Source: Candidatus Saccharimonadota bacterium
GTDB taxonomy: Bacteria; Patescibacteriota; Saccharimonadia; Saccharimonadales; UBA4665
Direction: 5' to 3'
Assembly (NCBI GenBank): GCA_027459325.1
Contig: DAIDIO010000005.1
Coordinates: 1-64,000 of the forward strand
Length of the DNA: 64,000 nt
In this document: positions 1 through 64,000 of the stretch, one piece after another
Layout: each line of letters opens with the position of its first letter
Numbering within the stretch: the stretch's first letter is position 1
Made by a program: the position numbers and the translations under genes
Notes under the pieces: model-generated
What the model was told of the DNA's origin: nothing
Databases searched by the model: none
What the model saw: the letters and a program-made list of their open reading frames with translations, nothing else

Positions 1-41
1 ATCCTACGCTAAAGATTCTAGCAAATCCAGATCAGATACGG

Positions 42-410
42 CTACTGGTCTATTATCTCCGAGACCATATCTGCAACCTGAGCAGGTGTGTGATGGGCTT
101 TTACAATATACCTTTCAATATTCAAGAATCTTATTTCTGACGGGGCGTCATCGCGGCTAATATTGGTCAGTATGACTACGCGTATTTTAGCCCCCTCCTC
201 AGATGTTCTTAGCTTCTTTAGCACTTCCACTCCGGACATTCCTGGCATCCGTAAATCCAAGAGTATGAGATCGGGATTAAAGTGACTTATTTCTGTAAGG
301 CCATCCTCCCCGTTTAGACAAACCTTTGCCTCATAACCGTTTTGGGCAAGCTTGAATTTATACATGTTAGCAATAGCTACTTCATCTTCAATAATCAGGA
401 CTTTTTTCAT
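42..410 (-). CDS. Stand-alone CheY-like response regulator receiver
   Basis: A single receiver domain of 122 residues with no output domain. It likely accepts a phosphate from a histidine kinase and acts by protein contact. The acidic pocket is visible at E8-D9-E10, the phospho-acceptor is D52 in LLDLRMPG, the switch threonine is T82 and the conserved lysine is K104 (YIVKA). The histidine kinase at 1839 has no receiver of its own and is a plausible partner, but it lies on the other strand two genes away, so the pairing is an inference. Family call is secure; the output is unknown. Confidence 0.93.
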   Translation of the reverse strand: MKKVLIIEDEVAIANMYKFKLAQNGYEAKVCLNGEDGLTEISHFNPDLILLDLRMPGMSGVEVLKKLRTSEEGAKIRVVILTNISRDDAPSEIRFLNIERYIVKAHHTPAQVADMVSEIIDQ

Positions 411-490
411 TGTTTGACAGTTTTATTATTTTATGTATTGACATTCTATCACATAAGCGGTATAATAACGAGGTTCTTTAGCAGATTAAG

Positions 491-530
491 CAGCGCTCTA
501 CCTTCAATAGTTATGAGGGATAGAGTGCTG
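491..530. promoter_or_regulatory. Hairpin between divergent genes
   Basis: CAGCGCTCTA (491-500) and TAGAGTGCTG (521-530) form a 10-bp inverted repeat with one G-U pair. CCTTCA/TGAGGG extends it inward across a bulge. A TTTATTT run follows on the plus strand. It sits between the receiver gene (minus) and the gene at 552 (plus), so it could be a terminator or attenuator in the 552 leader, or an operator. Nothing transcribed on the plus strand is visible upstream that would need terminating. Confidence 0.5.
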
Positions 531-551
531 TTTATTTAAATAAAGCAGTAA

Positions 552-902
552 ATGATGAATAATTATAAAGATCTTGAACCCACTATATATCGTCAACGTT
601 TAGTTATTGAAGGCTATCCAAAAAATTTAATAACGGACAAGCAGATAAAAGACTATCTTTCCGAGCTTTCTAATAATACTGGAATGAAACAACTTATCGA
701 ACCTGTAACACATAAAAGCGATACTTATGGATGGGCGGGATGGATTCATTGGGAAACTTCAGGAGCTCACTTTTACGCATGGGACGACCCTCTCTTTTTT
801 AGTGTAGATATTTATACTTGTAAAAAGTTTGACGCCAAAGAAGCTGTTGTATTTACGAAGAATTACTTCTCTACATCCCAGATCGAATATAAAGAATTTT
901 GA
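552..902 (+). CDS. S-adenosylmethionine decarboxylase-family protein (SpeD/SpeH-like pyruvoyl enzyme)
   Basis: A 116-residue protein whose C-terminal half follows the small bacterial AdoMet decarboxylase pattern: a strand ending in W-E-T-S, then aromatic residues, then VDIYTC. S70 aligns with the serine that self-cleaves to the pyruvoyl cofactor (Ser63 of the Thermotoga enzyme). C90 lies exactly 20 residues later, as Cys83 does. The position of the catalytic His68 is Tyr75 here, with His73 nearby, so chemistry may differ. SpeD homologues turned into ornithine or arginine decarboxylases are known. The next gene starts 18 nt downstream, so the two are probably co-transcribed. Substrate is not determined. 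Confidence 0.6.
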   Translation: MMNNYKDLEPTIYRQRLVIEGYPKNLITDKQIKDYLSELSNNTGMKQLIEPVTHKSDTYGWAGWIHWETSGAHFYAWDDPLFFSVDIYTCKKFDAKEAVVFTKNYFSTSQIEYKEF

Positions 903-919
903 TATTTCAGGAAATTATT

Positions 920-1780
920 ATGGTAGAAAAAATTATTGATTATCCGGAAGCTGAGAAGAATGCATTAAGTCAAGAATTTGATGTGCCTTACGAAGCGTAT
1001 CATCTCACACAAGAAGCTATGACAGATATCGAAAATGATATTGTAAAATGTTTTGAGGAGTCCTCTGGATTAAGGGATGGCATTGGAGTCTTTTTAGTAC
1101 AAGCTGATAATTATTTATCAGATTTTGGTCGCACAAGTGAAACAATTGCTTTTGAAAACGAAGGATATGACTTTCATCAAGGCATGGAACCATATGAGAC
1201 CAGATCTGAATTTCTCTATACAATTGACATGGACATAAGAAAAATCGCTCACGTCAAGCGGTTAGTAACGGCAAAGTCGGAAGAAGATATTATTAAAGAC
1301 GGAACAACAGGAGTAGAAGTGATTGACGACAGACTCACTACAAAAAATCCGGCGGAGCAGGCTTCCTTAGAAGAGATACTTACTCATCATCAGATAGATT
1401 CACCCGCAAAAATCATGAATGTAACAAGTAACCTAAATACAAAACGCGGTCAGAATAATGTCTTCATTAAACCATATTCTCTTTATAGCTATAAAGCAGT
1501 GTTTAATTTAGCATACGGTCGCGGATTATCTGCTTTAGTGGCGTACATGAACTCAAAAGCCTTCAGGTCCCTTAGGGTTGGTCTCGGAATAGAGAGCCAA
1601 CTTCTTGCAGGCAAAGAGTTTCATTTACCCGCTCCAGAAAAAGAAGGCGGTTATGACACTGATTATTTAGCGGTAGCTATATTTGCAACTCAAAACAACC
1701 TTGCAGCTTTCAGTACGGTTAACCGTCGACATCCAGGGTCGCTTTTGATTGCAAATATAGAAGTACCTATCTTTAGCTAA
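920..1780 (+). CDS. Unrecognised protein, possibly acyltransferase-like
   Basis: A 286-residue soluble protein without signal peptide or membrane segment. ATG at 920 is chosen because an AGGA site lies 7 nt upstream; an in-frame TTG at 899 overlaps the previous gene but has no such site. Regions such as FLYTIDMDIRKIAHVKRL and the following half faintly recall the acyl-homoserine-lactone synthase/GNAT fold, but no catalytic motif is clear. Close coupling to the AdoMet-decarboxylase-like gene suggests a shared pathway, perhaps modifying an amine. This is a guess from context. Confidence 0.8.
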   Translation: MVEKIIDYPEAEKNALSQEFDVPYEAYHLTQEAMTDIENDIVKCFEESSGLRDGIGVFLVQADNYLSDFGRTSETIAFENEGYDFHQGMEPYETRSEFLYTIDMDIRKIAHVKRLVTAKSEEDIIKDGTTGVEVIDDRLTTKNPAEQASLEEILTHHQIDSPAKIMNVTSNLNTKRGQNNVFIKPYSLYSYKAVFNLAYGRGLSALVAYMNSKAFRSLRVGLGIESQLLAGKEFHLPAPEKEGGYDTDYLAVAIFATQNNLAAFSTVNRRHPGSLLIANIEVPIFS

Positions 1781-1838
1781 ATTTAAAAAAGTTACATAGC
1801 CAAGCTATTTTACCTAGTACCTGTTAGAATTTAAGCAT

Positions 1839-4013
1839 ATGCAATATGCTACCTTGTTAATACTTGCATTTGTTCAGGTTATATTTAGCGTCATCCTGAG
1901 TTACAAACGAAAGTATAAAGTTTCTCGCTACTTCTTACTGCTAAGCTCGTCTCTATTTGTATGGACTTTATGTAATTTAGAACTAACCTACATTTTAAAC
2001 AACTTCAGTAGTACAAGTCACTATGACATTAGGCTGATTAATCTTATAAATACTGCCGGCTTTTTTACAGGAACAGCTTTACTCTTGATCTTTTATCGAA
2101 TCATGCGTATTTTCCCACTTGAACATAAGGAGAATCGTATATCAAGATCAGTAACTATTTCAGGATCTATTATTATTCTGATAACTCTTATCAAAAAAGT
2201 AACTGGTTATTATATAGTTTCGGGCAGCAAATTAGTTTACCATTACGAAACTCTTACTTTACTCTTAGTCATCATCTTTGTGATTGTAGCAGTGCTATCA
2301 ATAATTACGTTAAGTCAAAGCTTAAATAGACATATAAACCAAGAGGTGAAAAGTCAGGCTAAAACAATTCTTGCCGCATTCATAATTACTGCAGGTGCAA
2401 CTGTATTTCTATTATTAATATCACCTTTAATCTTTAATTCTGATAAGTATATATTTTTTGGCTACTACACCCCGTTTATATTATCCATAATGATCTTTTA
2501 TAGCATGGTTAAGCAGAAGTTTTTAGATTTCCAATTTATCATAGCTAGATCCTTTGCATACTTATTTACACTAATAACTTTTACGCTTGCTTTTATTTTA
2601 GTTACTTTCACTATAACGAATTATCTTCTCACCACTTCGCCTAATTCTCCGACTACAAGGTGGGTATATATCTTTTTAGCTTTATGTCTGGCTTTTGCTT
2701 TTGAGCCTATGAAGAAGTTTTTTGACCGTAGTACTAATAAGTACTTTTTCCGGGACTCATATGACGCGCAACGGTTTTTAGATGAACTTAACAAGACAAT
2801 TATTGACAATATTGAACTTGGGATATTACTACAAAGCACAGCGCTAGTTATTCAGAAATATTTGAAGTGTGAATACGTTATATATGCTATCCAGACAGAG
2901 GATATGAAAAGTTTTAGATTTGTAGACCCCAATGGTATTACGACCATTACTGACTTTAATCTCATTCTAAGAACTATTGAGCAAAAAGAAGACTGGGTAT
3001 TTGTTTATGATGATCTTGAAAATCAGGAACAAAGTCTCAAGCATGCTTTAAGAGAAAGAAAAATCGCAGTATTAGCAAAGCTAAATCCGGTTAATTTATC
3101 TGAAGCACATAAGCAAAACTTTTTGATACTAGGTTATAAAAGCAGCGGTAATCCATACAATAGCCTTGATATAAAGATGTTGGATATTATTGCAAAGGAG
3201 ATGACAATTTCTATCCAAAATGCACTTCGCTTCGAAGAGATACAAAACTTCAATACTACTTTGCAAGAGAAGGTGTTTGAAGCCACGCGAAAGTTGAGGC
3301 GTGCAAATGAAAAGCTTAGAGCACTCGATGAGACCAAGGATGACTTCATTAGTATGGCCTCTCACCAATTACGCACTCCCCTGACTAGTATTAAAGGATA
3401 CTTAAGTATGTTGCTGGATGGCGACGCTGGCGAACTGAGCCCAACTCAGAAAGATATGATCAGCCAGGCGTTTATTAGCTCACAGCGCATGGTTTTCTTG
3501 ATAGCCGATATGCTTAATGTATCACGCCTAAAGACGGGTAAGTTTGTAATTGAAGCCAAAGAGGTGCAATTAAGCACGCTTATTGAAGAAGAAATTAACC
3601 AGCTTAAGGAAACGGCCGCCGCTAAATCAATTGAAATTGAGTATAGCAAGCCTGAAGATTTTCCTGTTCTAATGCTAGATGAGACTAAGATCCGTCAGGT
3701 TATTATGAACTTTTCAGATAACGCCATATATTACACACCTGAGGGCGGTAAGATTACCATTCAGTTACTTAATAAAGAACATAGCATAGAACTCAGAGTT
3801 AAAGATAACGGTATCGGTGTACCTAAGAGCGAACAACATCATTTGTTTACGAAATTTTACCGCGCAACTAACGCTAGGAAAGCCCGTCCTGATGGTACCG
3901 GCCTTGGCTTATATATGGCTAAGAAGGTTATCATTGGTCTAGGCGGCGCAATTATATTTGAAAGTAGCGAAGGTAAGGGCAGCACCTTCGGCTTCATCTT
4001 TCCTAAGAAGTAA
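1839..4013 (+). CDS. Membrane sensor histidine kinase, 7-TM-type N-terminus
   Basis: A 724-residue membrane kinase. Residues 1-290 hold about eight hydrophobic helices resembling the 7TM histidine-kinase sensor region. Residues 310-470 look like a GAF-type domain, and 470-500 a charged coiled coil. HisKA follows, with phospho-acceptor H509 in SMASHQLRTPLTS. The HATPase domain has the N box (SDNAIYYTP), G1 box (VKDNGIGVP) and G2 box (GTGLGLYMA). There is no receiver domain. It would autophosphorylate in response to a membrane or external signal and pass phosphate to a separate regulator, possibly that at 42-410. A surface-protein gene follows after 72 nt. Confidence 0.93.
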   Translation: MQYATLLILAFVQVIFSVILSYKRKYKVSRYFLLLSSSLFVWTLCNLELTYILNNFSSTSHYDIRLINLINTAGFFTGTALLLIFYRIMRIFPLEHKENRISRSVTISGSIIILITLIKKVTGYYIVSGSKLVYHYETLTLLLVIIFVIVAVLSIITLSQSLNRHINQEVKSQAKTILAAFIITAGATVFLLLISPLIFNSDKYIFFGYYTPFILSIMIFYSMVKQKFLDFQFIIARSFAYLFTLITFTLAFILVTFTITNYLLTTSPNSPTTRWVYIFLALCLAFAFEPMKKFFDRSTNKYFFRDSYDAQRFLDELNKTIIDNIELGILLQSTALVIQKYLKCEYVIYAIQTEDMKSFRFVDPNGITTITDFNLILRTIEQKEDWVFVYDDLENQEQSLKHALRERKIAVLAKLNPVNLSEAHKQNFLILGYKSSGNPYNSLDIKMLDIIAKEMTISIQNALRFEEIQNFNTTLQEKVFEATRKLRRANEKLRALDETKDDFISMASHQLRTPLTSIKGYLSMLLDGDAGELSPTQKDMISQAFISSQRMVFLIADMLNVSRLKTGKFVIEAKEVQLSTLIEEEINQLKETAAAKSIEIEYSKPEDFPVLMLDETKIRQVIMNFSDNAIYYTPEGGKITIQLLNKEHSIELRVKDNGIGVPKSEQHHLFTKFYRATNARKARPDGTGLGLYMAKKVIIGLGGAIIFESSEGKGSTFGFIFPKK

Positions 4014-4027
4014 TAAAAATAACAGAC

Positions 4028-4078
4028 GCTCCTCAGCCACGTAAGCAATAATAGGGTCTATCAGACAAGCAGAGGAGC
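4028..4078 (+). promoter_or_regulatory. Inverted repeat that can mask the ribosome-binding site of the 4086 gene
   Basis: GCTCCTC (4028-4034) is the exact reverse complement of GAGGAGC (4072-4078). The second arm contains the AGGAG Shine-Dalgarno site that serves ATG 4086, 8 nt away. In RNA the pairing would hide the site, so translation may be controlled by structure or a ligand. The loop is about 37 nt. Confidence 0.5.
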
Positions 4079-4085
4079 TGCCTCA

Positions 4086-4988
4086 ATGATTCGAGACCTT
4101 ATTCAGAGATTAGTCTACAAAACTTCCACTTTTATTATCCTTATAGCCCTGATTCTTACTGGCTTAAGCTTAAATCTGGCTGTTGGTAGTGCGGATAACT
4201 TAAGCGCTAGCAGAACTTCCAGCTGTAACGGTAGTCCAGACAATGTAATTTATTGTGGTGTTCCAAGTATCGCAAGCCTTATTAACAAATACGATAATGG
4301 CGATAGCCGTAATACCGCTTCAAGCATCCAGTCTATTTATAGCTATTTCCATATATCGTCTGCGGATATTCATGCCATGAACGGATCTAATGGTGAAGAA
4401 ACAGTAACGCTAGGAAAGGTAGATAAAAATGGTAATGTTTATGGGGCGGGCGGCAAACTGGTTGCTCGTGATGCCATAACGGCAGGCCGCCAGAACATTG
4501 CCGGAAGTACAGCTAAATCAGCCAGTGGCACGACGTTTTACGTTAGGAAAACCAGTGTATCTTTCGCCAGTAACAGCTTAGATGCTTACATTATTATGCT
4601 AAAAGGCCGATTTAGTTTCGCGGTATTAGTTAGTTGCGGCAACCCAGTAGTTGCTACATCAGTTGTGGAGCAGACGCCGAAACCAGTTAAAGTACATAAG
4701 TCAGTGTCAACTAAGACAACTTCGACTGGTTCGACAACTATCGTCAATGAGACTTGCAGCAATAATATTAACAATATTGATGAAGGCGGAACTTGTTCCA
4801 GCGTGAGTACTACTCAACCCCCTCCAAATAATGTTACGGTGTCTTCAACTCCTACTGAGTCAAGTCAAACACCTGCCAGTACTCTAGTAAACACCGGGCC
4901 AGGCGATATTATAGGGTTATTTGCAGTAACAACCATCGCTGGCTTTATAGTCTTCAGGATATTTCTAAGCCGAAAACTAAACAGTTAA
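4086..4988 (+). CDS. Secreted surface protein with C-terminal LVNTGPG anchor
   Basis: A 300-residue exported protein. A basic start and hydrophobic stretch (about residues 13-35) form a signal peptide. The middle carries a globular domain beginning near a Cys pair, then a Ser/Thr/Pro-rich linker from about residue 205. The C-terminus has LVNTGPG, a hydrophobic helix and a basic tail (SRKLNS), the layout of a sortase sorting signal with V in place of P. The same ending occurs in the proteins at 11349 and 17919. A strong AGGAG site precedes the start. The function of the exposed domain is unknown. Confidence 0.85.
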   Translation: MIRDLIQRLVYKTSTFIILIALILTGLSLNLAVGSADNLSASRTSSCNGSPDNVIYCGVPSIASLINKYDNGDSRNTASSIQSIYSYFHISSADIHAMNGSNGEETVTLGKVDKNGNVYGAGGKLVARDAITAGRQNIAGSTAKSASGTTFYVRKTSVSFASNSLDAYIIMLKGRFSFAVLVSCGNPVVATSVVEQTPKPVKVHKSVSTKTTSTGSTTIVNETCSNNINNIDEGGTCSSVSTTQPPPNNVTVSSTPTESSQTPASTLVNTGPGDIIGLFAVTTIAGFIVFRIFLSRKLNS

Positions 4989-4999
4989 ACTATATGGAC

Positions 5000-6409
5000 T
5001 TAGTCTTCACCCTTAAGTAATTTTTCAAGAATGTGGTGAGGTATTCGGAAGTGATAGTTTGTCGGTAGGTTATGAGCCATAGCCGTAGTCAAGTGATTGT
5101 ATGACAGAACCTGTTGAATATGGTTGGCCACAACAGTTTGTGCTTGTTGGGCACTTAGCTCTGGATTATGGGAAGACACAATATTTGCCATCGTTGACCA
5201 CGTTGAACTGTGTTCAGGTGTCAGGGTGAATTCATTTGCTTTTGCTGTTTCTGCCACCCTGTGACTGTCTGAAACTTTGTGCGCCGCAGCGTGAGTGTGC
5301 TTGGCAGCCTCATGAATGTGTTTCGCCGTATGGTGAACCGGATCTAAGACTAATGTATGGCCAAGGTGGTTAGCGTTCGATGCTTTAGGCAATAGGCTTT
5401 CCAAGTTGCTATATGGCGCACTGCTAGGCGTTTTTGTGGCATGGGAGGCCAAGCTATGAGTCATTCCATGAGCTCCACCCTTATTTTCCAATAGGTATAG
5501 GGCCACAGCAGCAGCACCTAATAGGCCGCCAGCTGCTAAAACACGTGCGGCTTTATTCTTATTATCTTTACTTTTCAGTTCCTGAAGCTTATTAGTGCTC
5601 TGGAGTATTGCCCCATGCAGTTTAATACAGGCTAGCAACGGTAGCTTCCTGATTCGTGAGATTCTACTACCTCGGTCTATATCAGCACTGATTGCTTGAT
5701 CAGCAGTATTTTGATTAGCCGGAAGACTTGCTGAATCACTAGCAGCTGCTTCTAGAAGATCATGAGCTTCAACGAAAGGTTCTTGCCATGCTCCATATTT
5801 AATAAGTGCACTGTATTTATCTAATTGCTCGGTATCTTTTGTGCTGACTTCGTCAACTTTAGCGATTACCCGCTTAACCGGTGCAGTAATATGATTACTG
5901 TCAATATGCCACTCTTCGCCAATTGTTAGACTTGGAATTGTTGTCTCTTCAGGCACGACTAAGTTCCTGAGATCACCATTTTCATCCAATTCAAGTTCAG
6001 CTATTCTATCATTCGTTACTAAGTATTTTTTATCATCCACTGTTTCCACAATGGCCTCAGAAGCCTTAGTATTAACAAGTTCGTCTATGTTAACCTCAAC
6101 ATTATCTCGTTGGTATAACTCAGCTATGGTTACCGTATCATTAACTTCTTCATAGCGAAAAGTAGTATAGTCTTTCAGTTTCACTATTTCATGCCGGGGG
6201 TCGATATAAGCGGAACTGATAACTGTAGGTGCAGATTCGGTATTTATGGTTAGGGCTTCAGATGACATTTTGCTTAGCTCTGCTAGAGTCCGAGCCTCAT
6301 TATCTGATGCTTGGTCTTGTGCTAAAGTCAGTTCTTCAACAGCTTGAATTACGTAGTTATCTCGAACCTTTCTTTCCATCTCTAAACTTTCCATCAAACT
6401 TTCACTCAT
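5000..6409 (-). CDS. Unrecognised membrane protein with His-rich segment and LysM-like C-terminus
   Basis: A 469-residue protein. Residues 1-300 are acidic and probably cytoplasmic. One membrane helix follows at about 305-325 (RVLAAGGLLGAAAVALYLL), then an Ala/His-rich segment with many H residues near 355-390, which could bind metal. The last 70 residues end in ...LPTNYHFRIPHHILEKL and resemble a LysM-type unit. An AAGGA site before ATG supports this start. An internal MSSEALTI near residue 48 is identical to the first eight residues of the DUF58 protein at 8775. It faces away from the MoxR cluster and shares the 6410-6639 intergenic region with it. Confidence 0.8.
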   Translation of the reverse strand: MSESLMESLEMERKVRDNYVIQAVEELTLAQDQASDNEARTLAELSKMSSEALTINTESAPTVISSAYIDPRHEIVKLKDYTTFRYEEVNDTVTIAELYQRDNVEVNIDELVNTKASEAIVETVDDKKYLVTNDRIAELELDENGDLRNLVVPEETTIPSLTIGEEWHIDSNHITAPVKRVIAKVDEVSTKDTEQLDKYSALIKYGAWQEPFVEAHDLLEAAASDSASLPANQNTADQAISADIDRGSRISRIRKLPLLACIKLHGAILQSTNKLQELKSKDNKNKAARVLAAGGLLGAAAVALYLLENKGGAHGMTHSLASHATKTPSSAPYSNLESLLPKASNANHLGHTLVLDPVHHTAKHIHEAAKHTHAAAHKVSDSHRVAETAKANEFTLTPEHSSTWSTMANIVSSHNPELSAQQAQTVVANHIQQVLSYNHLTTAMAHNLPTNYHFRIPHHILEKLLKGED

Positions 6410-6639
6410 CTGAATAAGTCCTTTCTTAGAAGTCCTTTATGCCAAATTATGGCCTTAGAATCAAAACATACTTTAGCAAACTTATGACAAATTGTCAAGT
6501 ATGATGTACTACGGCTATTACAGTACTGGCTGTCTTTTTATATATATGATTCTATGCATATAATTAACGTTCACAACAATATTGACAGAAAAACATTAAT
6601 ATGCTAGTATTACCTAGTAATAATTTAACAGGTGGTAAT

Positions 6640-7704
6640 ATGCCCTTTGTAAATGAACTGATAGAAACAGCACAGCACGTACCAGAACTGGATTCAGTTT
6701 CTGATGCTGCTAAAATGCTTGCAAGTTTTGCGGTAGCCGGCACTGCCGGAATATTTGGGTATAGGAGGTATAACCAAGCTGTCGATGAGTACGCCGCTGA
6801 CGCTTCAGACCCAGTACTACTGTACGACACTATTAAAAGCATTAAGCATGTTGATGATCATAATGCTGAATCAGCTTTTAAAGAAAACCGACGAAAAAGA
6901 TTAATGCCGGTTGCTCTTTGGTTGTCTGGTGTTGCAATCCTAGGCGGCAGCTATTTTGGTAATTTGAATGCAAAGATTACTAAGGCTGACAGCGAAGCCA
7001 GCGTAGCATTTGTAAGTGGAGTTACACCATCAATGTGGCAGACGGAGGCAGCTGGTACTTACGAAGGGAAGAAGCTTACCCGCAGTCAAGCTGTAATCGA
7101 TGGCTTAAAGCAGGCAGAGGCTACATATCATGGCGCAATGTCAGTTATTGACGCCGGATACACTAATGAAACAGTTATTCCTATGTCGAAGAACTGGAAC
7201 TCCTTCCTTAATAATTTAAACAGTAATAAATATGAGCAAAGGCAAGGCAATTACTTAAACCTCGTTGCAGCAATGAAGATAGCTGCCGAAACACTGCCAC
7301 TGAATGGTAATACTAATAAGCGTTCAGGCACTGAAGTAGTGGCTACCGACGGTATCACAGACGACAGCAACGGACAAATAGCCAATGAGGTAAATACTCT
7401 TAAGAATAGCGGTATTAAAGTTGAATTTATTGTGCCAGGCAATACAACTGATATGTATAAGCTGACCCCGTCTAGTCCTAGCACATCAGCTGCTCCGCAG
7501 GTGCAAAAGTTTGCTTCAACCGGCGCTGAATATAAGACACCAGTTACTGCCGAAGCTATAGTCAACGACACTAAGGCTACCATTCACGCGGCTGGCAATA
7601 CGCCGGAAAGACTGCCGTATCTTCCAGCATATTTGCTTGGCGGAATACTACTGTTTGCCGCTGGAGTTAAAGAATACCTACAAAGAATTAATCGAGTCGT
7701 TTAA
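6640..7704 (+). CDS. VWA-like membrane protein of the MoxR/DUF58 cluster
   Basis: A 354-residue protein from ATG 6640, preferred because AGGTGG lies just upstream; an earlier in-frame ATG at 6601 lacks a site. Membrane helices occur near residues 24-40, 88-108 and close to the C-terminus. Between the second and third is a region with the VWA order: a first strand (VAFVSGVTPSM), a helix, and a late strand VVATDGITDD followed by a helix and GIKVEFIVPG. The metal site that is normally DxSxS reads G-V-T-P-S, so it looks degenerate. The arrangement resembles Bat-type proteins that work with MoxR ATPases. The VWA call is by eye. Confidence 0.7.
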   Translation: MPFVNELIETAQHVPELDSVSDAAKMLASFAVAGTAGIFGYRRYNQAVDEYAADASDPVLLYDTIKSIKHVDDHNAESAFKENRRKRLMPVALWLSGVAILGGSYFGNLNAKITKADSEASVAFVSGVTPSMWQTEAAGTYEGKKLTRSQAVIDGLKQAEATYHGAMSVIDAGYTNETVIPMSKNWNSFLNNLNSNKYEQRQGNYLNLVAAMKIAAETLPLNGNTNKRSGTEVVATDGITDDSNGQIANEVNTLKNSGIKVEFIVPGNTTDMYKLTPSSPSTSAAPQVQKFASTGAEYKTPVTAEAIVNDTKATIHAAGNTPERLPYLPAYLLGGILLFAAGVKEYLQRINRVV

Positions 7705-7722
7705 AGGAGCAGGAGAATAATC

Positions 7723-8751
7723 ATGGCAATTATAAATGAAAGTATAGGAGAAAACGTTATGACAAATTTAGAAAACCCGGAAGATCGGGCAATTAGAGGT
7801 AGTTTTATAGACACTGAATTACAGGAGTCTCACGCAACTCTGCAGGCCTTAGAAGCCGAGGTTGGACGAGTGGTAGTTATTGATGACGAAAAGCTAGAAG
7901 CAGTTATTGGCGGAGTTGTATTAGGCAGGTTATTACTTACCGGATCATTTGGTACAGGAAAAACCGAAATAGCCAAAGCTATTGCCGGAGCTATTAACGG
8001 TACTTATGGCCATGTACAAGGAACATCAGATCTTATGCCATCCGATGTACTTGGTAAGGCAATATATAACCCGGCAACACGTCAAATGGAGTTTGCGAAA
8101 GGCCCAATATTTTCAGAAGTTTTCTTCTTTGACGAAGGAAACAGGGCTACTCCTAAGACAAAATCAGCCATGCTCGAAGCTGCTAACAGCGGTGAAGTAA
8201 CGCCTGCTGGTATAAATGAAACATATAAATTACCCGCTTCACAGGTTCAAATTGAAGCTCGAAACGATTTCGATATAGAAGAGGGAACGTACCCTACTCC
8301 TCAGGCCGATGATGACCGTAAAAAAGTTGGCGTATTAATGACTCTCACCAAAGAACAGAAGCATGAGATAGCTGGTAGACGTGCTTACGGCACACCTGAA
8401 GTTAAAGCTGTTGTAGAAAGTCCTAGCCGAATCGGTCAGATAAGAGAGAATCTCGGGAGGATTTCAGTTAGTCGTGATCTAACATCGGCAATAGTTGAAT
8501 TCGGTGAAGCTTTAGCATCCGATGAAAAACTCGAACAAGGTCAACTTGCTGGCGCCCGTCACATTAACGATATGATTGATCTGTCGCGTGTTCATGCTTT
8601 AGCCCGCGGCAGCCTAAAAATCAATAAAGAAGATGTTCAATTCGCAGCTAAATATACACTACCCCATCGAATCCGCACTACCTATGACGCTCAGAACAAT
8701 GGTGTTAGCGCTATGGATATTGTAAAAGATAAATTGAACTTAATTAGCTAA
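7723..8751 (+). CDS. MoxR-family AAA+ ATPase
   Basis: A 342-residue ATPase. Walker A is GSFGTGKTE, Walker B is VFFFDEGNRA, and the sensor-1 region reads EARNDFDIEEGTYPTP, close to the MoxR consensus. MoxR ATPases act as chaperones for VWA proteins. It lies between the VWA-like gene (18 nt upstream) and DUF58 (23 nt downstream), the classic order. Two in-frame starts each have a good site: ATG 7723 after GGAGCAGGAG and ATG 7759 after AGGAG, so two forms may be made. Confidence 0.93.
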   Translation: MAIINESIGENVMTNLENPEDRAIRGSFIDTELQESHATLQALEAEVGRVVVIDDEKLEAVIGGVVLGRLLLTGSFGTGKTEIAKAIAGAINGTYGHVQGTSDLMPSDVLGKAIYNPATRQMEFAKGPIFSEVFFFDEGNRATPKTKSAMLEAANSGEVTPAGINETYKLPASQVQIEARNDFDIEEGTYPTPQADDDRKKVGVLMTLTKEQKHEIAGRRAYGTPEVKAVVESPSRIGQIRENLGRISVSRDLTSAIVEFGEALASDEKLEQGQLAGARHINDMIDLSRVHALARGSLKINKEDVQFAAKYTLPHRIRTTYDAQNNGVSAMDIVKDKLNLIS

Positions 8752-8774
8752 CAACCGATTAAAGGTTAAGCACC

Positions 8775-9731
8775 ATGTCTAGTGAAGCACTAACAATTCA
8801 GCCGTCATTTGATCCTTACGAACCGGGCCTTAGCCTGGATAGGATTAATGCGCATTTGCCGGTTCACGCTGCATGGTTAAAAGGAACAGTCTTTGGTGAC
8901 ATGCAGTCCCGTATCAAAGGAGCAGGCACTGATATTGACGGTATCCGGCCATATGAATTCGGTGATGACACCAGGCATATTGACTGGGCGGCAACCGCCA
9001 AGGATGAAAATAACTGGCCACAGCTTAGGGAGCATTACATGGATATTACGCCTAATCTATATGTAGTTTCAGATATTCTCAGTCCGAGAAATAATACCGA
9101 CACTGAGCAACCTCATACGAAACAAAGCCTAGGACTGGCGGCTATTCTTAGCGTCATGAATATAGCGAACAGTACTGTAATGCCCAGTAGACTGATCGCT
9201 ACTGACGGTAATCGTTTAATAATACCTGAGCGGTCACCGAGAAGTGGACGCCATCATTTGCTTAATACTGCTAATATTCTGTCCCGGGAAGCTTTAGTTA
9301 GCGCTCCTAATGAGGAGAAACATACTTTAGCTGACTTGCTTCATTTTGTTGGCCGTAGCGCTAGCCGAAGTGTTGTCCTGGTTGTAAGTGATTTTAGAGC
9401 GGAATCAATGAGCGGACAGGATGAGTTCAACTGGGGTCGGGCCCTAAAAAGCCTTAAGGCTAAGCATAACGATATTCTGGCAGTTGAAATAACTGCTCCG
9501 CGGGACTTTCATATACAACCCAATACTAGCCTTTTTAGGCATACTGGCACCAACCAAGTTACGCCGGAATATGATAAAGATTTAAGGCGGGAGTATGCCC
9601 TAGGGGCACAAAAACGTCAGAATCGGGTGGATAAAGCCTTATCAGACGCCCAAGCTCGTCACATTAAGCTGTCGACCAGTGATCCTCAGTGGCTGACTTC
9701 CTTTACCAGCGGACTTAGATCAGTCCAGTAA
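8775..9731 (+). CDS. DUF58-family protein
   Basis: A 318-residue protein with the DUF58 signature IRPYEFGDDTRHIDWAATAK at about residues 56-75, followed by a region resembling a VWA fold (LYVVSDI, VVLVVSDF). DUF58 proteins accompany MoxR ATPases and VWA proteins. No membrane helix is seen, so this member is cytoplasmic, unlike many relatives. It starts with MSSEALTI, an octapeptide also found inside the 5000-6409 protein. Third gene of the cluster; exact role unknown. Confidence 0.9.
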   Translation: MSSEALTIQPSFDPYEPGLSLDRINAHLPVHAAWLKGTVFGDMQSRIKGAGTDIDGIRPYEFGDDTRHIDWAATAKDENNWPQLREHYMDITPNLYVVSDILSPRNNTDTEQPHTKQSLGLAAILSVMNIANSTVMPSRLIATDGNRLIIPERSPRSGRHHLLNTANILSREALVSAPNEEKHTLADLLHFVGRSASRSVVLVVSDFRAESMSGQDEFNWGRALKSLKAKHNDILAVEITAPRDFHIQPNTSLFRHTGTNQVTPEYDKDLRREYALGAQKRQNRVDKALSDAQARHIKLSTSDPQWLTSFTSGLRSVQ

Positions 9732-9790
9732 CAATAAGCATAAACATTATAATACAAACTTGCCAAACTAACAAAGAAGAGGGAACATAG

Positions 9791-9819
9791 TTGACACATT
9801 CCATCTTTTGTGATAAACT
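9791..9819 (+). promoter_or_regulatory. Sigma70-type promoter for the lipoprotein operon
   Basis: TTGACA at 9791-9796, a 17-nt spacer, and TAAACT at 9814-9819. Transcription should start near 9826, giving a leader of about 46 nt that contains the GAGGAG site used by ATG 9872. Confidence 0.7.
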
Positions 9820-9871
9820 TTAGAATATTGGTAAGAGGTTAATCTTTAAGGGATTAAGAGGAGAAGATACT

Positions 9872-11323
9872 ATGCATGAATTAAATAGCGCTCCTGTTCA
9901 GATGGACAGAGAACACGATATACGCAACAGGCTACTCGGAGCAACTGCTGCCGTAGCTATGGCTATAGGCGTAGCGGCTTGCGGAAGCGGCCAAGTAAAG
10001 AAAGCCAGCCACGAAGGACCAGCAACTATACCTGCCGCTAATACGGCTAACACAGTAGAAGGTAGCTGCGGTGTTCCTGAAAACTTCAGCGTAATGCGAA
10101 TGAATAAGGTTTACGGCTCTCCTGAGTCAGCTTTTCCTTCTCTTCAAGTTGAAGTTAACGGCCAGCTTAAATTGATGAATACACAACAAGCTGCCCAGCA
10201 AATCAATAAGCAGCTTGCCGAAGACCCTAGAGCGCTCGGCCTATTTTCAGCCTTCTTTATAGATACCCGTAACAAACTTCAAGAACCAGACGCTGGAACA
10301 CTATCGAGAGCTGAAGAGTTCATGTCTATGTTCAACAGTAATCCCAATGGCAATGCAACTAAGCAATTCCTTGATACCTCTTGCAATCTCGTAGGAACTG
10401 AATTAACTGAAACAAATTCATTTGCTGTCACTAAAGACCAGGCTACAGAAATACAGGCAGTTCATAATTCAGACGGTAGCATTACCTATAAGACTGCAAA
10501 AGTTACTACTACTGGCACCCTTGACGGTTACACAGTAGGCTTTAACGATAATAACCCTGACTTAAGTAGTAGCGAAAAAGCTATCTTAAGAAAGCTTTCA
10601 GATTTAATCCTGATTACACCTAAGGGTACTATCGTAATAAATGAACTAATTGGCCCAGGATCATTCACGGTTGTTACTAATTCAAAGAACACGACTAAAG
10701 CTAAAGTAGTTCCCTCAGCTCACCACAACCATGTGCTAGTTTTACCTAAGGAAAGTAACCAGACACATGTCTCAAGTGCCAACACAAGTTCTAATAATAG
10801 TTCTAAAACTAGTTCCAGCCCTTCAAACACCGCTTCCAGACCTTCTAACCAACCAAGTCACAATGGTCATTCAGGCCAAAGCGGCTCAGGCAGCCATGCT
10901 CCGTCACAGGCTCACGGCCAAACACCGGAGAACCAACATAACGGTGAGAGCACAAGTCCTAAGGGCACAGGTCCTAAGGGCACGGGTAAAGAGAGCAAAC
11001 CAGGTAATGGTAAATCACCTGGCGGCGGTTCACACACCGGTACAACTCCTGAAGGCACAACTTCAACTCCTACAGGTACTACATCTACCCCTGAAGGTAC
11101 GACACCTACCCCTACAGGCACAACTCCTACAGAGACTACACCTACTTCTACAACTCCTACAGAGACTACACCTACTTCTACAACTCCTACAGAGACTACC
11201 CCAACTACCACTACACCAACTACCACTACACCAACTACCACTACACCAACTACCACTACACCAACTACCACTACACCAACTAAAGGTCCAGCACCTTGTG
11301 ATCCAAGCATCGCAAGCTGTTAA
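9872..11323 (+). CDS. Lipoprotein with Thr/Pro tandem-repeat tail
   Basis: A 483-residue exported lipoprotein. The N-terminus has a hydrophobic stretch ending in the lipobox GVAAC, so C37 is the likely lipidated residue. A globular domain of about 230 residues with extra cysteines follows. From about residue 290 it is a Ser/His/Gly-rich linker, then TPTETTPTST and TPTTT repeats, and finally a short Cys-containing tail (CDPSIASC). The tail probably projects the domain, or is a glycosylation target. Strong GAGGAG site. Co-transcribed with the anchored surface protein at 11349. Domain function not recognised. Confidence 0.85.
   Translation: MHELNSAPVQMDREHDIRNRLLGATAAVAMAIGVAACGSGQVKKASHEGPATIPAANTANTVEGSCGVPENFSVMRMNKVYGSPESAFPSLQVEVNGQLKLMNTQQAAQQINKQLAEDPRALGLFSAFFIDTRNKLQEPDAGTLSRAEEFMSMFNSNPNGNATKQFLDTSCNLVGTELTETNSFAVTKDQATEIQAVHNSDGSITYKTAKVTTTGTLDGYTVGFNDNNPDLSSSEKAILRKLSDLILITPKGTIVINELIGPGSFTVVTNSKNTTKAKVVPSAHHNHVLVLPKESNQTHVSSANTSSNNSSKTSSSPSNTASRPSNQPSHNGHSGQSGSGSHAPSQAHGQTPENQHNGESTSPKGTGPKGTGKESKPGNGKSPGGGSHTGTTPEGTTSTPTGTTSTPEGTTPTPTGTTPTETTPTSTTPTETTPTSTTPTETTPTTTTPTTTTPTTTTPTTTTPTTTTPTKGPAPCDPSIASC
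11121..11282 (+). repeat. Tandem repeats inside the lipoprotein gene
   Basis: A 30-bp unit starting CAACTCCTACAGAGACTACA repeats about 2.7 times from 11121. It passes into a 15-bp unit CCAACTACCACTACA repeated five times exactly (11201-11275) plus a partial copy. Both periods keep the reading frame and encode Thr/Pro. Exact copies suggest recent slippage and length variation between strains. Confidence 0.95.
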
Positions 11324-11348
11324 TAATTAAGGCAAGGAGAATATAGCT

Positions 11349-12536
11349 ATGAGAACTTTTAAGAAGATCATCGCAGCAGCTGCAATAACAGCAGTCGCTG
11401 TCGGTGGCACAGTATTTGGTCTGCATTCAACATCAGTATCTGCAGACAGCACTAGCACGGCTAGTTGTAAATATCAGTATGCTAACAATGGTGATTTTAC
11501 AACTTCGGCAACACCAGTATTTAATAGTATATGTAACGTGCCGAATGGCGTTGGCAACGAACCAGATTTTGTCCGGATTCGTCAAAACTCAAATGGTAAT
11601 GATGAAGACAACACAAACAATCCGACTTATACCATTGGAAGCTTAAGTGCTACCTGTAACACCGGCGATAAATTCGACGTCTGGAACTATATGCACAATA
11701 ACGCACTATCTCAGGATAATAATAACGGAACAGGTAGCGCGGTAGCTCATGACGTACAGACCCTACTAAAAGCCAGTGGTATCAATACTACAGCTAGCCA
11801 GTTTAGTTTTGGCGACACTATAAGTGCCAGCAATGCCGCTACAGTAAGTGATTCAGTACAACTTGATTGTAATGGCCAGCCAGTTAATTTAAGTCTAGTT
11901 CCAGGTAGCGTTCATATATACTATGAAGCACTTAACAACTGGGCTAACCTGAGCGACTCAGTAATTAACGGTTCAGCTCTTACTGTTGGCGACCCAACTC
12001 CAGGTAGCGGTGACATGTGGGGTTGTTGGACTTACCGTATGGTAATTGTTTACCAGGTAGAAGTAAGCCGTCCTACACCTCCCCCAACACCTACCTATGC
12101 CTGTACTTTACTGCAAGTAACACCAGAAGATAATCGTACGGTTAAAGTTACTAACCTTACACAGTCAGCTACCAATGGTGCGACCTACAACAATGTCAGC
12201 ATAAACTGGGGTGACCAAAGTAATGTAACAACAACTGCTAATGCAACTGGTATAACTCACCAGTTTAGTGGCAACGGCCCTTACAACATAGTGGCTACCG
12301 CTAACTTCACGGTTAATGGTAAGACTCAGTCAGTTAGCAGCGCTAATTGTGAAACTACAGTCAGCTTTACTACTCCCCCTACTACAACTCCTCCAACAAC
12401 AACTACAACAAGCACTCCTCCTGCTCAACTAGTCAACACAGGACCAGGAAGCGTGGCAGCTATATTTGCCGGAGCTACCATATTTAGTGCCTTAGTTTAT
12501 CGCCTAAACTTAGGTCGACGATTAAACCGACAGTAA
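11349..12536 (+). CDS. Secreted surface protein with C-terminal LVNTGPG anchor and PKD-like domain
   Basis: A 395-residue exported protein. Residues 1-32 form a signal peptide (KK then Ala-rich core, cleavage near SVSA-DS). A Cys-containing domain of about 200 residues is followed by a PKD/Ig-like unit (about 255-335: VTPEDNRTVKVT, INWGDQSN, HQFSGNGPYNIV). A Thr/Pro linker leads to LVNTGPG, a hydrophobic helix and a basic tail RRLNRQ. AAGGAG precedes the start, 25 nt after the lipoprotein gene, so one operon. Likely a cell-envelope or adhesion protein; the specific function is unknown. Confidence 0.87.
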   Translation: MRTFKKIIAAAAITAVAVGGTVFGLHSTSVSADSTSTASCKYQYANNGDFTTSATPVFNSICNVPNGVGNEPDFVRIRQNSNGNDEDNTNNPTYTIGSLSATCNTGDKFDVWNYMHNNALSQDNNNGTGSAVAHDVQTLLKASGINTTASQFSFGDTISASNAATVSDSVQLDCNGQPVNLSLVPGSVHIYYEALNNWANLSDSVINGSALTVGDPTPGSGDMWGCWTYRMVIVYQVEVSRPTPPPTPTYACTLLQVTPEDNRTVKVTNLTQSATNGATYNNVSINWGDQSNVTTTANATGITHQFSGNGPYNIVATANFTVNGKTQSVSSANCETTVSFTTPPTTTPPTTTTTSTPPAQLVNTGPGSVAAIFAGATIFSALVYRLNLGRRLNRQ

Positions 12537-12642
12537 ATAGGTGTGGATAAACACTAGCACTAAAGCCAGTTTTGTGCTAAGGTAACAATGTTCATTAAGA
12601 GCACATGACTGACCGCTCTAAAGATAAAAATAGCAATATTAG

Positions 12643-12677
12643 AAATCCTCTCAGGTGGATGAGGGGATTTTTATTTT
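12643..12677 (+). terminator. Intrinsic terminator after the 9872-12536 operon
   Basis: AAATCCTCTC (12643-12652) pairs with GAGGGGATTT (12661-12670), with one G-U pair, and a T-rich run TTTATTTT follows. Confidence 0.85.
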
Positions 12678-12686
12678 GTCCCCTGA

Positions 12687-12705
12687 TATGGTAAGATTTA
12701 CCATA
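12687..12705. promoter_or_regulatory. Perfect inverted repeat upstream of tRNA-Glu
   Basis: TATGGTAA, a 3-nt GAT spacer, then TTACCATA: an exact 8-bp inverted repeat, 15 nt before the tRNA. It overlaps where the tRNA promoter should be, so it may be an operator or part of the promoter. Confidence 0.5.
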
Positions 12706-12720
12706 ACGTAAGAAGTAAAT

Positions 12721-12795
12721 GGCCTCATCGTCTAACGGCTAGGACACCAGGTTTTCATCCTGGCAATCGGAGTTCGATTCTCCGTGAGGTCACCA
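12721..12795 (+). tRNA. tRNA-Glu (anticodon TTC), CCA encoded
   Basis: The acceptor GGCCTCA pairs with TGAGGTC. The anticodon stem CCAGG/CCTGG encloses TTTTCAT with anticodon TTC. The T-arm CGGAG-TTCGATT-CTCCG is canonical. Discriminator A and the CCA end are encoded. Length 75 nt. Confidence 0.97.
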
Positions 12796-12834
12796 TAGAC
12801 ATAGCGATTTATAACTTATGTTATGCTTTTATTT

Positions 12835-13410
12835 ATGGATAACCAAAATCAACCACCAACAGTTAACCAACAGGTCGATACACCTTCAGCTCCACCAGCA
12901 GCCCAACAGGTTGCTCCGCAAACTCCAAAAACTAGCAATGGTGTGAGACTGGTTTTATCTGTAGTGCTTGTATTATTACTCATGATTGCAAGTGCTTTTG
13001 GGGGCTATTATTACGAGCACAGTAAAGCAACTACTAAAGAGAATAGCTTGCAGACTCAAATCACGTACTTACAAAAACAAATTACCAGCTTAAAAGCTCC
13101 GTCTGGCAATCTTCAGGCAACTGAACCAGTGGATAGTATGGTGAACCAGGTTTTAGCTTACCTAACGACATATAAGCAGCAAAATGGGCAGTATCCTGCT
13201 AATGAAACTACCGATTTAGATAAACTTGTTTGGAGCTATAACTATGACTTTAAAGATGGTGGTGGTCCAGACTTAACCTGTCCTCAAGATAGTCGATTCT
13301 TAACATATGTGTCTCTAGCAAAGCAGACTACCCATCAAAACGACACATTCACACTGTATTACTGCAATGGCAGCAAGATAGCTCAAAAAACACAAGCGGA
13401 CGCTCATTAG
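12835..13410 (+). CDS. Membrane-anchored protein of unknown function, pilin-like ectodomain possible
   Basis: A 191-residue protein: a Pro/Gln-rich cytoplasmic N-terminus, one membrane helix (LVLSVVLVLLLMIASAFGGYY), a short coiled coil and an external domain with two Cys. The ectodomain text (YKQQNGQYPANETTDLDKL) recalls minor-pilin C-terminal domains that follow LxxYxxxNGxYP, but there is no prepilin peptidase site. Start ATG 12835 is chosen because TATGCT lies 7 nt upstream with no Shine-Dalgarno site, a leaderless pattern. It lies 39 nt after tRNA-Glu. Confidence 0.8.
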   Translation: MDNQNQPPTVNQQVDTPSAPPAAQQVAPQTPKTSNGVRLVLSVVLVLLLMIASAFGGYYYEHSKATTKENSLQTQITYLQKQITSLKAPSGNLQATEPVDSMVNQVLAYLTTYKQQNGQYPANETTDLDKLVWSYNYDFKDGGGPDLTCPQDSRFLTYVSLAKQTTHQNDTFTLYYCNGSKIAQKTQADAH

Positions 13411-13525
13411 TAATTGTAGCCCGTAAGAAAGTACTCCGTCTTACAATTTCGCTAGCAATGAGCTTATAAACCGAGCGGTCTAGGGTCACCATTGGAATAA
13501 TGCAAATCATCTATTTTTAAACCTT

Positions 13526-13975
13526 TTATTGCATGAAAGCGTCTTTTTGGTCTTTCCCGGAAACTATTAAATTGTGCAGGTTAACATTTATAAGTGTTTC
13601 CCAGGCATTAGAACAGTTATTGTAACAGACAAATTTAGGTGTTAAGCCAGAGTGAGTAAAATGAAGCTCTGTTTTATCGCCTTTCTTGGTAATATCAAAA
13701 ATAATGCTTGTGCCAGTCCATTCATCTTTGTCAGGTACAAAACTCAAGTAAGCATCAATAACATTCCAGACTATTTTTTTACCTGGAGCTAATTCAGTAA
13801 TTTTTTGCGAGGAGCGGTGCACGTCTTTGTAACGGTAAATAAATTTAGAGCCAAGGGAGTCGGTTTTTCCTTCAATCTCACCAGACCACCAGCCCCTAAC
13901 ATTGTTAATGGCGTCAAATACCTCCTGTGGAGATTGGTCAACTAGCAAGGTTGTAGAAAAGTCTTGATCTTTCAT
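13526..13975 (-). CDS. SRPBCC (AHSA1-like) domain protein
   Basis: A 149-residue single-domain protein. LLVDQSPQEVFDAINNVRGWW is the typical start of this START-like fold, which binds hydrophobic ligands. The late W-TGTSIIFDITKKGDKTELHFTH segment matches the AHSA1 branch. ATG 13975 is preferred because family members begin just before this motif; a GTG at 14014 would add 13 residues. The ligand is unknown. It is transcribed away from the neighbouring phosphatase. Confidence 0.85.
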   Translation of the reverse strand: MKDQDFSTTLLVDQSPQEVFDAINNVRGWWSGEIEGKTDSLGSKFIYRYKDVHRSSQKITELAPGKKIVWNVIDAYLSFVPDKDEWTGTSIIFDITKKGDKTELHFTHSGLTPKFVCYNNCSNAWETLINVNLHNLIVSGKDQKDAFMQ

Positions 13976-14049
13976 ATCTAAAAATAGTTTATCTGAAATA
14001 TAAGAATATTCCACACGTGTGCCTAAGCTAAAACTGTTATTCTAAATAA

Positions 14050-14586
14050 ATGAGAGTGTATGTAGCGCGACACGCTGAGACGAATTATAACGTTCTGGGT
14101 TTATGTAACGACAATCCCAAGATCAACGTCTATTTAACTGAAAAAGGCATTAAACAGGCAGAGCTGCTTAGAGATTCATTAAAAGAAGTTAATTTTGATT
14201 TAGTAATCACTTCAGAATTCCCCCGTACAAAACAGACGGCTCTTATAGTGAATAAGTACCATAAAGCGCCCATTATAGAAGATGCCCGTATTAACGATAT
14301 AATTACCGGTTTTGAGGGTAAGCCGGTGGAAGATTACCGTAGAATTAGAAATGCTGATAAAAACTTTTGGACGGTACGGCTTAACGGCGGAGAATCATTT
14401 GAAGACGCAGAGTTGCGCGTAAAAGCATTTCTTGGTGATTTAAAATCAAGACCCGAAAAAACTGTTTTAGTAGTTACCCACCAGGCGATAGCCCGATTAC
14501 TATACTTAGTAGCTAATAATTTACCCCACGATATGGTCAATGATATAGAAGCCGGCAATGCTCATGCCTACCAGCTGGAGTTATAA
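14050..14586 (+). CDS. Histidine phosphatase superfamily protein (phosphoglycerate-mutase-like)
   Basis: A 178-residue protein starting MRVYVARHAET, where RHAE is the phospho-accepting histidine motif. A second catalytic His lies in VVTHQAIARLL. The length fits small phosphatases of the CobC/GpmB type rather than dedicated glycolytic mutases. The substrate cannot be told. TATTCT lies 6 nt before ATG, so the mRNA may be leaderless. Confidence 0.92.
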   Translation: MRVYVARHAETNYNVLGLCNDNPKINVYLTEKGIKQAELLRDSLKEVNFDLVITSEFPRTKQTALIVNKYHKAPIIEDARINDIITGFEGKPVEDYRRIRNADKNFWTVRLNGGESFEDAELRVKAFLGDLKSRPEKTVLVVTHQAIARLLYLVANNLPHDMVNDIEAGNAHAYQLEL

Positions 14587-14741
14587 GTTTTAAATAACAG
14601 GACTAAGATCACACATAAATAATGCTTTTTCCGCTATCCTTGTAGGCATGTATAGCTAAAGGTTCAAGGACAATAGATAAGAATAAATAAATTCTTACAC
14701 TCATTATGTTAACTTTAAAACAAAGGTTATGATTAGAATAA

Positions 14742-16511
14742 ATGTATAACTTTGCATCAGTAGTAAACCTTAACCAGCCAGGACATTATTTCCATTGGTC
14801 TATATTTACCATATCAATTGCTAACCTAATAATTATCGGGGTAATGGTAGTTATATTTGGCTTGGCGATAATGCTACCGTTTCCTAAGATTAAAGCCGCA
14901 AAAGAAACTAAAGGATATGAAGAGCAACTTCATATTCACCCCACTCCTTCAAACGGTATGTGGACTAACAAGCTTAGAAATTTCTTGTTAAAAATATTGC
15001 CACCCAGTAAATTATTACCCGATAGCCAGCCAGCTTATGTCGCTTCCTGGATTTATGTATTCGGGGTAGCTACACTAGCCGCTCTAGGTATAGTAGTGAT
15101 GTCTGGAATAATTTTAGCTATTGGGGGAGTTAGCTGGTGGCATGAAAACGCCCTAGGACATTTTTTTAATAGTTTACACCTATGGAGCGTAGAACTGTTC
15201 ATGGCCTTTATGGTCATTCATCTATGGGGAAAATTTTGGATGGCGGCTTGGCGAGGCCGTCGGGCATTAACCTGGATGACGGGGGTACTGGCTTTTGCTA
15301 TATCTGTCCTTGATTGCTTTACGGGCTATCTGTCTCAGCAAAACTTTGACTCACAATGGATTGCAACCAACGGTAAAGATGCAATAAATTCGACCGGCCT
15401 TGGTTCCTTCTTTAATCTTATGAACTTCGGTCAGATGTTGACCTGGCATATAGTTTTAATACCCTTGATCCTGATTCTGTTTGTAGGGGTACACATTTTA
15501 TTAGTAAGAGTTAGGGGAGTATCTCATCCGATTCAAAAGGCTCATGGCAAGGCAGAAAAAAAAGCTCTTAAGCTAGCTGAAGCCGCCGATTGGCGAGGTC
15601 CCAATAGACGTTATGACATATTGAAAGAAGGAGTTACTGCATTTGCCTTGGTTTTGCTATTAACTGTACTTCTGGCCGGGCTGTTGTCTTCACCCGATGA
15701 ACCACCGGTGACTGTTGCTACCTGGGCAAAAGTAGCACCCGCCGATTTCATGGCGACAACTGCCAGTGAACTTGCGGGTACTAGTGAGACGGCAAATTAT
15801 GGCACACCGTATAACCACGGCTCAGCCAATGTCCAGAAAGTCGGTATATCCTGGCAAATGCTGACAGGCGTTCAGCAGCCAATAAATCCAGCTCAAGCTT
15901 TTGTACTAGATCCGCTTACAAGTATTTCCCCGGGCAATGCTAAACTGGCGAACGCTCTTTCCAGGTATCGTACCGCCAGCGCTATGCAGCAAAAAACCTG
16001 GGACCAGGCTTATCTTAATGCTGTTACTAGCGTTACCTTCAAAAAAGGACTACCAGTGCTGCCAAGAGCTAATGACGGTCCTGTACCGGTTTTAGTATCC
16101 AGCGAGCTTGCTATGGCCCAAAGTGGTGCAATTGACGCCAATTTATTGGCCCAGCAACCTTTTTACGGCACTAATTACACAAAGCCGTTATTGTTCATTG
16201 AGGATGGCAGTTATTTTTCGTCACTTGCTAAGGAGCAGCACTTAACGGGCTCCCAGTGGGGTGTTATGAACGAAACGGGATCATACCCTGGCCAACCGTG
16301 GTTATGGCTATATACGTTATGGTATCAGGTGCCAAGTTTTAGCAAGTCGCCCAATGTTGACCTTATTGCTATCTATCTAACCGGACTAGGTACGGTACTC
16401 CTGTTACTCGTGCCATTTATACCAGGCCTTCGGGATTTGCCCAAATGGATTCCAATTCACCGCCTAATCTGGCGGCGTTGGCAAACGAAACCAACAATCC
16501 ACTCCAACTAA
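14742..16511 (+). CDS. Diheme cytochrome b (b6/QcrB-like), no partner genes visible
   Basis: A 589-residue membrane protein with about eight to ten hydrophobic helices. Two His pairs suit two b hemes: H146/H160 (14 apart) in one helix, and H236/H251 (15 apart) in another, the latter spacing being that of b6-type proteins. Residues 320-500 form a large external region between late helices. The usual GYxLPWDQ text is replaced by GYLSQQNFDSQW. No Rieske protein, cytochrome c or oxidase gene is adjacent. It may pass electrons across the membrane from quinol to an unidentified partner. Its stop overlaps that of the convergent methyltransferase gene. Confidence 0.85.
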   Translation: MYNFASVVNLNQPGHYFHWSIFTISIANLIIIGVMVVIFGLAIMLPFPKIKAAKETKGYEEQLHIHPTPSNGMWTNKLRNFLLKILPPSKLLPDSQPAYVASWIYVFGVATLAALGIVVMSGIILAIGGVSWWHENALGHFFNSLHLWSVELFMAFMVIHLWGKFWMAAWRGRRALTWMTGVLAFAISVLDCFTGYLSQQNFDSQWIATNGKDAINSTGLGSFFNLMNFGQMLTWHIVLIPLILILFVGVHILLVRVRGVSHPIQKAHGKAEKKALKLAEAADWRGPNRRYDILKEGVTAFALVLLLTVLLAGLLSSPDEPPVTVATWAKVAPADFMATTASELAGTSETANYGTPYNHGSANVQKVGISWQMLTGVQQPINPAQAFVLDPLTSISPGNAKLANALSRYRTASAMQQKTWDQAYLNAVTSVTFKKGLPVLPRANDGPVPVLVSSELAMAQSGAIDANLLAQQPFYGTNYTKPLLFIEDGSYFSSLAKEQHLTGSQWGVMNETGSYPGQPWLWLYTLWYQVPSFSKSPNVDLIAIYLTGLGTVLLLLVPFIPGLRDLPKWIPIHRLIWRRWQTKPTIHSN

Positions 16512-17137
16512 GGCTTAGTAATAATACCTATGTTAGCGTGTTTAATAGTCTTTATTTCTGTACCGAAGTATTTGCTAATGGCTTTTGCGACTCCGGGTAA
16601 AGCTTCCCGCATATAATCATCAATACATAAAACCCCGCCGCGAGATAGTCTGGGCCAGCTAAGTTGCAGACTTTGGTAGATTGAATCATAGAAATCACCG
16701 TCAAGAAAGGTAAAAGCTAGTTTACCCGGTACATCCTGATCAGTTAAATCTTCAAACCAGCCCTTATGAATAATAGGTAACGGTAGGCCTGCTTTATGGT
16801 AATTGCGAATAAAATCTTTTTTAGATACCTGAAGCTTACCTTCTTGAAATTCATGACCCACACTGCCTTCGTCCTCATTACTCTTCGCCGGCAAGCCCTC
16901 GAATGAGTCATAGACATGGAATTGTCTGGAATGTTCAGCCCTTTTAAGAAGCAGCCTTGAAATAAATAAACTGGTAGTCCCGCTATAGCAGCCGAACTCA
17001 GCAATATCTCCAGGCACGCCGTTTGCCAGTACTTTTTCTAAGTTTTCTAAAACTACATACAGGGAACGTCGGTCGATCTGGTCTGATATCAGCGCATGAC
17101 TATTAATGAGCTTTAATATTTCTTTATGCATTGGCAC
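16508..17137 (-). CDS. TylF/macrocin O-methyltransferase-type SAM methyltransferase
   Basis: A 209-residue class I methyltransferase. The SAM loop is IAEFGCYSGTTSLF (about residues 44-57), the acidic residue is in HVYDSFEGLP, and the metal-binding text FLDGDFYDSI and CIDDY fits the TylF branch, which methylates sugar hydroxyls. The target is unknown. Its stop (TAG) shares two bases with the stop of the cytochrome b gene. Confidence 0.88.
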   Translation of the reverse strand: MPMHKEILKLINSHALISDQIDRRSLYVVLENLEKVLANGVPGDIAEFGCYSGTTSLFISRLLLKRAEHSRQFHVYDSFEGLPAKSNEDEGSVGHEFQEGKLQVSKKDFIRNYHKAGLPLPIIHKGWFEDLTDQDVPGKLAFTFLDGDFYDSIYQSLQLSWPRLSRGGVLCIDDYMREALPGVAKAISKYFGTEIKTIKHANIGIITKP

Positions 17138-17197
17138 TAATTATAAACTCTGCACATGGTTGTCAGTTAAGGCTCTCTTCTGATATATACTGGGCAG

Positions 17198-17821
17198 ATG
17201 AAACTCTATCTATCTTCATATTACTTGGGCAATAATCCTGAACATTTTTCGGCCTTATTCGGTGAAAATAAAAAAGTAGCAATAATTATGAACGCATGCG
17301 ACTACTATAGTCCGGCTAATAGACCGGAATATCTGGAAAAAAACCTTGCCGCCTTGGCGTCAATTGGCCTTAAGGGTGAAGAACTCGATTTAAGGCACTA
17401 TTTTGATGGCGCGCAGTCACTACGCAGGAAACTAAGTAGCTACGGCGGCGCTTGGGTTGTCGGAGGTAATACCTTTGTACTAAGGAGGGCTATGCGCCAA
17501 AGCAGCTTTGATAAAATTGCCTCGAGGCTAATTAATAGTAATCAACTTGTTTATGGTGGATTTAGTGCCGGTGCGATCACAGCAAGCCCCACCCTAAAGG
17601 GCGTAGAACTTGTAGATGAACCAAACTCAGTTCCGGCGGGTTATGACAACCATATTGTATGGGAAGGTTTAAATTTATTTGATAAGTCTATAGCGCCCCA
17701 CTATCGTTCAGGTCATCCGGAATCGGATAAAATTGAAGAAATGGTGAAGTATTTTCAGGCAAATAATATGCCATATATCACATTACGTGACGGAGAAGCT
17801 ATTACAGTTAAAACTGCCTAG
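17198..17821 (+). CDS. Peptidase E-like (S51) / type 1 amidotransferase-fold protein
   Basis: A 207-residue protein with the nucleophile elbow YGGFSAGAI, where S is the expected nucleophile, preceded by WVVGGNTFVL. HYRSGHPES supplies a possible catalytic His. This matches peptidase E-like serine peptidases that cleave Asp dipeptides, or inactive relatives. TATACT lies 6 nt upstream of ATG, suggesting a leaderless transcript. Confidence 0.88.
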   Translation: MKLYLSSYYLGNNPEHFSALFGENKKVAIIMNACDYYSPANRPEYLEKNLAALASIGLKGEELDLRHYFDGAQSLRRKLSSYGGAWVVGGNTFVLRRAMRQSSFDKIASRLINSNQLVYGGFSAGAITASPTLKGVELVDEPNSVPAGYDNHIVWEGLNLFDKSIAPHYRSGHPESDKIEEMVKYFQANNMPYITLRDGEAITVKTA

Positions 17822-17918
17822 ATAGACCGCCAGGGCTAACGGCAATATTCATGCCATAAGTATAACTTGATAAAAATACAATAAAATGCTATAGTCAGAT
17901 GTATAACCAGGAGTTAAC

Positions 17919-18284
17919 ATGACCAAGCGTAGTCAGAAGATCATACTTTATCTCATTTATGCTGTTGCAGTCGCTGCCCTTGTCGTCTTTATTATTAATA
18001 TAGCCGGCAGTAATTCTAAAAACACCAGTAAAACCAGCTCCAAACCGGCTATCAGTCATAGCAAAGTGGCTACTAAGCCTGCTACTTCAGGCTCTAATTC
18101 AACGTCTAATTCTAGAAGCGCCAATTCTTCTAATCAAACAGCTAACACTAATATTTCCTCCGCAACTCCCTCAACCCTTACCAATACCGGTCCAGGCGAT
18201 GTAGCAGCGGTATTTCTAGCAAGCAGCCTGCTGTTTGGGTTAATGTATTATGCTAAGTGCTATTATCTGGCGGCTCGCCAGTAG
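17919..18284 (+). CDS. Short surface protein with C-terminal LTNTGPG anchor
   Basis: A 121-residue protein: an N-terminal membrane helix (about 9-27), a linker of about 60 residues rich in Ser, Asn, Thr and Lys, then LTNTGPGDVAAVF, a second helix and a short tail ending in RQ. It has almost no globular part, so it may act as a wall tether or spacer. AGGAG lies 6 nt before ATG. Shares the anchor with the proteins at 4086 and 11349. Confidence 0.83.
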   Translation: MTKRSQKIILYLIYAVAVAALVVFIINIAGSNSKNTSKTSSKPAISHSKVATKPATSGSNSTSNSRSANSSNQTANTNISSATPSTLTNTGPGDVAAVFLASSLLFGLMYYAKCYYLAARQ

Positions 18285-18352
18285 CGCTTATGTTAAAATA
18301 GCAGTAACAATACTGATTAAAAACAAATAAGGGGGAGGGCCAGTTTAAGATA

Positions 18353-19639
18353 ATGTTTACCAAGCGGACTATTAAAGACATTGATGTCGCCGGTAAAACA
18401 GTTTTACTTCGGGCCGACTATAATGTACCACTGGACGGCAGCACAATTACCGATAATTACCGTATAAAGCAAAGCCTGCCAACAGTTGAATATCTGCTTG
18501 AACATCACGCAAAAGTGGTAATTTGTTCTCATCTGGGCAGGCCGGATGGTGTACCAAGTACAAAATATAGCCTAAAGCCTGTAGCCAAAGAACTAGCTAA
18601 GTTAATAGAAAAGCCGGTCGAGTTCGCCGATGATTGTATTGGTAACCAAGCCGATGAAATGGTTAGCGCTCTTCAGCCCGGAGAAGTATTATTACTGGAA
18701 AACGTCCGCTTTCATGCGGCCGAGGAGGTTAATGACCCTAAATTCGCCGAACAGTTAGCTAAAGGCAAGGATATTTTTGTTCAGGACGGATTTGGTGTTG
18801 TTCATCGGGCTCATGCCAGTACCGAGGGCGTAACCCATTACTTACCAAGTGTTGCCGGACTTCTGCTGGAAAAGGAAGTCGATACTATAACTAGTGCCAT
18901 GGAAAGCCCTAAGCGGCCACTGACAGCCATCATTGGCGGGGCTAAGGTTGCAGATAAGATTGAAATATTGAAGCGCTTTATTTATATTGCAGACTTTCTA
19001 GCCATCGGTGGCGCTCTCGCCAACCCTTTTCTTAAGGCTAGAGGAGTTGACATTAAATCCAGCTTGTATGATCCGGCTGAGCTTAGCATCGCCAAAGATA
19101 TACTTTCAGCCGCTAACAAAGAAAGCGCTAAACGACCGTTTGTGTTTTTTATTCCCCACGATGCCGTAGTTGCCAAAGAAATAGATAAGACATCCACAAC
19201 CAGACTGGTAGATTTTGCCAGTAATAGCTTTGCCGATATTGTTAACTACCCTAAACCGGTGCCAGCCAATGAAGTCAATCTGGAGGACGGTGAAAAGATT
19301 TTAGACATCGGGCCATTCAGCGCCTCATTTATTGCCGGCTCTATTAATGTTTCAGAAACCGTGGTCTGGAACGGCACTATGGGGGTCACCGAAACCCATT
19401 CTCTCAGGGGGCCTGTCGGCCCGTTCGCCCATGGGACCGAGGTGGTGATTGAAGCTATCACCGGTGATTATGGTCATAAACCGTTTAGCGTAGTAGGTGG
19501 CGGTGATACGGTTGGCTATATTGAGTCGAGAAACTTAGTCGATAGCTTTAATCACGTTTCCACTGGCGGCGGCGCCAGCCTGGATCTGATGAGTGGCCAT
19601 AAACTGCCTGGAGTAGAAGCGCTTGAGGACAAAAAGTAG
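18353..19639 (+). CDS. pgk: Phosphoglycerate kinase
   Basis: A 428-residue glycolytic enzyme converting 1,3-bisphosphoglycerate and ADP to 3-phosphoglycerate and ATP. It shows the family start VLLRADYNVPLDG, the substrate arginine region CSHLGRPDG, LLLENVRFH, the hinge IIGGAKVADKIE and the nucleotide loop VVGGGDTVGYIE. The GGGDT loop is followed by VGYIE rather than the usual AAA pattern. tpiA follows after 18 nt, so lower glycolysis genes are clustered. Confidence 0.97.
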   Translation: MFTKRTIKDIDVAGKTVLLRADYNVPLDGSTITDNYRIKQSLPTVEYLLEHHAKVVICSHLGRPDGVPSTKYSLKPVAKELAKLIEKPVEFADDCIGNQADEMVSALQPGEVLLLENVRFHAAEEVNDPKFAEQLAKGKDIFVQDGFGVVHRAHASTEGVTHYLPSVAGLLLEKEVDTITSAMESPKRPLTAIIGGAKVADKIEILKRFIYIADFLAIGGALANPFLKARGVDIKSSLYDPAELSIAKDILSAANKESAKRPFVFFIPHDAVVAKEIDKTSTTRLVDFASNSFADIVNYPKPVPANEVNLEDGEKILDIGPFSASFIAGSINVSETVVWNGTMGVTETHSLRGPVGPFAHGTEVVIEAITGDYGHKPFSVVGGGDTVGYIESRNLVDSFNHVSTGGGASLDLMSGHKLPGVEALEDKK

Positions 19640-19657
19640 TAAGATATAAGCATTAGC

Positions 19658-20431
19658 ATGAAAAAGTTTTTAATTGTCGGTAACTGGAAGATGAACCTTA
19701 ATGTTCATGAAGCTTCTATTCTAGTAAAGCGGCTCGACGATCATATCAAGATCCAGCGGAATGTGGAGGTGGTTATCGCTCCCAATTTATTAGTACTCCA
19801 GCCGATTTCCAGAGAAATAGACAAGCGTAAGTTTAAGCTGGCGGCCCAGAATGCTTACTTTGTTGACGAGGGTGCCTATACCGGAGAAGTCAGTTTTACG
19901 ATGCTGAGACACTTAGTTGACTACGCTCTGGTCGGTCATAGTGAGCGGCGTATTTACTTTAATGAAAGCCTTGAAACAATTAGGGATAAAGTAGCTGCGG
20001 CAGTTCGCAATGATATTAAGCCAATACTGTGTGTTGGCGAAACAGCCCAAGAGAAAAAAGACAATGAAACTAAAAGAGTGCTGCACGACCAAGTAACAAC
20101 CGCCTTATCTAATCTTACCCCTGAGGAAGTGGAAAATGTGGTTATCGCTTATGAGCCAGTTTGGGCCATATCAACATTTGGCGGCGACCGACCGGCGCAA
20201 CCGGAAGAGATTAAATCGGCTATCGATTGGATACGCTCAATTATAAGGGACCTTTATGGACATTCTATAGCTAAAGACCAAACAGTTATTTATGGCGCCA
20301 GCGTGGAACCGGAATTTGTTGGCGAGATACTTGGGCTAGACGGCGTTGACGGATTATTGCCTGGGGCTGCCAGCCTTAATTACGCAAAGTTTACAAAAAT
20401 TGTTGAAGCTGCCGCAAAAGTCAGTCGTTAA
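19658..20431 (+). CDS. tpiA: Triosephosphate isomerase
   Basis: A 257-residue enzyme interconverting dihydroxyacetone phosphate and glyceraldehyde 3-phosphate. Catalytic residues are K11 (GNWKMN), H94 (LVGHSERR) and E166 (IAYEPVWAIS). The phosphate-binding YGGSV is YGASV here and the usual VGGASL is LPGAASL, a divergence near the active site. Sits 18 nt after pgk; TATAAG lies 7 nt before ATG, so an extra promoter is possible. Confidence 0.97.
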   Translation: MKKFLIVGNWKMNLNVHEASILVKRLDDHIKIQRNVEVVIAPNLLVLQPISREIDKRKFKLAAQNAYFVDEGAYTGEVSFTMLRHLVDYALVGHSERRIYFNESLETIRDKVAAAVRNDIKPILCVGETAQEKKDNETKRVLHDQVTTALSNLTPEEVENVVIAYEPVWAISTFGGDRPAQPEEIKSAIDWIRSIIRDLYGHSIAKDQTVIYGASVEPEFVGEILGLDGVDGLLPGAASLNYAKFTKIVEAAAKVSR

Positions 20432-20448
20432 TCTGTTAGAATAGATCA

Positions 20449-22587
20449 GTGAATAGCGACATTTTTGCGGGGTTGAACCCTGAACAAGTCAAAGCCGTTG
20501 AGACTACTGAGGGTCCCTTGCTTATTTTAGCCGGCGCCGGCAGCGGTAAGACCAAAACCTTAACACATCGAATCGCCCATATCCTGCTTTCGCATAAAGC
20601 CAGAACCCATGAAATCTTAGCCGTTACATTTACAAATAAGGCCGCTCAAGAAATGCGTGAGCGCATTGCCAACTTGCTTGGTCAACAATCGGATAATCGA
20701 GGTTTTATGCCGTACATGGGTACTTTCCACGGCATTTGTGTACGGCTGCTTAGAGCCGACGCTGAGTATATAGATATCCCCAGGAATTTTGTAATTTTCG
20801 ATGAAAGCGATCGCCAGGCTGCTATCAAGCAGATCATAAAGCGTCTTTCAATTGATGAAAAAACCTTTCCGGCTAAACTAATATCGAACTTAATTAGTAG
20901 TGCTAAAAATGAACTAATAAATCCGGATACTTATGCCGGTATCGCTTCGTCGCCGGCAGAAGATACTACCGCGAAAGTTTATCCGCTTTATGAAGAGTCT
21001 TTGAAAGCTAACAGGGCACTAGACTTTGATGACCTTATTAATAAAACTGTCAGTTTGTTGGAACATAATCGTGAGATACGCACCAAGTGGCAGATCCAAT
21101 TTAAGTACGTAATTATTGATGAATATCAGGACACCAATGCTGCACAGTATAAATTAGTTCGGCTTCTAACTAACCCGCATACCAATAATATTGCAGTGTG
21201 TGGTGATGACGCTCAGAGTATTTACGGCTGGCGCGGGGCCGATTTTAGAAATATTCTTAAATTTGAATCGGACTTTAAAAACGCTACGGTCATAAAACTC
21301 GAACAGAATTACCGCAGTAGCGGAGCGATACTGGCAGCCGCTAATTCTTTAATACTGAATAATGCCCTACGCTCGGATAAGAAACTCTGGACAGCCGAAG
21401 CGACTGGACTGCCGGTACAGATTTTGTCCAGCAATACCGAGCGGGATGAGTCTGAAGCGATTATTCGGCGTATACGCCTGGGCGTAGACGCTCAGCACAG
21501 GAGATACAAGGACTATGCCGTTCTCTACCGGACGAATGCCCAAAGCCGGGCAATTGAAGAGCTGTTTGTTCGCTATAACATACCTTACCGGGTAATTGGT
21601 GGGGTCCGTTTTTATGACCGTAAAGAAATCAAAGACGTAATGGCCTACTTGAGACTGATTTATCAGCCGGATGACGAGGTCAGTTTTAACCGTATAGTAA
21701 ATGTTCCAACGAGGGGCGTCGGCGCTAAAAGCCTACAGAACTTTTTTGCATTTAAAAGGGCCAATAATCTAACCTTAGCCGAGGCTCTAATGGAAATAGA
21801 CAGTGACTCGAGTCTGACCAAGAAGGCAGGACAATCCTTAGGTGAGCTGGGAGATATTTTAAGTTCCTTTCGTGGAGTCGCTGAAGAAGTAAGTGTTAGC
21901 GGACTCATTGAATCGCTACTTAAAAGATTAGATTACCTGAGCTTTTTAGAGGATGGTACGCCGCAAGGTGAGTCAAGGGTGGAAAACGTTAAAGAGCTTC
22001 TCAGTGTGGCTCAGGAATTTAATGATGTCGGACTAGCTGGTTTTCTTGAAGAAGTCTCCCTAATAAGTGATATAGATGGTATGGATAATAACTCTAATGC
22101 GGTTACCTTAATGACGCTGCATTCAGCTAAAGGCCTGGAATTTCCGGTGGTTTTCATGCCAGGTATGGAAGAATCCATATTGCCTCATTCACGGTCGCTT
22201 TATGACAATAACGAGATGGAAGAAGAACGCCGCTTAACCTACGTTGGTATTACCCGGGCCAGGCAAGAGCTATATTTATTGCATGCTAACTCCCGAATGT
22301 TGTTTGGCGGTGTTCAGTATAATCCGCCCAGTCGTTTTTTGTCGGAAATCGAAGGCGCTACCGAAACATCCGCTAATCCTGAATACTCTAGTCATCAGAG
22401 TTTTCAGCCGGGTCCTTCCGAAATGCACTATGTTCCGGAGGTTGAAACCGGCGACATAGTTAGGCATAAAGTATTTGGTGAGGGCACTATTATGGAGCTC
22501 GAGGGCGAAACCGCCGTTATCTATTTTAAAGGCAAAGGAACCAGGAAGCTTAATCTAAGTTTTGCTCCTATTGAGAAGCTTGGCTAG
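20449..22587 (+). CDS. pcrA: UvrD/PcrA-type superfamily 1 DNA helicase
   Basis: A 712-residue 3'-5' DNA helicase for repair and replication. Walker A is AGAGSGKT (29-35 region), Walker B IDEYQDTN, motif III CGDDAQSIYGWRGAD, motif IV LEQNYRSS, motif V TLMTLHSAKGLEFPVV and motif VI YVGITRARQELYLL. The C-terminus carries the small domain (GDIVRHKVFGEGTI) typical of PcrA. The start is GTG; TAGAAT sits 6 nt upstream. The gene follows tpiA by 17 nt. Confidence 0.96.
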   Translation: MNSDIFAGLNPEQVKAVETTEGPLLILAGAGSGKTKTLTHRIAHILLSHKARTHEILAVTFTNKAAQEMRERIANLLGQQSDNRGFMPYMGTFHGICVRLLRADAEYIDIPRNFVIFDESDRQAAIKQIIKRLSIDEKTFPAKLISNLISSAKNELINPDTYAGIASSPAEDTTAKVYPLYEESLKANRALDFDDLINKTVSLLEHNREIRTKWQIQFKYVIIDEYQDTNAAQYKLVRLLTNPHTNNIAVCGDDAQSIYGWRGADFRNILKFESDFKNATVIKLEQNYRSSGAILAAANSLILNNALRSDKKLWTAEATGLPVQILSSNTERDESEAIIRRIRLGVDAQHRRYKDYAVLYRTNAQSRAIEELFVRYNIPYRVIGGVRFYDRKEIKDVMAYLRLIYQPDDEVSFNRIVNVPTRGVGAKSLQNFFAFKRANNLTLAEALMEIDSDSSLTKKAGQSLGELGDILSSFRGVAEEVSVSGLIESLLKRLDYLSFLEDGTPQGESRVENVKELLSVAQEFNDVGLAGFLEEVSLISDIDGMDNNSNAVTLMTLHSAKGLEFPVVFMPGMEESILPHSRSLYDNNEMEEERRLTYVGITRARQELYLLHANSRMLFGGVQYNPPSRFLSEIEGATETSANPEYSSHQSFQPGPSEMHYVPEVETGDIVRHKVFGEGTIMELEGETAVIYFKGKGTRKLNLSFAPIEKLG

Positions 22588-22655
22588 CGTTTCAAACGCT
22601 AGTAAAATAACAAAATAGAAGGTCTTCAAGGTTTTTGTTACAATAAAGACTTCAT

Positions 22656-23879
22656 ATGCACAAGCAGCTCCGCAGGTGGAATTACAAAGTATACCGGTTT
22701 AGGCGTTTATTACCACGGCGAATTAAGAGAGTTAAGAAGGCTAGCCGCCATCCTTATGCTGTGCCTGTAATAACCTTCATAGTTCTTATAGTTTTAACGG
22801 CTGTAGGTGTATTTCTTGTAAGTCGTCATCCTAGCCATAAAGCCCAGCCTTACATAGTTATAATTAACCATGACGGTGTTACCAGTGACGTACCAAGTAT
22901 AGAGCCAACCGTTGGGGCTTTACTTAACAAATTAAAACTCAAGCTAAATCCTGGCGATGTCGTGGAACCAGGTCTAACTGCTCGAATTAACGAGGATAAA
23001 TTCCGCATTAACATTTACCGGGCGTTACCGGTGGAGATAAGTGAGAACGCTATTAATACTTTTACTTTCAGCGCTGCAAAGACGCCGCGAGCAATTGCTC
23101 AGCAAGCCGGAGTTAAGCTTTATCCTGAAGATCTGGTAACCAGCTCCCAAACGGATTCGCTGGTCAACGGTGGAGCAATTGGACAGGTTATAACCATTAA
23201 ACCGTCAGTACCCATTAATCTTATACTTTATGGAACGCCAGTGGTTACACGGTCTCATTCTAATACTGTTGGACAAATGTTAGCTGAAAAACATGTTGTC
23301 TTGCAGCCCGGTGACTCAGTTCAGCCCGACATAAAAAGCACCATAACGGCCGGTGAAAATATCTTTATTCTACATGCCGGAGAGGTGGTAACAACAACCA
23401 CCCAACCTATTCCGGAGCCGGTGCAGTATGTAAACGACGGCTCGTTAACGGTTGGCACTAGTGCAGTAGAACAGACGGGGTCACCCGGTGAGTTACTCAT
23501 AACTTACTTTGTTAATAATAAGACCGGTGCGAAAACCCAGATTCAGTCGGTTCAGATTCAGACACCGGTAACCGAGATTATTGCTAGGGGTACTGCCCCG
23601 GTTCCTGAAAGCAGTAGCTTGTCCAATTGGTTATTAACCCTACGTGACTGTGAATCGGGAGGCAATTATGCCGAAGATACCGGCAACGGTTATTACGGGG
23701 CTTATCAGTTCTCTTTGGCTACCTGGGAGCGGTTAGGCTACGGCGGTCTACCTAACCAGGCGCCGCCAGCTGTTCAGGATGCGGCGATAGTTAAGAATAC
23801 CAATGCTTCCTCAGGTGGCCTGGCTACCCAAAACCCAGGCTGTTACGCTAAAACAGGTATCTCTGCCTTTCCACCATAA
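22656..23879 (+). CDS. RpfB-like resuscitation-promoting factor (DUF348, G5, transglycosylase-like)
   Basis: A 407-residue exported wall enzyme. An N-terminal basic stretch and membrane anchor (about 36-56) are followed by about three DUF348 units (first near 66-107), a G5 domain (about 245-315) and a C-terminal Rpf/lysozyme-like domain with RDCESGGNY, where E is the catalytic acid, then GYYGAYQFSLATW. Such proteins cleave peptidoglycan and wake dormant cells in Actinobacteria, the usual hosts of Saccharibacteria. It could remodel its own wall or the host's. Its stop overlaps the rsmA start (TAATG). Confidence 0.92.
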   Translation: MHKQLRRWNYKVYRFRRLLPRRIKRVKKASRHPYAVPVITFIVLIVLTAVGVFLVSRHPSHKAQPYIVIINHDGVTSDVPSIEPTVGALLNKLKLKLNPGDVVEPGLTARINEDKFRINIYRALPVEISENAINTFTFSAAKTPRAIAQQAGVKLYPEDLVTSSQTDSLVNGGAIGQVITIKPSVPINLILYGTPVVTRSHSNTVGQMLAEKHVVLQPGDSVQPDIKSTITAGENIFILHAGEVVTTTTQPIPEPVQYVNDGSLTVGTSAVEQTGSPGELLITYFVNNKTGAKTQIQSVQIQTPVTEIIARGTAPVPESSSLSNWLLTLRDCESGGNYAEDTGNGYYGAYQFSLATWERLGYGGLPNQAPPAVQDAAIVKNTNASSGGLATQNPGCYAKTGISAFPP

Positions 23880-24655
23880 TGAGCGATATATTGCCGAAGA
23901 AAAGTTTAGGACAGCACTGGCTGAAAGATCAGACTAGTTTAGAGAATATTGTGGCGTCAGCGGAATTAAGTAAGCAGGATACCGTTCTAGAAGTTGGACC
24001 CGGCCTCGGAGCTTTAACAAAGCACCTCTGTGAGGCAGCTCAAAAGGTAGTGGCGATTGAACTGGACCAGCATTTGGCACAAGAGCTAAAGATAAAAATA
24101 CCGAATTCCAACCTGCAAATAATAAATGCCGATATATTGAAGTTTAACCTGACTGAAATAGACCGAGGCTATAAGATTGTTGCTAACCTGCCGTATTATC
24201 TGACCAGTAACTTTATAAGGATAATAAGCGAATCAGCTAATCCCCCTAAGCTGGCGGTGTTACTCGTGCAAAAAGAAGTCGCTGAAAGACTAACCGCAGC
24301 TCCCGGTCAAATGTCTATTCTAGCGGTGACTGCCCAAATTTATTGGCAGCTGGAACGAGGTCTTGTTGTAACAGCCGAAATGTTTGATCCGCCTCCGAAA
24401 GTCGATTCGCAAGTGGTTATTCTTCATAGGCGCCGTCAGCCGTTATTTGAGGCTGACAATAAAGTTCTGTTTCAAATAGTCAAAGCCGGCTTCTCCCAGA
24501 AGCGTAAAACTTTACTGAATAGTCTTAGTGCTGGACTGCGCACCGAAAAATCTGTAATTTCTCAGGCTCTAAAGAGAGCAGGTATAGATGAATCACGGCG
24601 GGCCCAAACATTATCACTGGAAGAATGGTATGAATTATACAAGGCGCTTAATTAA
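23879..24655 (+). CDS. rsmA: 16S rRNA adenine dimethyltransferase RsmA/KsgA
   Basis: A 258-residue methyltransferase that dimethylates two adjacent adenines near the 3' end of 16S rRNA. Seen are KKSLGQHWLKD, the SAM loop LEVGPGLGALT, the acidic residue in VAIELD, and the catalytic NLPYYLTS. ATG overlaps the preceding stop, so it is translationally coupled to the Rpf-like gene. Confidence 0.96.
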   Translation: MSDILPKKSLGQHWLKDQTSLENIVASAELSKQDTVLEVGPGLGALTKHLCEAAQKVVAIELDQHLAQELKIKIPNSNLQIINADILKFNLTEIDRGYKIVANLPYYLTSNFIRIISESANPPKLAVLLVQKEVAERLTAAPGQMSILAVTAQIYWQLERGLVVTAEMFDPPPKVDSQVVILHRRRQPLFEADNKVLFQIVKAGFSQKRKTLLNSLSAGLRTEKSVISQALKRAGIDESRRAQTLSLEEWYELYKALN

Positions 24656-24672
24656 CGTGTTAAGATAACTTT

Positions 24673-25137
24673 ATGAGTCCAGTAAATAGTCTCAATTATC
24701 TAATGCATCACTTGGCAGCTGTTTTAGGTAAACAAAGTGATCAATTACTAAAAGAACAGTTAGGCATTGGCTTCAGTCAATACCGGATCCTGATGGTGCT
24801 AGAATGGAACCCCAGGATACAGCAGAATGTTATTGCTAATCATTTAGGCCAAACAGAAGCCAGCATCAGTCGCCAAATCAAGGTATTAAAGGACAAAGGA
24901 TTGTTGACGTCTAAAGCCGATCCGCAAAACAAAAGAAAACATATTAGCTTGCCAACACCCCGGGGAATGCAAATAACTGAGGCTGCCTCAGACATTCTAA
25001 GGAGAGGACTAGCCGGGGATATTATATCGCTAGGGGATGATCAGCTACTAAAGCTGAATCAGAACCTGCAGCGTCTACATAAACAGCTGTGTCAACCGGG
25101 GAAGGCCGGGGCGTGTGATCATCAGCTTGACTTCTAA
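24673..25137 (+). CDS. MarR-family transcription regulator
   Basis: A 154-residue winged-helix regulator. The recognition region is VIANHLGQTEASISRQIKVLKDKGLL and the wing is SKADPQNKRKHISLPTPRG. It likely binds palindromic operators as a dimer; the target is unknown. TAAGAT lies 6 nt before ATG. Its 3' part overlaps the convergent gene at 25022-25417 by 116 bp. Confidence 0.92.
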   Translation: MSPVNSLNYLMHHLAAVLGKQSDQLLKEQLGIGFSQYRILMVLEWNPRIQQNVIANHLGQTEASISRQIKVLKDKGLLTSKADPQNKRKHISLPTPRGMQITEAASDILRRGLAGDIISLGDDQLLKLNQNLQRLHKQLCQPGKAGACDHQLDF

Positions 25138-25417
25138 GGAATGAATCGATAGTCGGAGCATTAGCAAAAGTTCTAGGCGTGGCCTTACGGCTATAGAATA
25201 TTCCGTCAAGGCCAATGGACGATCCAACAGCACATACGGCTGCCCCAAGAGCCGCCACAACTTTCGTCGGCTCCTTATTTATAATATCGGCCAGGACGGC
25301 TAGAGTAACGGTATCAACAAGTAGAAATCCGGTGCTGGCAATTAAACGGTTCCGTATTTTTGCCGGTGGAGAATTTGTTTCTTCCAGCGCTTCATAAAGA
25401 TATTGACCAAATTTCAT
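25022..25417 (-). CDS. Small predicted membrane protein of unknown function
   Basis: A 131-residue protein: a charged N-terminus (about 20), two hydrophobic helices around 24-42 and 50-70, and a polar C-terminus. The last third lies antisense to the MarR gene. The N-terminal text looks like a real protein rather than a shadow, and nothing else occupies 25138-25417. The C-terminal end could be an accidental extension. Not recognised. Confidence 0.5.
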   Translation of the reverse strand: MKFGQYLYEALEETNSPPAKIRNRLIASTGFLLVDTVTLAVLADIINKEPTKVVAALGAAVCAVGSSIGLDGIFYSRKATPRTFANAPTIDSFLRSQADDHTPRPSPVDTAVYVDAAGSDSALVADHPLAI

Positions 25418-25522
25418 GTCTTTAAGCTAATAGTACACCCCCTATGTACGAATAATCAATAAAAAAGAGAAGCATAGGAGACTATACCTTCATAGCAAGT
25501 AAAAAGAGTATAATCTCAATAA

Positions 25523-25924
25523 ATGATTTATATATCACGTTACCTTACTAAGGCCGAGAAGAAAAACAGTAAGAAAAACGAACTTATTGCTCTGAAATTT
25601 GCCTTAAATCCCGGAGAAACCATGATAGATACCTCATACGTTTCTCCTCACGAGAAGAAAACTCTTGAACAGCTGAAGGGTGGTACTTATGCCGAGTCTT
25701 ACAAAGGAAACAATAGGAAAGTTATTGATGACCGCTATAAGGCCCAACGGGAATTTGAAAGGTGGATAGAAAACACTACAAGACAAACGAGAAGGGAAGC
25801 GTTGGAAAAGCTTAGAGACGGGCTAATCCTCATTCTAATTATCATTGGATTCATCGTATTCCTATATTTTGCTCATCAGAACTCCCCGAATACTGAAATT
25901 AACTTGAAAAAGCTAACCCTTTAA
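25523..25924 (+). CDS. Tail-anchored small protein of unknown function
   Basis: A 133-residue protein with a highly charged cytoplasmic part of about 100 residues and one membrane helix near the C-terminus (LILILIIIGFIVFLYFA). TATAAT occurs 8 nt upstream of ATG with no Shine-Dalgarno site. A structured RNA region and terminator follow within 20 nt. Not recognised. Confidence 0.78.
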   Translation: MIYISRYLTKAEKKNSKKNELIALKFALNPGETMIDTSYVSPHEKKTLEQLKGGTYAESYKGNNRKVIDDRYKAQREFERWIENTTRQTRREALEKLRDGLILILIIIGFIVFLYFAHQNSPNTEINLKKLTL

Positions 25925-25942
25925 ATTAAGATGTAGATAACC

Positions 25943-26064
25943 ACTGACCGGTAGATACCGGAGGTGGCTAGAGAAGAAAGGCGTAAAAGCTTCTTGTATC
26001 TAGTCCCTCTGGAGGTCAGTAAAATATGAAACTCCAGATGGATGAACCACTGGGGTATTTTTTT
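25943..26064 (+). ncRNA. Candidate structured RNA with intrinsic terminator
   Basis: ACTGACC (25943-25949) pairs with GGTCAGT (26014-26020), closing a 78-nt fold. Inside, CCGGTA/TACCGG (25948-25961) can form a local hairpin, and GGCTAGA can pair with TCTAGTC. After an 11-nt gap, ACTCCAG (26031-26037) pairs with CTGGGGT (26050-26056) and is followed by seven T, an intrinsic terminator. It could be a small RNA, a 3'-UTR element of the 25523 gene, or a mobile-element end. It does not match tRNA, SRP or 6S hallmarks. Confidence 0.45.
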
Positions 26065-26075
26065 ACCCCGAACTT

Positions 26076-26162
26076 GACGGGTGAGCCTTAGTGCTAACCA
26101 AAAAAGTATTAAGATTACTCATCCGTCTGGCCAAAGAAAAAGCCCCTTCCAAAACTAGGGGC
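26076..26162. other. Two further inverted repeats before the transposase gene
   Basis: GACGGGTGAG (26076-26085) and CTCATCCGTC (26118-26127) form a 10-bp inverted repeat with one mismatch. GCCCCT (26142-26147) and AGGGGC (26157-26162) form a hairpin preceded by an A run, which would act as a terminator on the minus strand. They may belong to the left end of the transposon, whose terminal repeats I could not define. Confidence 0.45.
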
Positions 26163-26224
26163 CTTGACTATATCTATTTTAACATATTACGTAAATGTAC
26201 AATGCTAACTTCTTTATATATGCC

Positions 26225-26253
26225 TTGACAAGCAAGTATTTATTTGCTAGTAT
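26225..26253 (+). promoter_or_regulatory. Consensus-like promoter for the transposase, leaderless
   Basis: TTGACA (26225-26230), a 17-nt spacer and TAGTAT (26248-26253). ATG 26261 begins 7 nt after the -10, where transcription should start, so the mRNA would have no leader. Confidence 0.8.
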
Positions 26254-26260
26254 TAAAGGT

Positions 26261-27106
26261 ATGAGATACACACTTAATGACTTCAAGGCTGAATACCCTA
26301 ACGATAGGGCTTGCTTACTAGCAGTCTTAGAAAACCGTTATGGTGATACTTGTCCTCGTTGTGGCGTGATTGGCGTTAAGTTTCACCCAGTTACAGGACG
26401 AAAGAGCTTTGTTTGTTCTGAGTGTGACAAGTTTATCTCTCCACTAGCTGATACTATCTTTCGTAAATCCGAAACATCTTTATGGAACTGGTTTTATGCT
26501 ATTTATCAGTTCTCAGTATCTAAGAATGGCGTAAGTGCTAAAGAACTAGAGCGAAGCTTAGGAGTAACTTATAAAACGGCTTGGCGGATGTGTAAGCAGA
26601 TAAGACTACTTATGGAGCAAGACAACGATAAGCTTGCTGGAGAAATTGAAGTTGATGAAACCTATGCACCTAGTCGTAAACATCCAAGAAGAATAGGCAG
26701 AAGTAATAAACAAATAATATTTGGTGCTGTTGAGCGAAACGGTAGAGTTTCAGCTAATCATGTTAAAAGTTCTGGAGCTAGAGTTTTAATACCAATTATC
26801 CAAGATAGAGTAGAAACTGATGTAACAATCTATAGTGATGAGTTTGGTTCGTATAAAAGCTTAACTAAAAGAGGCTATACCCATACAACTGTTAATCACT
26901 CAACTCTTCAATATGTTAGAGGCACCGCTCATACAAACACCATAGAGGGCTTCTGGTCTCAATTAAAGAGAAGTATAGACGGAACTTATCACGCTGTATC
27001 ACCTAAGTATTTACAGAGCTATGTCAACCAATTTGTATTTCAGTATAACTTTAGAAATGTGCCTACTTGTCCGATTCTTTTGGAACGGGCTGCGAAGCTT
27101 TCTTAA
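26261..27106 (+). CDS. IS1595-family (ISXO2-like) transposase
   Basis: A 281-residue DDE-type transposase. A zinc ribbon lies at the start (CPRC and CSEC), followed by a helix-turn-helix (LERSLGVTYKTAWRMC). The catalytic domain has the first Asp in EIEVDETYAP, the second in IYSDEFGSY and the later NTIEGFWSQLKR. Length fits a full, uninterrupted enzyme. The start is set by the promoter at 26225. Its stop overlaps by 3 bp the stop of the convergent protease gene. No clear terminal inverted repeats were found by eye. Confidence 0.92.
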   Translation: MRYTLNDFKAEYPNDRACLLAVLENRYGDTCPRCGVIGVKFHPVTGRKSFVCSECDKFISPLADTIFRKSETSLWNWFYAIYQFSVSKNGVSAKELERSLGVTYKTAWRMCKQIRLLMEQDNDKLAGEIEVDETYAPSRKHPRRIGRSNKQIIFGAVERNGRVSANHVKSSGARVLIPIIQDRVETDVTIYSDEFGSYKSLTKRGYTHTTVNHSTLQYVRGTAHTNTIEGFWSQLKRSIDGTYHAVSPKYLQSYVNQFVFQYNFRNVPTCPILLERAAKLS

Positions 27107-27510
27107 TTAGCTGTTTGAATAGTTTTTTGCTCATTCTTTGGTCTGTCCTTGAATTCAAATGTTCCATCTACAAAATCTAATATCAAATTTTTACCAATTT
27201 TTTCTAAGAGTTGAGTTCCAATCAAAACAGTATTTCCATCCTGAAGATATACTATAGTTTCAATTTCTTTTCCTTCGACAGTTACAAAGCCTTCACACAT
27301 TAGGCTGACGACTGTTTGACCGTTTGCTATCGTACTTGGCATCACTCCTATTAGTTTCAAGCCTAAAGGGAGAGCTTGCACCATCGGTATTTGTAGATAA
27401 CCATTAAACCCAGTATCTATAATGCCGTTAAAATTTTGGCTAGTTTTTTTGTCTATACCGTGAAGTTCAAATTCAAGGTAAGCGAGGTTATTTTGAAATT
27501 TGCCAGGCAT
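27103..27510 (-). CDS. Retropepsin-like clan AA aspartic protease
   Basis: A 135-residue single-domain protein with the active-site text FNGIIDTGFNGYL, where D-T-G is the catalytic triad of the retroviral type, plus a late hydrophobic strand TVLIGTQLLEKIG. Such small enzymes work as dimers. The gene overlaps the 3' end of the upstream small gene by 23 bp, so they are translationally coupled. Two-gene units of this kind occur in many bacteria and look like toxin-antitoxin cassettes, but that role is an inference. Confidence 0.8.
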   Translation of the reverse strand: MPGKFQNNLAYLEFELHGIDKKTSQNFNGIIDTGFNGYLQIPMVQALPLGLKLIGVMPSTIANGQTVVSLMCEGFVTVEGKEIETIVYLQDGNTVLIGTQLLEKIGKNLILDFVDGTFEFKDRPKNEQKTIQTAN

Positions 27511-27760
27511 AGTGGAAATTATTCATCTGTGGTCGGCTAACCGAACCTATTACGGCAATATAAAAGAGTTTCGCTGGATATTTTTCTTGCGCCTTTGTTA
27601 TAGCTGCACGTATATCTCTATCTACAAAGTAATCGTGACTCTCTACCTCAATAACTATATATTTTCCATTATTCTCAGGTTCTAGTTCGCTCTGAAGGTT
27701 AGAGAAATAGTAGTCTTCTCCCATACGAGTAATATCTTGAGGGGTCAAAGCGTTATTCAT
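27488..27760 (-). CDS. Small partner of the aspartic protease
   Basis: A 90-residue soluble acidic protein with GEDYYFSNLQSELEPENNGKY at its start and a YIVIEVESHDYFVDRD strand, a pattern I associate with proteins encoded next to clan AA proteases. The function is unknown; it could be substrate, regulator or antitoxin. ATG 27760 is chosen because a perfect TATAAT ends 6 nt upstream; an ATG two codons earlier would lie inside that spacer. Confidence 0.75.
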   Translation of the reverse strand: MNNALTPQDITRMGEDYYFSNLQSELEPENNGKYIVIEVESHDYFVDRDIRAAITKAQEKYPAKLFYIAVIGSVSRPQMNNFHYAWQISK

Positions 27761-27920
27761 AAGCATATTATACCACAGTTTTAAAGTTTTTTAAAGACAA
27801 TACACCATGCAAATTATTTATCCACATCAAAGAAAGTATATATCATAAGCATTAACGCAGTAAATAAGATTTACCTCACAAGATTACTTGCTGTCATGGT
27901 ATTGTCGCCGAAGCATAAGC

Positions 27921-27949
27921 TTTACAAAATAGACCAAAGACTATATAAT
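27921..27949 (+). promoter_or_regulatory. Promoter of the tmRNA gene
   Basis: TTTACA (27921-27926), a 17-nt spacer and TATAAT (27944-27949), with the mature tmRNA 5' end at 27961. Confidence 0.8.
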
Positions 27950-27960
27950 ATAGGTTACAT

Positions 27961-28368
27961 GGGGCTGAATTTAAGCTCGACGTTGGACTTTATCAGTTAG
28001 ATCAGCAGGCCGCTTGTCAGCGTTATAGGCAAATATTTTAGATGCAAAATCAGTATCTGAAAAGTTGAGTGGTCTTAGTGATGCTTTTGTAGCAAGTCTG
28101 CAGAATGCTTTTGCTAAGCCTGCTCCTCAGTTAGTCTAAGGACTAGCAATGCCTTATATGACGCCAGATAGTTGAAAGGCATTTCATATTTTCTGGATGC
28201 TCGGCCAAACAAATCCGATTTGGTTGCTAAGATAAGGGTTGCTGCAGTAGAGAAGTTTGTTCGTTTATAAACCTACTGCAAAAGACAACTAAAGCGAACT
28301 AAGCCTGTAAATGACTAACACTAGATAAACTGACGGACGCGGAGGGCAGTACTCCGCCAGCTCCACCA
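27961..28368 (+). ncRNA. ssrA: Transfer-messenger RNA (tmRNA)
   Basis: A 408-nt one-piece tmRNA that rescues stalled ribosomes. The 5' end GGGGCTG pairs with CAGCTCC at the 3' end, including the G3-U70 pair that alanyl-tRNA synthetase needs; CCA is encoded. Also conserved are GCTCGACG near the 5' end and AACTAAGCCTGTA near the 3' end. The resume codon is GCA at 28029 after TTATAG. The tag frame runs 36 codons to TAA at 28137-28139: ANILDAKSV... to ...KPAPQLV, long and without the usual Ala-Ala end. The T-arm reads GCGGAG-GGCAGTA-CTCCGC, lacking TTCGA. A mobile element is integrated at its 3' end. Confidence 0.93.
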
Positions 28369-29899
28369 TTTCAGTAGAATTGGCCTTATCCAGGCCTTTT
28401 TTATTTGTACCTAATCTGTAAATTGTACTTAAGTTGGGGGTGTGAACATTTGCAGAATTGTCTACATAAATTTTACCGTTAAATATAATTTGTTCACCCC
28501 TCTTTTTATTTTCATAGGATAAATTCCACCATTTAGTTTTGAGATTATCAATGAAATCAATCGCAAATGCGACGAATTCTTCGCTAGCTAATTCAGTATT
28601 CATCATATTAGCAATATCTGTCTCTATTTCTTTAAGTTTAATATCGTAGTCCTCAATGAGTGCACGTAATGCATCTTTTGCAGGTCCCGCCTGCTCCTTG
28701 CTGAAGTTTATTGCCGCTGTTTTGAGGTCATGAGTAACTTGCTTCTTTGTAGCCTCTAAACTGCTAATGCGCTCAGAAACTGATCCTCTTTGACTTTTCC
28801 ATACTTTGATTAGAGCTTTTTTAAACATTTCTGGGCTAGGAAGAAACTTTAGCTGTTTTAGGAAATTATCAAACCCTTCATGGATATCTTCTCTATGTAT
28901 CCTCTGTCTGCAATCTCGGCAATCGTATACTGGTCTGAGTGGTCTTGGTTTCCCATTACGGCTTTTACCTCTATTGTGAAAATGACCAGAAAACTTTTCG
29001 TATCCACCACTATCCTTACATTTTTCATGTCTGATTATATTAGCCATAGGAAATTCGGGATTATGCTTTTGTCTTATTCTAGGATTACGTTTTTGGATTA
29101 CTGACACTAATACCGAATGTTCTCTTTTAGATAACATAGGTTCATGTATACCTTTAACATCTTTCGGCCAGCCATCTGATTTGACAGTTATAATTCCGCA
29201 ATAGTACGGGTTAACTATAAATTCACTGAAATGGTCTATAGATACCTTTCTGCCACCAAGTGTTCTATAACCTTTATCGTTTAGCCATTGAACAGCCTGG
29301 TTGACGTTATACTGCTTATAAATCAATAGCCTGCAGCATTCCTGAAGTAGCGTAAACCTCTGCAGGTCCGGGACGTGTAACCCTGCGATACTTGATTTCA
29401 TATAACCGGGATGGGGATGGGATAAGTAATAGCCTGACCCAAACCTGCTTTTCATCTTAGAAATTGTTGTATCGGCCCTCTCTTTATTTTCTTGTTCAGT
29501 CTTAAAGCCCTCTAATATCAACATCAGTTGAGCAATTTGATCATCGCTATTCAAGTGCCTCTGAGACGGGTCACAAAAGATTACTTTAACGTCCAATTCC
29601 TCAAGTTCATAAATGTACAAGATTAAAACTTTCCATTCTCGCATCAGTCTGCTTACCCTATCAACTAATAAGTAGCGGGTACTTTTATTCTTCCTACAGA
29701 ATTCAGTTATCTCCTTTAGGTCTTTTCTCTTCGCATTTATGCCCGCTTTACTAGATTGAGTAATGCTCCAGGTTTTAGTTATTTTTACCGACATCTCTGC
29801 AGCCATAGAGACGACGCTTTTTTCTTGCGCCTCTAAGCTATGCCCAGCTTCTTGGTTTTTAGAAGATATACGGCATAATGCTATTGCTTCAGTGTCCAT
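28289..29899 (-). CDS. Large serine recombinase (integrase) with tmRNA-derived C-terminus
   Basis: A 536-residue serine recombinase. S12 in LCRISSKNQE is the nucleophile, followed by SLEAQ and DRVSRLMREW of the catalytic domain. Then come a recombinase domain, a Cys-containing ribbon (VYDCRDCRQR) and a coiled coil near residues 390-450. ATG 29899 has an AAGG site 7 nt upstream. After N-S-T-E-M-V-E at the attachment core, the last 23 residues are encoded antisense to the tmRNA 3' end (LAEYCPPRPSV...). In a circular form, the same frame would instead run into 45 codons now at 32381-32518. It likely inserts and excises the element. Confidence 0.93.
   Translation of the reverse strand: MDTEAIALCRISSKNQEAGHSLEAQEKSVVSMAAEMSVKITKTWSITQSSKAGINAKRKDLKEITEFCRKNKSTRYLLVDRVSRLMREWKVLILYIYELEELDVKVIFCDPSQRHLNSDDQIAQLMLILEGFKTEQENKERADTTISKMKSRFGSGYYLSHPHPGYMKSSIAGLHVPDLQRFTLLQECCRLLIYKQYNVNQAVQWLNDKGYRTLGGRKVSIDHFSEFIVNPYYCGIITVKSDGWPKDVKGIHEPMLSKREHSVLVSVIQKRNPRIRQKHNPEFPMANIIRHEKCKDSGGYEKFSGHFHNRGKSRNGKPRPLRPVYDCRDCRQRIHREDIHEGFDNFLKQLKFLPSPEMFKKALIKVWKSQRGSVSERISSLEATKKQVTHDLKTAAINFSKEQAGPAKDALRALIEDYDIKLKEIETDIANMMNTELASEEFVAFAIDFIDNLKTKWWNLSYENKKRGEQIIFNGKIYVDNSANVHTPNLSTIYRLGTNKKGLDKANSTEMVELAEYCPPRPSVYLVLVIYRLSSL
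28360..28369. other. Left attachment site core (attL)
   Basis: GCTCCACCAT at the 3' terminus of tmRNA; identical to 32518-32527. The tmRNA CCA end lies inside the core, so insertion leaves the RNA intact. Confidence 0.7.
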
Positions 29900-29915
29900 A
29901 TCCAACCTTCAAATG

Positions 29916-30007
29916 AACGGATGGCAGTCCACGGATGCAGCTTGGCATACGAGCATGAAGACTGCCATCTGTTGATTTGATGATTATTTGTAGTAACATG
30001 CCAAGCT
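29916..30007. promoter_or_regulatory. Two interlocked inverted repeats upstream of the recombinase
   Basis: Repeat 1: AACGGATGGCAGTC (29916-29929) against GACTGCCATCTGTT (29960-29973), 14 bp with one mismatch. Repeat 2: AGCTTGGCAT (29939-29948) against ATGCCAAGCT (29998-30007), exact 10 bp. The left arm of repeat 2 lies in the loop of repeat 1 and its right arm outside, the geometry of a pseudoknot if transcribed. On DNA they could be binding sites for the recombinase or a regulator. Confidence 0.6.
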
Positions 30008-30020
30008 TTTACCGTAAATT

Positions 30021-30137
30021 CTATTCTTCCTCTAAAATCGTTTCCTCATAAATACCATACAACCATAAGCAAAATTCTTCCAGATCGTCCTGCTTTGGTG
30101 TTCTGCTATTTTTAGTGTGTAGATTAGAAAGGCACAT
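30021..30137 (-). CDS. Possible 38-residue small protein of the element
   Basis: An ATG frame (MCLSNLHTK... to ...YGIYEETILEEE) ending in an acidic helix. Codon content looks protein-like and it sits between the DUF5681 and recombinase genes, where small directionality or regulator proteins often lie. TATTAG occurs 7 nt before ATG, but this is also part of a terminator hairpin. Weak call. Confidence 0.35.
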   Translation of the reverse strand: MCLSNLHTKNSRTPKQDDLEEFCLWLYGIYEETILEEE

Positions 30138-30142
30138 AAAAA

Positions 30143-30165
30143 CCCTAATAGATAATTTATTAGGG
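30143..30165 (-). terminator. Minus-strand terminator after the DUF5681 gene
   Basis: CCCTAATA (30143-30150) and TATTAGGG (30158-30165) form an exact 8-bp stem; on the minus strand it is followed by a T run. Confidence 0.75.
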
Positions 30166-30240
30166 CTCTTCGTACTATGTTATATATCTAGCAAATTCGA
30201 ACTTAACGGCCTGAATGATTTGTTAAGTATTACTATATTA

Positions 30241-30609
30241 TCACATTCCATCCTGTTCTTCCTGACGTCGTAACCGTGCCATTTGCTCTAATTGATATGA
30301 AGTAAGTTTTGGACCCGTATAGTTACTATTATTTGAAAACTCAATTTCAAGCTTGTTGGCATAGCCGTGTTTAAAAAGTAGTTCTGTCGCTTTAATATCT
30401 CCATTAGCAGCTTTATTAATTAAAGCATCTAATATAACGGCTATAGGAGGAGCTTTGACTTCGCTAGTTTCCGGCAGTTTATATCTAAAATTATTATTTT
30501 CAAGAGCTTCTCGAATGTACGTAGCAACATGCTTAGCTCCTTTAGGTTTGCTCCCCCGTCGAGAGTCATATCCCTTTTTAAACGGTTTTAAATTATCATT
30601 ATTAGCCAT
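30241..30609 (-). CDS. DUF5681-family protein
   Basis: A 122-residue protein starting with a basic stretch FKKGYDSRRGSKPKGAKH, then a helical region with NKAANGDIKATELLFKHGYANK. This is the DUF5681 pattern, common in phages and mobile elements, sometimes near packaging genes. It might bind DNA. TACTGT lies 8 nt before ATG. The terminator at 30143 follows. Confidence 0.78.
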   Translation of the reverse strand: MANNDNLKPFKKGYDSRRGSKPKGAKHVATYIREALENNNFRYKLPETSEVKAPPIAVILDALINKAANGDIKATELLFKHGYANKLEIEFSNNSNYTGPKLTSYQLEQMARLRRQEEQDGM

Positions 30610-30648
30610 AGATTGTCACAGTATTCTCGCAGTATTTTTAAAAATAAA

Positions 30649-30669
30649 AGCCCGCATAGATAGCGGGCT
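30649..30669 (-). terminator. Minus-strand terminator-like hairpin
   Basis: AGCCCGC (30649-30655) and GCGGGCT (30663-30669), an exact 7-bp stem with a 7-nt loop, followed on the minus strand by TTTTATTTTT. It would stop transcription arriving from the right before the DUF5681 gene. Confidence 0.7.
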
Positions 30670-30855
30670 GATGCCTATAAGTTAATAATAACTTAGTCTT
30701 TCGTATTTAACAAAAAACATATTGGCTTTTTTCCTGAACTTAAATTTTGCGAAAATTACAAAGCGAGCAGGCAATCCTGCAAACTAGACAAACTATGACA
30801 AAAGTCGTAAAGTCGATATTTAGAGTAACTATTAATATTTAGTACCAGAGTCTCA

Positions 30856-31497
30856 ATGGAACAATTATTTGACCTAGAAGGTCATCACCGAAAGCAGAAA
30901 AAACAACTTATTTATAAGGTTCTCATTATTGTGGTGGTGGTAGGAATAGCGACGCTTGGAGGCGTATCTCTTTTAGCGAAGAAGCAAGTCGCTTCAAGAC
31001 AGTTAGCGACGGTTAATTATGGCGCAATGGCTAATGATACGACGACACCGTTGGATACAAGTAGCAATTCGAGCGGTACGAGTTCTGAATTAAGTAAACT
31101 TAACCAGGAGATTGCCCAAGAGAAAGCCCAGGCTGCTCAGGACGAGGCCAATGCCGAGCAATATTTAAATGCAGCCGAGAATACTTCGATAGATAGTACA
31201 CCTCCTCCTGTTGATAGTAGTAGCACGCCCACCGTATCACTGCCTAATGTGCCAAGTACAACTCCATCGGCTAGCTGTAATATACCTAGTAACCTAAATA
31301 CCTTGGAAACTCAATATACTCAAGCAGTGGGAGCTCTCAACAGCTTCGAGAGCCAAATGAATACAGCTGGAGGCAAATATGGAATGAATGCGTCAGAGCT
31401 TCAGGCATATGACCAGCAGCAATTATCATCATTAGAAACAACAGCAACTAACGCTTATAACGCATACACTTCAGCAGAGTCTCAAATAAGTTGTTAA
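30856..31497 (+). CDS. Single-pass membrane protein with helical ectodomain
   Basis: A 213-residue protein: a basic cytoplasmic start, a membrane helix near 22-42 (VLIIVVVVGIATLGGVSLL), an Ala/Glu/Gln-rich coiled-coil stretch (about 78-112), a Ser/Thr/Pro linker and a helical C-terminal part with two Cys (about 138 and the last residue). Likely exposed at the surface. Not recognised; it lies inside the element as cargo. Confidence 0.78.
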   Translation: MEQLFDLEGHHRKQKKQLIYKVLIIVVVVGIATLGGVSLLAKKQVASRQLATVNYGAMANDTTTPLDTSSNSSGTSSELSKLNQEIAQEKAQAAQDEANAEQYLNAAENTSIDSTPPPVDSSSTPTVSLPNVPSTTPSASCNIPSNLNTLETQYTQAVGALNSFESQMNTAGGKYGMNASELQAYDQQQLSSLETTATNAYNAYTSAESQISC

Positions 31498-31687
31498 CTG
31501 TAGCAGAGTAATAAATAACGGATTATGTCATAATTATTTTTTAACAGGGGTGAAGGTATTTGTATGTCGCACTTGACACGCCATTAGTATAAAGAAATTT
31601 ATAAATTACCTCTGTTACTCATGTTCCTACAATACTCATTGTGCGACGTTATAGTATTAATAATTCGTTTTTTGCTATTATTCAGAT

Positions 31688-32323
31688 ATGAGCACTAATA
31701 ATAATCAAGAGTCAAATCCTTGGGTTAAGGCAGGGATGGAGGCGTATAAGCAACAAATTGCAAAGCAAAAACTTTTGGAGCAGATTGTTTATGATGCAGC
31801 AAAAGAGGGTGAACCCACTTTGGCAGCCCAAATTGGGATGTTTGTAGTTTATGTCCAGCAACTTGAGCAAATAATAAAGCAGATACTCAACATTACCTAC
31901 AGTTTTAAGAGTTACTTTGATAATAATGGCTATTCTGTCCTCTATAAAACAGACTCTATTATTAGGGATAGTGATAGTTTGGGTACATTAGTAAAGCTAC
32001 TAAAGACTATTAATGTAAGAGACGAAAAAACTTATAAACAGGTTATGGATGATTTTGTCATTAAGCTAGAGACTTTTGTGCAGAAAAGAAACAATTACAT
32101 CCATAAATTATTAAAAGATCCGAGCATCAATGATCTAGCAAAGTTGAAGGTTTCTGTAATAAACGCCAATATGGAGTTACTTGAACTGATCGACGAAGCC
32201 GAAAATAAGTTGAGTATTCTGAATGGTTTATTCGAGTTAGATGGATATCCTTATACACTTGCACGGCATATGATAAGTAGCGAAAAGTATAAACCAAAAC
32301 CAATAAATAAAAAGTCTTCCTGA
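31688..32323 (+). CDS. Helical protein with HEPN-like RX4H motif
   Basis: A 211-residue all-helical protein. FVQKRNNYIHKLL contains R134-x4-H139, the motif of HEPN ribonucleases, placed after a long helix as in that fold. Earlier helices hold QLEQIIKQIL. HEPN proteins act in toxin-antitoxin and antiphage systems, which would suit cargo of a mobile element. The assignment rests on one motif. TATTAT lies 6 nt before ATG. Confidence 0.75.
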   Translation: MSTNNNQESNPWVKAGMEAYKQQIAKQKLLEQIVYDAAKEGEPTLAAQIGMFVVYVQQLEQIIKQILNITYSFKSYFDNNGYSVLYKTDSIIRDSDSLGTLVKLLKTINVRDEKTYKQVMDDFVIKLETFVQKRNNYIHKLLKDPSINDLAKLKVSVINANMELLELIDEAENKLSILNGLFELDGYPYTLARHMISSEKYKPKPINKKSS

Positions 32324-32380
32324 GTAGCTTACGAGTAGGGGGTAGATACCTATATGACTGGACGAAATAACTACCTCAAG

Positions 32381-32527
32381 TTAAGGGCGTATACCTGTAG
32401 GGGATACAGACTTCTTTCGTTGTTTATGATAGTGCTGAAAGTCTAAGTAGTCGTCCCAGATTAATTCATGCAAGCGCTGTACTTCATCAATAATGAGGGG
32501 TGAACTTTTTTCGAGGTGCTCCACCAT
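32381..32527 (-). pseudogene. Displaced 3' part of the serine recombinase gene
   Basis: A 48-codon open frame starting MVEHLEKSS, then LIIDEVQRLHELIWDDYLDF and a basic tail, TAA at 32381-32383. Its first ten bases are the attachment core and it is in the same frame as M-V-E in the recombinase. In the excised circle the recombinase would therefore be 558 residues, ending with this tail. In the integrated form it is cut off, though GATAAT 8 nt before its ATG might still express it alone. Confidence 0.65.
32518..32527. other. Right attachment site core (attR)
   Basis: GCTCCACCAT, identical to the tmRNA-end copy. Sequence to its right (AGATAAGCATTATCC) would be the original ssrA flank. From there to 32700 I see only two inverted repeats, CTCCATT/AATGGAG and AGGAGC/GCTCCT, and no gene. 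Confidence 0.65.
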
Positions 32528-32700
32528 AGATAAGCATTATCCACTCCATTGCAAAATGGAGGAGCCCTTCATTATGAATACGGGTAGCTCCTCGATTTGG
32601 CAGAAGAGTGGATTCTTTATAAGATTTATAAGCTATAGTGATAGCTATTATGCGCTTTTAGCGACTAAATGAGCTGGTTAGGTAAAGCTTCCTTATCGGT

Positions 32701-33105
32701 TTAAAGAACAAAAAATCCGTTACTTAAATAGTAGTCTACTGCCTCTACTAAATCTTGGCGGCCTTTTAGCTCTTCTATACCGTAAACTTCTATTGCTGCT
32801 CCTTCAAAAATAGCAAATTCAGCTTTTGGAATAGATGATTCATAAACGAAGAAGCGTCTATCTTCAGGATAAACTCCCTTAGATATTATAAAATCGCTTA
32901 AAGCAGTAATATTTAAGGTTTTGATATCCAAAGAAGTTTCTTCTTTGAGTTCTCTACGAATACATTCATCCGGCGACTCGTTATTATTTTTTTGACCGCC
33001 AAATACTCCAAGCTTCCCCAGTGCATATGGTGCATCGGAGGTTCGGCGTTGCATGACTAAACGATTATCTGGAAGTTTGAGAAATATGATGGCAAATTGC
33101 TTCAT
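32701..33105 (-). CDS. Nudix hydrolase
   Basis: A 134-residue Nudix protein. The Nudix box reads GGQKNNNESPDECIRRELKEE, matching G-x5-E-x7-REUxEE, with Ser in place of the last Gly. It likely hydrolyses a nucleoside diphosphate derivative. ATG 33105 is chosen because the domain begins at once (MKQFAIIFLKL); an upstream start would add ten residues unlike the family. Confidence 0.88.
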   Translation of the reverse strand: MKQFAIIFLKLPDNRLVMQRRTSDAPYALGKLGVFGGQKNNNESPDECIRRELKEETSLDIKTLNITALSDFIISKGVYPEDRRFFVYESSIPKAEFAIFEGAAIEVYGIEELKGRQDLVEAVDYYLSNGFFVL

Positions 33106-33141
33106 AAGGTCTTTCAGGCAGACAGGTGCTGGCACTTCCCG

Positions 33142-33600
33142 CTATGGCTTCGCTACATGAAAATTAGCAACCCCGTCGCCTGTTACTTGGCCATTAGTAT
33201 CGCCAGTGAAAGTGTAAAGAGGCATGCCTTTGTAAGCGTATTGTTTAGAACCGTCGCTACGACTAATTATAGTTATATGTGCAGGCAGGCTAGCGGCAGA
33301 ACTGGTCGGTGCATATATAGGCCAACTGCTTAAACAGCTGCCAGTACAGTTACTAACCCCATTAGAGTCTGCGCCGTAAGTGTATAAAGGCTGACCTAAA
33401 TTGTTAGCTAAGTATTGGCCGATATGAGGAGCTGTCTTTATTTCAATAATACTGGCCGTTCTAGGCGTTGTTTTGGCGCTTTTAGTTGTAGTTACTGGTG
33501 TTGAGTAAGATTTGTTTACGGGTGATTTTTGAGTTAGTGCATATACTCCGGCGACAATAATAACTAAAGCAATTATGGCTAGTATTAATTTCTTTAACAT
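33142..33600 (-). CDS. Secreted repeat protein of the Lipoprotein_15 / COG4315 type
   Basis: A 152-residue exported protein with an N-terminal membrane segment (KKLILAIIALVIIVAGVYAL) and two repeats of the form YLANNLGQPLYTYGADSNG and PLYTFTGDTNG with a CTGSCLSSWP motif between, typical of this family of unknown function. ATG 33600 has AAGGAG 7 nt upstream, which fixes the start. Confidence 0.9.
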   Translation of the reverse strand: MLKKLILAIIALVIIVAGVYALTQKSPVNKSYSTPVTTTKSAKTTPRTASIIEIKTAPHIGQYLANNLGQPLYTYGADSNGVSNCTGSCLSSWPIYAPTSSAASLPAHITIISRSDGSKQYAYKGMPLYTFTGDTNGQVTGDGVANFHVAKP

Positions 33601-33705
33601 GACGGTCTCCTTCTTTAACAAAACTTATTTTTTAGTATACTCCAGAAATTACCACTATCTGAGATGGCATTATGACGGCTTAAGATTTATTATATTAATA
33701 ACAAA

Positions 33706-34242
33706 GTGAAGATTATTATGAATAATATACAGATATCCACTGCCCAGGCTAAGCAAGATAAGCTGTTTTATGTAGTAGCGAACATAATTATTGTTAACCC
33801 TAGGGATAATAGCTGTTTAATCTTAAAGAGGAGTGAATCAGAGGTAGTTCATCCGGGTAAGTGGGCTTTTCCGGGAGGAAAGTTAGAGCATGCTGATGTC
33901 CGGAATCTGTTAGTTGAAAAAGGCCTTAAACCAATTGATGGCATTGAAAACATACTTGGTATACTTGCGAAAAGGGAAGCAAAAGAGGAGTGCGGGCTGG
34001 ATGTCGATAGCGAGACCGCTGACATTATTAGCAATAAAGTTTTTGTACGGCCCGATGGCATTCCGGTTTTCATGGTAGTCATGACTGCTGAATATACAAC
34101 CGGTGATGTTAGGCTTGAAGAAGCGGCTTTCACTGACTTTGCTTGGGTAAATTCATCGGAAATATCCAATTATGACTGTATTGACAGTGTTCCAGACGAT
34201 GCTAAGCGAGTTCTTGAAGCCTATGAGGGTGGAAAAAAGTAA
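33706..34242 (+). CDS. Nudix hydrolase with a split Nudix box
   Basis: A 178-residue protein starting at GTG (an ATG four codons on is possible). The Nudix box begins GKWAFPGGKLEH and ends KREAKEECGLDV, but about 25 extra residues lie between the first Glu and the REAKEE helix, where the family has seven. All metal-binding residues are kept. The inserted loop may shape substrate choice. Substrate unknown. Confidence 0.87.
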   Translation: MKIIMNNIQISTAQAKQDKLFYVVANIIIVNPRDNSCLILKRSESEVVHPGKWAFPGGKLEHADVRNLLVEKGLKPIDGIENILGILAKREAKEECGLDVDSETADIISNKVFVRPDGIPVFMVVMTAEYTTGDVRLEEAAFTDFAWVNSSEISNYDCIDSVPDDAKRVLEAYEGGKK

Positions 34243-34313
34243 TTTACTTAAGCTTGCTAAATAGATATTAGAAATTAAAATTATAACAAATAATTACTTA
34301 ACGGAGCGCTACT

Positions 34314-34964
34314 ATGAGGAAAGAAAGAGAGCTGGAAAATTACGGAAACGGAGCAGTAGCAACAACGGTTGCCGTTAACTATTTGCCTGACGAGAATGTC
34401 ACCAACAGTACTCAGCTGACTTACGATATTGGCGCCACTCAGTTTGCGCTGAATCTTATTGAGGGGCAATGGCAGGATAAAGAGGGCTGGATGACCGAGT
34501 TCTTGCGAAGAGTTATTGTTAATGCCTCCGCCAACGGTATTAATATGTACGATTTATTGCCTGAAGCTGATTCTCGCGGCGATGAAGTTAACCTGCGTAG
34601 GTGCAGAACCGGTAGGATTGGGGCTGTTGTTGAATCGTTATTTGAACCAACAGTTAGTGAAATACATAAAATTGTTGCCCAGGCGGCAATTGATGGAAAA
34701 ACTGAAGCTCGAAAGGTATGGAAAATTTTCAAAGGCGATAGACAGGAACCTTATGTTCAACCCTTTGAAGAGTTACTCAAGTACCGTGAATTGAGCGGCA
34801 AAGTATCTGAACATTTTGGAGCTCTAGGTCTTATATCTGAAGTCATCGAGTCTGGTAGTGAAGTGGTTGTGCCTTTTCAAGGCGTAGATAGGACCACCAA
34901 CCATTTGAACTGGTTGGTAGGGATACGTTTATCCTGGGCTGAGCCCTTAGCTGAGAGCAATTGA
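34314..34964 (+). CDS. Soluble protein of unknown function
   Basis: A 216-residue protein without signal peptide, membrane helix or known motif. It is mixed alpha/beta by eye, with a charged middle (EADSRGDEVNLRRCRTGRIG). A GGAGCG site precedes ATG. Not recognised. Confidence 0.8.
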   Translation: MRKERELENYGNGAVATTVAVNYLPDENVTNSTQLTYDIGATQFALNLIEGQWQDKEGWMTEFLRRVIVNASANGINMYDLLPEADSRGDEVNLRRCRTGRIGAVVESLFEPTVSEIHKIVAQAAIDGKTEARKVWKIFKGDRQEPYVQPFEELLKYRELSGKVSEHFGALGLISEVIESGSEVVVPFQGVDRTTNHLNWLVGIRLSWAEPLAESN

Positions 34965-35086
34965 TAGTTTGTTCTAGTAAAGTCAGCCTTACTAAGGCTT
35001 ACGGTACACTTTTCATATAAAGCTCAAAGTTGCCATAGCTTAGCATAATCACGTATTATTAATCTAATGCTTATTTAAGCTGACTT

Positions 35087-36037
35087 ATGGATAGTAACGC
35101 GCCACCACCACAAAATGGAAATAATAATAACGCTCAACCGAGTCGACATCCGGCCGACATGGACCGGTCTAGAAGACCTATGCAGTCAATTGATTCGTTT
35201 CGCTCGGTGCAGCGGCCTCTGCAGCAGCCAGGTCAGCCAAACCGACAAAACATAGGCTACTTATCCAGATCATCATATAATTCCCAACCGCCTACTCAGC
35301 GACCAACGGATACTAACTTTGCTAATCAACCAACGCCAGCTCGGCCCCAGCCAAATCCTACCTTCCCTGAAACTAAGCCACTCAATAGCCAACCCCCTGT
35401 GCCTTCTCAGCCGAGTACAGCCTACGGATACCCGCCTGCCACGCACCATCCAGCTTCTACGCCAGCCTCAACACCGGTAAAGCCAAAAGCCGGAATTATT
35501 AGAGGCTCTAGCGAAAATCTAGTTAAGCTTTTTGGTGGCTTTATGATTTTCCTGTCTGTCTTAAGTTTATTGTCCTGGGTATCGGTCGGACTTAAGTCGT
35601 CTACTGAAGTAATCGGTCTAATCCTAGCACTGGTCCAACTTGGCCTTGGTATTGGCATAATTATGAAAAAGGAAATTGCTAGGCTTGGCTATATAATTGC
35701 GTCTTCCATATTGTTAATATTTTCTTTATTTGGAACTTTTAATTATATTCATCAGCAAAACCAGGTCGATAAAGTTAATAACCCCCAGCTAACTAGCCTA
35801 CAGAACACCATTCAGAACTACCAGAATGATTCGTCATTGTCGCTCTCTCGAAAGGCTACGATTCTCAAATCTCTGCAAAAGTCAGAAGCGGTGGTTATCA
35901 GCCAGCAAATTTCCTTGAATGAGGTAGGTAAGACAATGATACCGCTTAGAAATGTTGTAGTCGGCTACCTTATAGCTATATTACCGATTGCCTTCCTAAC
36001 CCGTTCAAGGGTTAAAAAAGTCTTTAGCCAGGATTAG
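35087..36037 (+). CDS. Membrane protein with Pro/Gln-rich disordered N-terminus
   Basis: A 316-residue protein. Residues 1-140 are rich in Pro, Gln, Asn and Arg with no fold. Three to four helices follow (about 150-168, 178-195, 203-222, and near 290-308), with a polar loop holding a coiled coil between the last two. Such layouts are common in CPR genomes. Function unknown. Confidence 0.8.
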   Translation: MDSNAPPPQNGNNNNAQPSRHPADMDRSRRPMQSIDSFRSVQRPLQQPGQPNRQNIGYLSRSSYNSQPPTQRPTDTNFANQPTPARPQPNPTFPETKPLNSQPPVPSQPSTAYGYPPATHHPASTPASTPVKPKAGIIRGSSENLVKLFGGFMIFLSVLSLLSWVSVGLKSSTEVIGLILALVQLGLGIGIIMKKEIARLGYIIASSILLIFSLFGTFNYIHQQNQVDKVNNPQLTSLQNTIQNYQNDSSLSLSRKATILKSLQKSEAVVISQQISLNEVGKTMIPLRNVVVGYLIAILPIAFLTRSRVKKVFSQD

Positions 36038-36195
36038 GCAAAAATCCAACCGGAATTGGCAGACTAAACCTGACCCTAAATGTAATTTTTGCTGCCTATT
36101 TCGGTTGAGCAGTCACCTTTATATGATCTGTTAAATCATGAAATTATCGTCCGAAATGCTTGAGTCTTGTACTGAAACATAAATATCTGATACAC

Positions 36196-36315
36196 TTGAC
36201 GCTAGCTAGAAGAGCTGCTTTAAGATTCTAGATAGAAAGTTAAGAGATAAAGAGGAGCAGCTAAACTGATTTGTCAGGTTACCTCTTTCCAGCCAGTTAA
36301 AGGAGTTAATGTAAC
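36196..36315 (+). promoter_or_regulatory. Promoter and structured 5' leader of the RRM gene
   Basis: TTGACG (36196-36201), 17-nt spacer, TTTAAG (36219-36224). The leader of about 85 nt has AAAGAGG (36249-36255) pairing with CCTCTTT (36282-36288) around an inner CTGA/TCAG hairpin. AGCTGCT upstream can compete for the adjacent AGCAGCT. The AGGAG site (36301-36305) lies just after. The layout suggests RNA-based control, perhaps by temperature. Confidence 0.5.
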
Positions 36316-36585
36316 ATGGCAAGTAAATTATTTATCGGTTCACTAGCGTGGGCCACTAACGACGATAGTTTAAGAGACTTTTTCGCAACTGTTGGTACAG
36401 TAGTCTCAGCTAACGTTATTAAAGACCGTGAGACCGGCCGAAGCAAAGGTTTTGGCTTTGTTGAAATGTCCAGCGATGAAGAAGCCAAAGAAGCAATTGC
36501 TAAGCTTAACGGTAAAGATCTTGATGGACGCGCAATTGTTGTAAATGAAGCCCGTCCCCGCGAAGAGCGACCAGTAGCTAACTAA
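36316..36585 (+). CDS. RRM-type RNA-binding protein
   Basis: An 89-residue single RRM. RNP2 is LFIGSLAW and RNP1 is KGFGFVEM, both complete with the aromatic residues that stack on RNA. The C-terminus is a short basic tail. It resembles the small Rbp proteins of cyanobacteria, which respond to cold. A long structured leader precedes it. Confidence 0.95.
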   Translation: MASKLFIGSLAWATNDDSLRDFFATVGTVVSANVIKDRETGRSKGFGFVEMSSDEEAKEAIAKLNGKDLDGRAIVVNEARPREERPVAN

Positions 36586-36648
36586 GAATATTAAATAAGA
36601 AAAAACAGTATTGACGGCAGACCCTAGCAACGCCTAGGCTGTTATATA

Positions 36649-37932
36649 ATGGCAAAACTCAATCGAACACGGGTAATGGTTAAGCGTGCACTTCGCCCAT
36701 TGTCTTTTAGGCCAGATATTGATCTTAGACCTGAAGACGTAGCGGAGGCTAGAAAGTATATAAAAAATTACTGGCCGAAAGTCGAACGCTTCCACCCCAA
36801 AGACGACGAAAGTTTACTGGGTCTGCCAAAGCCATACCTGGTCCCGTCTTTCAAGTTAAAAACCGGCTTTGACTATAACGAACTGTACTATTGGGACAGC
36901 TATTTCATGATTCAAGGCATGCTGGACGAAGAGCACGAAGAGCTGGTTACCGGTATCCTTGACGATCTTATTTCGCTTTATAAACGGTTTAAGGTCATAC
37001 CAAACGCTTCAAGAACTTATTTAACCGGCCGCAGTCAGCCGCCACTGCTGACTAGTTTTATTTTTGATGTTTATAGCGCATACAATAAAACCGATCGATG
37101 GCTAAGGGATCATATGGCGGTAGCCGAGGAAGAGTATCAAACGGTTTGGCTGGGTGTTAAAAAGCCGAATGAACGCCAAGTATATAACGGTCTTAGCCGC
37201 TATTACGACATTAATTATCTTCATGATCTCGCGGAAGCCGAAAGTGGCTGGGATATGACCCCCCGGTTTGATAGACGGGCACTTAATTTCTTACCGATTG
37301 ATCTAAATAGTTTGCTATATAAGTATGAAACCGATTTTGCCCGCACCGCCCGAATACTTGGAGACAAGCGTAAGGCTGCTTATTGGGAGGACGCGGCTAA
37401 GGTTCGAAAAGACGTTATTGATACACTCATGTGGGATAAGCTCAGAGGCATGTACTTCGATTACAACTATGTTAAGAAAAAACGCGGCGATGTCTTTAGC
37501 CTGGCTGCTTTTTTCCCGCTGTGGGCTGGTATGGTCGATGAGGAAAGGGCCGCTACACTTGTTAAATCTCTCAAACGTTTTGAACATAAAGGGGGTCTTA
37601 GTACCACCGATGCCTTGCCGCTTAAGCAATTTGTTCTGGGCAGTGTACCAACCCAGTGGGCTTACCCGAACGGTTGGGCGCCTCTCCACTTTATTGTTGT
37701 TAAGGGGCTGGAGCGTTATGGTTATCATAAAGACGCCCGGCGCATAGCTACCAAGTGGCTTAAAACCAATCTTCACTGGTTTAATACCGAGAATATGTTT
37801 CTTGAGAAGTATAACGTTGTTAACCCGGAGAAGCCGCCTGTTAAAGGGCTTTATCCATCGCAAACCGGTTTTGGCTGGACTAATGCGGTCTTTGAAAGAT
37901 TCGCCCAGGACTATGTCGATAGGCCGCAGTAA
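36649..37932 (+). CDS. Trehalase (GH37 family)
   Basis: A 427-residue enzyme that should hydrolyse trehalose to two glucose units. Family signatures are ELYYWDSYFMIQGM, ESGWDMTPRF, where D is the likely general acid, and QWAYPNGWAPLHF. It is shorter than the usual 500-550 residues and has no signal peptide, so it is cytoplasmic. TTGACG-18-TAGGCT is placed 8 nt before ATG, fitting a leaderless mRNA. Confidence 0.9.
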   Translation: MAKLNRTRVMVKRALRPLSFRPDIDLRPEDVAEARKYIKNYWPKVERFHPKDDESLLGLPKPYLVPSFKLKTGFDYNELYYWDSYFMIQGMLDEEHEELVTGILDDLISLYKRFKVIPNASRTYLTGRSQPPLLTSFIFDVYSAYNKTDRWLRDHMAVAEEEYQTVWLGVKKPNERQVYNGLSRYYDINYLHDLAEAESGWDMTPRFDRRALNFLPIDLNSLLYKYETDFARTARILGDKRKAAYWEDAAKVRKDVIDTLMWDKLRGMYFDYNYVKKKRGDVFSLAAFFPLWAGMVDEERAATLVKSLKRFEHKGGLSTTDALPLKQFVLGSVPTQWAYPNGWAPLHFIVVKGLERYGYHKDARRIATKWLKTNLHWFNTENMFLEKYNVVNPEKPPVKGLYPSQTGFGWTNAVFERFAQDYVDRPQ

Positions 37933-37989
37933 GGACAAGTTAAAGTCTTACAAAATTCTTTATAAAACGGTAAGCTATATATAAGACTC

Positions 37990-39438
37990 ATGAGTAAATA
38001 CTACGTCACTACCTCTATTCCCTATGTCAATGCCGAGCCGCACATTGGGTTTGCGATGGAGCTGGTTATTGCTGATGTGCTGGCCCGCTACGCCGTCTCT
38101 AAGGGCGATGATGTCATTTTTAGCACCGGCACTGATGAACATGGCGGTAAAATAGCCGAGAAGGCCGCTGAAAACGGTCTTAGCCCTAAAGACTTTACCG
38201 ACCAAATTAGTGAGCGTTTCCAGCAATTAAGTGATTTATTGAATATTTCGAATAATCGCTTTATACGGACCACCGATACCGGGCATGAGCAGCGGGCGGC
38301 GGTTATATGGGAAGCCCTCAAAAAAGATATCTATAAAAGCAGTTATATTGGCTGGTACTGTACCGGCGACGAAGCATTTTTTACAGAAACTGAGGTTAAA
38401 GAGCTTAATGGGATCTGCCCTAATCATAACCGACCGTTTGAGAAGGTTGAAGAAGAAAATTATTTCTTCAAATTGTCTCAGTATGAGGACAAACTTTTAA
38501 AGGCTATAACTTCCGGTAAATTTGTTATCCTCCCAGAATCTAAGAAAAATGAAATCGTCAGTTTAATTAAGGGCGGTCTTGATGACATTAGTGTTTCCAG
38601 ACCAAAGGATAAAATTTCCTGGGGAATACCAGTACCAGGCGATCCGGATCAGGTAATGTACGTATGGTTTGAGGCGCTTATGAATTACATTACAGTTCTG
38701 GGCTATCCCGAAAATGAGGACTTTAAGAATTTCTGGCCGGCCAACGTACAGGTAGTCGGTAAGGATATTATCCGTTTTCATGCTGCTATTTGGCCAGCTA
38801 TGCTTATGAGCCTCGGTGTTGATCTGCCTAAAAAACTCTACGTACATGGCTTTATAACAATTGACGACAAGAAGATAAGCAAGAGCTTAGGCAATGTCGT
38901 TCATCCGAAAGATATTGTCGAAAAATATGGCGTCGATGCCTTTCGTTACTACTTCCTTCGTCACATCCCGTCTTATGAAGACGGTGACTTCAGCTGGGAA
39001 CGACTGGAAAGCGCATATAATAACGAGCTGGCCAACGAACTGGGAAACGCCCTGCAACGAACTTTGACAATGGCTCAGAAGTATCTAAATGGCAATCTTG
39101 ATTCAAAGCCGGAAGCCGACCATGACACGACCCGCTACAGTGAAGCGATTGAAGCCTGCCGGTTTGACCGGGCCCTTGATGAAGTCTGGGAGCACATCAG
39201 AGGGCTTAATCAGTATATCGATGAAGAGAAGCCCTGGGCAATAGATAGGCAGAAGGATAACGAGCATTTAGTGGAAGTTATAACCCATATGCTCGGCACA
39301 TTGAATTTACTGGCCGATTTACTAGAACCATTCCTGCCTGAAACCAGCCAACGTATGAAGGACTTATTAAGCGCGCCTAAGCTAATGCCGCCCGAGCGGA
39401 CGTTATTTCCTAAAGCCGAGACAACCAAAAAAGACTGA
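37990..39438 (+). CDS. metG: Methionyl-tRNA synthetase
   Basis: A 482-residue class I synthetase charging tRNA-Met. The HIGH motif is HIGF (PHIGFAMELVIADVL), KMSKS is KKISKSLGN, and the WYC-TGDEAFF and CPNHNRPF text forms the connective domain. It lacks the C-terminal tRNA-binding domain found in longer forms. tatD follows 9 nt later. Confidence 0.97.
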   Translation: MSKYYVTTSIPYVNAEPHIGFAMELVIADVLARYAVSKGDDVIFSTGTDEHGGKIAEKAAENGLSPKDFTDQISERFQQLSDLLNISNNRFIRTTDTGHEQRAAVIWEALKKDIYKSSYIGWYCTGDEAFFTETEVKELNGICPNHNRPFEKVEEENYFFKLSQYEDKLLKAITSGKFVILPESKKNEIVSLIKGGLDDISVSRPKDKISWGIPVPGDPDQVMYVWFEALMNYITVLGYPENEDFKNFWPANVQVVGKDIIRFHAAIWPAMLMSLGVDLPKKLYVHGFITIDDKKISKSLGNVVHPKDIVEKYGVDAFRYYFLRHIPSYEDGDFSWERLESAYNNELANELGNALQRTLTMAQKYLNGNLDSKPEADHDTTRYSEAIEACRFDRALDEVWEHIRGLNQYIDEEKPWAIDRQKDNEHLVEVITHMLGTLNLLADLLEPFLPETSQRMKDLLSAPKLMPPERTLFPKAETTKKD

Positions 39439-39447
39439 GGTTTAATT

Positions 39448-40260
39448 ATGCAGTTAGTAGACACTCATTGCCATATTCAGTCAATTGGTGCAAAACAAGG
39501 TGAAAGGCATACCCAGGAACTTTGGGCAAAAGCTGAACAGCTAAGCATACAAAATGTCTTAGACAGAGCCATGGCGGACGGAGTTAGTAAAATGATATGC
39601 GTCGGTTGCGAGCTAGAGGATAGCCAGCTAGCCATAGATGTGGCAGCGGAACATGCTAATATTTGGGCCAGTATCGGTATTCACCCCCACGAAGCTAGCA
39701 ATTTTGCGGTAGATAAAAATGCTCAGGATAAATTTAAAGCTTTGAGCAAACAAGCTAAAGTTATAGCGGTTGGCGAATGTGGTCTAGATTATTACTATGA
39801 ACATTCCCCAAGAGATCAACAGATAGAAATACTTAATATCCAGCTCGAGTTAGCCAGCCAGCAGGCTTTGCCGGTTATTTTCCATGTCCGGGAGGCTTTT
39901 GATGACTTCTGGTCGATAGTTAATAACTTTCCGAACTTGCATGCGGTACTCCACAGTTTTACGGACAACCTGGTTAATTTAGATGAGGCGCTCAAGCGGG
40001 GATTTTATATAGGCGTTAACGGCATATCGACATTCGCAAAAAAGCCGGAACAAATTGAAATGTATAAACGTGTTCCGCTTAGCAATTTACTGCTTGAAAC
40101 AGATGCGCCCTTCTTGACACCGGTGCCTTTCCGTGGTAATATAAATGAACCAAATATGGTGGCAGTTATAGCTAAGCATCTGGCGGAAATAAGGAACGAA
40201 AACTTAAACGACCTGGCAGCCGCTACGACGGCTAATGCCACTAAACTATTTGGAGTATAA
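39448..40260 (+). CDS. tatD: TatD-family metal-dependent hydrolase
   Basis: A 270-residue DNase-like hydrolase. Metal ligands are visible in VDTHCHIQS, the Glu of VGECGLDYY, the His in IFHVREAF, AVLHSFTD and ETDAPFLTP. A GAGG site precedes ATG. It forms an operon with metG, a frequent pairing in bacteria. Confidence 0.95.
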   Translation: MQLVDTHCHIQSIGAKQGERHTQELWAKAEQLSIQNVLDRAMADGVSKMICVGCELEDSQLAIDVAAEHANIWASIGIHPHEASNFAVDKNAQDKFKALSKQAKVIAVGECGLDYYYEHSPRDQQIEILNIQLELASQQALPVIFHVREAFDDFWSIVNNFPNLHAVLHSFTDNLVNLDEALKRGFYIGVNGISTFAKKPEQIEMYKRVPLSNLLLETDAPFLTPVPFRGNINEPNMVAVIAKHLAEIRNENLNDLAAATTANATKLFGV

Positions 40261-40265
40261 GACAC

Positions 40266-40673
40266 ATGAATAATCAATCACAACCTCACAATAACGAAAG
40301 AAACATCTCAAGTTACATTGAGATAATTACAAGGCGCCAGGAAGTGGTAAGGTATGCCATCGACAGATTGGAAATTCTTGTCAGAGCCAGCGGAACCGAT
40401 ATAGATAATACCTCGGGACTAGAGCATCAACCTGACGGCCAAAACCTGACTAAGCGGGTCACTACAAGAAATGTCGGACCGATGGACGAAAATACTCATG
40501 CCATTATGCAGCCTACAGAGGACAATAATCAGACTCCATTTCAACAAGATGTATTTGAAGAGAAATTGGTTACACCACCGAGTCCAACTCCAGAGCCAAA
40601 TATGCAGAACCTGACCATTGAGGGTGCTCAACTGAGTGTTAAATATGCCTTTGAATCAGAGGACACAAAATAA
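40266..40673 (+). CDS. Acidic, mostly disordered protein of unknown function
   Basis: A 135-residue protein with one helix (about 15-45, SYIEIITRRQEVVRYAIDRL) and a long Asn/Gln/Pro-rich remainder. It begins 5 nt after tatD and its stop overlaps the next start (TAATG), so it belongs to the metG-tatD operon. Not recognised. Confidence 0.78.
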   Translation: MNNQSQPHNNERNISSYIEIITRRQEVVRYAIDRLEILVRASGTDIDNTSGLEHQPDGQNLTKRVTTRNVGPMDENTHAIMQPTEDNNQTPFQQDVFEEKLVTPPSPTPEPNMQNLTIEGAQLSVKYAFESEDTK

Positions 40674-41029
40674 TGCGAATTTTGCCAAAATTTACTAATG
40701 TCAGTCGACCGTTGACGACCGATGATTTAATTAGGAGTGAAGCCGAACTGGGTGGTACTTTATTCGGCGAAGTTCCTAAAGGCCGAACCCGGCAGTTCTT
40801 TTGCTTAGATCAACACACTTGGGTATGGCACGAAGCCTGGACCGATAAAACCGGCAACCATAGTGTTACTACAAGATATGAAGTTAGGCCGAACGGCATC
40901 TTCAAAGTTCAGAACAACGGCACTTATCAGAGCTTATCGGACAACGAAACACGCAACTTTGTCAGGGCTGCCCGTATCTATGCCGATAAAGTTATCCGTT
41001 CCTACGATAACCAACTATTAGCTGTTTAG
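40673..41029 (+). CDS. Small conserved-looking protein of unknown function
   Basis: A 118-residue soluble protein, with strands around QFFCLDQHTWVWHEAW and TTRYEVRPNGIFKV, and a helix at the end. It is coupled to the preceding gene by the TAATG overlap; the two probably work together. Not recognised. Confidence 0.82.
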   Translation: MRILPKFTNVSRPLTTDDLIRSEAELGGTLFGEVPKGRTRQFFCLDQHTWVWHEAWTDKTGNHSVTTRYEVRPNGIFKVQNNGTYQSLSDNETRNFVRAARIYADKVIRSYDNQLLAV

Positions 41030-41066
41030 TGAGATTTACGTATATCAACTAGCTATACTGGAATAA

Positions 41067-42203
41067 ATGAGCAGTAAGTATATATATTTAGATCATGCCG
41101 CGGCTACACCGCTAGATCCAAGTGTGCTTAAGCTCATGCTGCTTTTTTACGAATCAAACTTTTATAATCCTTCGGCCGGTTATATCCCGGCTATTGAAGT
41201 CAGGCGTAAAATCGATGAAGCCAGAGCCAGGGTGGCTTTCTGGCTGGGTGCTAAGCCGCCGGAAATTGTCTTTACGGCCGGCGCAACTGAAGCTAATAAC
41301 CTGGCCATTAATGGCATTATGTCTAAATACCCAAAAGCCAATATGCTGATCAGCGCTATTGAGCATGAATCGGTCATTGCACCCAGTCAGTCATTTAATA
41401 CCCGCAATGTGAAAGTCACTAAAGATGGCAGAATCGATTTAGAGGATTTAAAACAAAAACTGGATGAGAAAACGGTTTTAGTAAGTGTTATGCAGGCTAA
41501 TAATGAGATCGGCACAATTCAGCCGATTAGGCAGGTATTTCAAATAGTCCAAACCGAAAGACGCAGGCGAAGTGGCCAAGGCTTGCCGTTATATTTACAT
41601 ACTGATAGCGCTCAGGCCGCTAATTATCTGGATCTACACACCTCCCGTTTAGGCGTTGATCTTATGAGTCTTAACGGTGGAAAGATTTACGGCCCTAAGC
41701 AGACTGGCGTGCTATTTATAAAAACCGGCGTCCAGCTTTCCCCTCAGATAAAAGGTGGTGGCCAGGAGAGAGGTTTACGCTCTGGCACCGAAAACGTCGC
41801 TGGCATCATAGGGCTGGCGGCGGCACTGGATTTGTCGCAAAGTAGCCGAAATGAAGAGGCTGAGCGGTTAACTATTCTTAGGGATAATTTCATAGCTGAA
41901 CTTATAACAGCGCTTCCTGATCTGCAGCTTAATGGTTCCTTAAAGCATCGTTTACCTAACAATGTTCATATAACTCTGCCTGGAGCAGATAATGAACGAC
42001 TTTTAATGGAATTGGACGGTCAAGCTATTCTGGCTGCCGCCGGCAGTGCGTGTAGTGCCAGTAGCGACGAGCCTTCACATGTCCTTAAAGCGATCGGTAG
42101 TAGTGATGAAGAGGCCAGAGGATCGCTGCGCTTAACTCTGGGACGCTCGACAACTGAAGAGCAGCTAAGGACTGTGGTAAAAGTTCTCAGCTCGCTTTCT
42201 TAA
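41067..42203 (+). CDS. Cysteine desulfurase, NifS/IscS type
   Basis: A 378-residue PLP enzyme removing sulfur from cysteine. It has the start YIYLDHAAATPLDP, the PLP lysine in NGGKIYGPKQTG and the catalytic Cys in GSACSASSDE. The sulfur may serve MnmA thiolation, encoded at 47620. TATACT is 7 nt before ATG, a leaderless pattern. Confidence 0.93.
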   Translation: MSSKYIYLDHAAATPLDPSVLKLMLLFYESNFYNPSAGYIPAIEVRRKIDEARARVAFWLGAKPPEIVFTAGATEANNLAINGIMSKYPKANMLISAIEHESVIAPSQSFNTRNVKVTKDGRIDLEDLKQKLDEKTVLVSVMQANNEIGTIQPIRQVFQIVQTERRRRSGQGLPLYLHTDSAQAANYLDLHTSRLGVDLMSLNGGKIYGPKQTGVLFIKTGVQLSPQIKGGGQERGLRSGTENVAGIIGLAAALDLSQSSRNEEAERLTILRDNFIAELITALPDLQLNGSLKHRLPNNVHITLPGADNERLLMELDGQAILAAAGSACSASSDEPSHVLKAIGSSDEEARGSLRLTLGRSTTEEQLRTVVKVLSSLS

Positions 42204-42314
42204 AAACACTTTACAGGTATCTTATCCAGGGCTTATACTTGTATTGTTATATAAAGCCATAAGCATTAAAATACAAAGCAAGCTATATAGATAAATAGCG
42301 GTGGGTAAACAAAC

Positions 42315-42938
42315 ATGACAATTTGGTGGCTATTACTAATCTTAGGCTCCCTAGGTGCAGCGGGGATTGGTTTCATATGGCTGATAGTTCACGTTTCACG
42401 GATGAGTGGCGGTAAATCGTCCAACCTTAATGACTCGATTGAGGCGGCAGCTCGAGAAGACGTTGAGCATATATTCAACGATGACTTCCGGGAAGAGCTC
42501 CGAAACCGCGGAAGACTCAACTTTGAGAATATTATCAATGAAAATGCCATGTTTTTGCAGCAGGATCTAAGACTGACTATTGCGCAGATCAATGATTATA
42601 TGAAGGGCGAGATCACCACTAAGCTGCAAGCCGAATTTGAAAAGTATGAGCAGGGTATTAATGATGCTAAGCAGCTGGCTGTAGAGTCGCTGCAAAAGAC
42701 CAACCAGGCAATCGATGAGGAACGTAAGAAGCTAAGCGAGCAGATCCAGGCAGATATAGAGGCAACCAAGCGCCTGCTAATAGAAAGATTTGAAAACAAT
42801 ATGACGGAGATAGTTAATCACTATCTTCTCGCAGCAATTGGCGATCAGATTGATCTTAATGACCAAATCGACTTTATTCTGGCTGATCTTGAAGCCAATA
42901 AGACTGCCATAATTGAGGATCTTAAGAATGGCGCATGA
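42315..42938 (+). CDS. F-type ATPase b-subunit-like stalk protein
   Basis: A 207-residue protein with one N-terminal membrane helix (WWLLLILGSLGAAGIGFIWLIV) followed by a long charged coiled coil, the form of the peripheral stalk. It lacks typical b-subunit text and has an extra segment (40-90). Its place before delta-, alpha-, gamma-, beta- and epsilon-like genes supports the role. It overlaps the next start by 11 bp. Genes for subunits a and c are not next to it. Confidence 0.75.
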   Translation: MTIWWLLLILGSLGAAGIGFIWLIVHVSRMSGGKSSNLNDSIEAAAREDVEHIFNDDFREELRNRGRLNFENIINENAMFLQQDLRLTIAQINDYMKGEITTKLQAEFEKYEQGINDAKQLAVESLQKTNQAIDEERKKLSEQIQADIEATKRLLIERFENNMTEIVNHYLLAAIGDQIDLNDQIDFILADLEANKTAIIEDLKNGA

Positions 42939-43446
42939 GCGGACTTTTAAATTGCCACTATCTATAGTTAGCCCGGGCGACTTACGAAGAATCAAAAGAG
43001 AAGTCGATGAGCTCTGTGATACTTTGCTGCAGATGGAGCTTAGAGAGGGCGGTCAAAAGCAGCCTAAAATGCCGAAGACTAGTCGTCAGCTCGACGATTT
43101 AATTGAAGTAAATAAAGCCAATCTGCTAGTGAAAGATGAACGAGAAGCTTTAGTGAAGGCTTTAAACGAAATAGTAGATAAATCGCCAGTGCTGCATATG
43201 AGCTTTAGCGCGGAGCCATCCACTAAGTTTTTAGATAAATTGATTTTTTATATCCGTGACTCGATTAGTCCATACGCCGTAGTGACGGTCGGTTTAGCAC
43301 CTTCAATCGGTGCCGGCTGTATGGTTAGAACGGCTAACAAATTCTTTGACCTCAGTCTAAAACAAACCCTGATTGGCCACCGCGCCGAGCTTATTAAAGA
43401 ACTTGATACCAGCGGTATAGTTAAGCCAGTGGAGGGTGCCTCGTGA
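42928..43446 (+). CDS. F-type ATPase delta-subunit-like protein
   Basis: A 172-residue protein from ATG 42928 (GAGG 9 nt upstream). The N-terminal half is helical, and the C-terminal half has strands VLHMSFSAEPS and ISPYAVVTVGLAPSIGAGCMV, like the C-terminal delta domain, but placed around the helical part differently from standard OSCP. The call depends on operon position. Its stop overlaps the alpha start (GTGA). Confidence 0.65.
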   Translation: MAHERTFKLPLSIVSPGDLRRIKREVDELCDTLLQMELREGGQKQPKMPKTSRQLDDLIEVNKANLLVKDEREALVKALNEIVDKSPVLHMSFSAEPSTKFLDKLIFYIRDSISPYAVVTVGLAPSIGAGCMVRTANKFFDLSLKQTLIGHRAELIKELDTSGIVKPVEGAS

Positions 43447-45040
43447 GCGACCAAAGCCATTTTGAAGCCTTTATTAAAAAGGGTAACCCGGTCGGTGAGG
43501 TAATTTCCGTAGATAAGTCATTAGTTAGGGCCAATGGCTTACAGCCCTGCGCACTTAATTCGCTGGTCATGTTTGATGACGGCTCGAAAGGCTTTGTATT
43601 CCAGGTTCAACCAGACCATGTGGTGATTCTGCATCTAGGGGCTGTTCCAGTCAGAGTAGGCATGGTGGTGGTAATCCAGCACGAAACACTTGTATGTAAA
43701 GTCGGAAAAGGCTTTATTGGAAGGGTTGTTAATGTCAGCGGTGATCCGCTGGATGGCAAGGGACCAATCCAGGCTGATGACGTTTGGCCGGTCTTTAATG
43801 AAGCACCCAAGCTATACGAAAGAAAACTGGTTGAAGATCAGGTTGAGTCAGGGGTATCAGCGATTGATGCGCTGTACCCGATAGTGAAAGGCCAGCGTAT
43901 GGCCCTGCTCGGCGAGGGCAAGTCCGGTAAAAGCACCATCGCTACTCAGTTTATGATTAACCAAATGAATACCGATCAGGTCGGTATTTACTGCCTGATA
44001 GCCAAAAGACGAAGTGACATAGATACGGTCTTATCCCGCATTTCTGAGGCTGGCGCCACCGATAAAATAACGGTGGTTATTGCAACAGCTTTTGAAAGCC
44101 TCATTAACAATTACCTGGCCCCTTACGTATCCTGTGCTATAGCTGAATATCTCTGGCAAAAGTGCGATCAGGACAGTGTAATTATCTATGACGATTTAAC
44201 CAGTCACGCTCAAGCTTACCGTGAAATATCGCTATTATCCGGTGTCAGTCCAGGCCGAGATTCCTACCCGGGTGACGCTTTCTATGCCCACTCATCACTA
44301 CTAGAAAGAGCCGGACGCCTAAATAGCACCGGCAAATCGCTAACTTCTATTCCGATGGTCCATGTTCCTAATGGCGATATTACCGCCTTCCTGCCAACCA
44401 ACATAATGTCTATCACCGACGGCCAGTGGGTGCTCGATATGAAGACCTTCAAGAGCGGTATTAGGCCGGCTATTAATATTGGCTTGTCTGTTACCCGTGC
44501 CGGTGGTGTTGGCCATAACAAGCGTCAAAAAGAATATGCTTCAAGAACACTTAAGTTGCTGGCCAGTTACCGTCAGGCCCAGGAATACGCCCAGTTCGGT
44601 GCCGAATTGTCAGCTGAAGCCCAGCACAGCCTAAGTATTGGTAAACTTATATACGAGATTCTGACGCAAGGGCCTACCGACACCTACAATCTGCTTACCC
44701 AGCAATTACTCTTCTCTATAGTGCTTGATCTAAAGGACGATGAAAAGATTAGTATTAACGATTTAAAGCAGAACGCTAAGCAGTACGCATTGCAAATAAA
44801 GACTGATGAAGACTTCGATAGGGTCAGAGATGAGCTTAAAGCCAAGTGCTTAATAGGTACTCCTAAACCAGCAGCAGCACCGGCAGCCACTTCACCCGCA
44901 GAAACTGCCAAACCGGAGACAGACACTGCTAAAAAAGATGAGGAACATAAAGATGATGACCATGAGAAGAAGCACCACTTTGGGTTGCACAAAGAAAAGC
45001 ATGAAGAAAAGGATGAGGAACATAAAGAAAAGGTAGCGGC

Positions 45041-45044
<4 letters not shown>
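43443..45044 (+). CDS. Divergent F1 ATPase alpha subunit
   Basis: A 533-residue protein. Walker A is GEGKSGKST (157-165) in place of GDRQTGKT, with DDLTSHAQAYREISLL and PGRDSYPGDAFYAHSSLLERA well kept. The arginine finger text is VTRAGG (usual VSRVGG). It lacks the N-terminal helix that normally binds delta and has an unusual tail of about 55 residues rich in His, Lys and Glu. GTG start after GGAGGG. The gene overlaps its neighbours on both sides. Confidence 0.88.
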
Positions 45045-47590
<2,546 letters not shown>

Positions 47591-47619
47591 GCTTAAAGAT
47601 TATATAATTACTGTAATCT

Positions 47620-48645
47620 ATGTCTAAAAAAGTTTACGTCGGCATGAGCGGCGGTGTTGACTCGTCGGTTACGGCAGCCCTACTTAAACAGCAGGGTTAT
47701 GATGTGGTTGGTGTGTTTATGAAAAACTGGACCAAAGATTTGCCAGGTTTTATATGTCCATGGAAAGACGATTACATGGATGCTAAGCGGGTCGCCACCC
47801 AGCTCGGAATAGAGTTTAAGCTTTACGATTTTGAAAACGAGTACCGGCAAAAAGTAGTCGATTATATGGTTAACGAATATATGGCCGGTCGCACTCCCAA
47901 TCCCGACATTATGTGCAACCAGGAAGTAAAGTTTAAACTATTTCTAGAAACTGCTCTGGAAGACGGTGCTGACCTTATCGCTACCGGACACTATGCCAGG
48001 ATTAAAAACGGCAGCTTGTATAAAGGCCTTGATGACAATAAGGACCAGACCTATTTCTTATATCGAGTTACAGAAAACGCCCTTAAACGTAGTCTAATGC
48101 CGATCGGAGAAATGACTAAACCGGAGGTTAGAGTTCTTGCTAAGAAACTAGGTCTTTATACCGCCAACAAGAAGGATAGCCAAGGAATCTGTTTTGTTGG
48201 CAAGGTTGGCATCAAAGAATTTTTACTAAATGAATTAGGGCCACAACCTGCCGGTCCGATCATTAATCAAGACGGACAAATAATAGGTGAGCACGACGGT
48301 GCCTTATTCTACACCATCGGCCAACGTCATGGGCTTAACGTCGGCGGCGGTTTACCTTATTACGTAACAAAAAAAGATATTGCCACTAATACAATTTACG
48401 TGACAACTAACCTAGACGATAAAAACCTCTGGAAAAAAGACGTTAACCTAACCGATCTACACTGGATTAACAATAAAGAAACGAAAGATATAGAAGTCCG
48501 GTTACGTTACCGCGGTCCGCTTTTCAAGGCCACACTAAATGGCAATAGCTTAAATCTAGCCGAGCCGGCCAGAGGTGTCGCCAGCGGGCAATCAGCCGTA
48601 TTTTATAAAGGAGACTCAGTACTAGGCGGTGGTATTGTTGCTTAA
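47620..48645 (+). CDS. mnmA: tRNA 2-thiouridylase MnmA
   Basis: A 341-residue enzyme that thiolates U34 of tRNA Lys, Glu and Gln. The PP-loop is SGGVDSSV; the two catalytic Cys are in NPDIMCNQEVKF and GICFVGKV. The tRNA substrate includes the Glu(TTC) tRNA at 12721, and sulfur could come from the desulfurase at 41067. Complete length. Confidence 0.97.
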   Translation: MSKKVYVGMSGGVDSSVTAALLKQQGYDVVGVFMKNWTKDLPGFICPWKDDYMDAKRVATQLGIEFKLYDFENEYRQKVVDYMVNEYMAGRTPNPDIMCNQEVKFKLFLETALEDGADLIATGHYARIKNGSLYKGLDDNKDQTYFLYRVTENALKRSLMPIGEMTKPEVRVLAKKLGLYTANKKDSQGICFVGKVGIKEFLLNELGPQPAGPIINQDGQIIGEHDGALFYTIGQRHGLNVGGGLPYYVTKKDIATNTIYVTTNLDDKNLWKKDVNLTDLHWINNKETKDIEVRLRYRGPLFKATLNGNSLNLAEPARGVASGQSAVFYKGDSVLGGGIVA

Positions 48646-48685
48646 GGACTAAGCAGATTATTAATAAACTGGTATACTCTAACAG

Positions 48686-50572
48686 ATGACAGCTCAAGAA
48701 ATTCGCAATAACTATCTAGATTTTTTTGCTGGTCGTGGTCATAAAGTCATACCCCGGGCACCACTCGTTCCATATAACGATCCAACAACCCTTTTTACCG
48801 GCTCTGGCATGCAGCCGCTTATCCCTTATTTACTTGGCGAGAATCATCCGGAAGGCAAACGCTTAACCGATAGCCAAACCTGTTTAAGGGCCCAGGATAT
48901 TGAGGAAGTTGGAGATAACCGCCATACAACCTTTTTTGAAATGCTCGGTAACTGGAGTTTAGGAGATTACTTTAAAGCCGATGAAATACCCTGGCTGTTT
49001 GAGTTTTTAGTTGATGTTGTCGGGTTAGACCCAAACAAACTATACGTCACTTGTTATATCGGTAATAACAGCTTTAACATACCTAAAGACACTGAATCCG
49101 CCGAAATTTGGCAAAAGCTGTTTGTAGCCAAAAGTGTTAGTGCAGATTTTGCGGATATTGGCAGCGAAGACAATGGTTACAGGCGCGGTATAAAAAAAGG
49201 CGAGCGAATATTCTTCTATGATGGATCTAAAAACTGGTGGAGCCGTAATGGCCGGGAAGATACAACCCCCATAGGCGATCCCTGCGGGCCGGACACCGAA
49301 GTGTTCTATGAGTTTGAAAATATTGAGCATAACCCTAAATGGGGCGACAAATGTCACCCTAATTGTGACTGCGGTAGGTTTGTAGAAATTGCCAATAGCG
49401 TGTTTATGGCTTACAAGCGCACGACAGCCGGATTTGAACCGTTAGCTAAACCAAACGTTGACTTCGGTGGTGGCTTGGAACGCATAGCCGTTGCGGCAAT
49501 TAACGACCCGGACGTATTTAAGATTAGCTTGCTAGCGCCGATTATCTCTAAGCTTGAAGAAATTTCAAAAAAGAATTATGACAGTCATACCGAAAGTATG
49601 AGGGTCATAACTGATCATTTAAGGGCGGCAACATTCCTGGCCGTTGACGGTGTCAGGCCTTCCAACAAAGAGCAGGGCTATGTCATGCGTAGACTAATTC
49701 GGCGGGCTATTAGGTTTGCTTTTGAGCTCGGTATAGAACAAAACTTTCTGCCGGAGATTGTCCCCGTCATAGCCGACATTTATCAGGAAGACTTTCCGGA
49801 AGTAGCGGCCAGCCGATCCGAAGTAACGGAAGTTTTAGTTAAAGAAGAAAAAGTATTCCGTCAGACGCTTCGTAAAGGACTGAATGAATTTAATAAGCTA
49901 GCTGAAAACAAGCTAACCGGCGCCGATATCTTTAAGCTATATGATACTTACGGTTTTCCGGTAGAGCTAAGCTTTGAGGAAGCCTATAAAAGATCGATTG
50001 AAGTAGACCAAACAGCAAAAAGCGACTTTGAGAAACTTATGGAAGCCCAGCGGTCTAGAAGCCAAACGGCTGCTAAGGGCACGTTTAAGGGCGGTTTGGG
50101 CGGAGACAGCTTGCAGCACAAGAAATACCACACAGCTACACATTTAATGTATCAGGCGCTCAGAATAGTGCTTGGTGACCATGTTGTCCAAAGAGGCTCA
50201 AATATTACGGAAGAGCGACTACGTTTTGATTTTTCACACCCAGAAAAGGTGACGCCTGAGCAGCTTAAACAAGTCGAAGATATAGTCAACGAACAGATTA
50301 AGAAGGATTTAAAAGTAAGTTTTAAGGAATATCCAACCCCGGAAGCTTTAGCTATGGGTGCTTTAGGCCAGTTTGGTGACCGCTATGGCGATACCGTAAA
50401 AGTTTACAAAATGATAGCAGAAAACGAAGAGCAACCGTTTAGTTTTGAAATATGCGGCGGCCCGCACGTTGATCATACTGCCCAGCTGGCTGAGGGTAAT
50501 AAAGCATTCAAAATAATTAAAGAGGAGGCCAGTTCTGCCGGCGTAAGGCGAATAAAGGCAGTGCTGGCTTAA
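48686..50572 (+). CDS. alaS: Alanyl-tRNA synthetase, short form without C-Ala domain
   Basis: A 628-residue class II synthetase, against about 870 in most bacteria. The aminoacylation core is intact (NNYLDFFAGRGHKV, TGSGMQPL, GGGLERIA) and the editing domain has HTATHLMYQAL and CGGPHVDHT zinc ligands. It ends right after the editing domain, so the C-terminal DHHA1/C-Ala part is absent. It should charge tRNA-Ala and also the tmRNA at 27961 (G3-U70). TATACT is 7 nt before ATG. Confidence 0.95.
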   Translation: MTAQEIRNNYLDFFAGRGHKVIPRAPLVPYNDPTTLFTGSGMQPLIPYLLGENHPEGKRLTDSQTCLRAQDIEEVGDNRHTTFFEMLGNWSLGDYFKADEIPWLFEFLVDVVGLDPNKLYVTCYIGNNSFNIPKDTESAEIWQKLFVAKSVSADFADIGSEDNGYRRGIKKGERIFFYDGSKNWWSRNGREDTTPIGDPCGPDTEVFYEFENIEHNPKWGDKCHPNCDCGRFVEIANSVFMAYKRTTAGFEPLAKPNVDFGGGLERIAVAAINDPDVFKISLLAPIISKLEEISKKNYDSHTESMRVITDHLRAATFLAVDGVRPSNKEQGYVMRRLIRRAIRFAFELGIEQNFLPEIVPVIADIYQEDFPEVAASRSEVTEVLVKEEKVFRQTLRKGLNEFNKLAENKLTGADIFKLYDTYGFPVELSFEEAYKRSIEVDQTAKSDFEKLMEAQRSRSQTAAKGTFKGGLGGDSLQHKKYHTATHLMYQALRIVLGDHVVQRGSNITEERLRFDFSHPEKVTPEQLKQVEDIVNEQIKKDLKVSFKEYPTPEALAMGALGQFGDRYGDTVKVYKMIAENEEQPFSFEICGGPHVDHTAQLAEGNKAFKIIKEEASSAGVRRIKAVLA

Positions 50573-50576
50573 AGAC

Positions 50577-51683
50577 TTAGTAGTAGTTGTCGTTATCTTC
50601 ATACCAGGAGTACGATTCCGAAGCGTCTAGGTCTTGTACTTTATCCGGATCTAAAATAACCAGTTCATCTTCAAGCTTATTACCCCACGCTCGGCAAAGT
50701 CTACCTGACCTAATAACCGATTCCATGTAGTTTTCTTCTATCCAGTCAGTGTGCCGCTTACCTATTGCTCGTAATTCTCCTACTTCAGTCGCTCTTGGTA
50801 AGCCGCGGCTTAAGAGACGTCGCCTCGCAATTAAGGTGTCCACCAGAACATCAGTATATTCACTGTCTTTGGCTGCAATCCATTTCATGTCCCCTATAAC
50901 GTCTGTTGATTTCTTGCCGAAGTATTTTTCAGTTTTTTTCTGAACAAGTGCCCGCATTCCAGGTTTGTCACTGACAGGGGGCAATAACTCGCCGATCTCT
51001 ATGGTTGCCGGTAATATTTTTCGGCCAATAGCGCTGGCGCTTTCAAAGGCACGTTGGATAACCATATGATCGGCGAAGCCGATATAATCTCTTTCAGCTT
51101 TATCAAATAACAGCATTTTACTGATGAGATAGTCGCAGGCCTTTAACATAAGATCAGATTTACTTGGTAATAATTCCAGAGGGTTTTTTAATTCTTCAAA
51201 GAGAAGATCCGAGGCAGTAGGTAATAACTTAAGACGATCTTTTAGCTCATTCGCAGGGTTGCCAACCCGCCATTCAGGGTACCGAGAGCATATGTCATAA
51301 ATATGTAATGCGTAGCCAGGGTCATCTTCGTCGGGTTTGCCACCCGGCGGATGCAATTGGGCTTCGAGCGTCACGCCAAACAATTTATCAATTGTAAACC
51401 TTAGGTGTTCTTTGGTTCGGTATGCCGGGTTATATGAATCGGAATCATGGATAATTATAACGTCCAGATCACTGCGGACATAGGCTTTACTGCCAGTTTC
51501 ATAGCCGTCAACGGTTGATCCGTAAACAGCTGCCGATTTAAAGATTGGCCGGCCTTCTGTGTCTAATATTGATTCGCCATCTGGGAATAAATAATTGAGA
51601 GTATACCGGCCTGCTTCCAGACCTCTTGGCTTTTCTGATACTAAGCCAGCTAGCACCTCCGGAGTTGTTGGCACCCTTCCCAT
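50577..51683 (-). CDS. Nucleotidyltransferase-fold protein
   Basis: A 368-residue protein with the pol-beta type signature: VYGSTVDGYETG followed by SDLDVIII (G-S...D-x-D) near residues 53-77. The rest is helical and unrecognised, with an acidic Tyr-rich tail. It may transfer nucleotides to RNA, protein or a small molecule. Convergent with alaS, 4 bp apart. An 18-bp palindrome lies 31 nt before the start. Confidence 0.78.
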   Translation of the reverse strand: MGRVPTTPEVLAGLVSEKPRGLEAGRYTLNYLFPDGESILDTEGRPIFKSAAVYGSTVDGYETGSKAYVRSDLDVIIIHDSDSYNPAYRTKEHLRFTIDKLFGVTLEAQLHPPGGKPDEDDPGYALHIYDICSRYPEWRVGNPANELKDRLKLLPTASDLLFEELKNPLELLPSKSDLMLKACDYLISKMLLFDKAERDYIGFADHMVIQRAFESASAIGRKILPATIEIGELLPPVSDKPGMRALVQKKTEKYFGKKSTDVIGDMKWIAAKDSEYTDVLVDTLIARRRLLSRGLPRATEVGELRAIGKRHTDWIEENYMESVIRSGRLCRAWGNKLEDELVILDPDKVQDLDASESYSWYEDNDNYY

Positions 51684-51713
51684 AAAGAAATTTAACCATA
51701 TAAACAGCCGTAT

Positions 51714-51731
51714 CTGTAAGAATTCTTACAG
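51714..51731. promoter_or_regulatory. 18-bp perfect palindrome between divergent genes
   Basis: CTGTAAGAATTCTTACAG. It lies 31 nt before the nucleotidyltransferase start, about where that promoter's -35 should be, and 185 nt before the ABC exporter. Likely a repressor operator; the regulator is unknown. Confidence 0.6.
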
Positions 51732-51915
51732 TAACATTTACGACGATTTTACTACTAAAAATGCGCCGTATAGTGAAAAATCGATGTATGGTTATCCACA
51801 CCAATTGTTTGTTATTTGAATATAAGCGGGTACGACAATGGATCATATTAGATGATAAGGCTGCCTTAGAAAGTCTAGCAACTTAGCCTCAATAAAGTTA
51901 TGCTTATATAGATAA

Positions 51916-53823
51916 ATGGCCGACCAAAGACTAATGATGGCTATCGAGGAGGGCGTCAGCAAAGGCGTACCTATGGACTTTATTGTCTATAGTTTAAGTC
52001 GTGCTGGCTGGCCAAAGATGGTCGTTGAAGATGCTCTGGCCAAATGGAACGAGGAAAATGGCCGCAACACTAAAACTACTGAATTCGGCGTTTGGTTAAA
52101 GAAATATTACGCCCAAGCTAAACCGGCCGTTATTGCTATGGTCGTCTTAAACACCATATCCTCGATGTTTGAGCTCTTGCAACCATGGCCAACTGCTCTA
52201 CTAGCTAACTCGGTTTTTGGTAATATACCCGCACCAGGTCCGCTTAGACCGCTTACTCATAAGCCGGCCCTCATTGTATTCGTCGCACTGGCAACTCTGG
52301 CAATCTTTATAGCGGGCTATATCTTTAATGGTTTTAAAGATTACTTTTTACTGCGAATCGGCTACTGGCTAAACCGGTCGATTAAAGAAGAAGCCTTTAG
52401 ACATATACTTCACTTACCGCTCTATCATGATAAACGTTTGCCTAAGGGTGACTATATTTACCGCCAGAACGAGGTGACCAACAGCTTATCCGATCTGATT
52501 CTAAATACAACCAGCGAAATCATTGGTTCAATCATCTTGGTACTCGGAGTAATTGTCATAATGCTTTTTTTAAACCCGCCACTGACTTTAGTTACCGTGG
52601 CCGTTTTACCGTTGCTTATCTTCTCAGTCCGGTTCTTTAGCCCTATTATGGCAAAATGGGGGCAGGCAATGGTGTTGCTGCAGAGCGATACAGCCACTTT
52701 AATTGCCGAATCCATAGATAATACAGAAACCGTTCAGGCCTTCGGGTTGGAAGAACGTCAGGTCCAGCGCTTAAAAAGCCTATGGGTACAGGTTTATGAC
52801 GTAGCTCGGCATGGCCTGATATGGAATAAGTTTTTCGGCTTTACCAACAGCTTTATAGTTATATTTGGAACTACGGTTGTTATCTATCTAGGCGGTAGTG
52901 AGGCCTTAAAAGGTCACTTTTCTCTTGGTACGCTTTTGATCTTTATGACCTATATGGGTTATGTAACCGCACCAATCCAGGACATTACCGCTCAGATATC
53001 TATCCGTAAACAGAAATTAGTTAACGTTAAGCGGGTTTATGACGTACTGTCAGATCATGAGGCCATTGAATATGCCCGTCAGGACCGCCATTTACCACAA
53101 ATAGCCGGTAAGATTGACTTTCAGAACGTCAATTATGCCCGAGGCGACACAACAATATTACGTAACGCTAATCTCAGCATTCAACCAAAAGAAAAAGTCG
53201 GTATTATTGGACCGTCAGGAGCAGGTAAAAGTACGCTTCTGAGACTTCTTGATTTATATATAGAGCCTGATGCCGGCCGTATATTACTTGATGGTATTGA
53301 TATACAAAGTGTCAGTTTAAACGAGCTTCGCCGTAATATAGCCTGGGTGTCGCAAAGCCCTCAGCTATTTGCGGAATCAATTATAGATAATATGCGTGAT
53401 GGAGATATTTCCCGGGTTATTACACCCGAAGAGTTAACCTGGGCCTCCAGGGCAGCTAACGTTGATGAATTCCTAGGCAATTTGCCCATGGGCATGGACA
53501 CCAAAGTTAGTGAAAGCGGCAATAGCTTAAGCGGTGGCCAAAAGCAGCGAATTGCTATAGCCAGGGCTCTTCTTAAAAGGGCGCCGGTAATTTGCATGGA
53601 CGAGCCAACTTCAGCGCTGGACAATAAATCAGAAAAATTAATATTAGCCTCCATTGGTGAGCTAATAGACAATAAGACTGTATTACTCGTAACCCACCGT
53701 TTACCACTTCTTAATCTTATGGACACAATTTATGTACTTAAGGATCATAACTTTGTTAACGTTAATAACCTGGGCGGTTTAGATAACTATATGTTCCAGA
53801 TGGAGAAAGCCGGAGATATCTAA
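51916..53823 (+). CDS. ABC exporter, fused membrane and ATPase domains
   Basis: A 635-residue half-transporter that would work as a dimer. An N-terminal helical domain of about 50 residues precedes six membrane helices (about 70-360). The ATPase has Walker A GPSGAGKST, the Q-loop SQSPQLF, the signature LSGGQKQR, Walker B VICMDEPTSALD and the switch His in LVTHRLP. Substrate unknown; the lipid/drug exporter type is most similar. Confidence 0.94.
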   Translation: MADQRLMMAIEEGVSKGVPMDFIVYSLSRAGWPKMVVEDALAKWNEENGRNTKTTEFGVWLKKYYAQAKPAVIAMVVLNTISSMFELLQPWPTALLANSVFGNIPAPGPLRPLTHKPALIVFVALATLAIFIAGYIFNGFKDYFLLRIGYWLNRSIKEEAFRHILHLPLYHDKRLPKGDYIYRQNEVTNSLSDLILNTTSEIIGSIILVLGVIVIMLFLNPPLTLVTVAVLPLLIFSVRFFSPIMAKWGQAMVLLQSDTATLIAESIDNTETVQAFGLEERQVQRLKSLWVQVYDVARHGLIWNKFFGFTNSFIVIFGTTVVIYLGGSEALKGHFSLGTLLIFMTYMGYVTAPIQDITAQISIRKQKLVNVKRVYDVLSDHEAIEYARQDRHLPQIAGKIDFQNVNYARGDTTILRNANLSIQPKEKVGIIGPSGAGKSTLLRLLDLYIEPDAGRILLDGIDIQSVSLNELRRNIAWVSQSPQLFAESIIDNMRDGDISRVITPEELTWASRAANVDEFLGNLPMGMDTKVSESGNSLSGGQKQRIAIARALLKRAPVICMDEPTSALDNKSEKLILASIGELIDNKTVLLVTHRLPLLNLMDTIYVLKDHNFVNVNNLGGLDNYMFQMEKAGDI

Positions 53824-53838
53824 TTTTGAGCTAACACC

Positions 53839-53868
53839 TTGACTTAACTAGGCCTTTTGTTGTTATAT
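53839..53868 (+). promoter_or_regulatory. Promoter for the LysM gene
   Basis: TTGACT (53839-53844), 18-nt spacer, TTATAT (53863-53868). The leader then contains AAAAGG before ATG 53906. Confidence 0.6.
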
Positions 53869-53905
53869 TGTTATATAAGCTAAACATAAAAATAAAAGGA
53901 AAAAA

Positions 53906-54574
53906 ATGGCAGACAATCAGAGCGATCCAGGTACCGTTCAAGCCTATCTGGCTAACGGTAGGGTCGACAATATTACATCAGTAGATCAAGCTAACACGCA
54001 GATCAGTAACTACACAGCATCGGCAGCGCAAGATAAGGCTATCATGGATTCTGCGGCCAGTTCCGGCGGAGAAGTTAGAAATGCCACAGCCCGTTACCAT
54101 GCAGCCGAGTTTGATATACAGCAAGTTGAGGGCGCTGAAAACGAGCTCAAATTGCAGCAACAGGCAGTTACCCCTGCTATACCAGCTAGTCCTGCCTCAG
54201 CCGCCACGCCACCAACAGACAACACCGGTCAGTTAGCCAGTGCTCTTACTTCCCAAATGTCTGCCATAGAACAATCCGGCACTACAGCTTATGTGGTACA
54301 AGCTGGTGACACTATGACATCGATTGCTCAGGCGCAGGGAATTTCACTTCCCGCTCTAGAAGCTGCTAATCCGCAAATTCCAAATCCAGATGAAATAATT
54401 ACCGGCAATTCAGTGTTTATACCGCAAGGCGGCGCTATCAGTACAGACGTTGCCGGCGGTGCAGGTGCCATGCAGCAATCTCCATCTCCAGAAGATACAG
54501 TAATGGCTAATGGTGTAGTTGAGCCTGGCAAAAATGGATTTGTTTACAAGACAATAAACATGTTTCGTAAATAA
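53906..54574 (+). CDS. LysM-domain protein
   Basis: A 222-residue protein. Residues 1-120 are polar, Ala/Gln-rich and helical. A LysM domain follows (YVVQAGDTMTSIAQAQGISL ... IITGNSVFIPQGG), which binds glycan chains. No signal peptide is visible, so export or a cytoplasmic role is unclear. AAAAGG site before ATG. Confidence 0.88.
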   Translation: MADNQSDPGTVQAYLANGRVDNITSVDQANTQISNYTASAAQDKAIMDSAASSGGEVRNATARYHAAEFDIQQVEGAENELKLQQQAVTPAIPASPASAATPPTDNTGQLASALTSQMSAIEQSGTTAYVVQAGDTMTSIAQAQGISLPALEAANPQIPNPDEIITGNSVFIPQGGAISTDVAGGAGAMQQSPSPEDTVMANGVVEPGKNGFVYKTINMFRK

Positions 54575-54588
54575 GGTTCTTAATAAAT

Positions 54589-55185
54589 TTAGTTTGGTAT
54601 TTCTTCAGCAATCATTTTATTAAGATTGGATTCCAGGACACCTAAGCCTTCAAAATGTAGAACCTGTAGTCCCATGGCTTTGGCAAATGCCAGGTGGTAA
54701 GGGTTACCACTTACATAAAGGCATGATTCGGCAGTTTCTCCAATAGATTGAAGCGCCTTATTAAATACTTCCCGCTCTAGCAGAGTTTGCTGTATTTTAA
54801 GGCTATACGGTGATGCAATGATATCAATGATTTTGTTTTTATCATTGAAATTTTTTAGTACATCGTATTCCTGAGGGCCCAGGTTGCCGAGTATTCCAAT
54901 CTTCACGAAATGACCGTGCAAATCTTGCATAAATTTAACTATTTCAGCAGAGATAGCGTTAGGACTGAGTTTGAATGTTTCCGGTGCTACGTCTCTTGCT
55001 TCCAGCTTATAGCGGATAGTACCGGTTAAATCATCCAATTTCATTTGCCCTAGGTAATACTTTTGGATGCAGTCGTAGATCTCTTTGTAAACAACAGGAT
55101 TAATAAGTTCAGCATATGCCAGATAGTAGGCCAGCTTATCTGGTGTCCAGACACTATAAAAGTCAAAAAATACCGCTCTTATCAT
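54589..55185 (-). CDS. HAD-superfamily protein with altered catalytic motif
   Basis: A 198-residue protein. Motif I is VFFDFYSVW: the first Asp is kept but the second (general acid) is Tyr. Motif II is ILGNLG, and motif IV is YVSGNPYH where GD is usual. This points to a weak or lost phosphatase activity, or a different reaction. Convergent with the LysM gene. Confidence 0.82.
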   Translation of the reverse strand: MIRAVFFDFYSVWTPDKLAYYLAYAELINPVVYKEIYDCIQKYYLGQMKLDDLTGTIRYKLEARDVAPETFKLSPNAISAEIVKFMQDLHGHFVKIGILGNLGPQEYDVLKNFNDKNKIIDIIASPYSLKIQQTLLEREVFNKALQSIGETAESCLYVSGNPYHLAFAKAMGLQVLHFEGLGVLESNLNKMIAEEIPN

Positions 55186-55279
55186 TTTTGTTTCCTTCTA
55201 CGAATACTTTTCATTATAACCTGAATTAAACATAATTATAAAGAGTTTAATCGCTGTTCTGTGTGCTAAAATAGTGCAT

Positions 55280-56599
55280 ATGCTTGATAAGCTTAAAATG
55301 CTTAGTAATGACCTATATAAAAGGGCCAGTGACACTGTAAACAGTGCTGCGGCTAGTCGAGTAGGCAAAAAAGAAGAAAAATATCTGGTAGCACTAGATA
55401 TCGGTACCGAATTCGTTAAAGCTTTAATAGGCAAAGTAGCCGACAATGGTAACGTAGAGATTGTCGGTGTTGGACGCGCTCATCAGGGTTTATCTGATAT
55501 GCAAGCTGGCGCTATAGCCGATATTGCTGCAGTGGTTGAAAACTGTGACAAAGCTCTTACTCAAGCGGAAACCCAGGCCGGTGTCAGCGTCCGGACCTGC
55601 ATTATTGGTATCGCCGGTGAGCTGGTCAAGGGCACAACTACGACTGTAAGAGTGGCTCGTAAAGATTCTACTAAGCCACTGGATATTGCCGAGATGGAAA
55701 AGATTATTAATTTGGTACAAGATAGGGCTCAGGACAAAGCAAAGCAACAACTGGCCTGGGAACTAGGCGGCAAAGAAGTTGAAGTCAGGCTGGTTAACAG
55801 CGCTTTAGTCAGCATTGAAATCGATGGCTATCCGGTGACCAATCCGATCGGCTTCCAAGGTAAGGATGTTGTGGTGCAGCTCTATACCGCCTTTGCGCCG
55901 ATGATTCATATCGGCGCTCTCGAAAAGACTGCCCAGGAGCTTGATCTCGATCTGCTGGCTGTGGCTGCCGAACCGTTTGCTGTCGCCCGGGCGGTAATAG
56001 GCAATAACGTTAATCAGAATCTTAGCGCCATATTAATGGATGTTGGTGGCGGCACAACTGATATTGCTGTTATTAATGAAGGTGGCGTCCAGGGAACTAA
56101 GATGTTCGGCATAGGTGGCCGGGCATATACCCACTCAGTGGAGCGTGATCTGGGGGTTGAATTCAGTGAAGCAGAAGAGCTAAAAGTTGGCCTCAGTACT
56201 AACCAAATTGCTGCAAATAAGCGGGCGCCCGTAGAAACAGCCCTGGAAAAGACTGCCGAAGTCTGGGTCGGAGGCATCGAGCTAGCCTTATCAGAATTTA
56301 ATAAGCTGGATCATTTGCCCCACCGGATGTTCCTCTGCGGTGGTGGCAGCTCGCTTGGTATATTGATGGACAAGTTAGAGCAAGCCGAATGGTATAAGAG
56401 CTTACCGTTTACCAGGAAGCCTAGCGTTCATCATATAAGGCCTGACCAGGTAATGGGAATTAAGGATTCAACCGGGGACGTTAAAGACCATACTTTCATT
56501 ACTGCCATGGGACTGCTGAGAGTCGGCATGGATACCCAGCAACTAGCCGGCGATGATGAGTCAATCCGCGATAAAATTGATAAAATGTTGAGTGTATAA
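55280..56599 (+). CDS. ftsA: FtsA-family cell-division ATPase
   Basis: A 439-residue actin-fold protein. LVALDIGTEFVKALIG is the phosphate-1 loop, LMDVGGGTTDIAVI phosphate-2, and FLCGGGSSL the adenosine motif. The SHS2-like region near 100-170 fits FtsA, which ties FtsZ to the membrane. No clear C-terminal amphipathic helix. TAAAAT lies 7 nt before ATG 55280; a GTG two codons earlier is less likely. Confidence 0.88.
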   Translation: MLDKLKMLSNDLYKRASDTVNSAAASRVGKKEEKYLVALDIGTEFVKALIGKVADNGNVEIVGVGRAHQGLSDMQAGAIADIAAVVENCDKALTQAETQAGVSVRTCIIGIAGELVKGTTTTVRVARKDSTKPLDIAEMEKIINLVQDRAQDKAKQQLAWELGGKEVEVRLVNSALVSIEIDGYPVTNPIGFQGKDVVVQLYTAFAPMIHIGALEKTAQELDLDLLAVAAEPFAVARAVIGNNVNQNLSAILMDVGGGTTDIAVINEGGVQGTKMFGIGGRAYTHSVERDLGVEFSEAEELKVGLSTNQIAANKRAPVETALEKTAEVWVGGIELALSEFNKLDHLPHRMFLCGGGSSLGILMDKLEQAEWYKSLPFTRKPSVHHIRPDQVMGIKDSTGDVKDHTFITAMGLLRVGMDTQQLAGDDESIRDKIDKMLSV

Positions 56600-56608
56600 A
56601 GAAGAATA

Positions 56609-58351
56609 ATGGCAAATCCACAAAAAGACACAATTTATGTAGACATCGATGATGAAATAACCGGTGTTATTGACAAAGTCCAAAATTCCTCAGCCAAACT
56701 TATAGCCCTGGTATTGCCTAAACGGGCAAGTGTCTTCCAGAGCATTGTTAACATGAAATTGCTTAAGCGTGCGGCTGACTCTAATAAAAAGAACATAGTT
56801 CTAATAACTTCGGAAGCCGGACTTTTGCCTCTTGCTGGAGCGGCCGGTATACATGTTGCAAAAAGCCTAAACAGTAAGCCGGAGATTCCACTAGCACCTA
56901 GCTCAATTATTGATGGTGATGAAGCAGTCGATGAAGATGACCCGATTGCTAGATTGCCTGAAGACGATCAGCTTGATGGTAGTCAAAGTGTTGGCCTGCT
57001 GGCGGGTGGCGCTATTGCCGGCGCAGCCGCCAAAGGAGATCTGGAAACCGTCAATTTAGATAATTCAGAGCCGGATTCGGTAGCGCCCGATGCTGCCGCT
57101 GTAACTGCCGCTGCCGCTTCCACTAGAACCAAGAAGGATAAGTCGCTTAAAGTTCCCAATTTTAACCGCTTCAGATTAATACTCGGCATTCTTGGGTTAT
57201 TACTTATTCTGCTGATAATTGGCTACATACTGCTTGGCTCACTGCTTGGTAAAGCAACCATTAATGTATCTACAAATGCTAGTAATGCTCCCGTCAGTTT
57301 AGATCTCAATCTTTCAACCACGGCCAGTAGCATTGACCCAAGCAGCAGTACTATCCCCGCCCAATACGCCCAGAGTCAAAAAACCTTTTCTGAGCAAGTG
57401 GCCACTACCGGACAAAAAAACGAAGGTAATAAGGCAACCGGTACAATTAGCGTTACAGCCTCAGGTCAGTGTACCGCCCTTGGAAATGTGCCCGACATTC
57501 CAGCCGGCACCGGCGCCAGTAATAATGGCCAGACCTATATTATTGAAGACGATATTACCTTCCAAACGGGAACGATTAGTTCTAAAAACACCTGTGAATA
57601 CCAAGGTACAGATGCTACTAACCCTAGTAATGGCAGTAATATTCCAATTACTGCTCAGAGTGGCGGTAGTTCCTATAACGTCAGTGGCGTAAAATTCACT
57701 ATCGCCGGGGACTCTAGTGGTGTATATTCGGCAACCGGTTCGGCATCTGGAGGTACTGATAATATAGTTCAAGTAGTCAATCAGAATGATATAACTAACG
57801 CTGAGAATAAGATCAGTACCGGTAATGCGGGTACTGTGAAATCTGACCTAGCCGGACAACTTACCGGACAGGGATACTATCCAATAGACGCCACTTTTTC
57901 ACCTGGTACTCCGACTATTACTCCATCGGCTAGTGTCGGCTCGGCAGCCACCACGGTAACTGTAACCGAGAATATAACCTATAGTATGTACGGCGTCCAT
58001 AAGTCTGATCTGCAGCAACTAATTGCCGACAGCCTTAAGGGGCAGATTAATTCCTCATCGCAGAGTATCCTGGATTACGGACTAACTAATGCGAACATTA
58101 GCGTTAATAGTCAAACTGACAAATCAGCACAGTTAAGTTTAAATACTACCGCCGTGATCGGACCGAATCTTAATATTAATAATATTAAGAAAGAGGCGGC
58201 CGGCAAGAAAGCCGGCGATATCAAGACTGCCATTTCGCAAAACCCTAACGTAACTGGCGTTAAAGTTTCAGTCAGCCCGTTCTGGTCGAGCACTGCACCC
58301 ACGAACACCAGTAAGATTAAAGTTATTATTGCTAAGCCAACCAATAAGTAA
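56609..58351 (+). CDS. Membrane protein with baseplate-J-like ectodomain
   Basis: A 580-residue protein. The N-terminal 90 residues (TIYVDIDDEITGVIDKVQNS) form a cytoplasmic domain, an acidic/Ala-rich linker follows, then one helix (about 195-215). The long exterior part has GTISVTASGQC and IIEDDITFQTG, like the baseplate J family seen in CPR genomes. Begins 10 nt after ftsA; its stop overlaps the ruvX start. Possibly an envelope or division component. Confidence 0.8.
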   Translation: MANPQKDTIYVDIDDEITGVIDKVQNSSAKLIALVLPKRASVFQSIVNMKLLKRAADSNKKNIVLITSEAGLLPLAGAAGIHVAKSLNSKPEIPLAPSSIIDGDEAVDEDDPIARLPEDDQLDGSQSVGLLAGGAIAGAAAKGDLETVNLDNSEPDSVAPDAAAVTAAAASTRTKKDKSLKVPNFNRFRLILGILGLLLILLIIGYILLGSLLGKATINVSTNASNAPVSLDLNLSTTASSIDPSSSTIPAQYAQSQKTFSEQVATTGQKNEGNKATGTISVTASGQCTALGNVPDIPAGTGASNNGQTYIIEDDITFQTGTISSKNTCEYQGTDATNPSNGSNIPITAQSGGSSYNVSGVKFTIAGDSSGVYSATGSASGGTDNIVQVVNQNDITNAENKISTGNAGTVKSDLAGQLTGQGYYPIDATFSPGTPTITPSASVGSAATTVTVTENITYSMYGVHKSDLQQLIADSLKGQINSSSQSILDYGLTNANISVNSQTDKSAQLSLNTTAVIGPNLNINNIKKEAAGKKAGDIKTAISQNPNVTGVKVSVSPFWSSTAPTNTSKIKVIIAKPTNK

Positions 58352-58767
58352 TGTCAGCTCAGCTTCCTAAAACTGTAATGGCTCTAGACTATGGAGATAA
58401 AAGGGTTGGTGTAGCGATTGCTTCGATTATCGCTCGAATAGCTAACCCGCTTACTACACTGGATAATAACGAGGAACTATTGAGTAATATTGATAGATTA
58501 ATAATTGAGTACAATGTCGATCTTGTTGTGGTCGGCTATCCCAGGGGAATGGACGGGCAAATAACTGCACAAACAAAAATTGTCGATAAGTTTATAGAAA
58601 GACTTACCCAGTCGGGTTTGCGTGTAGTAACGGTTGATGAGAGCCTAACTTCCGTTCAAGCCGAGGCCGAGCTGGCTCAATCCAAGCGGCCGTTTGAAAA
58701 GGGACAAGTAGATGCGTTGGCAGCAACTTATATCCTGGAAGACTATCTTACGTCAATTAAAAGATGA
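58351..58767 (+). CDS. ruvX: Holliday-junction resolvase-like RuvX (YqgF)
   Basis: A 138-residue RNase H-fold nuclease with ALDYGDKRVGVA, VVGYPRGMDG, TVDESLTSVQAE and the late Asp in GQVDALAATYIL. Implicated in 16S rRNA 5' processing or recombination. ATG overlaps the previous stop. Confidence 0.94.
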   Translation: MSAQLPKTVMALDYGDKRVGVAIASIIARIANPLTTLDNNEELLSNIDRLIIEYNVDLVVVGYPRGMDGQITAQTKIVDKFIERLTQSGLRVVTVDESLTSVQAEAELAQSKRPFEKGQVDALAATYILEDYLTSIKR

Positions 58768-58781
58768 GATAATAGGTTACT

Positions 58782-59831
58782 ATGCGCTACATTCATAATG
58801 CCAAACGACAACGTATTCATAAACGAATTACAATTTTAATAAGTATCTTCGCGGTTCTTGCTTTAATTGGCATCATTTTTACCGAATACTTGTATACTCA
58901 GGATTTAAAACCGGTTAGCTCCAGTCAAAAAACCCAAATCGTAACCATTAATCCCGGCGCTAGTGTTAAACAGATTGCTAGCCTTTTAACCCAAGACAAG
59001 TTAATCAGGAGCGCTTGGGCGTTTGAACTTTATGCTCACGCTCATAACCTCTCGAAAAATCTACAAGCCGGCACTTATGCGCTTTCACCAAGTCAATCGA
59101 CGGCAGCCATAATTGTCGTACTTACTAAAGGCAAAGTAGAATCTAACCTTGTTACTATTTTGCCAGGTAAGCGGATAGATCAAATCAGGACCGACCTTAT
59201 AAACGATGGCTTTAGCCCTGCTAGTGTAGATAATGCTTTAAACGTAGCAAATTATTCGGGACTGCCAGCATTAGCTTTCAAACCAGCCGGTGTAAACACC
59301 TTGGAAGGTTTACTTTGGCCGGATTCATTTGAAAAACTGGCTAATACCGATCCGTCGGTCATCATACGCGAGTCACTTAATGAAATGGCGCAGCATTTAA
59401 CTCCGTCCGTCCAACAGGCATTTGCCACTGAAGGCCTGACACCATACCAAGGCCTAACCCTAGCTTCGATCATTCAGCAGGAAGTTAGTAAGCCTTCAGA
59501 TCAGTCCCAAGTAGCCCAGGTCTTTTTATCAAGATTGAAAGCTAATATGCCACTCGGTTCAGACGTTACTGCTTACTACGCTTCTATTGAAGCCGGCCAG
59601 TCCCCCAATCTCAGCTATAACTCCCCCTATAACACTCTGATTAATACCGGCTTGCCGCCGACACCGATTGCCACCATTGACAGTAATGCTTTGTCAGCGG
59701 CAGAGCATCCGGCCAATACTAACTGGCTTTACTTTGTAACTGGTGACAATGGAGTTACGTACTTCTCGACGACTCTTGCTCAGCATCAACAGCAAACCAG
59801 CCAGTATTGTCATAAGCTATGCAGCCAATAG
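58782..59831 (+). CDS. mltG: Endolytic murein transglycosylase MltG
   Basis: A 349-residue membrane-bound enzyme that cuts nascent peptidoglycan strands. An N-terminal helix (about 15-35) precedes a LysM-like subdomain and the YceG domain, with LEGLLWPDSF, the catalytic Glu in TLASIIQQEVSK, and SPYNTLINTGLPPTPI. mltG next to ruvX is a common bacterial order. Confidence 0.95.
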   Translation: MRYIHNAKRQRIHKRITILISIFAVLALIGIIFTEYLYTQDLKPVSSSQKTQIVTINPGASVKQIASLLTQDKLIRSAWAFELYAHAHNLSKNLQAGTYALSPSQSTAAIIVVLTKGKVESNLVTILPGKRIDQIRTDLINDGFSPASVDNALNVANYSGLPALAFKPAGVNTLEGLLWPDSFEKLANTDPSVIIRESLNEMAQHLTPSVQQAFATEGLTPYQGLTLASIIQQEVSKPSDQSQVAQVFLSRLKANMPLGSDVTAYYASIEAGQSPNLSYNSPYNTLINTGLPPTPIATIDSNALSAAEHPANTNWLYFVTGDNGVTYFSTTLAQHQQQTSQYCHKLCSQ

Positions 59832-59832
59832 G

Positions 59833-59862
59833 TTGATTAAATAGCGGTATTTTTGTTAAAAT
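59833..59862 (+). promoter_or_regulatory. Promoter for the LysM-CHAP gene
   Basis: TTGATT (59833-59838), 18-nt spacer, TAAAAT (59857-59862), giving an 80-nt leader before the AGGAG at 59938-59942. Confidence 0.6.
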
Positions 59863-59949
59863 AGAGCAGTAATATTTGTGAGCGTTGCTTATCAGATATT
59901 TACATAATAGAAATTTGCAATCGTAATTAGGGTTTTTAGGAGTTGTTAC

Positions 59950-61074
59950 ATTAGTACAACCTCTTCAACGTCAGCTACCAGACTTGCTCAGCCTAGCGTT
60001 TTAGCCAATAAAACCAGGGCTCGTAGTCAAGTCTCTTTTAAAGTTAAACTATCTGCTGCCAGGAAGCGTAAAGCTGTCAAGCGGGCGGTATTATTTGCTA
60101 ATTTCCTGATTATCGGCGTTATTGCAATTTTTATCTTGAGTACCACCTCAAGCGCCAGTCCTTCAATTAGTATTAGCTCATCATCACCTTCTGCAGTTAG
60201 TATTAATCCTCTGGACCAGGCTTCCAGTGCTGACATTGCTTTAACGGTTGCTCAGGTCAGCCAACTGCCGGAATATACGGCGGTTGCTAACCAAGCTCAA
60301 ACAGCTGCGGCTGATGAAGCAATGGCTTCAGACAGTAGTAATATAGTAACCAAACCTGAAGTTGTAACGACCGAGCTTAAATCGCGTGCCGATATTTCCT
60401 ACTATGTTACCAAGGCCGGTGACACTGTAACATCATTGGCACAGAAATTTGGCGTAACCAGCAGCAGCATAATGTGGTCCAATAGTTTAACGACCGACTC
60501 CCTTAATGCCGGTCAGCGCTTAGTCATACCGCCGGTTAACGGCATCGTCTACACTGTAAAAAGTGGTGATACCCCAGCTTCCTTGGCCCAAAAATACAGC
60601 GCTAACGAACAACAGATTATTTATTATAACGACGCTGAAATCGGCGGACTAAAGGTCGGTGAACAGATTATTATTCCTAACGGCCAAATACAAGCACCCA
60701 TCTATTCGGCGCCTAGTTATAGCGTGCCATCTTGGGGGGGTCCGACTTATGGCTATAACGGCTACGATTTCGGTTATTGTACCTGGTATGTAGCCACCCA
60801 AGTGGCAGTACCAGCTAATTGGGGTAATGCCAGCTCTTGGGCTTACTATGCTTCTCTCAGTGGCTGGAACGTATCTACAACGCCAACTGTTGGCTCAATC
60901 GCCCAAACGGCTCTAGCGGCCGGAGGTGAAGGTCACGTAGCGATCGTTGATGGAGTAAACGGCGGCATGATCCATATAAGAGACATGAATAATTACGGTG
61001 ACGGCGGCGGCTGGGGACGGGTTGGAAGCGGGTGGGTTTCGGCCTCATCTTTCCAGCACTTCATTACCCCATAG
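59950..61074 (+). CDS. LysM-CHAP peptidoglycan hydrolase, apparent ATT start
   Basis: A 374-residue exported wall enzyme. The frame is open from 59911; the first good site is AGGAG at 59938-59942, 7 nt before ATT 59950, and no ATG, GTG or TTG occurs before a TTG at 60136, which would fall after the membrane helix. With the ATT start it has a basic cytoplasmic start, a signal anchor (LFANFLIIGVIAIFIL), two LysM domains and a CHAP domain with catalytic Cys in YCTWYVA and His in GEGHVAIVDG. It likely cleaves peptide bonds in peptidoglycan. Confidence 0.8.
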   Translation: MSTTSSTSATRLAQPSVLANKTRARSQVSFKVKLSAARKRKAVKRAVLFANFLIIGVIAIFILSTTSSASPSISISSSSPSAVSINPLDQASSADIALTVAQVSQLPEYTAVANQAQTAAADEAMASDSSNIVTKPEVVTTELKSRADISYYVTKAGDTVTSLAQKFGVTSSSIMWSNSLTTDSLNAGQRLVIPPVNGIVYTVKSGDTPASLAQKYSANEQQIIYYNDAEIGGLKVGEQIIIPNGQIQAPIYSAPSYSVPSWGGPTYGYNGYDFGYCTWYVATQVAVPANWGNASSWAYYASLSGWNVSTTPTVGSIAQTALAAGGEGHVAIVDGVNGGMIHIRDMNNYGDGGGWGRVGSGWVSASSFQHFITP

Positions 61075-61080
61075 CAGACA

Positions 61081-62355
61081 ATGATATTTGTTGATAAGGT
61101 AAACATTAAAGTCCGGGCCGGTGACGGCGGTAATGGCAAGCTCAGCTTTCGGCACGAAAAGTTCATTGCCAAGGGCGCCCCAGACGGAGGTGACGGCGGT
61201 AATGGCGGCAATATTATCTTCAGAGCGTCTAATAACCAGGATACCCTAACAGCTTTTCGATACCAGAAAGAAGTTAAAGCCGAATCTGGTCATTCTGGTG
61301 ACAAGCGACGAAAACATGGTAAAACCGGCCAGGATCTTATAGTAGAAGTACCGGTCGGTACTTTCGTAACCGATGAAACCGGACACGTTATTGCCGATCT
61401 AACCGATAATCACCAGCAGGCGGTTGTAGCTAAAGGTGGTAAAGGCGGATTTGGGAACGCTCACTTTGTCTCCAGTGTCCGCCAGGCACCTAGCTTTGCG
61501 GAAAAGGGTGAACCCGGCGAGGCCTTTAATTTAACCCTCGAGTTAAAAATGATTGCCGACGTCGGGTTAGTCGGGTTACCTAATGCCGGCAAATCTACAC
61601 TGCTGTCTAAAATTAGCAATGCCCGTCCGGAAATTGCCGATTATCCATTTACTACTCTGACACCAAATCTTGGCGTTGTTGACATCGACAAAAGCCAATC
61701 TATCCTAATAGCTGATATCCCGGGTCTAATAGAAGGAGCCGCTGAAGGTAAGGGACTGGGACACGACTTTCTCCGGCATATTGAGCGAACACACGTCATA
61801 CTCCATTTAATTGACGCCTATAACGAAGATGTCGCCGAAGTGTATAAAGTTATTAGAGGGGAATTAGAGGCTTACCAGCCGAAGCTGATTAAAAGACCGG
61901 AAGTGGTCGCTTTAACTAAAGTAGAAGGGCTGGATGATGAGATTGTTGCTGACCTAATCAATCAGTTAAAAAGGGTGACCAAAAGAGGCACACCAGTCAT
62001 GGCTATCTCAGCTTTCTCCGGAACTAATTTAAACGAGTTAAAGTTCAAACTGAAAGATAAAGTTGACGAACATAAAGCTAAAAAGACCAAGCCGAAAGTT
62101 GACGACACGTTGCCTGTTATTACGCTAACGGACACGGCAAAAGCTTTCAAAATTAAGAAGGAAGCTGGTGCTTACCTGGTCAGTGGTGAGCGCATTGAGC
62201 AATTTGCCAGGCGGACTGACTTTGATAACGATGAAGCTGTAGAGCGCCTAAAAGATATTATGCGAAAACAGGGTATTATTCACGAGCTGGTTCGCAAAGG
62301 CATAAAGGCTAATGATATCATTCGTTTTCCGAATGGTCAGAAAATGAAGTTTTAG
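61081..62355 (+). CDS. obgE: Obg-family GTPase
   Basis: A 424-residue ribosome-assembly GTPase. The Gly-rich Obg fold occupies about 1-158, followed by the G domain (GLPNAGKST, DIPGLIEGA) and a C-terminal OCT-type domain (about 345-424). Complete length. It starts 6 nt after the LysM-CHAP stop. Confidence 0.97.
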   Translation: MIFVDKVNIKVRAGDGGNGKLSFRHEKFIAKGAPDGGDGGNGGNIIFRASNNQDTLTAFRYQKEVKAESGHSGDKRRKHGKTGQDLIVEVPVGTFVTDETGHVIADLTDNHQQAVVAKGGKGGFGNAHFVSSVRQAPSFAEKGEPGEAFNLTLELKMIADVGLVGLPNAGKSTLLSKISNARPEIADYPFTTLTPNLGVVDIDKSQSILIADIPGLIEGAAEGKGLGHDFLRHIERTHVILHLIDAYNEDVAEVYKVIRGELEAYQPKLIKRPEVVALTKVEGLDDEIVADLINQLKRVTKRGTPVMAISAFSGTNLNELKFKLKDKVDEHKAKKTKPKVDDTLPVITLTDTAKAFKIKKEAGAYLVSGERIEQFARRTDFDNDEAVERLKDIMRKQGIIHELVRKGIKANDIIRFPNGQKMKF

Positions 62356-62357
62356 GA

Positions 62358-62987
62358 TCAGGGCCTGAAAACCTGTAGCTCTACGTTTGGCTGGCTTGTA
62401 TTTATATCAACAAGGCCGCTGAGCGTATGATAGGGCAGTAACCGGCCCCGGCGTTTTAGGTGTAGTACACCTAAAAGATACGGATAGGAAGTTAATCCTA
62501 TGATGATCCCATTTTCTGTTTCGCCAACTTCCAGAAATTTCCCGTTGCCCATTTCGTTGTAGGGAGCAGCCATTTTTCGCCAGTGTGTCCATATACGCAC
62601 TGTTTCTGGTTTAATTACGCTTAACCTAGCGCGTGGCACGTCCCACCTAAAACGCGGCGGATCGACCGCCAGCTCTCTGCCCTCTGTTACATCCTTAGCA
62701 ATGCTGAGTGCTTTAACCGCTATGAAGCCTAGAGCAAATGCCTTTATCTCTTCATGGTTAAAGTTCTCAAGCGTATCATGGATCGATTCTCCGGTTAGTG
62801 AGTTAGTTGCAATTAAGGCTTCGATCGATGCAGAGGTATAGTTACCAGTTGTTTCTTCTATAAAGTCCAGCTAATCGGCTATTTGCATCACTTTATTACC
62901 AAGGCTACGACACCGATTTACATTGTCGCTAATTTCACTTAAATAATACGCCCCAAGCGCATTAGGGTCAGTTTGATATGTCCGCAT
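62358..62987 (-). pseudogene. Gene of unknown function interrupted by one amber codon
   Basis: One frame can be read from ATG 62987 to the stop at 62358 (209 codons), broken only by TAG at 62871-62873 (codon 39). Text continues naturally on both sides: ...KVMQIAD then LDFIEETTGNYTS. A CAG-to-TAG change would explain it. TATTTT lies 8 nt before ATG. A GTG at 62639 could give only the last 93 residues. The product is not recognised. Confidence 0.65.
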
Positions 62988-63117
62988 TAGTAACCAAAAT
63001 AACTTTTTTAAGGCTTTTCCTCAATTACATATTCTACAATTTGAAGTAAGCTGATTTGCCGCAAGTGGTTAATCAGGCAATCACTAAGCATTTAATGTTA
63101 AACTTAATCTTTAGATT

Positions 63118-64000
63118 ATGTCAGCTAGCTTTTTCTTCTATGATCTTGAAACCAGCGGTCTTAAGCCGGCTGAAGCAAGAATTATGCAATTTGCCGGTCA
63201 GCGCACCGACATGAATTTAAAACCTATTGGTGAGCCAATCAATATTCTTATTAAACTGACACCGGATGTCCTTCCGGAACCAGACGCTATTCTCTTAACC
63301 GGCATCACTCCTAGTCAGACTTTTGAAACCGGCATCACTGAAGCCGACTTTTTGAAACGATTCTATAAAGAAATCGCCACTCCGGACACTATCTTTGTTG
63401 GGTTTAACAATATTCGTTTCGACGATGAGTTTATAAGGTTCCTAAATTACCGTAATTTCTATGATCCATATGCCTGGAGCTGGCAGGATAACCGGAGTCG
63501 TTGGGATATCCTTGACCTGGTGCGCATGACTAGAGCGCTGCGTCCTGAAGGCATAATCTGGCCCTTTAAAGACGATAAACCCATCAACCGCTTGGAAGAG
63601 TTAACAAAAGCTAACCATCTGTCTCATGAAACGGCACATGATGCGCTCAGTGATGTCTATGCCACAATCGACGTGGCCCGCTTAATAAAGAAAAAGCAGC
63701 CAAAGCTGTTTAAGTATTTACTTGATTTAAGGTCAAAAACCGCTGTTAGCAGATTAGTTGAGAATTCTAGCCAGCTGGTTTATACGGCTAAACAGTATCC
63801 ATCTGAAAATTTACATACAACTGTTGTCATGCCGCTGATGCCGCATCCGGACGGTGATGCTTTTCTAGTTTATGACCTACGGCACGATCCTGCGTCTTTC
63901 CTGGAGATGGATCCTGAGAATCTAGTAAGCTGTTGGCAATATTCTGACGATCCGGAGATTCTCCATTTGCCGGTTAAGACTATCAAATATAACCGGGTGC
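63118..64000 (+). CDS. sbcB: Exonuclease I, partial (runs off the window)
   Basis: The first 294 codons of a 3'-5' single-strand DNA exonuclease. The DEDD catalytic residues are in FFFYDLETSGLKP (D and E), FVGFNNIRFDDEF, and HDALSDVYATIDVA. The text RPEGIIWPF and LEELTKANHLSHETAHDA is typical of SbcB. The rest of the gene lies beyond 64000. Confidence 0.93.
   Translation, partial: MSASFFFYDLETSGLKPAEARIMQFAGQRTDMNLKPIGEPINILIKLTPDVLPEPDAILLTGITPSQTFETGITEADFLKRFYKEIATPDTIFVGFNNIRFDDEFIRFLNYRNFYDPYAWSWQDNRSRWDILDLVRMTRALRPEGIIWPFKDDKPINRLEELTKANHLSHETAHDALSDVYATIDVARLIKKKQPKLFKYLLDLRSKTAVSRLVENSSQLVYTAKQYPSENLHTTVVMPLMPHPDGDAFLVYDLRHDPASFLEMDPENLVSCWQYSDDPEILHLPVKTIKYNRV

Follow-up and report, generated by a model that had tools for sequence, protein, structure and literature searches.

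A recombinase gene whose 3' end overlaps its own attachment site at ssrA raises the question of which C-terminus is native to the enzyme, and of what integration does to it. The locus lies in the window, the whole 64,000-nucleotide stretch of Saccharimonadales DNA that was analysed. The reading preferred here, with a probability of about 0.74, is that positions 28370-32527 form a small integrative element encoding a large serine recombinase whose own gene holds attP within its 3' end, and that the tailed form of this enzyme would carry out integration while the integrated form would be impaired or altered. The features concerned are these:

27961..28368, plus strand: ssrA (tmRNA), the integration target (Rfam RF00023, 71.5 bits, E 7.9e-26)
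28289..29899, minus strand: large serine recombinase, integrated form, 536 residues (ATG at 29899, stop at 28289)
28289..28359, minus strand: replacement C-terminus LAEYCPPRPSVYLVLVIYRLSSL, gained on integration, 23 codons reading antisense to the tmRNA
28360..28369: left core (attL) GCTCCACCAT, the last tmRNA bases plus one, exact repeat
28370..32527: integrated element, 4158 bp, from the repeat boundaries and its absence from empty ssrA loci
28382..28402, plus strand: predicted tmRNA terminator supplied by the element, GGCCTTATCCAGGCC, stem GGCCT/AGGCC, then T6 (fold z -3.7)
30241..30609, minus strand: gene for a small protein, located upstream of the recombinase, with a weak, sub-threshold resemblance to DUF5681 (Pfam E 7e-5)
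30856..31497, plus strand: cargo, predicted membrane-anchored protein, no family match
31688..32323, plus strand: cargo gene
32381..32517, minus strand: detached native recombinase tail HLEKSSPLIIDEVQRLHELIWDDYLDFQHYHKQRKKSVSPTGIRP plus stop, whose frame matches that of the recombinase when read across the core
32492..32517, minus strand: proximal tail DNA, likely the right attP arm, conserved at all codon positions
32518..32527: right core (attR) GCTCCACCAT, exact repeat

Boundaries of the element at ssrA

Across both strands of the whole window, the core GCTCCACCAT is present in just two copies, at 28360 and 32518. The sequences on either side of them cannot be aligned with each other, which gives the repeat a length of exactly 10 bp. 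The 3' end of ssrA is still intact after integration. For comparison, 40 family-level ssrA loci were picked by tmRNA score alone, fetched and oriented. Neither a recombinase end nor a tail was present in 35 of these 40 loci; three others retain a recombinase end at ssrA and two retain a tail remnant. A homologue of the window gene 33145-33600, which sits past the right core in the window, follows ssrA at a distance of about 250 bp in two of the empty loci (L138 and L144), and the window genes further downstream are syntenic with many of the sampled loci. The empty loci, together with the resumption of synteny at the 33145-33600 homologue, define the insertion as 28370-32527, a length of 4158 bp. 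The exact repeat, the empty loci and the layout of the relatives thus bear out the boundaries, and the placement of attP inside the recombinase 3' end, that an earlier note on this DNA had proposed. That note had also asked whether empty ssrA sites still carry the tail downstream, and the sampled loci answer that they do not.

The same loci bear on the possibility that the repeat is coincidental and the tail a host open reading frame downstream of ssrA. A repeat of only 10 bp would permit such a coincidence; however, host gene order resumes without the tail at sites that lack the element, and elements of various sizes, inserted at different targets, carry tails at their far ends. A host origin of the tail is contradicted by the empty ssrA sites and was rejected, with practically no probability left to it.

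Just past the core on the ssrA strand lies the predicted terminator structure, complementary to the recombinase codons for NKKGLDKA. By a strict terminator definition, such a structure is present on the target strand in 9 of 14 related recombinase ends versus 0 of 588 gene-body windows, and the other five ends have looser stems. The element restores the 3' end of its target and supplies its predicted terminator, where transcription would presumably stop. Coding sequence, attachment site and target-gene terminator are in this way packed into about 130 bases.

ARAGORN made no call for the tmRNA at 27961-28368 or for several related Saccharimonadales tmRNAs, which Rfam finds. An IS1595-family transposase gene (window 26195-27106) lies just upstream of ssrA.

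The recombinase gene and its two C-termini

Two Pfam domains are found above cut-off in the recombinase, Resolvase (PF00239, E 3.1e-13) followed by Recombinase (PF07508, E 1.4e-6), and the protein matches the PHROG 95 integrase (E 5e-39). Judged by this content, the product of 28289-29899 belongs to the large serine recombinases; a short att core at one specific target, which marks this class, is likewise found here as the 10-bp core at ssrA. A sequence search of the PDB with the recombinase gave matches to catalytic domains only, and an AlphaFold2 prediction of the integrated form (three sequences) reached a mean pLDDT of 53.5, too poor to place the C-terminus.

When the ends of the element are joined at the core, the recombinase frame extends to 558 residues versus 536 in the integrated form. 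The core repeat, frame, overlap and both protein lengths given in the earlier note were recomputed from the window and all hold; its claim that integration swaps the C-terminus also stands, and the layout behind it is repeated in the ten intact split elements described below. An open stretch of 45 codons has a chance of about 5% at the base composition of the window and would be weak evidence if taken alone. It is the occurrence of homologous tails at the same place, on the same strand and in the same phase in other elements that places the tail beyond chance.

The sequence shows that, in the circular form, the recombinase gene continues past the core and ends in a conserved tail about 35-45 residues long. 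Under the preferred reading, the complete protein with its tail, as expressed from the circle, would be the form selected for integration. The integrated, tail-less form would be impaired or altered, giving a one-way bias; most likely it would be unable to re-integrate, or could excise only with the aid of a helper or directionality factor. The full gene would be restored by excision, or by the insertion of another tail-bearing element in front. An activity switch between the two recombinase forms can be inferred from this arrangement. The attP junction was sought in the element's own assembly and no circular form was seen there. No relative was found in viral contigs (IMG/VR), for which the queries were the recombinase itself, an alignment of ten recombinases and the tail alignment, nor in phage records searched by tblastn.

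Besides the recombinase, 28370-32527 contains three other genes. The position of the gene at 30241-30609, upstream of the recombinase, is occupied in other elements by a small gene that is in part HTH-like (weak matches). From its position and these weak HTH-like matches in relatives, one might guess that the 30241-30609 product is a regulator or a directionality factor. The cargo protein of 30856-31497 has an apparent counterpart in the L077 element, recognized by its similar N-terminus.

The element could also be a dead remnant, with the C-terminal swap a by-product of decay, as many related loci are internally deleted remnants. Here, in contrast, the recombinase open reading frame is intact and keeps the residues that are invariant across the ten-relative alignment, both cores are identical and the tail is open, so that decay is barely tenable as an explanation.

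Tails in related elements and the selection acting on them

When the recombinase C-terminus plus tail was searched against 247 genomes of the order, two complete relatives that are split alike were found, L077 (G484) and L078 (G482), whose recombinases share about 50% identity with that of the window, along with several remnants. An order-wide profile search covering 393 genomes found a recombinase end together with a tail on 13 contigs, and the tail is upstream on the same strand in all 13 (p ~1.5e-8 under random placement, for pairs that are not independent evolutionary events). Most of the relatives are metagenome assemblies. Eleven recombinase-tail pairs were checked base by base; the recombinase is intact in ten of them, and an automatic test placed the tail in phase in 10 of the 11. 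In L077 this test chose an unrelated run outside the core, and the core itself (ATGGTGGAGC versus ATGGAGGAGC) is in phase.

In ten intact split Saccharimonadales elements, the recombinase 3' end lies at the target and a homologous tail lies at the far end, on the same strand and in phase. Their targets are ssrA, tRNA-Gly, tRNA-Glu and tRNA-Lys; the target of L226, one of the ten, lies past the contig end, and that of L228, the pair without an intact recombinase, is deduced. The shared att core measures 6-12 bp in the other intact pairs whose shared run lies at the core, and the tails follow the consensus MV....KS..LI..E..RWR..L...Y across all targets. On these comparisons, the split-recombinase arrangement is real and widespread among Saccharimonadales. 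The earlier note had further asked whether the tail is native to the family, and it is: recombinases carry the tail, split or unsplit.

Unsplit junctions occur in the tandem arrays L079, L080, L083 and L086, where recombinase end, core and tail are joined as two adjacent elements would give, and joined ends are present in further contigs (L035, L230, L231, L232 and L235). L229, from a more distant lineage, encodes a complete unsplit recombinase of 559 residues with a divergent tail. At the level of sequence, these layouts establish that a whole gene exists only in the free element or where another tail-bearing unit sits in front, and that integration detaches a tail under selection.

The nature of this selection was assessed by a pN/pS comparison of the tails of eight ssrA-type loci. 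Codons 1-12 (32492-32527 in the window, core included) are equally conserved at silent and replacement sites (pN 0.11, pS 0.12) and thus fit an attP arm. Differences in codons 13-43 are mostly silent (pN 0.31, pS 0.65). The recombinase frame of the tail contains one stop across the eight sequences (in L083) versus 4-23 in the other five frames; one reverse frame is also raised (pS 0.54), as expected from common wobble positions, and carries 15 stops. By these measures, codons 13-43 are under protein-level constraint in the recombinase frame only, and the part kept by selection is the far-end tail rather than the antisense-tmRNA peptide. Since the tail is also retained in short units that lack a recombinase, its conservation may in part be due to the needs of the att site or to a common origin in the recent past.

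An alternative is that the attP overlap and the loss of the tail are real but functionally neutral, with the tail kept mainly as attP DNA. Serine recombinases often have dispensable C-terminal residues, conservation in the first 12 codons is at the level of DNA and not of protein, and tails are also retained in short units that have no recombinase. Against this, the constraint on codons 13-43 as protein is confined to the recombinase frame, and homologous tails are found at more than one kind of target gene. A neutral tail is therefore judged unlikely, without being far-fetched.

The tail might instead be a separate small protein, started from an ATG or TTG at the core and acting in trans when the element is integrated. 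Most tails do begin with one of these codons at the core, and the stretch in the window is a 48-codon open reading frame. However, host flank lies upstream of the right core and varies from locus to locus, the window copy has no evident ribosome-binding site, and the frame always matches that of the recombinase. On these three grounds a stand-alone tail peptide was rejected as highly improbable.

Precedents, arrays and wider distribution

The preferred reading, in which integration takes the tail away from the recombinase, can be set beside several known systems. The integrase of Myxococcus phage Mx8 is a tyrosine recombinase, and the gene altered by integration in mycobacteriophage BPs encodes a repressor, unlike the recombinase altered here. 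In Mx8, attP lies inside the integrase gene and integration gives a new 3' end, which is reported to modify the enzyme (PMC6070905); the window element likewise has attP within the recombinase coding sequence and gains a new 3' end on integration. Mx8 differs in being a phage with an unrelated integrase, and its biochemical effects were measured, whereas the window element is known from sequence. In the integration-dependent immunity of BPs, integration alters a phage gene spanning attP (PMC4557955). Archaeal suicidal integrases of the SSV, pTN3 and pT26-2 type have the recombination site within the gene, which is split by integration (PMC8371274); these are tyrosine enzymes whose N- and C-terminal parts, including the catalytic domain, become separated, whereas the window element loses a short C-terminal tail only.

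The nearest precedent is found in the Dehalococcoides ssrA islands, where the serine recombinase gene dsiB always overlaps attL (McMurdie et al. 2011, PMC3146451) and was proposed to be fully functional maybe only on the circle or beside an island supplying the 3' fragment (PMC3146451). The window element shares the overlap of a serine recombinase 3' end with attL at ssrA. Also alike are the size of the enzyme (about 540 residues), its position at attL next to ssrA, its antisense reading into ssrA or a neighbouring island, and the tandem islands behind ssrA. In contrast, the DsiB islands have a 20-bp direct repeat with an inferred T-loop insertion (here a 10-bp core at the very 3' end), a six-gene integration module with a second recombinase, DsiA (here 4.2 kb and one recombinase), and no reported conserved tail (here a detached tail with coding constraint). 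Since it has no six-gene module, second recombinase or T-loop insertion, the window element is not filed with the DsiB islands. The resemblance to phage switches drawn in the earlier note is sound as to mechanism, by way of Mx8, but the closest case is DsiB and not a phage system.

The idea of circle-only function is thus not new, having been proposed earlier for the Dehalococcoides islands; what is new, with respect to the open-access literature, is the finding of a conserved tail that can be detached, together with the constraint on its coding sequence and the extent of its occurrence. An aside of 2011 becomes a testable family-wide property, namely that the recombinase gene is whole only in the free element. 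If the tail controls direction, these would be serine recombinases with a DNA-encoded on/off state, which would bear on how mobile elements avoid re-excision and on the engineering of one-way integrases. A doubtful but possible extension is that the detachable conserved tail acts as a built-in state sensor in a whole family of Saccharimonadales serine recombinases, the gene being completed only on the circle or by a neighbouring unit inserted in front, and that units sharing this att site and tail but lacking a recombinase build up, often with one gene each, into integron-like arrays behind ssrA and elsewhere, moved in trans by the resident recombinase.

Arrays of short units occur in L086 (G081, downstream of ssrA), L236 (G149), L237 (G498), L226 (G470), L238 (G474) and L080 (G477). 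Their units are about 0.5-1.7 kb apart, often with one gene each and without a recombinase, in an integron-like layout, and each begins with the att core plus the recombinase tail. In a pattern search, the att sites of the arrays cluster on one contig per genome, and a reversed-pattern control gave none.

The genome of the window element (G000) has two more serine recombinase ends, at C9:10-285 and C4:4364-5242, which are antisense to and abut tRNA-Gly and tRNA-Leu. In distant Patescibacteria (L005-L033), most large serine recombinase open reading frames end antisense in the 3' end of a tRNA or tmRNA gene. Because these frames read into the tRNA or tmRNA, the annotated recombinase C-termini are partly antisense tRNA, and recombinase annotations in these genomes can be corrected accordingly. 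Outside the order, recombinase ends antisense into tRNA genes are common and far-end tails are convincing in few cases, so that generality beyond Saccharimonadales is no more than suggested. Among tRNA-targeted recombinases of distant Patescibacteria (L173-L192), a search of 20 kb upstream gave no convincing far-end repeat for some. The far-end frames of L183 and L188 resemble each other. In L183, L180 and L178 the tRNA-end repeat occurs twice at the far end, about 150-220 bp apart, possibly as a result of two nested integrations.
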